NCBI GenBank assembly: GCA_945873305.1
Contig: CAMCCX010000014.1
Location: 1 to 45,605, forward strand
Direction: 5' to 3'
DNA from: Akkermansia muciniphila
GTDB taxonomy: Bacteria > Verrucomicrobiota > Verrucomicrobiia > Verrucomicrobiales > Akkermansiaceae
DNA length: 45,605 nt
Part shown: positions 1-45,605 of the stretch, in pieces
How the letters are laid out: every line of letters starts with the position of its first letter
How positions within the stretch are numbered: position 1 is the first letter of the stretch
Notes under the pieces: generated by a model
What the model was told of the DNA's origin: nothing
Seen by the model: the letters and a program-made list of their open reading frames with translations, nothing else
Database searches by the model: none
Translations under genes and position numbers: made by a program

Positions 1-96
1 TTCCTCAACGCAGGTGTAAAGCAGCCACTCGGCCCGCCATTTCCAATGCTTGAAATGACTCTTCGAGTCAGACTTGAGCCGGCGTGTTTTGCTCAT
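1..96 (-). CDS. N-terminus of a probable LpxL-like lipid A acyltransferase (partial)
   Basis: An open frame starts at an ATG at 96-94 inside the last codons of the ABC exporter gene and runs off the left edge after 32 codons. Visible residues include KHWKWRAEWLLYTCVEE: a basic amphipathic start followed by an aromatic/leucine-rich segment, as at the N-terminus of LpxL/HtrB-type acyltransferases that add a secondary acyl chain to lipid A at the inner membrane. The 29-nt overlap with the upstream exporter gene and the neighbouring lpxD support a lipid A role. No catalytic residues are visible, so the family call is inference; that the frame is coding is more certain than the name. Confidence 0.5.
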   Translation of the reverse strand, partial: MSKTRRLKSDSKSHFKHWKWRAEWLLYTCVEE

Positions 97-1963
97 ACTG
101 GAGGCGGTAAAGATGGGCGTAGAGGCTGTCCGGGACGCCGATGAGCGCGTCGTGGGAACCGCTGGCGACGAGGCGGCCGTGTTGCATCACATGGATGGTG
201 CGGGCGTTGCGGATGGTGGAAAAACGGTGGGCGATGACGATGGTGGTGCGGCCTTGCATGAGGCGGTCGAAGGCGAGTTGGATTTTTTGCTCGGACTCGC
301 TGTCGAGGGCGGAGGTGGCTTCGTCGAGGAGCAGGATGGGCGCGTTTTTCAAAAAGGCGCGGGCGATCGAGATCCGCTGCCGCTGGCCGCCGGAGAGGCT
401 GCCGCCGTTTTCACCGACTTCGGTGTCGTAGCCGAGTGGTTGCTCGAGGATGAAATCGTGGGCGTAGGCGTTGCGGGCGGCGGCTTCGACTTCCGCGTCG
501 GTGGCGTCCGGACGGGCGAAGCGGATGTTGTTGCGGAGCGTGTCAGAGAACAGGAACGTGTCCTGGCTGACGAGGGACAGGTGCTCCCGCAGCGATGCGG
601 TTTGCAGCTGCCGGATGTCTTGGCCGTCGATCTCGATTTGGCCGGAATCACACTCATAAAAACGCTCGATGAGGTTGAGGACGGTGGATTTCCCGCTGCC
701 GGACGGACCGACGAGGGCGGTCACGTGGCCACCGGGGCAGGCGAGGGAAACGTCGTGGAGCACCGGCTGGCCGGGGCGATAGGAAAAACTGATGCCGCGG
801 AGGGCGATGTCGCCGCGGGTGAGTTGGAGGGGTTTGGCCGTGGGCGCGTCGGGGATCGAGTGGTCGGCGTCGACCACTTTATAAAGCAGTTCCACGCCGA
901 TGAGTGAGGCGTGGAGGGTGATGTTCATTTTGGCGATCCGCTTGATCGGCTCGTAACAGAACAGCAGGGCGGCGAGGAAGGCGATGAGCGAATCCCCGCT
1001 TTGGCCGTGGACCAGGTTGCGGTAGCCGCCGTAGAAAACGATCGAGGCGACGGCGATGCCGCCCATGAATTCCATGGCAGGACTGGTGCGGGCTGAGACC
1101 ACGGCTTTTTTGTTGGAGAGTTTTTCGCCATCCCGGACGGCCGTGGCGAAACGACTGCGCATGGAGGTTTCCAAATTGTAGGATTTGATGAGCTTGCTGC
1201 CGAGAATCGCCTCCTGAATAGTGGCAATGACGCGGGCCAGATTTTTGTATTGGGATCGGGAAAGGCTGCGGATGCGCTTGATGATCGAACTGAGGAGCAA
1301 GGAGATCGGGGCCAAGACAAACACCGCCGCGCAGGACAAGCGCCAGTCGAGGGCGAACATGGCGATCAACAGCGCGAGGGCGGTGAAGACGTCCTGCACC
1401 CGCGTCATGAGCAGTTGCATCACGTTGCGGGCGGAGGTGGCCGCGTGGGAAACCCGGGTGATCAGGTCGCTCGACGGGAAATGCACGAAAAACGCCAGCG
1501 ACTGGTTGAGGAGGTGGTCGGCGATCCGGCGCTGCTGGCGGGCGACGATGTTGTTGCCGATTTTGGCGAGGATCACCGAGGAGCCGTATTCGGAGAGTCC
1601 TTTCATCAGGAAAATGAGGACGATGCCGATGGCGACGCTGAGGATTTGGACCAAACCGGGCTGGAATGAAGTGAAAAATGAGGCCGCGTAGTTGCTGAGC
1701 CGCTGGCTCCATTCGGCGATCAAGGAGCCCGGCGCGCCCGCGGCGACCGGCGTTTCTTTCAAGGCCTCGGCCGATCCAAAAACCACCGCGGTGATTTTCT
1801 TCATCATGAAGACCGACAAGGCGGTGGCTAGGGCGGTGCAGCCCATCAGGAAAAAAGCCAGCAGGTAGCGCCCGATATAAAGGTGGAAATTCTCGCGCAG
1901 AATCCTGGTAACGAGCTTCCGGGAATTGTGATCGGTTAAAATCTTCGGTTTTGAATGGGACAT
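68..1963 (-). CDS. MsbA-like ABC exporter, fused permease and ATPase
   Basis: This 631-residue half-transporter would act as a homodimer in the inner membrane, using ATP to export or flip a lipid or drug substrate. A six-helix type IV permease domain covers about residues 25-350, with an unusual Ala/Gly-rich periplasmic insert near 65-90. The ATPase domain shows Walker A GPSGSGKS (419-426), the signature LSGGQ (523-527), Walker B ILLLDE (543-548) and the switch His579. Its place between lpxD and a probable lipid A acyltransferase points to MsbA, the lipid A-core flippase. The sequence alone cannot separate MsbA from multidrug homologues, so no symbol is given. Gap to lpxD is 18 nt. Confidence 0.88.
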   Translation of the reverse strand: MSHSKPKILTDHNSRKLVTRILRENFHLYIGRYLLAFFLMGCTALATALSVFMMKKITAVVFGSAEALKETPVAAGAPGSLIAEWSQRLSNYAASFFTSFQPGLVQILSVAIGIVLIFLMKGLSEYGSSVILAKIGNNIVARQQRRIADHLLNQSLAFFVHFPSSDLITRVSHAATSARNVMQLLMTRVQDVFTALALLIAMFALDWRLSCAAVFVLAPISLLLSSIIKRIRSLSRSQYKNLARVIATIQEAILGSKLIKSYNLETSMRSRFATAVRDGEKLSNKKAVVSARTSPAMEFMGGIAVASIVFYGGYRNLVHGQSGDSLIAFLAALLFCYEPIKRIAKMNITLHASLIGVELLYKVVDADHSIPDAPTAKPLQLTRGDIALRGISFSYRPGQPVLHDVSLACPGGHVTALVGPSGSGKSTVLNLIERFYECDSGQIEIDGQDIRQLQTASLREHLSLVSQDTFLFSDTLRNNIRFARPDATDAEVEAAARNAYAHDFILEQPLGYDTEVGENGGSLSGGQRQRISIARAFLKNAPILLLDEATSALDSESEQKIQLAFDRLMQGRTTIVIAHRFSTIRNARTIHVMQHGRLVASGSHDALIGVPDSLYAHLYRLQYEQNTPAQV

Positions 1964-1981
1964 GGCGGATGCGGCTGCACG

Positions 1982-3028
1982 TCAGCTTTTGCCGGTCACT
2001 CCCTGAAGCGCGTCTTCCAGCGCTTTCACCCGGGCGACGAGCTTCGGCAGGCGGCGGACGAGGGCTTGCAGCTTCATTTCCTCACGGATCGGCAGGGCGG
2101 GTTTGCCGGCGTAAACCTCGCCTCCGGGGAGGTTGGCGGTCACTCCGGTGCGGGCGCTGAGCACGGCTTTGGAGCCGATGGTCACATGCCCGGCGATGCC
2201 GACTTGCCCGGCGGCGGTGACGTAATCGCCGAATTGGGTGCTGCCGGAGATGCCGGTTTGGGAAATGATCAGGCAGTGTTTGCCGATCACCACGTTGTGG
2301 CCGATTTGGACGAGGTTGTCGATTTTGCTGCCTTCTCCGATCACGGTCTTGCCGAAGCGGGCGCGGTCGATGGTGGTGTTGGCTCCGATTTCGACATCGT
2401 CGCCGATTTCCACGATCCCGACCTGGTCGATTTTGACGTGGCGGCCGTGTTGGAACTCGTAGCCGTAGCCATCGGAGCCGATGACGGCGCCCGGCTGGAG
2501 AATGACGCGGTCGCCCAGCACGCAGCGTTCGCGGACGCTCGCGTTGGCCATGATGCGGCAGTCTTTGCCGATGACCGCGTCTTCGGAAACGACGCTGTTC
2601 GGCCCGAGATCCGAGCCGTCGCCGACGACGGCTCCCGCCAAAACGACGGCTCCGGCCTGGACCCGGACTTTCGCGGGATCGAGCACGGCGGATGAATCGA
2701 CGAAGGCGCGCGAGTGGATGCCGGGTGCGAATTGCCGGGCGGCGGCGGCGAAATGGCGGACCACCACGGCGAAGGCCAGCGATGGATTGTCCACGGCGAT
2801 CAGCGCGGTGGCTTCCGGTCCGTCGGTCACGCTGCGCGAAACGATGACCGCGGCGGCGCGGGTTTGGAGAAATTGGCCGTGATATTTCTCGTTGCCGAGG
2901 AAACTCACGTCATGGGGACCGGCGGCGTCGAGCGCGGCCATGCCGGTCAGAGACAAATCGAGCCCGCCCCGGACGATGTCACCATCGACCCAACGGGCGA
3001 GCTCGGAAAGCGTGAGGGCGAATGCCAA
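1982..3028 (-). CDS. lpxD: UDP-3-O-acylglucosamine N-acyltransferase LpxD
   Basis: LpxD transfers a hydroxyacyl chain from acyl carrier protein to the 2-amino group of UDP-3-O-acylglucosamine, the third committed step of lipid A synthesis in the cytoplasm. The 348-residue length fits. Residues 1-100 form the uridine-binding domain; 105-300 are left-handed beta-helix hexapeptide repeats (for example AVVLAGAVVGDGSDLG); QIGHNVVIG carries the expected catalytic His244; a helical tail follows. The frame is open back to the ompH stop with no ATG or GTG, so a TTG at 3028-3026 is the only reasonable start. It lies 27 nt after ompH in the same operon, matching the classical skp-lpxD pairing. Confidence 0.95.
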   Translation of the reverse strand: MAFALTLSELARWVDGDIVRGGLDLSLTGMAALDAAGPHDVSFLGNEKYHGQFLQTRAAAVIVSRSVTDGPEATALIAVDNPSLAFAVVVRHFAAAARQFAPGIHSRAFVDSSAVLDPAKVRVQAGAVVLAGAVVGDGSDLGPNSVVSEDAVIGKDCRIMANASVRERCVLGDRVILQPGAVIGSDGYGYEFQHGRHVKIDQVGIVEIGDDVEIGANTTIDRARFGKTVIGEGSKIDNLVQIGHNVVIGKHCLIISQTGISGSTQFGDYVTAAGQVGIAGHVTIGSKAVLSARTGVTANLPGGEVYAGKPALPIREEMKLQALVRRLPKLVARVKALEDALQGVTGKS

Positions 3029-3055
3029 CTCGGGAGGGGTCGGAGGTCCTCGGAA

Positions 3056-3700
3056 TTACTCGGCAGGAGCCGCAGGCACCGGGATTTCCGGTTTCGGATC
3101 GCCTTCGGCAGGAAGGGATTCGGCAGGAGCGTCCTTGTTGAGGTCTTTCAGGAGGCCGGCGGTGATGTCGGTGGCGTCCTTGGTGTAGAGGAGGAAGGGA
3201 ACTTGCGAGGTGCTGAGGCCGGACTTGTCGAAGACGTAGTCGAAGTTGTCGAGCTTGGCCTTTTCTTCCACCAGCTTGCGGATTTCCTCGAGGATGCCCT
3301 TCATGCGCTGGACCATTTTCTCGTTGAGGGCCTGGTTGCGGCGTTGGAGGAATTCGCGGCGCTCGCGGTCGAGGGCGATGCCTTCCTGTTGCTGCATCTG
3401 CCACTCTTTGAAGAGGGTCTGCTTCTTCGAGTCGTTGAGCGAAGGGTCTTCGAGCTGCTTGCGGAGCTTGCCGAGGTTTTCCTCGAGCTCGCGGATGCGG
3501 GCGAGGCGCTCGTTGTTGTCCTTCTGGATGCGGGCGCGCTCCACGTTGATCTGCTTCTGGGCTTCGTTCGTGCGGTAGTATTGCTTGAAAAGCTCCTGCA
3601 TATCGACCGTGGCGATGTTGAGCTTGCCGTCTTGGGCGACAGCCATGGTGGCGAACGAGGCCGCGAAGGCGACGGCGAGAAGGCGACGAATGAGGATCAT
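3056..3700 (-). CDS. OmpH/Skp-family periplasmic chaperone
   Basis: This 214-residue secreted protein has a signal peptide (about residues 1-22, ending TMAVAQ) followed by a long charged coiled coil at roughly 35-150, the tentacle region of Skp/OmpH chaperones that hold unfolded outer-membrane proteins in the periplasm. A Pro/Ala/Glu-rich tail of about 30 residues follows. It is first in the operon with lpxD and the exporter, the usual neighbourhood of skp. A possible -35 element TTGACG lies at 3770-3765 on the minus strand, about 65 nt before the start; no convincing -10 was seen. No Shine-Dalgarno precedes the ATG. Confidence 0.85.
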   Translation of the reverse strand: MILIRRLLAVAFAASFATMAVAQDGKLNIATVDMQELFKQYYRTNEAQKQINVERARIQKDNNERLARIRELEENLGKLRKQLEDPSLNDSKKQTLFKEWQMQQQEGIALDRERREFLQRRNQALNEKMVQRMKGILEEIRKLVEEKAKLDNFDYVFDKSGLSTSQVPFLLYTKDATDITAGLLKDLNKDAPAESLPAEGDPKPEIPVPAAPAE

Positions 3701-3834
3701 GTGTTAGGTAAGTTGGGGTTCCAAAAACGGAGTTCGTCGCGGAGCATGAACGAAATTTCAGGGGCGTCAACGCTCATCCCGGGGTTGAGCCCGGAACCGG
3801 AACCGCTTGTCCGGGCGCGGTGAGCGCCGGTTTC

Positions 3835-4200
3835 TCAGGGTCTGGCGGAATTGAGAATCCGGTCGATGAACTGCTGCATGCGCTGGAGTTTGTCCGCGTC
3901 GATGAGCTGGGCGGAGCCGGGACTGCTGAGCCAGCTTTGGGCGGTTTCCTCGGCTTTGGAAGGCTTGCCTGCGGGGGCGATCTTAATGCGGGCGAGCTCG
4001 GAGAGCATGGCCGTGAGGGCGCGCTCGCAGCCGTGGCGGATGTCGTCATCGCCGGGGAAAGGAACCGGCGCCTGGCCGAGCTCGCCGAGGATTTGGAGGA
4101 TTAGAGGAAAGCGGGCCATCGCCCGGTTGATTTCCTCTGAAGAGTGCTTTCTAGCGGATGGCGAGGGTGGATTCACAGCGTGACCGGGTGGGGCGTTCAT
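3835..4200 (-). CDS. Small protein of unknown function
   Basis: A 121-residue reading frame, taking the ATG at 4200 (MNAPPGHAV). An upstream in-frame start at 4257 is possible but adds a poorly coding-like stretch. The N-terminus is Pro/Ser-rich and probably disordered; residues 30-121 look helical and soluble, with no signal peptide or membrane segment, and end in a short amphipathic helix (RMQQFIDRILNSARP). I do not recognise the family. It is divergent from the 399-residue gene at 4373 and co-oriented with the ompH operon, 134 nt upstream of it. A GC-rich hairpin (3814-3818 with 3824-3828) just after its stop may end or attenuate transcription. Confidence 0.6.
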   Translation of the reverse strand: MNAPPGHAVNPPSPSARKHSSEEINRAMARFPLILQILGELGQAPVPFPGDDDIRHGCERALTAMLSELARIKIAPAGKPSKAEETAQSWLSSPGSAQLIDADKLQRMQQFIDRILNSARP

Positions 4201-4335
4201 CGATTCGCGGCCATTATGCGGTGACTGATGGTGAGTTTCTAGTAACCAATTGGGCATTCTTCGGGCGGTTCGCGGAAAAATCCGGAGCTCATCGAGCCGT
4301 TCCGGAGCGCCCGCGAAATCGGCTCACACGCTTGC

Positions 4336-4366
4336 TTGACGCACGGCCCCGGGAGTGCGGAAACTA
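4336..4366 (+). promoter_or_regulatory. Possible promoter of the 399-residue gene
   Basis: TTGACG at 4336-4341 is a good -35 match. Nineteen bases further is AAACTA (4361-4366), which ends 6 nt before the ATG. The spacing is longer than the usual 17 nt and the -10 match is weak. The same layout, TTGACA then 19 nt then ACACTA, is seen before rmlB. Taken alone each is weak. Confidence 0.25.
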
Positions 4367-4372
4367 CCAATC

Positions 4373-5572
4373 ATGGCATGGAGGATTGAAGATGCGGTCG
4401 CCCACGGCGAAATTGACAACACCGTCGAGGGACGCACGACGGGCCGCATCTGGCTGGCCGGCCGGGACGAGCCGCTCATCCTCTCGCTCGACGGCGATTG
4501 CTGGCGGGATCTCGCGGGCACGCGGCTGCAGTTTGAAAACCCCGAACCGAGAGCGGTGGCGGATTCCGACGCCCTGGACGTGGACCAAGCCGGAATCGTC
4601 GGCGACATGACGGCCTCGCGGAAGAACAGGGTGCCGACGGTGAGCGAGGAGGAATTCCATGAGCTTTATCAAAACCATCAGGACATTCCCCACGAGTGGC
4701 GGAACACGCTCTATCTGGAGTGGTTCAGCGAGATCAACGGGCGGGTGGTCATCGAGACCTCGGATTACGCGCTGACGATCTCCCAGCACGAGTGGGCGAT
4801 GGACGAGGACGCGGAGGACGCGCAAAAGCTCGCCAACCTGAACTCGATGCGCGATTTCATGACGCAGGTGATCCGCCGCCGCGACTCGGACGGGCCTGAG
4901 CGCGAAGGCTGCGAGGAGCTCGATGAATTCGCCTGGGAGGAGCGCCTGAAGGAATCCGACCGGCTGACGGACGCCTATCAGGAGGTGTTGGAGAAATACA
5001 TGGAGGACTCCGACAGCGAGCAGAAGGAGGCGTTCGTGATGGGCTGGGACGGCTTGCTCGACGCGCTCGCCGAGCGTGACGAGGCGGGCGAGGGGGATTT
5101 CCCGAGCAGCGAGCTGGGCTACGGGGCGATGGGGGACATGGCCTTGGATTTCGACGATGACGACGAGGATGAGGATGAGGATGAGTTCGGGGATCCGGAC
5201 GACGAGTTGTTCGGCGACGAAGAGGACCACCCGTTGCAAGCGAAGGCCCAGGAACTCGCGATGCGGGCGATGGACGTGATCGAGCGGGACGCCGGGCCAG
5301 GCACGCCTTCCTATCAGCTTGTCACCAATCTCCTGCAAGTGAGCGGCAAGCTCGCGGGGGCGCTCTACGGCAGCGGCTACCAGCCGGAGACCGGCTTCGT
5401 GCTGGCCGTGCTGAAACGCTGCCTGAACTGGCTCAACGAAGCGGTCGGGGCCTGCCAGAAGCTGATGGAACTGGAACGCGACCCGGACCAGCGGGCGGCC
5501 CTCGGGCACATCCGCAGCTCCGCGTTCGAAATCCGCGACAGCATCGTGGAAATGCGCCGGGAGCTGAAGTAG
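4373..5572 (+). CDS. Acidic protein of unknown function
   Basis: A 399-residue cytoplasmic protein without signal peptide or membrane helices. Residues 1-80 look like a beta-rich domain (MAWRIEDAVAHGEIDN, then a segment GRIWLAG). Residues 90-245 are mostly helical and very acidic. Residues 259-286 form an almost pure Asp/Glu stretch, encoded by a GAT/GAC/GAG-rich run, that probably acts as a linker. Residues 287-399 are a second helical domain. I do not recognise the family. The ATG at 4373 is preferred over one six codons upstream because it begins the coding-like sequence. It converges with murJ, the two stop codons being 2 nt apart. Confidence 0.75.
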   Translation: MAWRIEDAVAHGEIDNTVEGRTTGRIWLAGRDEPLILSLDGDCWRDLAGTRLQFENPEPRAVADSDALDVDQAGIVGDMTASRKNRVPTVSEEEFHELYQNHQDIPHEWRNTLYLEWFSEINGRVVIETSDYALTISQHEWAMDEDAEDAQKLANLNSMRDFMTQVIRRRDSDGPEREGCEELDEFAWEERLKESDRLTDAYQEVLEKYMEDSDSEQKEAFVMGWDGLLDALAERDEAGEGDFPSSELGYGAMGDMALDFDDDDEDEDEDEFGDPDDELFGDEEDHPLQAKAQELAMRAMDVIERDAGPGTPSYQLVTNLLQVSGKLAGALYGSGYQPETGFVLAVLKRCLNWLNEAVGACQKLMELERDPDQRAALGHIRSSAFEIRDSIVEMRRELK

Positions 5573-5574
5573 GT

Positions 5575-7170
5575 TCAGCGCCGCAGCTTGCGGGTGATCA
5601 TTCCGAGCGCCTCCTCGGCTTCCGCGACCCGCATGAGTTTGGACGCCAGGAAGAAAACTCCCGACGCCGCGGCGATGGTCGCGGCGAGGCAAACCAGCTT
5701 GAGCAAGAGCTTGGTGCCCGCCAGATCGTGGAACAGGAAGCGGTTCGCGAGCATGCACAGCCCGGCCATCAGCGCGCCGGCGAGCGCGAGTTTCCCGAGC
5801 AGGACGAACAGCGCGCCGGTCCCGAGGTCGCCCGCGAATTTCCGCATGGCGAGGAACAGCAGCAGGAAATTCACCGAGGCCGTGATGCTCGTGGTGAGGG
5901 CCAGCGACTCGTGGCCCCAGCCGAAAACATAGACGAACAGGTAGTTGAAACCGAGGTTGAGCCCGAGCGCGAGGAAGCTCACCAGCATCGGGAACCAGCG
6001 CTTGTCGATGGCGTAGAACGCCGGTTGCAGGACCTTGAGCGCGGCGTAGAAAACCAGCCCGTAGCCGTAAGCCCGCAGCGCCAGCGCCGTTTCCATCCGC
6101 TGGTGCGCGGTGAAATTCCCGTGCTCGTAAATCACGCTGATGATCGGCTCCGCCAGCATCGCAAGGCCGATCGTCGAGGGAATCACGAGGAACGCCACCA
6201 GCCGCAGGCCCTTCGCAAGCGTCGGGCAGAAGTCCTCGGAAATCCCGCCGACGGCCGCCCGCGCGAGTGCGGGCAAGGTCACCGTCGCCACCGCCACGCC
6301 GAAGATCCCGATCGGCAGCTGCATCAGCCGGAACGCGCAATTCAGCCAGCTAACGGCACCCGCGCCGACGTGGACGGCGAACATCGAGTTCACCACCACG
6401 TTGACCTGCACCACGGACGAGGAAATCACCGCCGGCCCCATCAGCCGCAGGATTTGGCGCACGCCGGGATCGCGCCATTGGAAATCCGCCGCGAACCGGT
6501 AGCCCGCGCGCCACAGCGCGGGAAACTGGCAGACGAGCTGCGCCAGCCCGCCGATGACCACGCCGATGGAGAAACCGATCAGGCTCCGCGGGCCCCACGC
6601 CGGGTCCATCCAGTAACCGAACGCCGCGCCGCCGATCATCGAGCCGAGGTTGAAAAAGCACGAGGAAAGCGCCGGCATGCCGAAGACGTTTTTCGCGTTG
6701 AGCATCCCCATCACCAGCGCCGCCAGCGAGACCAGCAGGATGAACGGATACATCACCCGCACCATCGTCACCGTCAGCGCGATGTCCTGCGGGCTGTAAA
6801 CCCGGTGGCTGTTGTCACTGCGGGCCAGCGAGGTGAGCAGGTCCACGATCCACGGCGCCGCAAGCACGCCGGCCAGCGTCACGAAGCTCATGAAAACGGC
6901 CGCCAGCGTCATCATCTTGTTCGCCAGCGCCCAGGCGGATTCCTCGCCCTCGGATTTCAGCTTCTTGGAAAAAGTCGTCACGAACGCCTGCGACAGCGCG
7001 CCTTCCGCGAACAAGTCCCGCAGCAGGTTGGGCACGCGGAACGCCAGCTGGAAGCAATCCAGCGCCGCGCCCGCGCCGAAGATCGTGGTGAACATCACCT
7101 CCCGCGCCAGGCCGAGCACGCGGCTCGCCATCACGGCGGCGCTGACTTTCCAAGTGGCTTTGGCGGACAT
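5575..7170 (-). CDS. murJ: Lipid II flippase MurJ
   Basis: MurJ moves lipid II from the cytoplasmic to the periplasmic face of the inner membrane for peptidoglycan polymerisation. The 531-residue protein is almost entirely hydrophobic helices, consistent with the 14-helix MOP/MVF fold. It opens with the family hallmark ASRVLGLAREVMFTTIFGAG and continues with FRVPNLLRDLFAEGALSQAFV, typical of MurJ helices 1 and 2. The start at 7170 is preferred over upstream in-frame codons: it shares one base with the stop of the mutarotase gene (TGATG), so translation is probably coupled. It is the last gene of the division/cell-wall operon and converges with the acidic unknown gene. Confidence 0.94.
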   Translation of the reverse strand: MSAKATWKVSAAVMASRVLGLAREVMFTTIFGAGAALDCFQLAFRVPNLLRDLFAEGALSQAFVTTFSKKLKSEGEESAWALANKMMTLAAVFMSFVTLAGVLAAPWIVDLLTSLARSDNSHRVYSPQDIALTVTMVRVMYPFILLVSLAALVMGMLNAKNVFGMPALSSCFFNLGSMIGGAAFGYWMDPAWGPRSLIGFSIGVVIGGLAQLVCQFPALWRAGYRFAADFQWRDPGVRQILRLMGPAVISSSVVQVNVVVNSMFAVHVGAGAVSWLNCAFRLMQLPIGIFGVAVATVTLPALARAAVGGISEDFCPTLAKGLRLVAFLVIPSTIGLAMLAEPIISVIYEHGNFTAHQRMETALALRAYGYGLVFYAALKVLQPAFYAIDKRWFPMLVSFLALGLNLGFNYLFVYVFGWGHESLALTTSITASVNFLLLFLAMRKFAGDLGTGALFVLLGKLALAGALMAGLCMLANRFLFHDLAGTKLLLKLVCLAATIAAASGVFFLASKLMRVAEAEEALGMITRKLRR

Positions 7171-8033
7171 CAGGAAAGCAGCCGCTCGCTGCTGATTTCC
7201 ACCTTCATCACGGCATGGCCGCCGGGGGGGAGGGTGACGTTGTTTTGGGCGACGTTGCCTGATTCCACGCAGACCATGTGTAAATATTCCTCGTCGCCGA
7301 AGTCGGGCATGCGCTTGGATTTGTCGATCCACGGGTTCCAGACGACGGTGGAGTTAGAGCCGGATTTCGCGATGCGGATCTTGCGGCCGAAGCCGGGATC
7401 TTCGATTTCGGTGGTGGCGGCGGTGTCGGGATAAACGCGGTCCACCTCGCTGCTGATGCGGATGGCGTCGGCGGTTTGCGTTTCGGTGGTGCCGGCGACT
7501 TTGTCCTGATAGGAGGTGCCTGCCAGCCCGGTGATTGAAATGGCGTCGATGCCGCTGATTTGGAAATAGGTGTGCAGGCAGGCCTCGAAAGTAGCGTCCA
7601 TGTCGCCGGTGTTTCCGACGTCCAGCTCCAGCGTCAGGCTCTCCGCGACGGTGACGAGATACTCGGCGTGGAAGTTTTCCGCGTCTGGCAGGATGAAGCG
7701 CAAGGTCACCGCGCCGTTAGGAAGCAGCGAGGTTTCCTTGAGCTCCCACGTCGTGATGCGGGCGAAGGCGTGGAAGGGCAATCCTTCGCGCGCGCCGAAC
7801 CAGGGGAAAATCACCGGCACGCCGCCGCGGACCGGTTTGCCGGCGGTGAACTCGCTGGCCGCGCTCATGAACAGCAGCGGGGGCTCGCCCTTTTTTTGAA
7901 ATCCGGTGACGTGCGCGCCGTGCAGATAGATCTCCGCGCTGCTCCAGGCGGTTTTGACGAGGACTTTCTGCAAGCCGCCTGCACCTGGGGCGAGGCTCAC
8001 ATGTCCGGGGATCTCCAGATTTTTGCCGCTCAT
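7170..8033 (-). CDS. D-hexose-6-phosphate mutarotase (YeaD family)
   Basis: A 287-residue member of the aldose 1-epimerase superfamily, YeaD/glucose-6-phosphate 1-epimerase branch, which interconverts the alpha and beta anomers of hexose 6-phosphates in the cytoplasm. Supporting motifs are RGGVPVIFPWFG (residues about 69-80), the following HAFAR, the catalytic His in LHTYFQISG, and the C-terminal acidic motif CVESGNV with the general-base Glu. It has no secretion signal. It sits between ftsZ (7 nt upstream) and murJ (1-nt overlap), an unusual place for a sugar-phosphate enzyme. The operon context suggests supply of hexose phosphates to cell-wall precursors, but that is inference. Confidence 0.88.
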   Translation of the reverse strand: MSGKNLEIPGHVSLAPGAGGLQKVLVKTAWSSAEIYLHGAHVTGFQKKGEPPLLFMSAASEFTAGKPVRGGVPVIFPWFGAREGLPFHAFARITTWELKETSLLPNGAVTLRFILPDAENFHAEYLVTVAESLTLELDVGNTGDMDATFEACLHTYFQISGIDAISITGLAGTSYQDKVAGTTETQTADAIRISSEVDRVYPDTAATTEIEDPGFGRKIRIAKSGSNSTVVWNPWIDKSKRMPDFGDEEYLHMVCVESGNVAQNNVTLPPGGHAVMKVEISSERLLS

Positions 8034-8040
8034 AAAACTG

Positions 8041-9765
8041 TCATTTCTTCTTCCGCAGGAATGGTGGTAGATCGAGGTCCTCGCCTTCGAAAACGTTCGG
8101 TGTCTCGCCCTCGAAACGGCCGCGGGGAGCGGAGTCGAGCGAGAGTTCGCTCTGCGGGCCGGAGGATTTGACGCCGAGCTTGAGCTTCGGCGGCTCGGGC
8201 TCGGTTGCCGCAGGCGGAGTCTCGGGTTCGGGTGGGGTGTTAGCTTCTGGCAGGAGTTTGGCGGTTTCCGCGACCGGATCCGCCGGTTTGGGCTTGCCCC
8301 AAGGTGCCGTTAGGCTGGGGCGCCGCTTCGGTCCCGGCGTGAAGCCGACGGTCGCGGCTTCCTCGGTATCCGTGGTTTCTATCGGTTCGGGATCGGGTTC
8401 GCTGGCCTCCGCATAGACTTCGGGTTCCTTCTCGGCTTCGGGTTCGGCGGCGGCTTCCGGCTCGGGCTCCGTGAAGGTGAAGGCGGCCATGTGGCGGTCC
8501 GGCGCGGGTTCGGGAGTCGCGATTTCCGGCTCGGCGAAAGGGCGCTCGTTGTCAAAGAGCGAGGGTGCGGCGGCTGCGGCGGTGTCGGCCCCGGCCTTGC
8601 CGAACTTGGAGAGCGGGGAAACGGGCGGAGCTTCCGGGGCGGGCTGCGGCGTGGCTAACAGCTCAGGCTCGGGTGCCGGCGCGGCAACGATTTCCGCGGC
8701 CTTTACCGGCGGCGGGGTGAATCCCTGGCTGGGATCGAGAATGGGATTTTCCCGCGAGTGTTGGCTGAGGGATTCACGCGGCGCCATGGAGAGCGAATCC
8801 TCGGGAAGCGCGCTGATGAGGGTGATGGAAAGCGAGTCGCCCATCGCCGGATCGATCGCCGCGCCGAAGAGGACGTGGGCGTTTTCCGGGACGAATTTTT
8901 GCAACCGCTGCATCAGGAGCTCGATCTCGAACAGCGTGAGGTCCTCGCCGCCGGAGAGGTGGACGAGCACGGTTTGGGCGTCCTTGAGGAGCGCGCCTTG
9001 ATCTAGCAGCGGGCTGTTGAGCGCGTTCTTCAGGGCCTTGGCGGCGCGGTCCTTGCCACCGGCAAGGCCGGAGCCGAAGAGGCAGCGGGAACGATTCGTG
9101 CGCAGCGCGCTCATGAGTTCGTCCAGCCCGACATTGATCAAGCCGGGGCGGACGACGAGGCGGATGACGGCTTTGATCGACTCGCAAATCATGTGGTCGG
9201 CGGCGGAGAAGGCTTCGTGGATGCCTTGCTTGGCGAGCACGAGCTCGCCCATCCGGTTGTTGTCGAAGGTGACCAGCGCGTTGGATAGAACGGCGAGCTC
9301 GTTGAGCGCGGTCTCCGCCTGGTCGCGCCGGCGCTTGCCCTCGAAGGCGAACGGCATGGTGGCGAAAACCACCACGAAGGCCCCCTCCTCGCGGGCGATG
9401 CGGGTGACGATGGGCGCCGCGCCGGAGCCGGTGCCGCCGCCCAGACCGGTGCAGAGGAAGACAATCCGGCAGTCCTTGATGGAGGCGCGGATCTGGTCTT
9501 CCGCCTCGAGCACCGCCTGGTGGCCGAGCTCGGGATCCCCGCCGGAGCCGAGGCCCCTTGTTAGGTTCACGCCGAGCTGGATTTTTTCCAGGGCAAGGCA
9601 GGTGGACAGCGTCCGGAGGTCGGTGTTGAGCGCCAGCAACTCGGAGCCGTCCATGCCGTCGAGCGCGATTCGCTCCAACATGTTAGCTCCGGCGCCGCCG
9701 AGGCCGATGATTTTAACAGAAGAAGCGGGAATCGTTTGCCGGGGATCGCGAGTGTAGGAAATCAT
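8041..9765 (-). CDS. ftsZ: Cell division protein FtsZ (divergent)
   Basis: FtsZ polymerises with GTP into the cytokinetic ring. At 574 residues it is much longer than the usual 380-400. Residues 17-330 are the tubulin-like GTPase core, with GLGGAGANM at 21-29 and the signature loop GGGTGSG at 109-115 (Ser where most FtsZ have Thr, as in tubulins). The T7 loop reads NVGLDEL (211-217) where E. coli has NVDFADV, so the catalytic Asp209 position is Gly213 and Asp212 is Glu216. Residues about 335-555 form a Pro/Glu/Ala-rich disordered linker. The tail LDLPPFLRKKK matches the conserved C-terminal peptide that binds FtsA. It follows ftsA by 23 nt. Confidence 0.95.
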   Translation of the reverse strand: MISYTRDPRQTIPASSVKIIGLGGAGANMLERIALDGMDGSELLALNTDLRTLSTCLALEKIQLGVNLTRGLGSGGDPELGHQAVLEAEDQIRASIKDCRIVFLCTGLGGGTGSGAAPIVTRIAREEGAFVVVFATMPFAFEGKRRRDQAETALNELAVLSNALVTFDNNRMGELVLAKQGIHEAFSAADHMICESIKAVIRLVVRPGLINVGLDELMSALRTNRSRCLFGSGLAGGKDRAAKALKNALNSPLLDQGALLKDAQTVLVHLSGGEDLTLFEIELLMQRLQKFVPENAHVLFGAAIDPAMGDSLSITLISALPEDSLSMAPRESLSQHSRENPILDPSQGFTPPPVKAAEIVAAPAPEPELLATPQPAPEAPPVSPLSKFGKAGADTAAAAAPSLFDNERPFAEPEIATPEPAPDRHMAAFTFTEPEPEAAAEPEAEKEPEVYAEASEPDPEPIETTDTEEAATVGFTPGPKRRPSLTAPWGKPKPADPVAETAKLLPEANTPPEPETPPAATEPEPPKLKLGVKSSGPQSELSLDSAPRGRFEGETPNVFEGEDLDLPPFLRKKK

Positions 9766-9788
9766 GGTGAATGCGAGAGTTGAGATTC

Positions 9789-11003
9789 TTATTTTCCGAA
9801 CGGCCAGAACATGCGGCCGACTTTTCCAAAGAGGCCCGGCGGTCTTGCCCGCTCGGTTTCGAGAATCTGCGCGTAGCGGATCAAGCCGATCGCCGTGGCG
9901 TAGTGGGGGTCCTTGAAATTCGCTTGCACCCCGCTGGCTTCCGGCGGATCGGGGCGGTAAATGTCGCGACCGAAGACTTCAAATGCGAGCTCGCTGAAGC
10001 CACGCATCAGGCTGGTGCCGCCGGTGAGGAAGACGCCGGCTCCGATGAACTGGACCGACCCGGGAGGCAGCCGGTCGCGCACGAGCTTGAGGGTTTCCTC
10101 GAGCCGCTGGCGGATGATTTCATTCAAAATGCCGCGGCCTACCTCGACCTCGGCGAAGCCGCGGTCGTCCGTGAGTTTGGCGGTGCCGACCGAGCGGACG
10201 GGATCGGCCGAGGCGTCGCCTTCCATGATTTTCAGCCGGTCCGCCTTGGAAAACGGCAGGCCGGTGACGAGGTGGATGTCGTTGGTGACGTGGTCGCCGC
10301 CCACCGGAATGCAGCCGGACGCGGCGATGGCTCCATTCAGATAGAGCGCGTAGTCGGTAGTGCCGCCGCCGATGTCGATGACCAGCGCGCCGCGCTCGCG
10401 TTGCTCGCGGTCGAGCGCCATCTGCGCGGTGGCGATGGGCGAGAAGACGATGTCATCGACCTCCAGCGGCATTTCCCGGACGAGCTTGATGCTGTTCTGG
10501 ATGCGGTTGCCGATGCCGTGGACGACGTGGAAATCCGCCTCGACCGTCTTGCCGAAGAGGCCGACCGGAGTGGTGGAATGTTCGAGGCCGTCGAGCCAGT
10601 AATTCCGGATGATCGGGTGCAGATAGACGTGGTCCTGCGGGATGTGGACCTCGCGGGCGATGGTGCGCGCTTCTTCGACGTGTTCGGGTGCCACCGTGGG
10701 CTCGCCATCCGGCAAACGGAAGGTGCCGCGGTTGTTGATGCCTTGGATGTGGGAACCGGTAACTGCTAGAAAGACGCTGCCGATTTCCACGTCGCTGGCG
10801 TCTTCCGCCTTGGCGATCGCGTCCTTGAGACAGGCGCGGGCCTGGGCGAAATCATAAATCTCGCCCTTGCGGACGCCCGCGGTTTTGGTGACGCCGATGC
10901 CGAGAATCTTGACGGCGCTGTCCGCCTTCACCTCGCCCACGACGATGCAGGTTTTGCTGGTGCCGATTTCAAGTCCGACGTGAATTTTGGTGCGACGTGC
11001 CAT
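9789..11003 (-). CDS. ftsA: Cell division protein FtsA
   Basis: FtsA is an actin-like ATPase that tethers FtsZ filaments to the membrane. The 404-residue protein starts with the phosphate-1 motif VGLEIGTSKTCIVVGE (residues 9-24), contains the 1C subdomain with the SHS2 fold around 80-170, and has the second phosphate motif ALVIDIGGGTTDYAL near 205-220 and adenosine motif FLTGGTSLMRG near 318. The extreme C-terminus, LFGKVGRMFWPFGK, is a basic amphipathic helix expected to be the membrane anchor. It lies between ftsQ (16 nt) and ftsZ (23 nt) in the canonical QAZ order. No Shine-Dalgarno precedes the ATG. Confidence 0.96.
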   Translation of the reverse strand: MARRTKIHVGLEIGTSKTCIVVGEVKADSAVKILGIGVTKTAGVRKGEIYDFAQARACLKDAIAKAEDASDVEIGSVFLAVTGSHIQGINNRGTFRLPDGEPTVAPEHVEEARTIAREVHIPQDHVYLHPIIRNYWLDGLEHSTTPVGLFGKTVEADFHVVHGIGNRIQNSIKLVREMPLEVDDIVFSPIATAQMALDREQRERGALVIDIGGGTTDYALYLNGAIAASGCIPVGGDHVTNDIHLVTGLPFSKADRLKIMEGDASADPVRSVGTAKLTDDRGFAEVEVGRGILNEIIRQRLEETLKLVRDRLPPGSVQFIGAGVFLTGGTSLMRGFSELAFEVFGRDIYRPDPPEASGVQANFKDPHYATAIGLIRYAQILETERARPPGLFGKVGRMFWPFGK

Positions 11004-11019
11004 GAGCTTGGGGGGTCTA

Positions 11020-12003
11020 TCAGTTGCGATTGAGGAGGGTGCTGAGATCGCGGGCGCGGCGGTCTTCTCGAATTTCTGCGGGGCCCGGCTCGGGGACGGG
11101 GATCGCGCGGGGAGCGGCCGCTTCGTCGCGGAGAGTAATCGGAATATTGCGTTTGGGAATGAGATTGATCGTGCTGATCGAGTAGCCTTTTTGGCTTGAG
11201 TGATCCATCGCCGCGCGGAGGCTGCGGATTTGTCGTTCGTGATCTCCGAGTCCGAAGGTGGCCGCCGTGCCTTGGCGGGTGACGAGAAGCAAGGACCACT
11301 CGTTGACTTGCTTCACCGACTCGATCCAATGCTCGGCTTCCGGATCTGCCTCGCGGGCGGAGTCGAGAAGTCGAAAGCAATGGGCCAGTTCCGGGTGGCC
11401 GAGATGTCTGCCGGCGGTGACGGGATTTTTCTCGGACGGTGGAAGTTGAACCGACGGGAGCTTCATCGCGGATTCCAATTGCATCTCGGGGCAGGGGTAG
11501 GCGACGCCGTTCTGATCCACCAACATCGCTCCCGCGCGGCGGCCTTCAGATAGACCTGCCTCCGGACAAACGATCCATGCCCGCGGGGTCCGCGGCATCA
11601 CGCGAACCATCAGGGTGCCGGGCAAATGACGCTCCGCACGGGCGTCGGCGATGGCAGGCAATGCCTTCAATTTGGCGGTCACCATTTTGACATCGATGTC
11701 GAAGAGGCTGGCGGTTAGGTCGATTCCGGCCGCTTCCGCGAGGCCGGCTTCGTCGATCACCGGATTGGAATTGAGGTCGATGACTTGCAGGCGGAAATCG
11801 GGATTTTGATAAAACGCGCGCTGGATTCCCTGCCAGACGCCCCAGCCGATGCCGGCGGTCACGGCGAGGAGGCAGGCGAGCTTGGCCAGCTTGCCGGCGA
11901 AACTGAGGAAGCCGAGCCAAGCGATGCGCGGAGACATGACGCGGACTTCGAGCACTTGCGAGCGCGAGCGGCGGGTAGGGTTGCTGGTGCGGCGTTTGGA
12001 CAT
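11020..12003 (-). CDS. ftsQ: Cell division protein FtsQ/DivIB
   Basis: FtsQ is a bitopic divisome protein connecting cytoplasmic ring assembly with septal peptidoglycan synthesis. The 327-residue protein has a basic cytoplasmic tail (residues 1-30, RRTSNPTRRSRSQ), one membrane helix at about 33-57, then a periplasmic POTRA domain (about 63-133; FRLQVIDLNSNPVIDEAGL) and the beta domain to about 290. The last 35 residues are Pro/Arg-rich. Its position directly between ddl (1 nt) and ftsA (16 nt) is the classical dcw order and supports the call, since the sequence of this family diverges quickly. Confidence 0.88.
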   Translation of the reverse strand: MSKRRTSNPTRRSRSQVLEVRVMSPRIAWLGFLSFAGKLAKLACLLAVTAGIGWGVWQGIQRAFYQNPDFRLQVIDLNSNPVIDEAGLAEAAGIDLTASLFDIDVKMVTAKLKALPAIADARAERHLPGTLMVRVMPRTPRAWIVCPEAGLSEGRRAGAMLVDQNGVAYPCPEMQLESAMKLPSVQLPPSEKNPVTAGRHLGHPELAHCFRLLDSAREADPEAEHWIESVKQVNEWSLLLVTRQGTAATFGLGDHERQIRSLRAAMDHSSQKGYSISTINLIPKRNIPITLRDEAAAPRAIPVPEPGPAEIREDRRARDLSTLLNRN

Positions 12004-12004
12004 G

Positions 12005-12925
12005 TCAGGAGCGGAGTTTGAGTGACAGCTCGGCGATGGTTTTACACAACTCGGGGAAGGAAATGCCGGTGGCGGCGGCGGCCTTGGGCAACAGGCTGGT
12101 CTCCGTCATGCCGGGAATCGTATTGGCTTCGAGAACGAAGGGGCGGTTCTGCGAATCCAACAGAACATCGACACGGGAATAGATTTCCACGCCCAGCGAG
12201 CGGTGCGCGGCGAGCGCGGCGGCTTGCACGGCCATGGTGGTTTCCAAATCCAGGTCCGCCGGGCAGAAATATTCGCTGCCTTGCGCGCCGCTGAGCCATG
12301 GATATTTGCTCGCCATGTCATAGACGCCTCCAGGCGGGGCGATGTGGACGACGGGAAGAGTTAGGTTGTTCAGGATGCCGACGGTGAGCTCCTTGCCTTC
12401 GATGAATTCCTCGATGAGCACCTCGCTGTATTTCTCCGCGGCCTTCAACAGCGCGGCGGGAACCTCGTCCTGCACCTTGACGATCTGGATGCCGACGCTG
12501 GAGCCTTCGAGCGGCGGCTTGATGACGAGCGGTGCCTGGATCGTGAGCTCCGGAACCACGCCGGGGCTGAGGGAAACCGTCTCGGAGCGTGCTGTTGGAA
12601 CTCCGGAGGCGAGGAATTTCTCCTTCGCCCGGGATTTGTGGATCGCGAGCTTGCTGCTGGCGGAGCCGGCGCCGGTGTAGGGCACGCCGAGCGCTTCGAG
12701 CGCGTCCTGGAGCTGCCCGTCCTCGCCGAAGGTGCCGTGAATGACGTTGAAGGCGAGGTCCGTGCCGTCGGGCAGATCGACGTGCGTGGTGGTGACGTCC
12801 ACCGCCACCGCGTCAAGGCCGAGTCCTAGCAGCGCCTTGAGCACGGCTTTTCCCGAGGCGAGCGAAACCTCGCGCTCGGCACCGGGGCCGCCCATCAGAA
12901 CTGCGATTTTTTTTCCGGTCAGCAT
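12005..12925 (-). CDS. ddl: D-alanine-D-alanine ligase
   Basis: Ddl joins two D-alanines with ATP to make the dipeptide that MurF adds to the peptidoglycan stem. The 306-residue length is typical of DdlB. Seen are the N-terminal motif KKIAVLMGGPGAEREVSLASG, the ATP-grasp part with LVIKPPLEGSSVGIQ and EEFIEGKELTVGIL, and the C-terminal VLEANTIPGMTETSLLPKAA with the metal and substrate residues. The open frame extends far upstream, but the ATG at 12925 begins the conserved sequence and follows the MurC-MurB stop by 13 nt. In chlamydiae a MurC-Ddl fusion is known; here Ddl is separate and MurC is fused to MurB. Confidence 0.95.
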   Translation of the reverse strand: MLTGKKIAVLMGGPGAEREVSLASGKAVLKALLGLGLDAVAVDVTTTHVDLPDGTDLAFNVIHGTFGEDGQLQDALEALGVPYTGAGSASSKLAIHKSRAKEKFLASGVPTARSETVSLSPGVVPELTIQAPLVIKPPLEGSSVGIQIVKVQDEVPAALLKAAEKYSEVLIEEFIEGKELTVGILNNLTLPVVHIAPPGGVYDMASKYPWLSGAQGSEYFCPADLDLETTMAVQAAALAAHRSLGVEIYSRVDVLLDSQNRPFVLEANTIPGMTETSLLPKAAAATGISFPELCKTIAELSLKLRS

Positions 12926-12938
12926 TTTCGTTGTGGAG

Positions 12939-15239
12939 TTAGAATGAAGGTTCGTCGTCGCCGAGGATTTTGATTTCCGTTTCCAGTTCCACGCTGCGCT
13001 CGGTGCGGGCTTTTTCCTGGATGAACTCGATGAGTGTGAGGATTTCCAGCGCGGTCGCGCCGCCCTGGTTGACGACGAAATTCCCGTGAACTTCGGAAAC
13101 CGCCGCGTGGCCGCAGGTGGTGCCTTTGAGTCCCATCGAGTCGATGACGCGGCCGGCCGGAACTTCCTCGGGATTTCTAAATGTACAACCGGCGGAAGCG
13201 GCGATGGGTTGCGAGGACTTGCGCTTTTCACGCGACGCGTCCCAGCGCTCCTTGATGTTGGCGGGAGTGTCGTTTTTGCCCTTGAAAACGGCTTGCAGCG
13301 CGAAGTTCCGGCGGAGCTCGGCGACGTTGCGGTAGCTGGCGACGATTTCCTCGCGCTCGCGGGTGCGGATGACGCCGTCCTCGTCGAGGAAAGTGACGCG
13401 CACGACTTGGTCGAAGGTTTCAATGCCCATCGCGCCGGCGTTCATGCGCAGCGCGCCGCCGACGTTGCCGGGGATGCCTTCCATCCACTCGAAGCCGCCG
13501 ATGCCGCTGCCGCCCGCCACGCTCGCGAGTTTTTTCAAGCGCACGCCAGCTCCGGCAGTGACGTGGCCGCGGCCATCGACGGTGACTTCGGAAAACACGC
13601 CGCCGGTCGGATGGATGACCGCGCCGCGGATGCCGCCGTCGCGGACCAACAAGTTAGAACCGCGGCCGACGACGCGCACCGGGATGCCGCGCTCGCGGCA
13701 GTAATCGACGAGGAAGGCGAAGCCGTAGAAGCTGTGCGGCTCGATCCAGTATTGCGCCGGACCACCGACTAACAATGTCGTGTGGCGGCTCATCGGCTCG
13801 TAGAGTTTGCCATCGATCTCGCCGGGCGGCATGAGCGCGCGCATCTCTTCCAGAATTTTCAGGTCCGCGGCGATGCGGGTGCCGGCTTCATGGACGTTTC
13901 CGGCACCGAGCGTGATGAGCAGATCGCCGGGCTGGAGCGCGTGGCCGATCTCGTGGTGGGCGGTGGCGAGGTCCGGCAGATAGGTGGCGGGAATGTCGCC
14001 GTGGACTTTCATTGCATCGACGAGCGTTTGGCCGGAGATGCCTTTGATCGGCTTTTCCGAAGCGGCGTAAACGTCGGTGATGAAGACGACATCGGCCTCT
14101 TGCAGGACTTTTCCGAAATCATCGGCCAGCGCCTGCGTCCGCGTGTAGCGGTGCGGTTGGAAAAAGACGATGAGCCGTTTGGACTTGAGCGAGCGCGCGG
14201 TCTGAAGCGTGGCGGCGAGCTCGGACGGGTGGTGGCCGTAGTCGTCGATGATCCGATAGTTCGCGGATAGATATTTGGTTTCGAAGCGGCGCTTGGCCCC
14301 GGCGAAGGTGGCGAGCGCGCGGGCGACGTGGGCGAATTCCGCGCCGCAACTGTCAGCCAGCGCGATGGCGGCGAGCGCGTTGAGCACGTTGTGGTTTCCC
14401 GGGATGCCGAGCTCGACGTCGCCGAGGACCTCGCCGTTTTTTTTCACGGTGAAAGCGGAGGAACCCTTGAGATCGCGGAGGTCGGTGGCGGTGTAGTCGG
14501 CGTCTTCCCAGCCGTAGGAAACGCCGTTTGCGCGGCCGGAGCAGACTTCGAGGGCGACGGGATCTTCGGCGCAATAGACGAGTTTTCCGGTCGTCTGGTC
14601 GGCGAGCTTGGTGAAGACTTCCTTGATGTGCTCGATGTCCCGGTAGAAATCGAGGTGCTCGGCCTCGATGTTGAGGATCACGGCGTGCTCGGGCCGGTAG
14701 AGGGCGAGCGTGCCGTCGCTTTCATCGCCTTCCGCGACCATGTGGTCGCCGTCCTCGGACCATTTCGCGTTCGCGCCGAGGATGGGGATTTCCGCGCCGA
14801 CGTAGTGGCTGGGTTTCTGGCCGGCCTCGCGGAGGACGTGGGCGGTCATCGAGGAGGTGGTCGTTTTCCCGTGGGTTCCGGAAATGACGATGCCTTTTTT
14901 CGTGTGGAGAATGGCGGCGAGGCACTCGGCGCGGCGGTAGAGCGGAGTCTTCGCTTTTTTGGCGGCGGCGTAGGCGGGATTGGCCGGTTTGATGGCGGAG
15001 GAATAGACGACCATGTCCACCTTCTTCACGGCGGCGGCGCTGGGCGGGGATGAGAAAACCAGGCCGACGCCCTGCATCCGCTCGGTTTCCGCGGTGGTGA
15101 CCTTGTCCGAGCCACTGACCTTGTGGCCCATGCCTAGCAGTAGCAACGCAAGCCCGCTCATGCCGGATCCGGCCACGCCGATGAGGTGGATGTGGAGGGG
15201 ATTGCTCCGGTCGGTGAGGCGTTGGCTGAGTTCGATCAT
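12939..15239 (-). CDS. MurC-MurB fusion: UDP-MurNAc-L-alanine ligase and UDP-enolpyruvyl-GlcNAc reductase
   Basis: One 766-residue protein carries two consecutive cytoplasmic peptidoglycan steps in reverse order. Residues 1-465 are MurC: the UDP-binding loop GVAGSGMSGLALLL (21-34), the ATP loop GTHGKTTT (121-128), EGDESDGT (170-177) and QPHRYTRT (361-368). Residues about 483-766 are MurB, an FAD enzyme: VGRGSNLLVRDGGIRG (524-539), GIPGNVGGALRMNAGA (588-603) and SAGCTFRNP (682-690), where Cys685 occupies the position of the catalytic Ser229 of E. coli. No stop separates the halves. The ATG at 15239 overlaps the murG stop by 4 nt (ATGA), which supports this start over upstream in-frame codons. 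Confidence 0.95.
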   Translation of the reverse strand: MIELSQRLTDRSNPLHIHLIGVAGSGMSGLALLLLGMGHKVSGSDKVTTAETERMQGVGLVFSSPPSAAAVKKVDMVVYSSAIKPANPAYAAAKKAKTPLYRRAECLAAILHTKKGIVISGTHGKTTTSSMTAHVLREAGQKPSHYVGAEIPILGANAKWSEDGDHMVAEGDESDGTLALYRPEHAVILNIEAEHLDFYRDIEHIKEVFTKLADQTTGKLVYCAEDPVALEVCSGRANGVSYGWEDADYTATDLRDLKGSSAFTVKKNGEVLGDVELGIPGNHNVLNALAAIALADSCGAEFAHVARALATFAGAKRRFETKYLSANYRIIDDYGHHPSELAATLQTARSLKSKRLIVFFQPHRYTRTQALADDFGKVLQEADVVFITDVYAASEKPIKGISGQTLVDAMKVHGDIPATYLPDLATAHHEIGHALQPGDLLITLGAGNVHEAGTRIAADLKILEEMRALMPPGEIDGKLYEPMSRHTTLLVGGPAQYWIEPHSFYGFAFLVDYCRERGIPVRVVGRGSNLLVRDGGIRGAVIHPTGGVFSEVTVDGRGHVTAGAGVRLKKLASVAGGSGIGGFEWMEGIPGNVGGALRMNAGAMGIETFDQVVRVTFLDEDGVIRTREREEIVASYRNVAELRRNFALQAVFKGKNDTPANIKERWDASREKRKSSQPIAASAGCTFRNPEEVPAGRVIDSMGLKGTTCGHAAVSEVHGNFVVNQGGATALEILTLIEFIQEKARTERSVELETEIKILGDDEPSF

Positions 15240-16333
15240 GATGGCGAGAGAGTGGCTTCGATGGCGGCGCACACCCGGTCCGCGGCGTCCGGGACGGCGA
15301 GTGCGCGGGCCGCTTTTGCCATGCGCTCGTGGGTTGGCAAGTCTTGCAGGATGGAAGTCGCCAGTGAAGCGAGTTTTTCCGCGTCGAGGTCGCGCTCCTG
15401 AACGAGAATGGCGGCTCCGGCCTCGGCGAAGAACTCGGCGTTCCGCGTCTGGTGGTCGTCCGCGGCGTAGGGATACGGCACTAGAATCGACGGGTGGCCG
15501 GCGATGGCGATTTCCGTCATGCTCGACGCGCCGGACCGGGCGATGACCAGATCGGCGATGGCGTAGGCGGACGGCATTTGGTCGCAAAACCCGAGCACTT
15601 TGTAGCCCGCCCGGCCGTGAGTGATCTCGGAAACCCGTTGAAAATCCAGTGCCCCGGCGATGTGCAGCACCTGCGTCTCCGACGGCAAACCCGCCGCAGC
15701 CTGCGCGCTCAGTTCATTCAAGCGCCGCGCGCCCTGGCTGCCGCCGGTCACCACGATGGTCGGCCGCGCGGGATCGAGCCCGAAGCGCGCCGCCGCCTCT
15801 TCGCGGGATGGCAAATGGGTGATTTCCGGGCGGACCGGCGTGCCGGTGGTGACGGTTTCGCGGTTGGGGAAAAATTTCTTCGCCGCATCCAGCCCGAGGA
15901 AGACGCGGGTGCAGAAGCGGCTGGTTATCACGTTCGCGCGGCCGGGGCGGGCGTTGGAATCGTGGATGAAAGTCTTCAGCCCGAGCTTGTGCCCGGCATA
16001 TACCGGCGGCAGTGAGGTGAAGCCACCCATGCCGAGCACGGCGTCCGCCTGGAACTCGCGGATGACGCCTTTGCACTGGCCGATCGAGCCCCAGAGTTTC
16101 CACAAAAACGGCAGCATCCGCAGCGAGAGCGTCGGCGGCTTGGCTACGGCGGGCACGGTTTTGAAACGCAGGTGCGTGTATTTCGCGGAGGCCTCGGAAT
16201 CCACCTTCTTTTCCGATATGAGCAGCATCACCTCGTGGCCACGGGCGCGCAGTGCTTCTCCCACGGCGATTCCGGGAAACAAGTGGCCGCCAGTGCCACC
16301 ACAGGCGATGAGAATTTTCAGGGATTTGGACAC
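15236..16333 (-). CDS. murG: UDP-GlcNAc transferase MurG
   Basis: MurG adds GlcNAc to lipid I to make lipid II at the inner face of the membrane. It is a GT-B fold enzyme with ILIACGGTGGHLFPGIAVGEAL near the N-terminus, HDSNARPGRAN in the first domain, TGGSQGARRLN, and the donor-site motif ARSGASSMTEIAIAGHPSILVPYP. Starting at the GTG at 16333 gives 365 residues, the usual length, and places the first beta strand correctly; a TTG at 16408 would add 25 residues of unlikely sequence. It is first in the operon visible here, divergent from rmlB across 242 nt. The usual upstream neighbour ftsW is absent. Confidence 0.94.
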   Translation of the reverse strand: MSKSLKILIACGGTGGHLFPGIAVGEALRARGHEVMLLISEKKVDSEASAKYTHLRFKTVPAVAKPPTLSLRMLPFLWKLWGSIGQCKGVIREFQADAVLGMGGFTSLPPVYAGHKLGLKTFIHDSNARPGRANVITSRFCTRVFLGLDAAKKFFPNRETVTTGTPVRPEITHLPSREEAAARFGLDPARPTIVVTGGSQGARRLNELSAQAAAGLPSETQVLHIAGALDFQRVSEITHGRAGYKVLGFCDQMPSAYAIADLVIARSGASSMTEIAIAGHPSILVPYPYAADDHQTRNAEFFAEAGAAILVQERDLDAEKLASLATSILQDLPTHERMAKAARALAVPDAADRVCAAIEATLSPS

Positions 16334-16487
16334 AGATGAGAGGGTGAAACAGCGGAGAAAAGGCTGCCGGAAACTCGTTTCCCGCACGCTTTCGGGAAAG
16401 CTAAGCAAATCCTAATTATCCGGCAATCCTCAAAACTCCCGAAGTTCGGGAAAAACATAACCCGCCAGCACCGGGGATCTAGCGACC

Positions 16488-16518
16488 TTGACAGCGCCTT
16501 CCCCCGCAACAGACACTA
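16488..16518 (+). promoter_or_regulatory. Possible rmlB promoter
   Basis: TTGACA at 16488-16493 matches the -35 consensus exactly. ACACTA at 16513-16518, 19 nt later, is a weak -10 candidate; no better match lies at 17 nt. It is 58 nt upstream of the rmlB start in the divergent murG-rmlB region. The remainder of that region, 16334-16487, shows no clear element for murG. Confidence 0.3.
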
Positions 16519-16575
16519 ACGTGTCATGGCCCCGACTGAAGCGGCCATGGATTTCCGTACCATCTCTATCATTTC

Positions 16576-17625
16576 ATGAAAATCCTGATCACCGGCGGCG
16601 CTGGCTTCATTGGTTCCAACCTTGTGAGGCAAATCCTTGATGACACGACCCACGAGGTCGTCAACCTCGACAAACTCACCTACGCGGGAAACCTCTCGTC
16701 GCTGGACGGTTATCGGGAAAACCCGCGCCACACCTTCATCCAGGCCGACCTCTGCGATCCCGCCGCGCTGACTGAAATTTTCGCCGCGCACCGCCCGGAC
16801 GCCGTGATGCATCTCGCTGCGGAAAGCCACGTGGACCGCTCCATCGACGGCCCCGGCGACTTCATCCACACCAACATCCTCGGCACCTATCACCTGTTGC
16901 AGGCCGCCCTCGCCCACTATCGCGGACTCCCGCCCGCCCAACAGGAATCCTTCCGTTTCCTCCACGTCTCCACCGACGAGGTTTACGGCTCGCTCGGCGC
17001 GAACGATCCGGGATTTTCGGAAACCACCCCCTACTCGCCGCATTCCCCCTACTCCGCCAGCAAGGCCTCCTCGGACCACCTCGCCCGCGCCTGGTGCGAC
17101 ACTTACGGCCTGCCCGTGCTCGTGACGAACTGCTCGAACAACTACGGCCCCTATCAGTTTCCCGAGAAGCTCATTCCCGTCGTCATCCTCAAGTGCCTCC
17201 GCGGCGAGCCGATCCCGGTTTACGGCAAAGGCGAAAACATCCGCGACTGGCTTTACGTCGGCGACCATTGCACCGCGCTCCGGACCGTCCTTGAAAAGGG
17301 CGCGCCCGGAGAAACCTACAACATCGGCGGCAACAACGAGCAAACCAACCTCGATCTGGTCCGCCACATCTGCTTCCTTCTCGACGAGCTCCATCCCGGC
17401 GCGCGGCCCTACGCCTCCCTCATCACCTTTGTCACGGACCGCCCCGGCCACGACCTCCGCTACGCCATCGACCCCACCAAGATCCGCACCGAACTCGGCT
17501 GGGAACCCCGCGAAAATTTCCACACCGGCTTCCGCAAAACCATCCAGTGGTATCTCGAACACCCCGATTGGTGGCAGCAGATCCTTGACGGGACCTATCA
17601 GTTGCAGCGCTTGGGGAAATCCTGA
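16576..17625 (+). CDS. rmlB: dTDP-glucose 4,6-dehydratase RmlB
   Basis: RmlB converts dTDP-glucose to dTDP-4-keto-6-deoxyglucose with bound NAD+, the second step toward dTDP-rhamnose and other deoxysugars. The 349-residue extended-SDR protein shows the Rossmann motif GGAGFIGSN (7-15), [13 protein letters not shown] (81-93), the active-site triad STDEVYG (132-138, Asp134 and Glu135) and YSASK (Tyr159, Lys163), and the sugar-binding [17 protein letters not shown]. All dehydratase-specific residues are present, which separates it from simple epimerases. It heads a three-gene plus-strand group with rmlA (166 nt downstream) and an rmlD-like gene. No Shine-Dalgarno is seen. Confidence 0.95.
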
Positions 17626-17791
17626 TTCCCCCGCCAACGTTGAGCCGCCGAGCTCACCTCAGCCGGGCGCGATGCTTCTGACCGGGAAGCAATCGGGGCG
17701 ACACATTTCTCGACTTCACTCGAGGTTGCCGCTATGTTGGCAAGCTGTAGGTCTTCCAAGTCCTCGCTTTCCACCTTCCCCCGGATCTATC

Positions 17792-18664
17792 ATGAAAGGC
17801 ATCATTCTCGCAGGCGGCGCGGGGTCGCGGCTTTATCCCCTCACCCTCGTCGCGAGCAAGCAGCTGCAGCCGGTTTACGACAAGCCGATGATCTATCACC
17901 CGCTGACCACCTTGATCGAAGGCGGCATCCGGGACATCTGCCTCATCTCCACGCCCCACGACCTGCCGCGCTTCCGGCAGCTTCTCGGCGACGGCTCGCG
18001 CATGGGAATTTCCATCGACTACCGCGAGCAGGCCAGGCCCGCGGGCATCGCGCAGGCGTTTCTCATCGCGGCGTCCTTCATCGGAAACGAGGCCGTCGCG
18101 CTGATCCTCGGAGACAACATCTTCCACGGCGCTGACTTTGCCGCCGCCTTCTGCCAGTTCGAGCGCGGAGCGACCATCTTCGGCTATCAAGTGCTCGATC
18201 CGGAGCGCTACGGAGTGGTCGAATTCGACGGCTCGGGCAAAGCCGTTTCCATCGAGGAAAAGCCCGTCACTCCCAAAAGCAACTACGCCGTCCCCGGACT
18301 TTATATCCATGACAGCGAAGTCGTCTCCATCGCCGAAAACCTCGAGCCCTCCGCCCGCGGCGAGTTGGAAATCACCGCCGTGAACATGGAGTATCTCACG
18401 CGCGGCACCCTCCGCGTCGAGAAACTCCACCGCGGCATGGCATGGCTGGACGCCGGGACCAGCACCTCGCTGCATGACGCGAGCGCTTACGTCCAGACCA
18501 TCGAAAAGCGCACCGGCACCAAGGTCGGCTGCCCGGAGGAAGCCGCCTACCGCCGCGGCTTTCTGAACCTCTCCCAGTTCGAGGAAATCGCCAACACCAT
18601 GCCGTGTTGCGAATACCGGGCCTACCTGCAAGGCGTCGTCAAGCAGGCGGGCGGCGACAGCTAA
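17792..18664 (+). CDS. rmlA: Glucose-1-phosphate thymidylyltransferase RmlA
   Basis: RmlA makes dTDP-glucose from dTTP and glucose 1-phosphate, the first step of the pathway. The 290-residue protein has the nucleotidyltransferase motif GGAGSRLYPLTLVASKQLQPVYDK split over residues 8-31, EQARPAGIAQAF, LGDNIFHG with the metal Asp, and VVEFDGSGKAVSIEEKP. The length fits the short RmlA family. An open frame extends well upstream of 17792, but the ATG there begins the conserved strand MKGIILAGG. The 166-nt gap after rmlB is not coding-like and may hold its own promoter. The downstream reductase-like gene starts 20 nt after the stop. Confidence 0.95.
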   Translation: MKGIILAGGAGSRLYPLTLVASKQLQPVYDKPMIYHPLTTLIEGGIRDICLISTPHDLPRFRQLLGDGSRMGISIDYREQARPAGIAQAFLIAASFIGNEAVALILGDNIFHGADFAAAFCQFERGATIFGYQVLDPERYGVVEFDGSGKAVSIEEKPVTPKSNYAVPGLYIHDSEVVSIAENLEPSARGELEITAVNMEYLTRGTLRVEKLHRGMAWLDAGTSTSLHDASAYVQTIEKRTGTKVGCPEEAAYRRGFLNLSQFEEIANTMPCCEYRAYLQGVVKQAGGDS

Positions 18665-18684
18665 CTTATTTCCCCCCACTCACC

Positions 18685-19635
18685 ATGATCTTGCTTCTCG
18701 GCGCCAGCGGCTACATCGGCCGGGCCTTTGAAACGGAGTTGCAACGGCGCGGCGAAACATTCCGCCCCGTCTCCCGCGCGCAGGTGGATTACACCCGCTT
18801 CGGGCCTCTCTATCAATTTCTCAGGGAAACCCAACCCGGCTTCGTCGTCAACGCCGCCGGCTACACCGGCAAGCCCAACGTGGACGCCTGTGAGAGCGCG
18901 AAAGCCGACACCCTGCGAGGTAACACGCTTTTTCCCCAGGCGCTCGCCCACGCCTGTGCCGCCTTGGAAATTCCCTGGGGCCACGTTTCCTCCGGTTGTG
19001 TGTATGTCGGCTGCCTGGTGGATTATGGCGACGGCTGGGTGGTGGAAAAAGACATGACCCGCCCCGAGTTCCGCGCCGTCGCCGCGAGCTCGCCGGAAAA
19101 AATCCGCGGCTTCGACGAGACGATGACGCCCAATTTCACCTTCAGGGAGCTGCCGTGCAGCTTCTACAGCGGCACCAAGGCGCTCGGCGAGGAAGCCATC
19201 CATGACACCGGCCAAAGCTATATCTGGCGACTCCGCATCCCCTTCGACGGCATCGACAATCCGCGCAACTATCTGTCCAAAATCCTGCGTTACGCCAAGG
19301 TTTACAACAACTTCAACTCACTCTCCCACCGCGCCGACTATGTGAACGCCTGCCTCGACAGCTGGCTTCATAAAATCCCCTTCGGCACCTATAACATCAC
19401 CAATCCGGGATACATTTCCACCACCGAGGTTCTCGATATGATCCAATCCGTCCTCAAGCCTGCCCGCGAATTTTCCTTCTGGGAGAGCGACGCGGATTTC
19501 TACGCCACCGGGGCCATCACTCCCCGCTCCAACTGCATCATGGACACCGGCAAACTCACCGGAGCCGGCATCCACATCCGCCCCGTGCGCGAGGCGCTCA
19601 GCAGCTCGTTGGAAAACTGGACGCCCGCGCAGTGA
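18685..19635 (+). CDS. RmlD-superfamily reductase resembling plant NRS/ER (3,5-epimerase/4-reductase)
   Basis: A 316-residue extended SDR with GASGYIGRAF (7-16), VNAAGYTGKPNVDACE (55-70) and the catalytic pair Tyr161/Lys165 in FYSGTKALGEE. The pathway position suggests final conversion of dTDP-4-keto-6-deoxyglucose to dTDP-rhamnose. The sequence resembles, from memory, plant NRS/ER (UER1) more than bacterial RmlD: SSGCVYVG (103-110) has a Cys (105) where RmlD has STDYVF, and NPRNYLSKILRY and GTYNITNPGYIS match plant NPRNFITKITRY and GIYNFTNPGVVS. Plant NRS/ER performs both the epimerase and reductase steps, so this enzyme could replace RmlC plus RmlD; no rmlC is present here. The ATG at 18685 starts the Rossmann fold. 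Confidence 0.8.
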   Translation: MILLLGASGYIGRAFETELQRRGETFRPVSRAQVDYTRFGPLYQFLRETQPGFVVNAAGYTGKPNVDACESAKADTLRGNTLFPQALAHACAALEIPWGHVSSGCVYVGCLVDYGDGWVVEKDMTRPEFRAVAASSPEKIRGFDETMTPNFTFRELPCSFYSGTKALGEEAIHDTGQSYIWRLRIPFDGIDNPRNYLSKILRYAKVYNNFNSLSHRADYVNACLDSWLHKIPFGTYNITNPGYISTTEVLDMIQSVLKPAREFSFWESDADFYATGAITPRSNCIMDTGKLTGAGIHIRPVREALSSSLENWTPAQ

Positions 19636-19684
19636 TCCCGCCGTTCTTGCCCATCATTCGACGCTGCCAGAGATGGCGCGGACC

Positions 19685-20257
19685 TCAATACTCGCCTTCC
19701 AGGCAGAGCCGCAATTGGCGGGTGGTTTTCGGCTGGTCGCGGTCCCAAGCGTTGAGGAAGCCACGGATTTCAGCGAGAAGCGCCTCGCAATGCTTGTTCC
19801 ACTTGGCCGAGCCGCGCAGGACCATCGAGCTCTCGCGCAGGCCGATGAAGTGGATTTCCTCGGCTCCCGCGGTGCGCAAGTCGCCGAGCTCGAAGCGGAG
19901 AGTCTCGAAGAACGCCAGCTCGAAACCGTTTCCCGCCTCCATCGCCGCGCGGACGAGCGATACCGTGACCGGCGGTGCGAGCGGTTCGAGTTTCTCGGCG
20001 ATGCGCTCGCAGCCGATCTTCACCAACATTTTCCGCATCCGCTCAAACAGCTCTTCGAGGCTCAACAGCTTGAGCGGGCACTTGGTTTCCAAATATTTCA
20101 CGATGCCGCTGCGAATGTCGGCGACGAAGGGGAAATCCTCGTGATCCGCCGCCAAGGCGGCCCTCTCCAAGGCGACATCCAGCCACGCGGTGTCATAATC
20201 GATCACTTGATAGCGTCCGATTTGGAGGGCAGGTCGATTGCCGATGAGGGAGATCAC
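19685..20257 (-). CDS. Protein of unknown function next to nrdR
   Basis: A 190-residue soluble protein, strongly coding-like by codon use, without signal peptide or membrane helix. It mixes helical and strand segments; notable are RYQVIDYDTAWLDVALERAA near the N-terminus, a helical middle (LSLEELFERMRKMLVKIGCERIAEKLEPL) and a Trp/Arg-containing C-terminus. I do not recognise the family. It follows nrdR by 74 nt on the same strand, so the two may be co-transcribed, and it converges with the rml group across 49 nt. No zinc or nucleotide motif was identified. Confidence 0.65.
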   Translation of the reverse strand: MISLIGNRPALQIGRYQVIDYDTAWLDVALERAALAADHEDFPFVADIRSGIVKYLETKCPLKLLSLEELFERMRKMLVKIGCERIAEKLEPLAPPVTVSLVRAAMEAGNGFELAFFETLRFELGDLRTAGAEEIHFIGLRESSMVLRGSAKWNKHCEALLAEIRGFLNAWDRDQPKTTRQLRLCLEGEY

Positions 20258-20331
20258 AGGGGAGTTCTTTGGAAGAAAAAGGCGAGTGGGTGGGGGATTG
20301 GTGAAACAGCTGGGGTGGGTGAAAAAACCGG

Positions 20332-20823
20332 TCAGTCTTTAAACAAGCGCCGCTGGAAGGGATCGCGGGCGGCGCGGCGGGAGAGCGACTGGATCTCCTG
20401 GATGAATTCGTTGACGTCCTCGAACTGGCGGTAAACCGAAACGTAACGGACGTAGGCGACCGGATCGATCTGATGGAGCTTGTCCATCACCTTGCCGCCG
20501 ATGATGGCGGACGGCACCTCGCTGACGTGGTCCTTGTGTAGGTCCGTTAGGATTTCCTCCACCGCGCGGTCCAGCCGGTCCATCGGCACCGGGCGCTTCT
20601 CGCAGGCTTTGATCAGCCCGCTCATGAGCTTCTCGCGGTTGAGCGCCTCGCGGGTCCCGTCGCGCTTGACCACCCGCAGCTCGGTGCGCTCGATCTGCTC
20701 GTAAGTCGTGTAGCGATAGCCGCATTTCAGGCACTCGCGGCGACGACGGATCGAGGTCCCGTCCTTCGCCGATCGCGAATCGAGGACCTTGTCTTTGAGA
20801 GAACCACATTGGACGCAACGCAT
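20332..20823 (-). CDS. nrdR: Transcriptional repressor NrdR
   Basis: NrdR represses ribonucleotide reductase genes in response to the ATP/dATP balance. The 163-residue protein has the N-terminal zinc ribbon with Cys3, Cys6, Cys31 and Cys34 (MRCVQCGS, ECLKCGYRYTTYE) and an ATP-cone domain from about residue 49 to 139 (VVKRDGTREALNREKLMSGL). Length and start match the family. The start is divergent from nothing nearby; upstream on the minus strand TTGACG (20878-20873) may be a -35 element. No nrd gene is in the window, so its target lies elsewhere. Confidence 0.96.
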   Translation of the reverse strand: MRCVQCGSLKDKVLDSRSAKDGTSIRRRRECLKCGYRYTTYEQIERTELRVVKRDGTREALNREKLMSGLIKACEKRPVPMDRLDRAVEEILTDLHKDHVSEVPSAIIGGKVMDKLHQIDPVAYVRYVSVYRQFEDVNEFIQEIQSLSRRAARDPFQRRLFKD

Positions 20824-20951
20824 GGAAAGATGTGAGAAGCAACGTCGCGGATCCTAAGACTGCATGTGGTAGCGTCAATCCGAAAACTACGGTGTATTTA
20901 GTAGCCAGCCGCGAAAGATCGGGAAATCCAAAGGGAAGATTTTTGAAAAAA

Positions 20952-21012
20952 GTGTCCCGGCTGTCTCAGCCGGGAGCGGACCCCGAAGAACCGGCTGAGA
21001 CAGCCGGGACAC
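20952..21012. repeat. Inverted pair of hairpin repeats; likely lspA terminator
   Basis: Two perfect 22-bp arms (20952-20973 and 20991-21012) are inverted around a 17-nt spacer, and each arm itself contains an 8-bp hairpin, CCCGGCTG / CAGCCGGG with loop AGA. The same unit occurs singly at 35645-35667. Read on the minus strand the pair begins 8 nt after the lspA stop and is followed by a six-T run, as in an intrinsic terminator. The inverted-pair structure resembles a REPIN formed from two REP units, but no RAYT transposase gene is in the window. Confidence 0.8.
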
Positions 21013-21020
21013 ATTCTGCC

Positions 21021-21608
21021 TCAGGCTTGCGCCTTCTTCTTCGCGAGCTGCTCGTCGCGGACGCCGCCGATGAATAGCAGAAACGCGGCGATGCAGATGC
21101 ACGAGTCCGCCACGTTGAAGGCCGGCCACCAGCCGCCGCTTGAGGGGATGAGCTTGTCGTAGAGAGGAAGCTTGATGGCGATGAAATCGACGACATAGCC
21201 TTCTGACAGACGGTGCCAGAAACTGGCGGACTTGAACTCGTCCAACAGAAATCCTTGGACCAACCGGTCGGTGAGATTTCCAAAAATTCCGCAGAGTAGC
21301 AGGGCGACGGCGACCTTGGAGAGCGGATGACTGAACGCGCCCTTTTTCCAGAAAATGCGGATCATCGTCAGCGCGAGGATCGGCACGAAAAGGAACACGA
21401 CGGGTGCCCATGCCGTGCCGTTGCCGAAGCCGAACGCGACGCCCTGGTTGTGCACGCGGACGAGGTGGAAGACGTTTGAAATGACCGGCAGATCGAATGC
21501 CTGATCCGACCACGGCGGCGGGAATTTCCCGATGGTCCAGAACTTCGTGACCTGGTCGAGCACGTAGAGCGGGAGGGTGAGGAAGAGCAGGAGCTTGGGA
21601 AAAGTCAT
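21021..21608 (-). CDS. lspA: Lipoprotein signal peptidase LspA
   Basis: Signal peptidase II cleaves lipid-modified prolipoproteins at the inner membrane. The 195-residue protein has four predicted membrane helices and both catalytic aspartates, Asp114 in GNLTDRL and Asp168 in FNVADSCI, together with VHNQGVAFGFGN, a family hallmark at 52-63. It is slightly longer than usual (about 160-170), through a loop near 125-160 and a charged C-terminal tail. It follows ileS by 32 nt, the same ileS-lspA pairing found in proteobacteria. A 13-bp palindrome fills the gap between the two. Confidence 0.95.
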   Translation of the reverse strand: MTFPKLLLFLTLPLYVLDQVTKFWTIGKFPPPWSDQAFDLPVISNVFHLVRVHNQGVAFGFGNGTAWAPVVFLFVPILALTMIRIFWKKGAFSHPLSKVAVALLLCGIFGNLTDRLVQGFLLDEFKSASFWHRLSEGYVVDFIAIKLPLYDKLIPSSGGWWPAFNVADSCICIAAFLLFIGGVRDEQLAKKKAQA

Positions 21609-21613
21609 GGGGC

Positions 21614-21646
21614 AAATAGGTCTTATGGGTCGTATAAGACCTATTT
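21614..21646. repeat. Perfect 13-bp palindrome between ileS and lspA
   Basis: AAATAGGTCTTAT (21614-21626) and ATAAGACCTATTT (21634-21646) are exact inverted complements separated by GGGTCGT. The element is AT-rich in a GC-rich surrounding, includes the ileS stop codon (21641-21643) and ends 5 nt before the lspA start. There is no T-run that fits a terminator. It may be an RNA hairpin that tunes lspA translation or stability, or a copy of a dispersed palindromic repeat. Confidence 0.75.
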
Positions 21647-24358
21647 ACAAACGTCGTCGCAGCGCTCGCAAAGTCCGCTCTCCACTAGCGGCTCGTGCTT
21701 GCGGCAGCGCGGGCAAAGTGAATGGTCCGTCTTGCGGGCGGTGGCGGCGAGCTCGTCGCCGAGCGTGGCGGTGAGGCCGGCGATGATGAAGAACTCGGTG
21801 GCGAAGGCGCGGTCGTTGAGCATTTCCAGCAGCGCCGCGTCGCCGGCGGGAATCGTCAGCGCGACGTCCGCCTCGTTGTTGCGGGTGAATTCCTTGGCCT
21901 GGATGCAGGCCTCGATGGCGGTCTGGATGGCGTATTTGATTTCAAATAGCCGGGCCACCTGCTTCGTCGCCTCGCCGGGCGCGAACGCGGGATTCGCCTC
22001 GGGGAAATCCTGCTCGTGGATGGTGCCGCTGGTGAAAGCCGCGTGCTCCCAAGCCTCGTCCGCCGTGAAGGCGAGGATGGGCGCGAGCAGCTTGGCGATG
22101 CTGGTGAAAATCTCATGCATCGCCGCTTGGGAAGCCGCGCGGCGCGGGGAATCCGCGGCGTCGCAATACATCCGGTCCTTGGTCGCATCGATGTAGATGG
22201 CGGAGAGATCGTGCGTGCAGAAATTATTGAGCGAGTTGAAGACCTTGCGGAATTCGTAGGCCTCATAAGCACTGCGGCACTCGGCGGTGACGGAGTGGAG
22301 GCGCTCGAGGATCCAGCGGTCGAGCAACGTGTATGAATGGACGGGACGTCCATCCCCCTTAAATCCATCGAGATTTCCCAACAGAATCCGCAGCGTGTTG
22401 CGCAGGCGGCGGTAAGGTTCCGCGACTTGCTTGAAGAGGTCTTCACCGAAGGGAACTTCGTTTTGCCAGTCCACGGAGGAAACCCACAGGCGGACGATGT
22501 CGGCACCGTATTGGTTGTAGAAGTGCGCGGCGTCGGTAGGTTTACCCGACTTGGCGGCGTCGGACTTGGAAATCTTCTTCTTGTCCTTATCGACCACGAA
22601 ACCATGGGTCATCACCGTCTTGTAAGGCGCGTGGCCGCGGTAGCCGGTGCTGAGCATCAGCGAGCTTTGGAACCACCCGCGGTGTTGGTCGGTGGCTTCC
22701 AGATAGAGATCGGCCGGGCAATGGAGCTGCGGATGCGCGTCGAGCACGGCGGCGTGCGAGCAGCCGGAATCGATCCAGACATCGAGCGTGTCGCGGCATT
22801 TTTTCACCCCGGCGGGCAGGCCTAGCAGCGCGGCGAGTTCGGCATCGGATTTTTCGAACCAAACGTTGGTGCCTTCCTTTTCGACGAGGTCGGCGACCTT
22901 GAGCGCGAGCTCGGACGAGATGATGACTTCACCGCTTTCGGAGAAGAACACCGGCAGCGGCACGCCCCAGGTGCGTTGGCGCGAGATGCACCAATCCGGG
23001 CGGGATTCGACGGTGCCGTAGATGCGGTTGCGGCCCCAGGCGGGCAGCCACTCGACCTTGTCGATCTCCGTTAGCGCCTTGCCCCGCAGCGTGTCGAGCG
23101 AGATGAAAAACTGCTCGACGGCGCGGAAGATGATCGGCGTTTTCGAGCGCCAGCAATGCGGATAGGAGTGCTTGTAAACTTCCTGGCCGAGCAAGTGGCC
23201 GCTCTCCGCGAGGATCTCGATGATGCGGGCGTTCGATTTGAAAACATGCATGCCGACGAGTTCGGCGAGGCCGGCTTCTTCGGTGAATTTCCCTTCGTTA
23301 TCGACCGGAGAAAGCACGGCGAGGCCATTTTGCTGGCCCGCCACGTAGTCATCCGCTCCGTGGCCGGGAGCGATGTGCACCGCGCCGGTGCCGGTCTCGG
23401 TGGTGACGAAATTCGCAAGGATGAGCTTGGAAGTGCGGTCCAGAAACGGGTGCCCCGCCTCGAAGCCTTCGAATTCCTTACCCTTGCTTTCACGGATCGT
23501 TTCCGCCAGCGCATAGCCGGTTTTTTCGGTGAACGCCCCGATGAGTTCGCGGACGATGACGAAGGTTTCGACCACGTCGTCCTTGATGAATTTCCCGACG
23601 ACGTAGGTGAAATCCGGATGCACGGCGATGCCGAGGTTGGCCGGCAGCGTCCATGGCGTGGTGGTCCAGATGACCATGCTGGCCTGGCCCGCGAGCTCGC
23701 CGGAGACGAGCGGGAATTTGACGAAAATCGCCGGGCTTTCCTTGTCGGCGTATTCCACTTCGGCCTCGGCGAGCGCGGTTTGCGCGCCGTAGGACCACTG
23801 GACCGGCTTCTTCGCTTGGTAGATATTGCCGTTTTCCACGAGCTTCGCGAAGACGCGCAAGATGCTCGCTTCGTAGTCGGGATTCATCGTCAGATACGGG
23901 CTGTTCCAATCGCCGAAAACCCCGAGCCGGCGGAACGAGCCGCGCTGGATGTCGATATATTTCATGGCGAACTCGGTGCAGCGGCGGCGGATTTCCGCAG
24001 GCTCCAAGCCGGCCGCTTCCTTGACCACCTTGAACTCGATCGGCAGCCCGTGGCAGTCCCAGCCCGGCACGAACGGCGCGGTGAAACCGGCCATCGTCTT
24101 GGATTTCACGACCAGATCCTTGAGCAGTTTGTTCAGCGCGGTGCCCATGTGGACGTCGCCATTCGCGAACGGCGGGCCGTCGTGGAGAATGAATTCCGGG
24201 GAATTCTGCGCGCGGCGGCGGGCGAGGATTTTCTCGTAGAGTCCGTCGTTTTCCCACTTTGCGAGGCGGGCGGGTTCGTTCTGCACCAGATCCGCGCGCA
24301 TCGGAAATGTCGTTTGCGGGAGGGTCAGGGTGTCTTTGTAATTCGGGGCGGCGCTCAT
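21641..24358 (-). CDS. ileS: Isoleucyl-tRNA synthetase
   Basis: Charges tRNA-Ile in the cytoplasm. The 905-residue class I synthetase has PPFANGDVHMGTALNKLLKDL (HIGH box as HMGT, the last His replaced by Thr), WDCHGLPIEFKV, an editing (CP1) domain around 190-390 with TTTPWTLPANLGIAV, GWFQSSL before the second motif, and KDKKKISKSDAAKSGK (KMSKS box as KISKS). The C-terminus ends in a zinc finger, CPRCRKHEPLVESGLCERC. This zinc-ended form is the bacterial type, usually mupirocin-sensitive. It starts at an ATG with no Shine-Dalgarno and is divergent from opgG. Confidence 0.97.
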   Translation of the reverse strand: MSAAPNYKDTLTLPQTTFPMRADLVQNEPARLAKWENDGLYEKILARRRAQNSPEFILHDGPPFANGDVHMGTALNKLLKDLVVKSKTMAGFTAPFVPGWDCHGLPIEFKVVKEAAGLEPAEIRRRCTEFAMKYIDIQRGSFRRLGVFGDWNSPYLTMNPDYEASILRVFAKLVENGNIYQAKKPVQWSYGAQTALAEAEVEYADKESPAIFVKFPLVSGELAGQASMVIWTTTPWTLPANLGIAVHPDFTYVVGKFIKDDVVETFVIVRELIGAFTEKTGYALAETIRESKGKEFEGFEAGHPFLDRTSKLILANFVTTETGTGAVHIAPGHGADDYVAGQQNGLAVLSPVDNEGKFTEEAGLAELVGMHVFKSNARIIEILAESGHLLGQEVYKHSYPHCWRSKTPIIFRAVEQFFISLDTLRGKALTEIDKVEWLPAWGRNRIYGTVESRPDWCISRQRTWGVPLPVFFSESGEVIISSELALKVADLVEKEGTNVWFEKSDAELAALLGLPAGVKKCRDTLDVWIDSGCSHAAVLDAHPQLHCPADLYLEATDQHRGWFQSSLMLSTGYRGHAPYKTVMTHGFVVDKDKKKISKSDAAKSGKPTDAAHFYNQYGADIVRLWVSSVDWQNEVPFGEDLFKQVAEPYRRLRNTLRILLGNLDGFKGDGRPVHSYTLLDRWILERLHSVTAECRSAYEAYEFRKVFNSLNNFCTHDLSAIYIDATKDRMYCDAADSPRRAASQAAMHEIFTSIAKLLAPILAFTADEAWEHAAFTSGTIHEQDFPEANPAFAPGEATKQVARLFEIKYAIQTAIEACIQAKEFTRNNEADVALTIPAGDAALLEMLNDRAFATEFFIIAGLTATLGDELAATARKTDHSLCPRCRKHEPLVESGLCERCDDVCK

Positions 24359-24486
24359 GACGGGGCGCGGACGCTAGCAATGGCTCCCGGTGGGGTCAAC
24401 CACGGGAAACGGCCCGGCGGATTGGTTTCCTTTGGCATGATCCCCACGCTATTGCCAAGCGGGCAGATGTCTGGCATGGGTGCGCC

Positions 24487-26088
24487 ATGCGTTTTCATTC
24501 TCCTCTTCCGCTTGTCGGATGCGTGCTCATGGTTGGTTCGGCCGGGCTATTTGCTGCGGAGGATTTTTCATTTGAGGCACTGTGCTCCAAGGCCCGCAAA
24601 ATGGCGGTTGCGCCGTATGCCGCGTCGAAGCTGGAACTGGCGGATTTCTGGAAAAACCTGAATTACGACCAGCACCGCGACATCCGTTTCCAAATGGATT
24701 CCGGACTGTGGGCGAAGGAAAAGGGGCCGTTCTCCATCGATTTCTTCCACCCCGGCTGGACCGCGAAAAAGATGGTGGCGCTGCATGAAGTGAGCGGCGG
24801 GAAATCGGAACCACTCAAGTTCGACCTGAGTCTTTTCAATTACGGGAAACAGCAAATCCCGGCCGGGACGCCGCCTCCTCCGGGTTACGCCGGCTGGCGC
24901 GCGCGGACGCATTTGAACACGGCGGACTACATGGACGAGTTCCTGGTCTTCATGGGCGCGAGCTATTTCCGGGCGATTCCGAAGGACGCGCCATACGGGC
25001 TTTCCGCGCGCGGACTCTCGATCAACAGCGGGCTGCCGGGCGTGGGCGAAGAGTTCCCGGATTTCACGGAATTCCACTTGGAGAAGCCGGAGAATGGTTC
25101 GAAAACGCTCAAGGTCAGCGCGCTTCTCAGCGGCGAGAGCGTGGCGGGCGCGTATCAGTTCACCATCACTCCGGGACCGGAAACGGTCGTGGAGGTGGTG
25201 GCGGAAATCACGCTGCGCCGTCCGGTCCAACAGCTCGGGCTCGCGCCGTTTTCCAGCATGTTCTGGTTCGGCGAAAGCACGCATCCCAAGCCCTATGATT
25301 TCCGCCCGGAGGTGCATGACAGCGACGGACTTCTGATGGAACTGGGCAGCGGAAATCTTCATTACCGGCCGCTGGAAACGACCAAAGGCGAGTTCCGCCA
25401 CTGCGTCTTTACGATGGAGCAGCCGCGCTCGTGGTCGCTGCTTCAGCGTGACCGCTCGTTCAACTCCTATCAGGATCCGGAGGCTCTCTATCACAACCGC
25501 CCGAGTGTGCGGGTGGAGCCGGTCGAGGGATTCGACCTTGGGAAACTTCATTTGATCGAAATGCCGACCCGCGACGAGACGGACGACAATGTGATTCTGC
25601 TTTGGGAGCCGCAGCCGGGGTTGGAAGTCGGGAAAGCCGCTCGTTTCCACTATCGTCTGCGCTGGATGCGCGATCCCGCGCCGTCCGGGCTTTTCACCGT
25701 CCGCGCCACGCGCTCCGGGACGCCGGTGCAGAAACCGGACGAGGTTCTGATGGCCATCGATTTCGCGAAGCCGCTGCAGCCCGAGCTCAAAGTCGGCGAC
25801 CCGAAATGGGATGACATTTCGAAACTCAAGCCGGTCGTCACGGTGAATCAAAAGGCGGTGAAGATCCTCCATGTCGGGCTGAGCGACATCAGCATGCCGA
25901 ATGTGGACGCGCTTCCCGCCGGCCTCGGGCGCAGCGACAAGCTCCACATGCCGCAGGTGCTCCGTGCGTTTTTCGTGCTCGATCCACCGAAGGATTTGAA
26001 CGACATCGACATGACCTGCGAGCTGCAGGACGAGACCGGCAAGTGCGTCTCCGAGCGCTGGGTCTATCTCTGGCAGAAGTCCCGGTAA
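24487..26088 (+). CDS. Periplasmic glucan biosynthesis protein OpgG/MdoG
   Basis: OpgG-family proteins act in the periplasm on the beta-1,2-glucan backbone of osmoregulated periplasmic glucans. The 533-residue protein begins with a signal peptide (residues 1-24, ending GSAGLFAAED), followed by the catalytic beta-sandwich with DFWKNLNYDQHRDIRFQ, FFHPGW, YFRAIPKDAPYGLSARGLSI and PFSSMFWFGESTHPKPYDFRPEVHDSDG, all characteristic of MdoG/MdoD, and a C-terminal Ig-like domain. OpgG and OpgD cannot be separated with certainty, so the symbol is left blank. The usual partner opgH is not adjacent. Its stop codon directly abuts the stop of the convergent CorC-like gene. Confidence 0.88.
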   Translation: MRFHSPLPLVGCVLMVGSAGLFAAEDFSFEALCSKARKMAVAPYAASKLELADFWKNLNYDQHRDIRFQMDSGLWAKEKGPFSIDFFHPGWTAKKMVALHEVSGGKSEPLKFDLSLFNYGKQQIPAGTPPPPGYAGWRARTHLNTADYMDEFLVFMGASYFRAIPKDAPYGLSARGLSINSGLPGVGEEFPDFTEFHLEKPENGSKTLKVSALLSGESVAGAYQFTITPGPETVVEVVAEITLRRPVQQLGLAPFSSMFWFGESTHPKPYDFRPEVHDSDGLLMELGSGNLHYRPLETTKGEFRHCVFTMEQPRSWSLLQRDRSFNSYQDPEALYHNRPSVRVEPVEGFDLGKLHLIEMPTRDETDDNVILLWEPQPGLEVGKAARFHYRLRWMRDPAPSGLFTVRATRSGTPVQKPDEVLMAIDFAKPLQPELKVGDPKWDDISKLKPVVTVNQKAVKILHVGLSDISMPNVDALPAGLGRSDKLHMPQVLRAFFVLDPPKDLNDIDMTCELQDETGKCVSERWVYLWQKSR

Positions 26089-27390
26089 TCAAGAAGCGCC
26101 GGGCGGACGAATCAGCACCTTGTCGATCCGGTTGCGGTCGAGGTCAACCACCTCGATCCGGAATCCACCGGAGGTGAAGTGGTCGCCCGTGGCGGGAATT
26201 TTCCCGAGCGACTGGAGGATGAAGCCGCTGAGAGTCGAGTATTCGCGCTCGTCGGCGGCTTCCAGCGGGAGTTCCGGGAAGAGCTCTTCCAGCTCATCGA
26301 TGCGGATCATCGCGTCCACCAGCCAGCTGCCATCTTCCCGCAGAACCGCGTCCGGGCTCGCGGGCTTGCTAGAATCGAAGTCGCCGATGATGGTTTCCAT
26401 GACATCGTGAAGGGTGATCAATCCGGCGATGCCGCCGAACTCGTCGGCCACGAGGGCGATGGTGGAATTGCTCTTGCGGAATGTTTCCAAAAGCCGGTTG
26501 AGCGGCTGGGTGGGAGGCACCAGCAGCGGCGGCTTGAGCAAGCTCTTGAGCCCGCCGTCATGGCCGGCGTAGTGCGCGGCGAAAAGGTCTTTGATAGAAA
26601 GCATTCCTAGCAGATTGTCCCGCCGTCCTTCGAAAACCGGGAACTGGCTGTGATGGCTGCGCAAGACGGCGAGGCTGGTTTCGTCCCGGCCTTTCGCCGC
26701 ATCCAGCCAGCAAATCTCCCCGCGATGAACCATCAGGTCGCGCACGCACAAGCTGTCCAGCCCGAGAATGGCCTCCACCATTTCGGATTCTCCGGCGATC
26801 AGCGACCCTCCGCGCTCGCCCTCGCGGACGAGCATTTTCACCTCCTCCTCAGTCACGGCGGCTTCCTCCGCAGGGCGGACCCGCAGCACGCCAAGCACCA
26901 GATCCGTGGACAAGCCGAGCAATTTCACCGCCGGCGAGGCGACCCGCGACAGCCGCGCCATCGGACCGGCGGCGACTCGCGCGATCATTTCGGGATTGCC
27001 CATGCCGATGCGTTTCGGGACGAGTTCGCCGATGACCAGCGAGAAATAAGTGATCGCGCTCACCACCAGGCTCACGGCCAGCGCGTCCGCCCAAGACGCG
27101 ATCCAGGGAATGTGGGAGATCGCCGAAGCGAGGGATTTCGCCAGGGTCGCGCCGCCGAACGCGCCCGCCAGCACGCCCACCAGAGTGATGCCGATTTGCG
27201 TCGTGGAGAGGAAGCGGTTGGGCGATTCGACGAGATCAAGCGCGGCCTGGGCCTTTGTGTCGCCCGTTTCCGCCCACTGGCGCAGACGCGATTTCCGGCT
27301 GGAAACCACCGCGATTTCAATCATCGCAAACAGTCCGTTGAGCAAAAGAAGCAGAAAAATGAAGACGATTTCAAAGCCGACAGCAGACAT
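26089..27390 (-). CDS. CNNM/CorC-type membrane protein with CBS domains
   Basis: A 433-residue inner-membrane protein of the HlyC/CorC family, linked to magnesium or other divalent cation efflux. An N-terminal DUF21/CNNM domain (about residues 1-190) starts FIFLLLLLNGLFAMIEIAVVSSRKSRLRQ and has three or four membrane helices. Two CBS motifs follow at about 205-330, with DLMVHRGEI and NLLGMLSIKDLF. The C-terminal CorC_HlyC domain (about 345-430) contains EDGSWLVDAMIRIDELEEL. The start at 27390 is chosen because upstream in-frame sequence is not coding-like. It is divergent from the Fur-family gene. Confidence 0.9.
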   Translation of the reverse strand: MSAVGFEIVFIFLLLLLNGLFAMIEIAVVSSRKSRLRQWAETGDTKAQAALDLVESPNRFLSTTQIGITLVGVLAGAFGGATLAKSLASAISHIPWIASWADALAVSLVVSAITYFSLVIGELVPKRIGMGNPEMIARVAAGPMARLSRVASPAVKLLGLSTDLVLGVLRVRPAEEAAVTEEEVKMLVREGERGGSLIAGESEMVEAILGLDSLCVRDLMVHRGEICWLDAAKGRDETSLAVLRSHHSQFPVFEGRRDNLLGMLSIKDLFAAHYAGHDGGLKSLLKPPLLVPPTQPLNRLLETFRKSNSTIALVADEFGGIAGLITLHDVMETIIGDFDSSKPASPDAVLREDGSWLVDAMIRIDELEELFPELPLEAADEREYSTLSGFILQSLGKIPATGDHFTSGGFRIEVVDLDRNRIDKVLIRPPGAS

Positions 27391-27455
27391 TCCCCAAGCA
27401 AGCAAGACATCCGGGGATCGGCGAGCTTGATCATTCGGACGGCTGAAATTTGCCC

Positions 27456-27476
27456 GAATTATAATTGGAATAGTTC
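27456..27476. promoter_or_regulatory. AT-rich palindrome before the Fur-family gene
   Basis: GAATTAT at 27456-27462 and ATAGTTC at 27470-27476 form an inverted repeat with one mismatch around a 7-nt centre. It overlaps a perfect TATAAT (27460-27465, plus strand) and an overlapping TATAAT on the other strand. The left half, TTATAAT, is the half-site of PerR boxes in other bacteria. Its place between two divergent genes, 38 nt before a Fur-family regulator, suggests an autoregulatory operator. Confidence 0.45.
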
Positions 27477-27513
27477 TTGATATCGGTCGGCTCGCCTCTA
27501 GTTTGCCGCCGCG

Positions 27514-27942
27514 ATGGTCAGCAAAGCCCCAGAAATTTCCCCAGAAATGGAGATCCCCGACGAGATCTCCGGCTTGAGAATGACGGCCCAGCGCCGCGAG
27601 GTTTACCGCCTTCTCCAGCAAGAGCGGAACCACCCGACCGCGAACGAAGTCTTCATGCGGGTGAAGGACCGACTGCCGAACATCTCGCTGGCCACCGTTT
27701 ATAACTGCCTCGAAGCGCTCGTCCAACACGGCATCATCCGCCAAGTGAATTTCGAGCGCGAGTCGTCCCGCTACTGCCCGAATCTCAGCGAGCATGGGCA
27801 TTTTCACGACGCCACCACCGGCGTGATCCACGACGTGGATTTCAAACCCGGCATCAGCCTCGCCGACGTCCTCAACCTCCCGCCCGGAGCCGTCATCGAC
27901 GACGTCGAAATCACCCTCCGAGGCAAACTCGCCTCCCTTTGA
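27514..27942 (+). CDS. Fur-family regulator upstream of sufCBD
   Basis: A 142-residue DNA-binding protein of the Fur/PerR family. The winged helix is clear at about residues 18-85: [25 protein letters not shown] and the recognition helix [14 protein letters not shown]. The dimerisation part retains EHGHFHD, the histidine-rich metal site. The CxxC pairs that hold structural zinc in most Fur proteins are missing; the only cysteines are in YNC and RYCPN. Located 32 nt before sufC on the same strand, it probably controls the iron-sulfur operon and itself. Whether it senses iron, peroxide or haem cannot be read from the sequence. Confidence 0.88.
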
Positions 27943-27962
27943 TCTCAAATCTCAAATCTCAA
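27942..27962 (+). repeat. Three tandem copies of ATCTCAA before sufC
   Basis: The heptamer ATCTCAA is repeated three times exactly at 27942-27962, followed by a partial AT. It begins in the stop codon of the fur-like gene and ends 12 nt before the sufC ATG. No Shine-Dalgarno is present in this leader. Such repeats can change copy number by slippage. Confidence 0.85.
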
Positions 27963-27974
27963 ATTTTCCAACAC

Positions 27975-28727
27975 ATGAGCCTGCACATCCAAGACCTCCA
28001 CGCCACTCTCGAAGACGGCACCGAAATTCTAAAAGGCGTCACCCTCGACATCCCAAAGGGTGAAGTCCACGCCATCATGGGTCCTAACGGATCCGGCAAG
28101 TCCACACTCTCCAAAGTGATCGCCGGCCACGAGGGCTACGTCGTGACATCCGGATCCGTCACTCAGGACGGCGAGGAAATCCTGGAAAAATCCGTGGATG
28201 AGCGCTCCCGCGGCGGGATTTTCCTCGCGTTCCAATACCCATCCGAAGTTCCCGGCGTCTCGAACGCCAACTTCATCCGCGCCGCGCTTCAGGCCCGTTT
28301 GCCGAAGGGCGAGGACATCGACGCCGTCGCTTATTACAAGAACCTCTACTCGAAGATGGATCTGTTGGAAATGGACCGCAAGTTCACCGCCCGCGCCGTG
28401 AACGAAGGTTTCTCCGGCGGCGAAAAGAAGCGCAACGAGATCCTCCAGATGATGATGCTCGAACCGGAATACTGCATCCTCGACGAAACCGACTCCGGCC
28501 TCGACATCGACGCCCTCAAGATCGTCGCCAAGGGCGTGAACGCCATGCGCTCGCCCGACCGCGGCATGCTGCTCATCACCCACTATCAGCGCCTGCTCGA
28601 CTACATCAAGCCGGACTACGTGCACGTCATGGCGGAAGGCCGCATCGTCCGCTCCGGCGGCCCCGAGCTCGCGCTGGAACTGGAAAAAGACGGCTACGAG
28701 TTCCTCAAGGAGCCCGCCCTCGCCTGA
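27975..28727 (+). CDS. sufC: Fe-S cluster assembly ATPase SufC
   Basis: SufC is the cytoplasmic ABC-type ATPase of the SufBCD scaffold for iron-sulfur cluster assembly. At 250 residues it is a standard length. Visible are Walker [10 protein letters not shown] (36-44), the Q-loop [10 protein letters not shown], signature [10 protein letters not shown], Walker [16 protein letters not shown] with the SufC-specific ETDSGLD, and the switch His in [10 protein letters not shown]. The ATG at 27975 starts the conserved sequence; an upstream in-frame codon at 27939 falls in the heptamer repeat. sufB begins 18 nt downstream. Confidence 0.97.
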
Positions 28728-28745
28728 GACTAACACTTCATCATC

Positions 28746-30182
28746 ATGTCCTACGACACCACAGACGTTCTCGACCATGAAACCCGCGAGGCGATCGACA
28801 TCGACCGCACCAAGGGTGACTTCACGTTCCCCGAGCGCAACAAGTTCGACGCCGGCCGCGGCCTGAGCTCGAAGACGGTCGATTATATTTCCGATGTGAA
28901 GAACGATCCCGACTGGGTCCGTGAGTTCCGCCACAAGGCGCTCAAGACATTCCTGGAAAAGCCGATGCCCACCAACTGGGCGACCAAGGATCTGGAAGCC
29001 ATCGACTTCGACGTCATCCGCTATTATCTATCTGACGGCGAGAAGCCGAAGCGCTCTTGGGACGACGTGCCAGCAGACGTTTTGGAAACCTTCGAACGTC
29101 TCGGCATTCCCCAGCAGGAACGCGCGTTCCTCGCCGGCGTGGAGGCCCAGTTCGACTCGGAAGCCGCCTATTCCAATGTGAAGGAAGAGCTGACCAAACA
29201 AGGCGTCATCTTCTGTAACTCCACCGAAGGCCTGAAGGAACACGAGGAGATTTTCCGCCCGTGGTTCGGCAAAGTCATCCCGACAGGGGACAACAAATTT
29301 TCCGCGCTCAACAGTGCCGTCTTCTCCGGCGGTTCGTTCATCTACATCCCGAAAGGCGTGAAGTTGAAGCAACCGCTCCAGGCGTATTTCCGCATCAACT
29401 CGGAGAACTTCGGCCAGTTCGAGCGCACGCTCATCATCGCCGACGAAGGTGCCGAGTTGATGTATATGGAAGGCTGCACCGCGCCGAAGTTCGAGACCGC
29501 CACGCTGCACTCCGCCGTGGTCGAACTCGTCGCACTCAAGGGCGCGAAGATTCAATACGTCACCGTGCAAAACTGGTCGTCCAACGTATTCAACCTCGTC
29601 ACCAAGCGCGGCATCGCCATGGAAGACGCGGAAGTCCGCTGGATCGACTGCAACATCGGCTCGCGCCTAACCATGAAATATCCCGGCGTCGTCATGAAGG
29701 GCAAGCGCGCCCGCGGCGAGGTCATTTCCATCGCCCTCGCCAACACCGGACAGCATCAGGACACTGGCGCGAAAATGATCCACGCCGCTGACGACACGAC
29801 TTCCAACGTCGTTTCCAAATCCATCTCCGTCGGTGAGGGCCGTTCCACCTATCGCGGCCAGGTCTTCATTCCGAAGCATCTCAAGGGTTGCAAAAACAAC
29901 ACCGAGTGCGACGCCCTGCTCATCAACAGCCACAGCCGCACCGACACTTATCCGGCCATCACGGTCAAGGGCAACCAGCACGCCACCCAGCACGAGGCGT
30001 CGGTGAGCCAGGTTTCCGAGGACATGCTCTTCTACATGCAACAGCGCGGCCTCAACCAAGGCCAGGCCATGTCGCTCGCCGTCAACGGCTTCATCAACGA
30101 CCTCGTCCGCGAGTTCCCGATGGAATACTCCGTCGAGCTCAAGCGCCTCATCGATTTGGAAATGGAAGGCTCCGTAGGCTAA
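28746..30182 (+). CDS. sufB: Fe-S cluster assembly scaffold SufB
   Basis: SufB is the scaffold subunit on which the SufBCD complex builds the Fe-S cluster. The 478-residue length is normal. It shows the family landmarks [55 protein letters not shown] and, near the C-terminus, [24 protein letters not shown] with the conserved Cys residues, then [20 protein letters not shown]. These SufB-specific motifs separate it from SufD. It lies between sufC (18 nt) and sufD (19 nt). No Shine-Dalgarno is seen before the ATG. Confidence 0.97.
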
Positions 30183-30201
30183 ACTTCAACTGACTTTTTC
30201 A

Positions 30202-31509
30202 ATGAGCCTCACCCTCGATTCACCACCGTCCATGCTTACCACCGCTCCGGAGACCCCGGCTTATCTACCCGCTTGGTTCGCCGCCCGCCAGCAGTCCGCC
30301 TGGCAGCGCTTTCTCGCCACTCCCGCGCCGAAACGCGGCGATGAGACCTGGCGCTTCTCCAGCATCAAGCAGCTCGATTTCTCCTCGTTCCACAAAACTC
30401 CGGTTAGTGGGGCGAATGATTTGATCGCCCGCTCCACCGGCCTTGAAGCGCCGGCGGCGAAACTGATTTTCGTGAACGACGAGCTCGTGCATGTGGAGTC
30501 CCATCTCCCGGAAGGCGTCATCTGCCTCCCGCTCGCCGAGGCGCTCGTCTCCCACAGCGATCTGGTGCAGGCGCACTTCATGAAGCAGGAAACCCGCCTC
30601 GGGTCGGCCAAGTTCGGCGCGCTTCACGAAGCGTCGTTGACTAACGGCTTGTTCGTCCATGTTTCCGACAAGGTCGAAATCGACGGAACCATCGAAGTTC
30701 ATCACTGGATTTCCGGAGCCAACACCGTCATCTTTCCCCACACGCTGGTCGTCACCGGAAAGAGTTCGAAAGTCCGCGTGGTCGATATTTTCCGCTCGGC
30801 GGACGATGTCCAACCCGGCCTCGCCATCGCGGTCAACGATTTATCCGCCGGTCAGAATTCCAAGCTCGATTACGTCGCGATCCAAGCGTTCAACGAAGTG
30901 ACGCGAGTCATCCAAATCAACGAGACTTCCGCATTCCGCGATGCCTCGGCCACCGGCTTCATCCTCAACACCGGCGCTTCCTGGGCGCGCAACGAGACGC
31001 TCTCCCGCCTCGAAGGCCCTGGCTCCCGCTCGGACATGCTCTCGGTTTCCATCCCCGCCCACGAGCAGGAATACGACCAACGCACGTTCCAGCACCATGT
31101 CTCGGAAGGCGCTTACTCGGACTTGCTCTACAAAAACTCGCTCTACGACAACTCGCGCACGATTTTCTCCGGACTCATCTTCGTGGACAAGGACGCACAC
31201 CACACCGATGCCTATCAGACCTGCCGCAATCTGCTGATGAGCGATACCTGCGAGGCCAACTCGATGCCCGGCCTCGAGATCAACGCCGATCAAGTGAAAT
31301 GCTCGCACGGCAGCACTTCCTCCCAGATCAGTGACGAGGAAATTTTCTACCTCCGCGCGCGCGGTATCGATCCGGTGAACGCCCGCCAGCTCATCGCCCG
31401 CGGATTCTCCGTGGACGTCGTGGAACGCTTGAAGAATGAAGCGGTCGAGGAGTTAGTCCTCAGCTTCATCGACGACAAGTTCGCCCACATCGCCTCTCGC
31501 GGCGCTTAG
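30202..31509 (+). CDS. sufD: Fe-S cluster assembly protein SufD
   Basis: SufD pairs with SufB in the SufBC2D complex. The 435-residue protein has the N-terminal helical domain (PAWFAARQQSAWQRFLATPAPKRGDETWRFSS in pieces, with the typical W-R-F-S-S motif), a central right-handed beta-helix, and the SufD C-terminal block SMPGLEINADQVKCSHGSTSSQ, whose CSHGST contains the conserved His. It ends the visible suf operon: no sufS, sufE or sufU follows, so cysteine desulfurase must be encoded elsewhere. It converges with the PhoH-like gene at a distance of 9 nt. Confidence 0.95.
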   Translation: MSLTLDSPPSMLTTAPETPAYLPAWFAARQQSAWQRFLATPAPKRGDETWRFSSIKQLDFSSFHKTPVSGANDLIARSTGLEAPAAKLIFVNDELVHVESHLPEGVICLPLAEALVSHSDLVQAHFMKQETRLGSAKFGALHEASLTNGLFVHVSDKVEIDGTIEVHHWISGANTVIFPHTLVVTGKSSKVRVVDIFRSADDVQPGLAIAVNDLSAGQNSKLDYVAIQAFNEVTRVIQINETSAFRDASATGFILNTGASWARNETLSRLEGPGSRSDMLSVSIPAHEQEYDQRTFQHHVSEGAYSDLLYKNSLYDNSRTIFSGLIFVDKDAHHTDAYQTCRNLLMSDTCEANSMPGLEINADQVKCSHGSTSSQISDEEIFYLRARGIDPVNARQLIARGFSVDVVERLKNEAVEELVLSFIDDKFAHIASRGA

Positions 31510-31518
31510 TCGCGCCGG

Positions 31519-33051
31519 TCACATCAACTGCGCGCCGGCCTCCGCCAACTCGGAACGCTCGCCACGGTTCAGCGCGACGTGCGCGACGAAAGGCTGGCCC
31601 TTGAGGCGGTTCCGCGTGTAAACGAGTCCGTTGCTGCGACTGTCCACGTAAGGATTGTCGATCTGCGCCGGATCGCCGACGAGAACGAGTTTCGAATCGC
31701 GCGACATGCGGGTGACGATGGTTTTCGCTTCCTGCGGCGTGAGCTGTTGGGCTTCGTCGAGAATGAAGAAGCGGTTAGGAATCGAGCGTCCGCGGATATA
31801 GCAGAGCGCTTCGATTTCCAGAATGCCCTGCTCCATCAGAAGCTCGTAAGGCTTTTTCACTGTCGCGGGCGCGGAACCCGCCGGCTTTTGCTGCTTGCGG
31901 CGCGGACCAAGAGGAATGGTTGGACGCATCAGGAGATCAAGCGCGTCATGGATCGGCTGGAGCCACGGACGCATTTTCTCATCGAGAGAACCCGGCAGGA
32001 AACCGAGCTGATCGCCCATCGAGACGACAGGACGGCTCACAGTGATTCCGTTGTATTTGCGGTTGAACATCTCGTGCAGGCCCGCGGCGACGGCGACCAA
32101 CGTCTTGCCGGTGCCGGCGTGGCCATAGCAGGTGACGAGGGAAATGTCCGGGTTGAGTAGCGCGTCGATAAGGCAGCGCTGGCCGAGGTTGAGTGGCTTG
32201 AGCGATTGGCCGTCGGGGATTTTCAAAACCTCGGGAATATTCAGGCGGACGAAACGCCCGTCTGCCGAGAGCCGGGCTGGGATGGTTTGCTTTTCACCAG
32301 CGCCCAACAAAACATACTCGTTCACCGCCACGCCTTGGATGCGGTCTTCCGAGATCGGAAGATCGCCGGTGCTGGCGAAACGATGAAGCTCGCTCGGATC
32401 GACTTCGACACGGCGTACCTCGTAGTTTGAAACCTCGCGGGCATCGACCTTGTCGTTGAGATAGTCCTGGCACTCGATCCCGACGGCGCGGGCCTTGAGT
32501 TGCATGTTGATGTCTTTCGTCACGAGGACGACGGGAGCCTGGTTATACTGCATGAGCAGCAGGCAGGCGGCTAGAATCCGGTGGTCGACGCGTTCGCGAT
32601 CGGGGAAAACCCGGTGGAAGCGGTTGAGCTGATCCGAGTTTTTCGGGCAGCTTGCGGGATCATAGATGACCAGACGCACGGTGCCGCCGCCTTCGGTGGT
32701 CACGCCATGGGTGACTTGTTCCGAAGAGGAAAACATGTCTGTTAGGCGGCGATGGACGCGGCGGGCGTTGGCTCCACGCTCGGTTTGCTCGGACTTGAAT
32801 TTATCGAGCTCGGCGAGCACGTCGACAAGGATGCAGAGGTGGTTTTCCTTGAACCGCTCCAAGGCCGCGGGGTCGTGCAGGAGAACATTCGTGTCTAGCA
32901 CATAGTTTTTCACGAGCTGCGAGGGTGCCGTGAGGCCGAAATCGCTGGCGATGGGAGAAGCTGCGGACGCTCGCTTCTTTCGGGTGCCGCCTCCGTTTTC
33001 TGGAATTTCTTCAAACAATGCGGACTGACCTTCCTCGGTGCGATGAATCAT
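31519..33051 (-). CDS. PhoH2-type protein: PIN nuclease fused to PhoH ATPase
   Basis: A 510-residue cytoplasmic protein combining an N-terminal PIN RNase domain (about residues 49-190; NYVLDTNVLLHDP with Asp53, plus DVLAELDKF and later VLVTKDINMQLKA) with a C-terminal PhoH ATPase (about 290-505). The ATPase has Walker A YGHAGTGKTLVAV (309-317), Walker B FFILDEAQQLTP and sensor LVGDPAQIDNPYVD. Proteins of this architecture (YlaK/PhoH2) are described as RNA-unwinding ribonucleases. The start at 33051 (MIHRTEEGQ) is chosen; upstream in-frame sequence is not coding-like. It converges with sufD and is divergent from ccoG. Confidence 0.92.
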   Translation of the reverse strand: MIHRTEEGQSALFEEIPENGGGTRKKRASAASPIASDFGLTAPSQLVKNYVLDTNVLLHDPAALERFKENHLCILVDVLAELDKFKSEQTERGANARRVHRRLTDMFSSSEQVTHGVTTEGGGTVRLVIYDPASCPKNSDQLNRFHRVFPDRERVDHRILAACLLLMQYNQAPVVLVTKDINMQLKARAVGIECQDYLNDKVDAREVSNYEVRRVEVDPSELHRFASTGDLPISEDRIQGVAVNEYVLLGAGEKQTIPARLSADGRFVRLNIPEVLKIPDGQSLKPLNLGQRCLIDALLNPDISLVTCYGHAGTGKTLVAVAAGLHEMFNRKYNGITVSRPVVSMGDQLGFLPGSLDEKMRPWLQPIHDALDLLMRPTIPLGPRRKQQKPAGSAPATVKKPYELLMEQGILEIEALCYIRGRSIPNRFFILDEAQQLTPQEAKTIVTRMSRDSKLVLVGDPAQIDNPYVDSRSNGLVYTRNRLKGQPFVAHVALNRGERSELAEAGAQLM

Positions 33052-33079
33052 CGTTGTGGGTGATTTTGCGGGGTGTTTT

Positions 33080-33112
33080 GACGGGTGCCGGGGGGCGAAT
33101 TCCCGGCCCGTC
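33080..33112. other. GC-rich stem-loop upstream of the PhoH-like gene
   Basis: GACGG-GT-GCCGGG (33080-33092) pairs with CCCGGC-CCGTC (33102-33112), an 11-bp stem with a two-base bulge and a 9-nt loop. It ends 28 nt before the PhoH-like start on the minus strand. It belongs to the 342-base stretch 33052-33393, which also holds two TTGAT/ATCAA palindromes and one possible small ORF. Confidence 0.5.
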
Positions 33113-33149
33113 GCCGGTATCCGCAGTGCCAAATGGTGGCATCGAAACT

Positions 33150-33166
33150 TTGATCGCTTTAATCAA
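33150..33166. promoter_or_regulatory. TTGAT/ATCAA palindrome 1 upstream of ccoG
   Basis: TTGAT (33150-33154) and ATCAA (33162-33166) are separated by CGCTTTA. The arms equal the FNR/Anr half-sites, and cbb3 oxidase assembly genes such as ccoG are often FNR-controlled, but the spacer is 7 nt and not the 4 nt of an FNR box. Confidence 0.25.
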
Positions 33167-33196
33167 GATGCGCTTACTATCCTCATGCGCGGCGGG

Positions 33197-33343
33197 ATGA
33201 CAACCCCCAAATTGAAATTTCCGCTGCCCGCGGAGTTCGATCCGCTCGCGCTCTCCGGTCTCATCGAAATCAAGCTGCGCCCATCCGGGAAATTGTTTGA
33301 TAGATCAAAGCGCGCCGGGCATTTCCTGCGTGGTCTTGCATAG
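33197..33343 (+). CDS. Possible 48-residue ORF, perhaps a gene remnant
   Basis: The frame from an ATG at 33197 reads MTTPKLKFPLPAEFDPLALS and 28 more residues. Its first 30 or so codons have strongly G/C-ending third positions like real genes of this genome; the rest (from about 33290) does not. No family is recognised and no Shine-Dalgarno precedes it. It may be a small gene, the surviving 5' end of a lost one, or chance. Confidence 0.25.
   Translation: MTTPKLKFPLPAEFDPLALSGLIEIKLRPSGKLFDRSKRAGHFLRGLA
33296..33309. promoter_or_regulatory. TTGAT/ATCAA palindrome 2 upstream of ccoG
   Basis: TTTGATAGATCAAA is a perfect 14-bp palindrome 84 nt before the ccoG start. It has the FNR half-sites TTGAT and ATCAA but a 2-nt spacer in place of 4. 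It lies within the doubtful small ORF at 33197-33343. Confidence 0.3.
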
Positions 33344-33393
33344 GCGATGCGGAGCGGAGTGGACAGGCCGCTGCGATCTTCCCAAACTCTTTC

Positions 33394-34797
33394 ATGGCCG
33401 CGCCCAAATCACCGAATCTGGTCTCCGTGACCACCATCAATGACGATGGTTCGCGCTATTTCCTTCATCCGGCGGACGTGAAAGGCCGGTGGACGCTGGC
33501 GAGGCGCATCGTCGGGCTGCTGCTCATCGTCGTTTACGTGCTGCTGCCGTGGATCCCGATCAACGGTAATCCGGCGGTCTTTCTCGACGTGGAAAACCGG
33601 ATGTTCCACCTCTTCGGCCTGACCTTGGTGCCCCAGGATTTGTGGGTGATGTTCTTCGCGATCAGCGGGATGGGCTTCGCGCTGTTTTTCATCACCTCGC
33701 TGCTCGGCCGGATCTGGTGCGGCTGGGCGTGTCCTTACACGGTCTTTCTGGATCATGTCTATCGACGCATCGAGCGCTGGATTGAGGGCGACGCCACCGC
33801 GCGCCGGGCGCTGCAGCAGGCTCCCTGGACGGTTGGGAAAATCGCCAAGCGCGTCACCAAGCATCTCATCTTCGTGGTCATCGCCGCGGCCATCGCGCAT
33901 GTTTTCATTTCCTACTTCGTCTCGCTGGAGCGGCTTTACGGCTTCATGCAAGAGGGTCCGCTGCAGCACGCGACCGCCTTCGGCGTCGTGCTTTTCCTCA
34001 CCCTCGTCCTGTGGTTCTGTTTCGGTTATTTCCGCGAGCAATTCTGCATCATCATGTGTCCATATGGCCGCCTCCAGAGCGCGCTAACGGACGACGACAC
34101 CATCAACATCGGCTACGACGAAAAGCGCGGCGAACCCCGCGGTGCGAAGGGCAAGGCCGAGGGCGACTGCATCGACTGCCGCCGCTGCGTGCAAGTCTGC
34201 CCGACCGGCATCGACATCCGCAACGGCCTCCAGCTCGAATGCATCGGCTGCACCGCCTGCATCGACGCGTGCGACGACATCATGACCAAGGTGGAGCGGC
34301 CGAAAGGGCTCATCCGTTATGATTCATTCAATGGATTCGCGGGAAAAAAGCGCCGCTACCTGCGCCCGCGCGTCTATGCGTATTGCGCGCTCGCCGTGCT
34401 CGGACTGGGCGCGCTCACGCTCGTCGCCTCCAACAAGGCGCGGCCGTTCACGGCGACGATTTCCCGCGCCGGCGGGGCCGGATTCTTCAGCGACGCCAGC
34501 TCGGTCCGGAACATTTACAAAGTCCGCGTCTTCAACAAACGCAACCAAACCGCCAGCATCACCATCCACCTCGGCCAGAAAACCCCGGCGGGCTATCAGC
34601 TCAGCGGAGCCGAGCAATCGTTCTCCATCGCGCCGCTCAGCGAGATGTCGCGCACCTGCGTGGTGTTTGCGCCGCTCGCCGCCTACACCGGCAGCTCGGA
34701 CATCGTCATCGAGGTCCACGCCGACCCCGGCGATGTCGTCTTGGAGAAAACCGCCCGCTTTCTTGGCCCGAATCCGCAATCCATCCCCAAGCCCTAA
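33394..34797 (+). CDS. ccoG: Cytochrome c oxidase accessory protein CcoG (FixG)
   Basis: CcoG is a membrane iron-sulfur protein needed for assembly of cbb3-type oxidase, linked to copper reduction. The 467-residue protein has membrane helices at about 30-55, 75-105, 160-185 and 195-220, the conserved WCGWACPYTVFLDHVYRRIE, a ferredoxin-like region with two cysteine clusters (CIDCRRCVQVCPTGID near 259 and CIGCTACIDAC near 286), a fifth helix near 325-345 and a C-terminal Ig-like domain. No ccoNOQP genes are in the window. Six nt after its stop begins a 46-residue membrane peptide, then a SafE-type protein, so all three are probably one operon. Confidence 0.94.
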   Translation: MAAPKSPNLVSVTTINDDGSRYFLHPADVKGRWTLARRIVGLLLIVVYVLLPWIPINGNPAVFLDVENRMFHLFGLTLVPQDLWVMFFAISGMGFALFFITSLLGRIWCGWACPYTVFLDHVYRRIERWIEGDATARRALQQAPWTVGKIAKRVTKHLIFVVIAAAIAHVFISYFVSLERLYGFMQEGPLQHATAFGVVLFLTLVLWFCFGYFREQFCIIMCPYGRLQSALTDDDTINIGYDEKRGEPRGAKGKAEGDCIDCRRCVQVCPTGIDIRNGLQLECIGCTACIDACDDIMTKVERPKGLIRYDSFNGFAGKKRRYLRPRVYAYCALAVLGLGALTLVASNKARPFTATISRAGGAGFFSDASSVRNIYKVRVFNKRNQTASITIHLGQKTPAGYQLSGAEQSFSIAPLSEMSRTCVVFAPLAAYTGSSDIVIEVHADPGDVVLEKTARFLGPNPQSIPKP

Positions 34798-34803
34798 CCA
34801 CCG

Positions 34804-34944
34804 ATGAAAACCATCTCAGAATTCGTCTCCCGCCATCCCTGGATCTATGTCGTGCTGGCCTTCCTCGTCCTGCTAACGGCGTGGTCCACGCTGATCTCCG
34901 TGGCGGTGAAATTCGCGCCAAAACAGGTTGAAGTGAAACGCTGA
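34804..34944 (+). CDS. 46-residue single-span membrane peptide after ccoG
   Basis: An ATG 6 nt after the ccoG stop opens a 46-residue frame: a short N-terminus (MKTISEFVSRHPWIY), one hydrophobic helix at about residues 15-36 (VVLAFLVLLTAWSTLISVAV) and a basic tail (KFAPKQVEVKR). Its stop TGA shares one base with the ATG of the next gene (TGATG), good evidence that it is translated and coupled. It occupies the position of ccoH/fixH in other cbb3 clusters but lacks the periplasmic FixH domain. It might be a minimal FixH-like or CcoQ/CcoS-like subunit; no homology can be shown here. Confidence 0.75.
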   Translation: MKTISEFVSRHPWIYVVLAFLVLLTAWSTLISVAVKFAPKQVEVKR

Positions 34945-35642
34945 TGACTACCGTCGCCGCCTTAGCCGCCGGACTTGTGACCAGTTTCCACTGCGTCGGC
35001 ATGTGCGGACCCATCGCGTGCGGGCTCGGCACGCTGGCGAAATCCGAGGGCGAGCGACTCACCGCCGCCTCGCTCTATCATGGCACGCGGCTCGTTTCCT
35101 ACGGCCTCATCGGCGCGCTCTGCGGCGCGCTCGGCCAGCAGCCGCTGAAGTGGTTTTTCAACTCGCCCGCCGTCTTGCTGCCGTGGGTGATGGTCGGCGT
35201 GTTGCTGGTCATGGCGTTCGGTTTGGACAAAAAAGTCCCGCGCCCGGCCATCCTCAACCGCCTCACCGCGCGCGCCCGCTTCAAGGCCTGCAAGCTCTCC
35301 GCCTACGGCGGGGCCTCGGCGATGGGGCTGCTAACACCTTTCCTGCCCTGTGGTCCGCTCTATCTGGTTTTCGGCGCGGCCCTGCTCGCCGGCTCCGCGG
35401 CGAAGGGCGCGGAGTTCACGCTCGCCTTCGGCCTCGGCACGGTGCCGCTGCTGTGGCTCGCGCAGCACCAGTTCCACCGCATCCGGGCAAAGCTCACCCC
35501 ACTCGCGATGAGCCGCCTGCGCCGCGGGCTCGCTTTCGTCGCCGCGTTGGTGCTCGCCGTCCGCCTGCACGGCACGATCCCCGCGGAATTTTTCGGCACG
35601 CCGCCCAGTGAGAAACCGGAGCTTCCGTCGTGCTGCCATTAA
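34944..35642 (+). CDS. SafE/TauE-like membrane protein (COG2836 type)
   Basis: A 232-residue integral membrane protein with about six helices. The N-terminus carries SFHCVGMCGPIACGLG (residues 14-29), the Cys/Met motif of the cbb3-associated sulfite exporter-like (DsbD-related) family, and a matching second half, TPFLPCGPLYLVFGAALLAGSA. The C-terminus ends in CCH, a possible metal ligand. Members near ccoG are thought to help copper delivery for oxidase assembly; the exact substrate is unknown. It overlaps the small peptide gene by 1 nt and is followed after 2 nt by a hairpin repeat that probably ends transcription. Confidence 0.85.
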   Translation: MTTVAALAAGLVTSFHCVGMCGPIACGLGTLAKSEGERLTAASLYHGTRLVSYGLIGALCGALGQQPLKWFFNSPAVLLPWVMVGVLLVMAFGLDKKVPRPAILNRLTARARFKACKLSAYGGASAMGLLTPFLPCGPLYLVFGAALLAGSAAKGAEFTLAFGLGTVPLLWLAQHQFHRIRAKLTPLAMSRLRRGLAFVAALVLAVRLHGTIPAEFFGTPPSEKPELPSCCH

Positions 35643-35644
35643 CT

Positions 35645-35670
35645 CCCGGCTGAGACAGCCGGGACACTTT
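35645..35670 (+). terminator. Hairpin repeat unit acting as terminator of the ccoG operon
   Basis: CCCGGCTG (35645-35652), loop AGA, CAGCCGGG (35656-35663), then ACACTTT. It begins 2 nt after the SafE-like stop. The same unit forms both arms of the inverted pair behind lspA at 20952-21012, in the same orientation relative to the gene it follows. The T-run here is only three long, so termination is probably weaker. Confidence 0.65.
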
Positions 35671-35717
35671 CACAGTCGAATCTTGATCGTTGGCCCGGAT
35701 GGCGGGATGTTCGGCGC

Positions 35718-36461
35718 GTGCCTGCCTCGATTTCCGAAACTCCGCCCGCCGGCATCGCCTTGTTCGATCTCGACGGCACCTTGATTGCCTGGGACTGCCA
35801 GTTGTTATTCCGGCATTTCGTCGTTCGCCGCGAGCCGTGGCGGAGGATTTTTTTGCCGGTATTTCTGGCGTTCCTGCCGTTGGCGGGGCTGTTGGAGGCG
35901 GCCGGAATGAAGCGGGTTTTCCTCAGTTATTTGTGGCGGATGGACCGCGAAACCCTCGCCGGTTACTCGCGGGAATTCGCGGCGGCGCTGATGCCGGCGA
36001 TCTATCCGGAGCTGCGCGGAAAGCTGGAACGCCACCGCGCCGCCGGCCATTTCCTGATCCTCGCCTCCGCCAGCCCGGAGTTTTACGTGGCGGAGATCGG
36101 CCGCGAACTCGGCTTCGATCTCACGCTCGGCACGCCCGTCGAGCTGGGAGCGTTTTTCCCGGATTTGGAAAATAACAAGGGCGCGGCGAAGGTGGAGCGC
36201 TTGAAGGAAATACTACCCGCGTCGTATTTCGAAAACGGCAAGTTGCGACATTGCCATGGCTACACCGACAGTTGCGCGGACTTGCCGATGCTCGCGCTTT
36301 GTGACTCCGTCACCGTCGTCAACCCGTCGCCCCGGCTCACCGCCATCGCGGAGAAATCAGGCTGGGAAATCGTCCGCCCGGAGCGCCCGTGGAAGTGCCG
36401 GATCGGATTCGCCCGCCGCGCGCTCGCGCTGCTCCTCGGCCTCGGTCAGAGTTCGACCTGA
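35718..36461 (+). CDS. HAD-IB family phosphatase (phosphoserine phosphatase-like)
   Basis: A 247-residue haloacid dehalogenase superfamily hydrolase, subfamily IB. Motif I is ALFDLDGTLI with nucleophile Asp17 and acid/base Asp19; motif II is LILASASPEFY; motif III includes Lys and GYTDSCADLPMLALCDSVTVVNP with the metal-binding Asp residues. The cap region (about 25-95) is hydrophobic and contains a possible membrane-associating segment (RIFLPVFLAFLPLAGLL). The substrate cannot be deduced; similar proteins act on small phosphates or lysophospholipids. A GTG at 35718 is the start. The gene end overlaps the convergent Nudix gene by 16 nt. Confidence 0.85.
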   Translation: MPASISETPPAGIALFDLDGTLIAWDCQLLFRHFVVRREPWRRIFLPVFLAFLPLAGLLEAAGMKRVFLSYLWRMDRETLAGYSREFAAALMPAIYPELRGKLERHRAAGHFLILASASPEFYVAEIGRELGFDLTLGTPVELGAFFPDLENNKGAAKVERLKEILPASYFENGKLRHCHGYTDSCADLPMLALCDSVTVVNPSPRLTAIAEKSGWEIVRPERPWKCRIGFARRALALLLGLGQSST

Positions 36462-36910
36462 AAGAAGTCCCGCATGACTTCCCGGTAAACGTCGCGCTTG
36501 AAGGCGGGCAGCCAGTCGAGGTCGAATTCCACCGGCAGAATCCATCGGTAAGCGCGGAATTCCGGTTGTTTTTGACGCACGTTGACCTGCGGCGCGTCCG
36601 CCTTCAGATGGCAGAGGAAATAGGTTTGTTCCTGGCCGTGGCTGCCGTGCTTGCGGAGTTTTTTGCCGCGCGCGCCCTGCGGATAAAGGTAGCGGTAGCC
36701 TTCGCGGCGGTCGATCACCTCGTAGTGTTTCGCCTCCAGCCCGACTTCTTCGCGGACCTCGCGGAACAGCGCTTCTTCGAGAGTTTCGCCCGCATCGACT
36801 CCGCCTTGTGGAAATTGCCACGCGCCCGGAATCGTCCAGCGCTCGCAAATCAGCAGGTTGCCCGCTGAGTTCACGACCAATGCGGCGACATTTGGACGGT
36901 AACGAACCAT
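36446..36910 (-). CDS. RppH-type Nudix hydrolase
   Basis: A 154-residue Nudix protein of the RNA pyrophosphohydrolase group, which removes pyrophosphate from mRNA 5' ends and starts decay; the related diadenosine polyphosphate hydrolases look alike. RYRPNVAALVVNSAGNLLICER opens the fold, WQFPQGGVDAGE precedes catalysis, and the Nudix box runs from Gly36 to Leu58 (GETLEEALFREVREEVGL) with all consensus residues. The C-terminal region PEFRAYRWILPVEFDLDWLPAFKRDVYREVM matches RppH well. The ATG at 36910 is chosen over an upstream frame with no conserved sequence. Divergent from the histidine kinase gene. Confidence 0.87.
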   Translation of the reverse strand: MVRYRPNVAALVVNSAGNLLICERWTIPGAWQFPQGGVDAGETLEEALFREVREEVGLEAKHYEVIDRREGYRYLYPQGARGKKLRKHGSHGQEQTYFLCHLKADAPQVNVRQKQPEFRAYRWILPVEFDLDWLPAFKRDVYREVMRDFFQVEL

Positions 36911-37090
36911 GGCGTTTAGATGCCGTGTTAGCTCGAATGTGACAATCCTTAACTTGAGCGGATCGTGACGAGCCCTTGCGTCACTTCTATCAGCGCGAGT
37001 TCGGCGCACGCATCCGGGGACCTTATTGACGGCCGGGTCTTTCAATTCATCGCTCGACCTCGTCCATTTCGTGAGCTATTGGATGGAAGA

Positions 37091-38119
37091 GTGAAAACCA
37101 TCGTCACCATCGGGTCTGACCGTGCTTCCGAGCACAGTCAGCAGGTGCACGGAGCTCGCCCCCGACGTCGCTGGTCGCTGCCGGAGGTGAGAATCGTGGT
37201 GATCTATTTCATCGCCGCCAGCCTCTGGATCGTGGGATCCGACTTGGTCCTGACCAAGTCCACCGTGGATGAAGCGGAATCGGGTTTCATCCAAACCCTC
37301 AAGGGGCTGAACTTCGTCATCACCACCGCCATTCTGTTATTTTTGGTGTTGCGGCACGCCTACAGCGGATGGCGTCACGCCGAGCGGGAACGCGTCACGG
37401 TGATCGACCAAGCCCGCGAAAAATTCCGCAAGCTCTCCTCACACGTCCAGTCGCTGCGCGAAAAGGACCGCACTTGGATCGCCCGCGAAATCCACGACGA
37501 GCTCGGGCAGTTGCTCACCGGCATCCAGATGCAGCTGCGTTTGATCGAAAGCCGTCTCGAAGAACGCGACGAGCGCGCTTTGAACCCGATCATCGACAAG
37601 CTGGTGGAGACTTCCAATCTGGTCGATGCCACGATCGCCTCGGTCCAGCGGATTTCCGCCGGCCTGCGTCCGAGCGCGTTGGACCATCTGGGACTCGCGG
37701 CCGCCCTTACCGAGGAAGCCGAGCAGTTTTCCAGCCGCACGGGCATTCCTTGCTCCATCGCAATCACGGATGTCCCGCCCGCGCTGCCGCCGGAAATTTC
37801 CACCTCGGTGTTCCGGATTTTCCAGGAAGCCCTGACCAACGTCGCCCGCCACTCGGAAGCCCGCAAAGTCGACGCCGCGCTCTCCGTGAGCGACAACGTG
37901 CTCGTGCTGACGGTCCATGATGACGGCAAGGGCATCGATCCGTCAGTCGTCGAGGATCCGCGTTCGCTCGGCTTGATCGGGATGCTCGAGCGGGCTGAAA
38001 ACGTCGGCGGCCATGTGGTTCTCGCCCGCCACCCGGAAAAAGGAACCGAGGTGACCTTGACGCTGCCTTTGCCGGACCAGACCCAACTCGATTCACTCCA
38101 TGAAAATCCTGATCATTGA
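37091..38119 (+). CDS. NarL-type sensor histidine kinase
   Basis: A membrane sensor kinase of 342 residues from the GTG at 37091. Two helices at about 36-52 (VIYFIAASLWIVGSDLV) and 74-90 enclose a very short periplasmic loop; this W-I-x-x-S-D ... TLKG module is known from many two-helix sensors. Then come a coiled coil, the HisKA_3 dimerisation domain with phospho-acceptor His135 in REIHDELGQLLTG, and the ATPase domain ending DDGKGIDPSVVEDPRSLGLIGMLERA. An open frame continues back to a GTG at 36965, but those 42 codons use third bases and rare codons unlike the rest. It overlaps the response regulator by 20 nt, so they are a pair. Confidence 0.88.
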   Translation: MKTIVTIGSDRASEHSQQVHGARPRRRWSLPEVRIVVIYFIAASLWIVGSDLVLTKSTVDEAESGFIQTLKGLNFVITTAILLFLVLRHAYSGWRHAERERVTVIDQAREKFRKLSSHVQSLREKDRTWIAREIHDELGQLLTGIQMQLRLIESRLEERDERALNPIIDKLVETSNLVDATIASVQRISAGLRPSALDHLGLAAALTEEAEQFSSRTGIPCSIAITDVPPALPPEISTSVFRIFQEALTNVARHSEARKVDAALSVSDNVLVLTVHDDGKGIDPSVVEDPRSLGLIGMLERAENVGGHVVLARHPEKGTEVTLTLPLPDQTQLDSLHENPDH

Positions 38120-38729
38120 TGATCACGCCATTGTGAGGCGCGGCATGGCTTCGTTGCTGCAGGAGCATTTCAAAGGTGTGGAAATCGGCGAGGCGGAGGA
38201 CGCCAAAACCGGCCTTGCGGCGGTGATGAAGCAGCCTTGGGATTTGGCGATGGTGGACATCAACATGCCCGGCCGCAACGGACTCGAACTGATCCAAGAG
38301 CTCAAGGTCGAGAAGCCGACATTGCCCGTCCTCGTCATCAGCAGCCATTTGGAAAAGGACTACGCCCTGCGCGCCCTCAAGTCGGGCGCCGTGGGCTACG
38401 TCTCCAAACAAAGCGCGGCGGACGTCTTGGTCACCGCGGTCCAGCGGGTCCTCTCGGGCCGGCGCTACATCAGTCCGGCGCTCGCCGAGCAACTGGCTGG
38501 CGCGCTCGCCGGCGAATCCGCCGCCACTTCCCACGAAGCGCTGTCCAACCGCGAACTCCAAGTGCTCCGGCTCATCGCGATGGGCAAATCGATCAAGGAA
38601 ATCAGCGCCGATCTCGCGTTGAGCGCCAAAACGGTGGCCACCTACCGCAGCCGGATCGCCGAGAAAATGGGCTTGTCGTCCAATGTCGAACTCACCCGCT
38701 ACGCGATGCAGCACGGTTTGGTGGATTGA
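38100..38729 (+). CDS. LuxR/NarL-family response regulator
   Basis: A 209-residue DNA-binding response regulator. The receiver domain (1-120) starts MKILIIDDHAIVRRGMASLL, with phospho-acceptor Asp53 in MVDINMPGRNG, and has the conserved Lys in GYVSKQSA. The LuxR-type helix-turn-helix is at about 143-205: LSNRELQVLRLIAMGKSIKEISADLALSAKTVATYRSRI. It overlaps the kinase gene, its cognate partner. Targets are unknown. A hairpin directly after the gene (38745-38762) could be a binding site or RNA structure. Confidence 0.93.
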   Translation: MKILIIDDHAIVRRGMASLLQEHFKGVEIGEAEDAKTGLAAVMKQPWDLAMVDINMPGRNGLELIQELKVEKPTLPVLVISSHLEKDYALRALKSGAVGYVSKQSAADVLVTAVQRVLSGRRYISPALAEQLAGALAGESAATSHEALSNRELQVLRLIAMGKSIKEISADLALSAKTVATYRSRIAEKMGLSSNVELTRYAMQHGLVD

Positions 38730-38744
38730 GCATTCCCGGCAAAT

Positions 38745-38762
38745 GTAGGTATTTTTACCTAC
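38745..38762. other. GTAGGTA-TTTT-TACCTAC hairpin after the response regulator
   Basis: A perfect 7-bp inverted repeat with a 4-nt loop, 16 nt after the response regulator stop. The following bases, CCTGAAAATAGG, can form a competing shorter hairpin. There is no T-run, so it is not a standard terminator. It could be a regulator operator or an RNA 3' structure. Confidence 0.5.
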
Positions 38763-38832
38763 CTGAAAATAGGCATAACACCGCTTTCGATCCTGAAAAT
38801 CTGGGGAATACTGCGGGTGTTGGTTATGTGTT

Positions 38833-38925
38833 TATAAAGTTTGCCCGAGATCCGCGAGTGAGGGTCGCGGTACGGCAAAAAAAGGAACGCCGTCTTTCCG
38901 GGGGGGAGGGCGGCGTTCTGCTTTT
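38833..38925 (+). ncRNA. Candidate small RNA between the response regulator and the M15 gene
   Basis: TATAAA at 38833-38838 could be a -10 element. Downstream are a short hairpin CCGCGA/TCGCGG (38852-38857, 38865-38870), an A7 run and a strong hairpin with a T4 tail. Together they would give an RNA of roughly 80 nt. No -35 match and no family resemblance was found, so this is a structural hypothesis only. Confidence 0.2.
38877..38925. terminator. Bidirectional terminator, mainly for the M15 peptidase gene
   Basis: GAACGCCG (38885-38892) pairs with CGGCGTTC (38911-38918). On the minus strand the hairpin is followed by seven Ts (the A-run at 38877-38883), an ideal intrinsic terminator 30-odd nt after the peptidase stop. 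On the plus strand TGCTTTT follows, giving a weaker terminator. Confidence 0.85.
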
Positions 38926-38955
38926 CCAAGTGAAGCTTTCAAAGGAAGCGGAAGC

Positions 38956-39633
38956 TCACCAGTCCATGTTCTCGCCGCGCGAGTCGATGTGGGTGAAATT
39001 CCAGTAACCGCCGACGCCGCCTTTGAAGAGGCCGCGGCTCCGCAGATTCCGCGCCGCGGCGGCCACTTGGGAGGCGCGCGCCGGGAATTTCACGTCCACG
39101 GCGACGTTCGCCTGGTGCCATGAGCCGGACTTGGCCCCGTCGCAATGCGCGTTGTAGGCCGGGCAGCGGTAGGCGGAAATGATTTCCACCTCGCTGACAT
39201 TCATTTCAAGAGCGATCCGGTCGGCGACGCGCAGCGTGTATCCCATCCGCGTCCACCAGTTTCTTGGCGGCAAAGTGTTCCAAATCGAGCCGTGCGACTT
39301 GGCATGAGCCTCGATCACCTGCTGCGGCGAGATGCTCTTCAGTCTCAGATTCGTGAGATAGCGGCTGTATTCCGGCAGCGACGAACCCTGTTTCCGCGCC
39401 CATTCCTCGGGCACTCCGGAAAGGTCGAGCCGCGGGCTTTCCGGGCGAACGCCTTGGCGGGCTTGAGTCTGGACGGTCACTTTCGGCGCGGAACCACTCG
39501 GAGAACTGGCGGCGCTGGCCGATGTGGAAGGAACGAGCAATCCGAGGCCGGCAAGTCCGAGACCCCCGATGACGCGGCGGCGGTCGATCGGATTGGCTTC
39601 AAAAGGAGATGAGAACGTTTCAGGGAAAATCAT
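38956..39633 (-). CDS. Tat-exported M15-like (YcbK/DUF882) peptidase
   Basis: A 225-residue exported protein related to the M15 zinc D-Ala-D-Ala peptidases. The N-terminus carries a twin-arginine-like signal, DRRRVIGGLGLAGLGLLVP (18-34 core), ending near AASAA. The catalytic domain (about 90-225) contains ISAYRCPAYNAHCDG, WHQANVAVDVKF with His173 and Asp180, and a C-terminal GYWNFTHIDSRGENMDW with His215 and Asp217, fitting the zinc ligands HxxxxxxD...HxD. It should act in the periplasm on peptidoglycan stem peptides. The ATG at 39633 starts the signal. It is followed by a strong terminator and lies downstream of lnt in the same direction. Confidence 0.83.
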   Translation of the reverse strand: MIFPETFSSPFEANPIDRRRVIGGLGLAGLGLLVPSTSASAASSPSGSAPKVTVQTQARQGVRPESPRLDLSGVPEEWARKQGSSLPEYSRYLTNLRLKSISPQQVIEAHAKSHGSIWNTLPPRNWWTRMGYTLRVADRIALEMNVSEVEIISAYRCPAYNAHCDGAKSGSWHQANVAVDVKFPARASQVAAAARNLRSRGLFKGGVGGYWNFTHIDSRGENMDW

Positions 39634-39756
39634 GAGAAATTTAGAGGAAAGGCGCGTGCGGACCGAAAGCGGATTGCATGCCGAAGCGCCATTTTTCCGC
39701 CGCGAAGAGCTGGCGAATTCCCGTGGAACCAAGCAGGCGGAGCCGATGCGACAAGC

Positions 39757-39775
39757 AAAAAAGCCCAGTCGGGAC
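39757..39775 (-). terminator. Weak terminator after lnt
   Basis: On the minus strand GTCC, loop CGACT, GGGC and then six Ts lie about 15 nt after the lnt stop. The stem is only four base pairs, one of them T-G, so termination would be partial. Confidence 0.3.
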
Positions 39776-39789
39776 CTAATTTTCCGGCA

Positions 39790-41457
39790 TTACCGCCTGA
39801 ATTCCCGGCTGAAAACCGCCAAAACCAGCCCCGTCGCCGCCAGTCCGAGGATCCCCCAATCGCCGATCACCGCGAACAGCGAAAAGCTCGGACGAAGGGG
39901 AATTTTCAGCTCAGTGAGCAGCGAGCCGCGAGTGAAATGACTGCCCTTTTCATCCGTCAGAATCTGCTGCTGCCAGGAATTCGGATCATCGGCAGATCCG
40001 GTGGAATCGAGCGCCGCGCTGACCCCGCTGTTCGCGCAACGCAGCATCGGCCGCCGCAACTCGATGGCGCGGAAGCGCGCGTTGGCGAAATGCTGGGCCG
40101 CCGCCGGGGACTCTTTGAACCAGCCGTCATTGGTCACGTTGATGATCACTTGTGGCCCCGACCGGGTGAATTTCCGCACCAGCCGGCCCACGGTGTCTTC
40201 GAAGCAGACCGTCGGGATCGCGCCGATGACCGTCCCGCCTGCGGGGATCGGCAGCGGCTCGACCGAGTCGCCCGGCGTAAAGGAGCCGCCAAATTCCACT
40301 CCGGCTTGCTGCTCGTAGATTTTTTTCAAAAACGGGATCGAGTCCACAAACGGGATCGTCTCGCCGAAAATCACCAGATGCCGCTTGCGGTAGGTCTGGA
40401 GCTCGTCTGACGGCGACATCACCGCGATGGAATTGTAGGCGCGGCCCTTCGTTTTCATCACCAGTTGGTCGCCGGATTTCTCCGCCTCCAACTCGTTGAC
40501 GCCGTAAATGAGGGAAAACGGACCCGCCGTGCGAACCTGCGCGATCGTGTCGAGATTGATCTGCCAGGTCCCCCACCCGCCGTCGGTCGTGCGGAGAATC
40601 CGGCCCGTCAGCGCGCTTTCCGGCCACAGCACCCAGTCCGGCCACTTGGCGGAAATTTCGCCCTGCGGCGACTTCATCGCATCGAGTGCTTTCAAGGTTT
40701 CGTCCTCATAGGCTTGGTGGACCTGCAGGTCGGTCCACAACACCCGCGCCGCGTCCTGCGGGATGTTGATCTGCACCAGCAGCGTCTTCAACCGCACCGA
40801 TTCCGCCCGTTCCTCGTCGGCGATCCGCGCCCTGCCGTAGCCATACATGGAAATCACCAGCAACGCCGCGACCGCCAGATCCCACCGGATTCCGGATTTG
40901 CGCAGGATCAGCTGCCGGCCCGCTTGCGCCACGACCGACTGGAAAAACACCAGCATCAGCGAAAGCCCGGCCACGCCCAGCAGATCCGCGGCCTGCGCCA
41001 TCACCCGCGCCTCGTGGAACGCCACGCCCAGCCCGTTCCAGCCGAAGCCCGTGAACAACCAGCCCCGCAGCCATTCCAGTCCGGCCCACACCGCGCCCAG
41101 ACAGAACGCCACCCGCAAACTCGCCCCGGCACTTTCCGCTTTCCCGAGCTTCGCCGCGAACGCCCCGAACAGCCCCCAGAAAATCCCCAGATACAGCGGC
41201 AGCAGCACCATCCCGAGCGGCGACACCACCGCCAGCCACCGGAGCTGGATCAGGCAGCACACCAATCCCGCCAAATACCCAAGGGCAAATCCTGTCCAGC
41301 CCGCGCGCTTTCCCTCCACCGAGCTCAAAGCCGCAAGCAACGGCAGCATCGCCACCCACGCCAACGCCGAGAAATCAAACGGCGGAACCAGCCCCGCCAC
41401 CAACAAGCCGCTAAGCACCGCCGCCGCGATCCGCATCCATCCCGAGCCACTTTTCAT
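39790..41457 (-). CDS. lnt: Apolipoprotein N-acyltransferase Lnt
   Basis: Lnt adds the third acyl chain to lipoproteins in the inner membrane, after LspA cleavage. The 555-residue protein has five to six N-terminal membrane helices (to about residue 200), a nitrilase-like periplasmic catalytic domain (about 220-510) and a last helix. Seen are the N-terminal PPFDFSALAWVAMLPLL, the active-site Glu in DWVLWPESALTG, the Lys region YNSIAVMSP...KRHLVIFGE, and the nucleophile Cys in PTVCFEDTVGR. The start at 41457 overlaps a short upstream frame by 4 nt (ATGA), suggesting it was coupled to another gene. Confidence 0.94.
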   Translation of the reverse strand: MKSGSGWMRIAAAVLSGLLVAGLVPPFDFSALAWVAMLPLLAALSSVEGKRAGWTGFALGYLAGLVCCLIQLRWLAVVSPLGMVLLPLYLGIFWGLFGAFAAKLGKAESAGASLRVAFCLGAVWAGLEWLRGWLFTGFGWNGLGVAFHEARVMAQAADLLGVAGLSLMLVFFQSVVAQAGRQLILRKSGIRWDLAVAALLVISMYGYGRARIADEERAESVRLKTLLVQINIPQDAARVLWTDLQVHQAYEDETLKALDAMKSPQGEISAKWPDWVLWPESALTGRILRTTDGGWGTWQINLDTIAQVRTAGPFSLIYGVNELEAEKSGDQLVMKTKGRAYNSIAVMSPSDELQTYRKRHLVIFGETIPFVDSIPFLKKIYEQQAGVEFGGSFTPGDSVEPLPIPAGGTVIGAIPTVCFEDTVGRLVRKFTRSGPQVIINVTNDGWFKESPAAAQHFANARFRAIELRRPMLRCANSGVSAALDSTGSADDPNSWQQQILTDEKGSHFTRGSLLTELKIPLRPSFSLFAVIGDWGILGLAATGLVLAVFSREFRR

Positions 41458-41564
41458 GCCGTGAGCATCACCGGACCGCGCCGCTTGGTCCACTTCGAAT
41501 CAATCATTCCCGGATGCCGCAGGTCCGTCAGCACGGTGCTAAATTCTTCTTGAATTTTCAGAAT
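41454..41564 (-). pseudogene. Short ORF coupled to lnt; likely 3' remnant
   Basis: A 36-residue open frame ends in a TGA overlapping the lnt ATG (ATGA). It reads EEFSTVLTDLRHPG and then IDSKWTKRRGPVMLTA, with natural codon use, and looks like the C-terminus of a soluble protein. No ATG lies in its first part; it opens after a TAA in an AT-rich palindrome. I do not recognise the family. The most economical reading is the tail of a gene whose 5' part has been deleted. Confidence 0.35.
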
Positions 41565-41574
41565 TTACTGAAAA
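41555..41574. promoter_or_regulatory. AT-rich palindrome at a likely recombination junction
   Basis: TTTTCAG (41555-41561) and CTGAAAA (41568-41574) are perfect inverted arms around AATTTA. It lies where a minus-strand and a plus-strand gene remnant both lose their 5' ends. It may be an operator left from a deleted divergent pair. Confidence 0.35.
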
Positions 41575-41606
41575 CATGGAACTCATGCAGGACAAACCAG
41601 CGCTGA

Positions 41607-42224
41607 ACCCCGAATCCCAAAACCCGCCACCACGCCACGCCGGTTCCGCTCGACCCGCCCCGCCGGCTCGTGACGCATGGGATTTACGCGTTCGTCCGGA
41701 ACCCGATGCAACTTTCCATGACTTCGTTGCTTCTGCTGGAATCCATTTTTCTCCTGAGTCCGTGGCCCGCCATTCTCGCTCTGATAGGCGTTGTCTATTC
41801 GGAAGGACTCGCGCGGTGGTCGGAAAATCAGGACATGCGGGGTCGTTTCGGGGCGGATTGGTCGAACTATCATCACGCGGTCCGGGCGTGGTGGCCGCGC
41901 TGGCGGCCCCGGATCGGCGAGCCATGCGAACTCTGGCCGAATCACCGCTGTGGCCCCTGCTCCGAGGACGCGCGGTGGTTCCAACTCCGCCAACCACACC
42001 GGCTCGAGCTCCGCGATGCAAACGTTTGGACTGGCCCGCCACTGCTCCGCGTGACCTGGCATCATCCATCGTCCGGCCGGCGCGAGGACGGGGTCCGGGC
42101 CATCGCGATGGCGCTGCAACACCTCAGCCTGCCTTGGGCGCTCATCGGCTGGGTCGCGGGGCTTCCCGGTATTTCCCACTCGCTGCAAATCTGCTTCGAC
42201 GCGGCGGGAACAGCAAAGCGTTAG
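41607..42224 (+). pseudogene. 5'-truncated isoprenylcysteine methyltransferase-like gene with CxxC domain
   Basis: The frame opens after a TGA at 41604-41606 and has no ATG before the conserved part; a GTG at 41670 would start inside it. VPLDPPRRLVTHGIYAFVRNPMQLS and later WSNYHHAVRAWWPRWRP are hallmarks of the ICMT/PEMT-like membrane methyltransferase fold, with one hydrophobic pair of helices at about 41710-41800. A following segment with CGPCSEDARWF looks like a thiol-disulfide (DCC-like) domain. Intact relatives have several more N-terminal membrane helices, missing here, so this is probably a non-functional remnant. It converges with the fic gene at a distance of 16 nt. Confidence 0.6.
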
Positions 42225-42240
42225 TTTGGCTCGATGCCTT

Positions 42241-43635
42241 TCAGCTCCAACCTTTGCTCCACGCGTCAAACTCCGAAGGCCTGAGCCGGTAGCGCGCGAT
42301 GTTTCCACCATGCAGGCAACCGAGCTCGGTTTCCACGACCTCGATGAACTTGGAGCGCTCCGCTTGCGGAATGACCTTCACCGCCTCTGAGGCGATCCAC
42401 TTCGCGGCGACGCGCTTGTTCATCACCCCCAGCACGACCTCCCGCACGAAATTCCCGATCACCGCGCGGTGACGCAGGCGGAATGGATCGGGATCGCCCA
42501 AAGACTGCCGCACCGCCGAGTAGCGCGCACAAGACCGGCGGTAGGCCCAGGCAAACACGTCCCGCAGATACTCGACGCGGTTCAACTCGTAAACGCCTAG
42601 CAGTCCGCCGATATAGTCGTGCGAATCCACATCCACGAACGACAACGGACAAAGGTTATAACGGATGAGCGGGATGTTCGCCGCCAGCCGCGAAACCCGC
42701 TTATTCACGTCTTCAAACGGCTGCAAGTAAGGCAAATGCACCATCGCGAAAAACGCCTGCTCGAACGGATTCCGCACGGCAGCCGCCTTCACCAGAATCT
42801 GCTCGAACCGCTCCTCGATTTGTTGCGGCACCTCCAGCGGATGAAAGACGGTCCCGCTGATCCCGACCGGCCGCGAACGCACGCGCCCGCTGGCCCCGGG
42901 ATCGGGCAGCAGGTTGTCGGACAGCAGGGCATGGAGATTGCAGATCGTGTAGCGGTTGAAATCAATTTCTCCCGCTTCGTCGGCCAGCATCTCGATGGCG
43001 GCCTTGTGATTGAGGATCATCTGCGTTTCCTGGGTGGCTTTGCCCTCGGCGTCTTCGCCGATTTCAAGCAGCCGCTGGGTTTCTAGCAGCGAGTAGGTGT
43101 TGCCTTCGAGCCGGCTGGAGTTCCACGAGAGATCGATGAGCAGGCGGTCCATCACCTGCCGCATGTAGGTGCCGGCGGGAAGCGCGCTCAACCCGACCTG
43201 GCCGAGGTCTTCGAGTTCCTTCCGCAAACTTTCCGGCAGGTAGAACGTGTGATTGGGCTGATAGGCATCGAGAAACGCCCCCTGATAGCCCACGGGTGTC
43301 CGCTCCGAAACGGGGAGTTGGATGACCGCGCGGATTTCCCGGGCTGCGGGTGACAGCCAGTCATTGCGGGTTTTGTAAACGGGCGGCTCTTCCCGCACCA
43401 TGGAGGTCGTCGGGAAATGATCTGGTTCGGGGACGAGGTAACGCCGGGCGCGTCCCTTGCCTTTGGGAGCGAGTCGATTTTCGGAGACGAGTTGGTCGAG
43501 CCGCCGCTGCAAGGTGCGCTTGGGGAATCCAAGGGCGGGAATTGCCAGCAGCTCTTTAACGGACGCGCCGGACGGGCCCCCCGCGATGATGCGGAGCAGA
43601 TGATCGAATTCGTGGGCTGGAATTTGAAGTGGCAC
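42241..43635 (-). CDS. Fic-domain protein with N-terminal winged helix and degenerate catalytic motif
   Basis: A 464-residue protein. Residues about 8-68 form a winged helix (VKELLAIPALGFPKRTLQRRLDQL, then basic KGKGRARRY). The Fic domain spans about 160-370. An inhibitory motif SSRLEGN (173-179) of the class II type is intact. The active-site loop reads QPFEDVNKRVSR (305-316) where AMPylating Fic proteins have HPFxxGNGRxxR: the catalytic His is Gln305 and the first Gly is Val310. A different or absent transferase activity is therefore likely. The only start is a GTG at 43635, directly after an in-frame TAA ATC. That GTG lies inside one of six operator-like half-sites. Confidence 0.88.
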   Translation of the reverse strand: MPLQIPAHEFDHLLRIIAGGPSGASVKELLAIPALGFPKRTLQRRLDQLVSENRLAPKGKGRARRYLVPEPDHFPTTSMVREEPPVYKTRNDWLSPAAREIRAVIQLPVSERTPVGYQGAFLDAYQPNHTFYLPESLRKELEDLGQVGLSALPAGTYMRQVMDRLLIDLSWNSSRLEGNTYSLLETQRLLEIGEDAEGKATQETQMILNHKAAIEMLADEAGEIDFNRYTICNLHALLSDNLLPDPGASGRVRSRPVGISGTVFHPLEVPQQIEERFEQILVKAAAVRNPFEQAFFAMVHLPYLQPFEDVNKRVSRLAANIPLIRYNLCPLSFVDVDSHDYIGGLLGVYELNRVEYLRDVFAWAYRRSCARYSAVRQSLGDPDPFRLRHRAVIGNFVREVVLGVMNKRVAAKWIASEAVKVIPQAERSKFIEVVETELGCLHGGNIARYRLRPSEFDAWSKGWS

Positions 43636-43749
43636 GATTTACGGCTTAAGTGGCATGATTGCTTCCGAATCATGCCAAAACCACCGCTTTTATGGCACGA
43701 TTATCCGAATCATGCCAGTAAAATTTCAAATTTCGCCAAAATCATGCCA
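43630..43749. promoter_or_regulatory. Array of six TGGCAYGATT half-sites at the fic start
   Basis: TGGCAYGATT or its complement occurs at 43630-43639, 43651-43660, 43668-43677 (complement), 43693-43702, 43708-43717 (complement) and 43740-43749 (complement). Sites 2 and 3 form a perfect 10-bp palindrome with a 7-nt spacer, sites 4 and 5 a palindrome with one mismatch and a 5-nt spacer. Sites 1, 2 and 4 are 21 and 42 bp apart, near whole helical turns. The first covers the fic GTG. This looks like an operator for cooperative binding, possibly by the winged helix of the Fic protein itself. Confidence 0.7.
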
Positions 43750-43835
43750 CTTGAGGCTTCGATTTTCTGGAATGGCTCGGTCTGTATTAGTTTTCGTCTT
43801 GGCACCGGGGGTGGGATGAGGCCACTGTGCGGCGC

Positions 43836-44819
43836 ATGAAATTCAATCTCCTTCCGTTGGCGGGCGCTGTGTTTATTTCCACCTTCGGAATCGGTTCCGG
43901 ACAAACCTCTCCCGCCATCGATTTGGAGGCTCGCAAGGCTTCGGTCGTCAATCTGGAGTCCCACATCGCCCAGCGGGAATCACGCCTGGCGGAACTCCGC
44001 CAGGACATCGCGACCCTCGACGGTCGCATCGAAAAGCGCTTGGACGACGTGGTTAAAATGCTGGCAGACACGACCGACTCACAAGACTCGAAAAGAAAGG
44101 TTTCCCAGATCAAACTGGACGCGATCCATGGCCTCAGGCGCGCCATCGACCTCTACGCGGCCAAGCGCAGGGAAATCAGCGAGCGGATCAGGAAAGGCGA
44201 TGACGCCGCACTGGGCGATCTCGGGAAATTCGACGAACGGATCAATAACCGGATCGCGCAAATCGTGGAGCTCAGCAAGTCGTTTCCCGGCCATGAGGAT
44301 GTGAAAAAATACGAGTCCGACGGAGGCTCCTACTGGGATGGCTACGACAATGAAAACTCACGGATCAGTGAGGAATGGAAGCAAAGCCGCCGTGACAGCG
44401 TCCAAGGTAAAAAACAGCGCGACGAAATCAACACCGCTATCCGCGAGGGCATCGAGCGCCTCGATCAGCGCCGCCGCTCGTTGCAGGACGCGCTCGCCAA
44501 TCGCAATCCATCCGACTCGGCCCGCAAGCTCTACACGCAGGAGCTTGGCCAGATCGACGCCCAGTCGGAGAACCTGAAAAAGCAACTGGCGGAAATCACC
44601 ATGTCTAGCGGCGGCGCGACCCGCCAACCGAGTCTCGACGAGGCCGTCGATCTCGGACAACTGCTCGACGACGCGCGCAAGGACCTTCGTTCGGATATCT
44701 CAACCCTCTTCCGGCTCTATGACGGCTTCGACCGAGAGCGCGCCCATCTCGCCGGGCTGAAGGAAAATCTAGCGGCGCGCAAGGCCTGGCTGGAAAAGAA
44801 CGCCCCTGCCGGAAAGTGA
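43836..44819 (+). CDS. Secreted coiled-coil protein of unknown function
   Basis: A 327-residue protein with a signal peptide (residues 1-22, MKFNLLPLAGAVFISTFGIG) and then mostly charged heptad-like helices: ARKASVVNLESHIAQRESRLAELRQDIATLDGRIEKRLDD is typical, as are RLDQRRRSLQDALANRN and LGQIDAQSENLKKQL. A Tyr/Asp-rich break, GSYWDGYDNENSR, interrupts the coil near residue 165. No enzyme motif is seen; it is probably a periplasmic structural or cell-wall-associated protein. The ATG at 43836 is chosen over a GTG three codons upstream because it begins the signal peptide. It is divergent from fic and converges with proA. Confidence 0.75.
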   Translation: MKFNLLPLAGAVFISTFGIGSGQTSPAIDLEARKASVVNLESHIAQRESRLAELRQDIATLDGRIEKRLDDVVKMLADTTDSQDSKRKVSQIKLDAIHGLRRAIDLYAAKRREISERIRKGDDAALGDLGKFDERINNRIAQIVELSKSFPGHEDVKKYESDGGSYWDGYDNENSRISEEWKQSRRDSVQGKKQRDEINTAIREGIERLDQRRRSLQDALANRNPSDSARKLYTQELGQIDAQSENLKKQLAEITMSSGGATRQPSLDEAVDLGQLLDDARKDLRSDISTLFRLYDGFDRERAHLAGLKENLAARKAWLEKNAPAGK

Positions 44820-44831
44820 CTCGCGCGGCGG

Positions 44832-45605
44832 TTAGGCTCTCACCTGGCCGCTTCCGCGGACGCGGTACTGGTAGCTGGTGAGCTCGCGCAAACCCATCGG
44901 CCCGCGGGCGTGGAGCTTGTCGGTGGAAATGCCGATTTCCGCGCCGAAACCGAACTCGCCGCCGTCGGCGAAGCGGGTGGAGACGTTGTGGAAAACACAG
45001 GCGGAGTCGACTTCCCGCAGGAACCGCTCGGCAGCCACGCGATCCGTGGTGACGATGACATCGGTGTGATGCGAGCCGTATCGGTTGATGTGGGCGACAG
45101 CTTCCTCGAGCGAGCCGACGATCTTGATGGATAGAATGAGATCGAGGTATTCGGTGCTCCAGTCTTCCTCGGTGGCGGGCAGAATGTCGGCGAGATGCTT
45201 GCGGGTTTCCTCGCAACCGCGGAGCTCGACGTTTTTCGCGCGCAGGGCGGCGGCGACTTTCGGGAGGAATGAATCCGCGATCTCGCGGTGGACGAGCAGG
45301 GTTTCCAGCGCGTTGCAGACGCCGCATTTGTGGGTCTTGGAATTCACCGTGAGCGCGACGGCCATTTCCTGGTCGGCGTCCTTGTCTGCGAAGAGGTGGC
45401 AGATGCCGTCATAGTGTTTGATCACGGGCATGCGGGCGAGCGAGACGACGGTCTCGATCAATCCCTTGCCGCCACGCGGGATGATGAGGTCGAGCCACTT
45501 GTCCATGCCCGCCAGAACCGCCACGCTTTCGCGGTCGGTGAAAGGGATGAGCTGGATCGCGTGCTCGGGCGCGCCAGCTGCGGCGAGGGCTTCCGCGATG
45601 GCGAC
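44832..45605 (-). CDS. proA: Gamma-glutamyl phosphate reductase ProA (C-terminal part)
   Basis: ProA reduces gamma-glutamyl phosphate with NADPH to the semialdehyde in proline synthesis. The frame runs off the right edge, so the N-terminus is missing; 257 residues are visible. They include DLIIPRGGKGLIETV (ProA-specific), KCGVCNALETLLVH with the catalytic Cys, GSHHTDVIVT and the C-terminal GAEIGISTDKLHARGPMGLRELTSYQYRVRG. These are aldehyde-dehydrogenase-fold landmarks of ProA. The frame is open through the whole of 45525-45605, so internal start codons there are not the true start. It converges with the coiled-coil gene; no terminator is seen between them. Confidence 0.95.
   Translation of the reverse strand, partial: VAIAEALAAAGAPEHAIQLIPFTDRESVAVLAGMDKWLDLIIPRGGKGLIETVVSLARMPVIKHYDGICHLFADKDADQEMAVALTVNSKTHKCGVCNALETLLVHREIADSFLPKVAAALRAKNVELRGCEETRKHLADILPATEEDWSTEYLDLILSIKIVGSLEEAVAHINRYGSHHTDVIVTTDRVAAERFLREVDSACVFHNVSTRFADGGEFGFGAEIGISTDKLHARGPMGLRELTSYQYRVRGSGQVRA

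Follow-up and report, generated by a model that had tools for sequence, protein, structure and literature searches.

An array of ten-base half-sites at the start of an Akkermansia fic gene as the probable operator of its own winged-helix Fic protein

In a stretch of the Akkermansia muciniphila genome (45,605 nucleotides, hereafter the window), the start of a fic gene lies in an array of six copies of the word TGGCAYGATT. We put the probability at roughly 0.8 that this array is the operator of fic itself, to which the Fic protein binds, with repression of its own synthesis as the very probable result. Computation supports the array, its conservation in relatives, its covariation with the Fic protein, the helical phase of its half-sites, and the winged helix of the protein. 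The features are listed in Table 1.

Table 1. Positions of the fic gene, its encoded domains, its array and the divergent gene in the window
Feature	Position	Strand	Detail or basis
fic, Fic protein with N-terminal winged helix (464 aa)	42241-43635	-	GTG start at 43633-43635
Fic motif QPFEDVNKR, residues 305-313	42697-42723	-	Gln at the catalytic-His position
Class-II-type inhibitory motif SSRLEG, residues 173-178	43102-43119	-	conservation
N-terminal winged helix-turn-helix, residues 1-67	43435-43635	-	AlphaFold models and fold search
Recognition helix, residues 39-51 (K39 R40 T41 L42 Q43 R44 ...)	43483-43521	-	AlphaFold
Half-site 1	43630-43639	+	covers the fic start codon
Palindromic operator 2	43651-43677		half-sites 43651-43660 (+) and 43668-43677 (-), spacer 7
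Palindromic operator 1	43693-43717		half-sites 43693-43702 (+) and 43708-43717 (-), spacer 5; predicted -10 inside
Predicted fic promoter	43700-43729	-	-35 TTGAAA at 43729-43724, spacer 18, -10 GATAAT at 43705-43700; consensus match only
Half-site 6	43740-43749	-	outer end of the array
Divergent coiled-coil protein, signal-peptide-like start	43827-44819	+	probably outside the unit

The preliminary description of this DNA had reported six copies of the word within 43630-43749, with four of them paired in two palindromes, and our word scan of the whole window confirms this: all six copies are exact, the spacers are 7 and 5 nt, and the rest of the window holds no further exact copy. It had also noted that copies on the same strand lie 21 and 42 bp apart and that one copy contains the start codon of fic, and both statements are correct (the spacings are those of the plus-strand copies). 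An in-frame TAA sits one codon upstream of the GTG, and orthologues at 93% and 88% identity start at the same position, likewise within a copy. In the 152 bp upstream region of the window's fic, a single 9-mer (with at most one mismatch) is found in six copies. Across 2,600 dinucleotide shuffles of 130 fic upstream regions, no 9-mer reached more than four copies, so the six-copy array is not due to chance. The operator may also shape the start of the fic coding sequence, in the window (43630-43639) and in relatives: the reverse complement of TGGCAT is ATGCCA, and a proline at residue 2 is nearly invariant among 35 aligned relatives.

The window's own genome (3.06 Mb in 171 contigs) contains 13 exact copies of TGGCAYGATT, and six of these are in the array; the other seven have no partner within 60 bp, even with two mismatches allowed. 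When we searched for the paired form (TGGCRYGA, 6 to 11 bases, TCRYGCCA), the array was the only place in this assembly. In 73 genomes of the genus, the paired form is found at 25 places in 16 genomes, and 9 of these places are upstream of members of the fic family (two each in G000, G022 and G040, and one each in G003, G026 and G035). The remaining 16 places compare with 21 for a reversed-pattern control, so the paired form is no more common at sites unrelated to fic than chance would give. Neither of the two findings that the preliminary description named as refuting it was made: the paired word is not scattered beyond chance through this assembly or the 73 genomes, and close orthologues have it in their upstream regions too.

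Relatives of this fic gene are patchily distributed but widespread. Within the genus, 25 of the 73 genomes have one (E ≤ 1e-30), as do 58 of 260 genomes of the family and 13 of 387 genomes of a phylum sample (E ≤ 1e-60). A scan of species genomes yielded 126 loci, of which 80 were kept, and 27 plasmid records contained relatives at E ≤ 1e-40. With two of the relatives as queries, samples of genomes around two proteobacterial centres gave hits in 30 (of 349 genomes) and 38 (of 370). Phage and viral collections held few relatives (2 partial matches and 2 loci). The record titles from the scan point to Verrucomicrobia, Proteobacteria, Chlorobiota, Bacteroidota, Chlamydiae, Acidobacteria and others; these taxon names are indications only, since many of the titles belong to assemblies from metagenomes. 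A first set of 130 loci was drawn from 144 (L015-L037 and L045-L165); by subtraction, 14 were dropped for a duplicate protein, a partial start, or a short upstream region. A later set of 75 loci was reduced by 11 (8 duplicate proteins and 3 short) to 64, for a full set of 194 loci, with putative start codons picked by alignment to a query.

To identify arrays without supplying any motif, we counted the most repeated 9-mer (at most one mismatch, either strand, non-overlapping) from -140 to +12 and required at least four copies. By this definition, arrays are present upstream of 97 of 130 fic genes, as compared to 73 of 4,481 control windows from the same loci and 7 of 2,600 shuffles; 33 of the 130 loci fall below four copies in this de novo count. 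Canonical Fic genes of the genus (with HPFxDGNGR) had arrays in 0 of 15 cases, where 23 loci were given and 8 without a hit were left uncounted. These canonical proteins cannot accommodate the N-terminal domain, as their inhibitory motif already starts at residue 35-66.

The repeated word differs between groups: it is TGGCAYGATT in the window's group and TGGCGCRA.., TGTCGC.., TTGCGC.. or others in remote relatives. A sub-branch with the helix RTALNRL (L034, L037, L146 and L228-L231) has other repeats, and several of its members have direct repeats of (T)CTCGCCATT, the last of which holds the start codon. Remoter members from plasmids and genomes (L161-L165 and L191-L195) have quite different winged helices, and several of them have other repeated words (AATCAGCTC, AATCTTATC, TGGCTGATA and TGAGGAGAT). 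One locus from a viral contig collection (L148) has a mixed array, with four TGGC and two TGTCG half-sites, and a serine at residue 38.

Paralogues (two or three per genome, 13 genes in total) are encoded in six genomes, and for 10 of these genes the best word is present at least four times. Four of the six genomes show no word of one member upstream of the other, although G227 is weak evidence among them, as its second member (L232) has two copies only. The paralogues in G024 show one cross-match between their words. In G608, two members with similar words show one and three cross-matches, and neither matches the third. The array word therefore tracks the gene more than the genome.

The encoded protein has a single Pfam match, to Fic (E = 9.3e-10, residues 226-321), and the winged helix comes from structure prediction. 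An AlphaFold model built with 45 aligned relatives (mean pLDDT 85.4) has an N-terminal winged helix, with helices at residues 7-18 and 26-30, the recognition helix, and strands at 56-58 and 65-67. Modelled by itself, this domain is nearly unchanged (mean pLDDT 80.8). In a fold search with residues 4-72, where rows within 1 Z were counted as tied, the first row was the complex of TtgV with its operator (PDB 2xro; Z 10.0, rmsd 1.8, 65 aligned residues). TtgV is an IclR-type regulator, and its likeness to the window's protein is one of fold only. The solved matches of the N-terminal domain are winged-helix domains, and the tied rows include ArsR and MarR repressors.

Fic proteins are commonly studied as toxins and AMPylases, and according to the literature, the catalytic histidine of the Fic motif has a role in AMP transfer. 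In the window's protein this position is Q305, and 192 of the 193 relatives with a residue there have glutamine (the other has leucine); V310 of the motif is present in 157 rows. Thus, the protein lacks the histidine expected of class II Fic AMP-transferases. In contrast, the inhibitory motif is conserved (S173 in 193 of 194 aligned rows, E177 in 190 and G178 in 193), as are other parts of the Fic motif and its surroundings (in 193 rows, N311, R313 and R316 in all and K312 in 190). The Fic fold is also retained: the core matches FICD (Z 24.8), SoFic (Z 21.8) and CbFic2 (Z 20.2), and PADLOC models of anti-phage families match over the Fic core only (PDC-S04, E = 1.6e-14; SoFic, E = 3.4e-9). Because the catalytic histidine is lost while the N-K-R..R pocket and the inhibitory motif persist, we think that a sensor or regulatory domain is more likely than a standard AMPylase. 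A degenerate motif need not imply inactivity, to judge by Fic2 of Campylobacter fetus, which, in the available part of that report, is toxic with a degenerate motif and loses its toxicity when the catalytic histidine is exchanged.

Matches to the full model mostly cover residues 108-379, with ranges that reach 461 (3zcn) and 448 (7xux), and the alignment extends into the C-terminal region of SoFic. In this part of the protein (residues 390-462, window 42250-42468), H442, G444, R448 and W459 are invariant in 45 aligned rows. This region may be a second helix-turn-helix, at the C-terminus.

We assigned each locus to a class from the DNA alone, by the second and third base of its half-site: GG (TGGC), GT (TGTCG) or TG (TTGCG). 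Short patterns of 6 bases left 47 of 130 loci unclear, and we used longer patterns instead; the probable cause is that TGGCGCAA appears as TTGCGCCA when the opposite strand is read. The first 130 loci comprise 83 GG, 25 GT and 13 TG, with 9 unassigned, and all 194 loci comprise 117 GG, 38 GT and 19 TG, with 20 unassigned.

Residue 44 of the recognition helix predicts base 2 nearly perfectly. It is arginine in GG and GT loci, and in TG loci it is tyrosine (16 loci), histidine, aspartate or phenylalanine (one each). This rule agrees with the DNA at 172 of 174 classified loci, and at 52 of 53 held-out loci (from the 64 that were added later). Both exceptions (L146 and L231) have the different helix RTALNRL. 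Residue 44 also ranked first in a scan of all 464 columns in which each prediction excluded rows more than 60% or 55% identical in the catalytic part (AUC 0.999 and 0.994, while the next columns had 0.85 and 0.81). On a maximum-likelihood tree that was built without the DNA-binding domain, the TG class changed at least four times; the residue-44 association rests on these changes, with two independent pairs on well-supported branches.

Residues 38-39 track base 3 less cleanly than residue 44 tracks base 2. GG loci mostly have Pro, Ala, Ser, Lys or Thr at residue 38 together with Lys, Arg or His at 39. GT loci have Asn, His or Gln at 38 (and, as seen later, Asp or Glu), or a non-basic residue at 39. 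The rule, settled from the first set, holds at 142 of 155 loci and fails at 13; the fit in the first set is partly circular, since the rule was made on that set, and the held-out figure, which is free of this circularity, is 39 of 47. The exceptions are L073, L094, L102, L107 and L127 in the first set and L177, L179, L205, L215, L221, L225, L227 and L232 among the held-out loci. The extension to an acidic residue 38 was drawn up after the held-out misses.

The class changed between GG and GT at least 18 times on the tree. In about 16.5 branch-disjoint pairs, 10.5 changed in the same direction as the rule, 0.01 in the opposite direction, and 5.9 showed no difference (median sign p = 0.002). With well-supported branches only, there were 7 pairs, with 3.6 same, 0 opposite, and 3.4 without difference (median p = 0.125); the smaller first set gave 6 supported pairs, with 4.1 same and 0 opposite (p = 0.125). 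On supported branches, then, the association of residues 38-39 never runs against the rule but falls short of significance. A single-column scan for GG versus GT was not decisive, as P38 ranked fourth to fifth and columns of the catalytic domain were equally high. In a scan for excess substitutions, K39 ranked third and P38 was outside the top 15.

These results bear on whether some other transcription factor of the host targets the array and controls fic. A binding site alone does not name its binder, although we found nothing that points to another factor directly. That explanation would leave the tight link between base 2 and residue 44 of Fic, the top-ranked column of the protein, without a cause; words that mostly differ between paralogues in one genome are also hard to reconcile with it, as is the chance-level count of paired words elsewhere in the genus. 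We consider it very improbable. The earlier suggestion that the winged helix of Fic is the binder is instead supported by the predicted domain, the arrays of relatives, the covariation, and the words of the paralogues.

Classified loci have 4.7 half-sites on average, and among convergent pairs at 174 classified loci, the outer span is 25 bp in 103 pairs, 24 bp in 39 and 26 bp in 29. Tandem distances at these loci peak near 11, 20-21, 31, 40-41, 52-53, 61 and 72 bp, and the periods that fit best are 10.2 bp (769 tandem distances) and 10.4 bp (498 convergent distances; these counts of distances and pairs are unweighted for relatedness). This phase implies that half-sites tend to share one face of the DNA.

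A promoter is predicted within the window's array, with its -10 inside a palindrome (Table 1) and its -35 between copies. The search found this one promoter-like pair for fic, while shuffles gave 0.2 on average (sd 0.4). Across the family, 81 of 174 loci have a promoter-like pair, and in 67 of these it overlaps a half-site, where 50.6 would be expected at random places. Overlap of promoters and half-sites is thus weakly above random placing. Self-repression, the other part of the preliminary description's proposal for Fic, rests on the position of the predicted promoter and on the precedent of CccR that is discussed below.

The repeats might instead act in RNA, as hairpins in the fic leader that control translation. 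The palindrome at 43651-43677 does lie downstream of the predicted -10, one copy covers the start codon, and a half-site covers the start at 57 of 174 loci. RNA hairpins would not be expected to come with tandem copies in helical phase or to covary with a DNA-recognition helix, and the copy at 43740-43749 is upstream of the predicted promoter. We therefore judge control through RNA to be highly improbable, and we return to the array as a DNA operator of fic.

Comparisons of homologous regions indicate what belongs to the unit. Homology between the window and G022 runs from 42240 to 43753, which is the gene and its array, and the flanks do not match. Homology with G003 runs up to 43758 and resumes at 43836. 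In G004, the divergent gene (with homology up to 43831) and its neighbour are present, and no close fic was found there. These comparisons suggest that the array and fic form a functional unit, and they speak against the divergent gene as an obligate partner. At the same place, the genome G070 has just a fic remnant of 378 bases (L272, G070:C2:57500-65000) that is homologous to window 42296-42673 and lies between homologues of window 39753-41513 and 44616-45605.

They also address the possibility that Fic binds the array but that other genes are its further or even main targets; the preliminary description had raised the divergent coiled-coil gene as such a further target. The outer half-site is just 77 bp from a possible GTG start of that gene. 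However, G004 keeps both this gene and the adjacent one although no close fic was found there, the homology with G022 and with G003 ends before the gene, and in G022 the fic gene and array are flanked by sequence unlike the window. Furthermore, the plus strand from 43500 to 43950 has no promoter-like match, and the window's own assembly has no further paired operator. Control of the divergent gene is left unsupported, and we consider a role of the array at other genes unlikely.

The limits of homology might also suggest that fic is a mobile cassette and that the array is the end at which it recombines or transposes. Besides the match to G022 with its unmatched flanks, such a role would fit the patchy presence of fic in the genus and the gene neighbourhoods on plasmids: we examined 16 of the 27 plasmid loci, of which 14 were annotated, and in 8 of these 14 the annotation lists a gene for recombination or transposition (integrase, recombinase or transposase) no further than about 2.5 kb away. 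But the word is absent at the other end of the gene, the copy number and spacing vary among relatives, and a mobile end would explain neither the helical phase nor the covariation with Fic. An array that serves as a mobile end is, in our judgement, extremely improbable. By eye, the 14 plasmid loci with annotation show no constant partner of fic, such as the separate antitoxin gene of a type II toxin-antitoxin module of the Phd-Doc type (the annotation table may miss small genes). Three plasmid members (L150, L157 and L163) adjoin defence-like genes: WYL and TIR domains, ThiF with multiubiquitin, and a restriction endonuclease.

From this evidence, we infer physical binding, repression, the involvement of dimers, and a role for the Fic domain, as follows. 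Each half-site would be bound by Fic through its N-terminal winged helix, and a convergent pair of half-sites (with an outer span of about 25 bp) would hold one dimer. Several dimers may cooperate along one face of the DNA, over about 120 bp that include the predicted -35 and -10, the leader and the start codon. This would block the promoter, so that transcription of fic is very probably repressed. The Fic domain, without its histidine, might modulate binding or repression, perhaps through a nucleotide. The array and the gene would be kept together, and specificity would drift by lineage through paired changes of helix and half-site.

A broader reading, which we offer tentatively and which is more likely wrong than right, is that a widespread and horizontally moving Fic family has swapped AMP transfer for a one-gene, self-controlled regulator, and that divergence of helix and operator keeps paralogues or incoming copies from silencing each other. 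The mutual independence of copies proposed here would resemble the immunity groups of phages. The family would be a case, across many phyla, of a readable protein-DNA code in which one residue of the helix tracks one base of the operator. It offers dozens of natural pairs of protein and operator, which might serve as a set of mutually independent control parts, and it raises the question of what a Fic fold without its catalytic histidine senses or does.

Among the matches listed in a search of the open-access literature (titles and the starts of abstracts), we found no description of a Gln-type Fic family with an N-terminal winged helix or of its arrays. That a fused helix-turn-helix might regulate fic was already proposed: in the available part of their paper, Kinch et al. 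(2009) suggested, by analogy with Phd, that expression of fic may be under the control of the HTH domain in such fusions (PMC2686095). Their proposal came from domain architecture, and operators, covariation, and a His-to-Gln family do not appear in that part of the paper. Similarly, correlations between regulator residues and operator bases have been described for the GntR, IclR and MerR families (PMC4494728, PMC8222616 and PMC5045206, each as far as available); the principle is the same, and those are not Fic proteins. CbFic2 from Coxiella burnetii and SoFic from Shewanella, which align with the Fic core of the window's protein, are class II Fic proteins with a C-terminal winged helix-turn-helix. 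In the accessible portion of the source (PMC10628234), DNA tests with CbFic2 used random sequences and its own operator is not named, and DNA binding by SoFic is stated to be undemonstrated.

The experimental precedent is CccR of Yersinia pseudotuberculosis, for which autorepression was shown. As described in the part of the paper available to us (PMC9755527), CccR binds inverted repeats at its own promoter with a 46-nt footprint and represses itself, with promoter activity 3.3-fold higher in the mutant; it also has the FIC motif HPFGNGNGR, with the catalytic histidine, and AMPylates FtsZ. Like CccR, the window's protein combines a Fic domain, with its fold and inhibitory motif, and a helix-turn-helix domain in one chain, and its gene has inverted repeats at its own predicted promoter. 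The two differ, to the extent of that text, in that the helix-turn-helix of CccR is C-terminal while the clear winged helix of the window's protein is N-terminal, and in that CccR has histidine where the window's protein has glutamine. CccR also has one inverted repeat of 10 bp with a 26-bp spacer, while the family described here has 4.7 half-sites on average and a convergent span of about 25 bp. Compared with the CccR type, the family is set apart by the N-terminal winged helix, the His-to-Gln Fic domain, the multi-site array, and a code that drifts by lineage.
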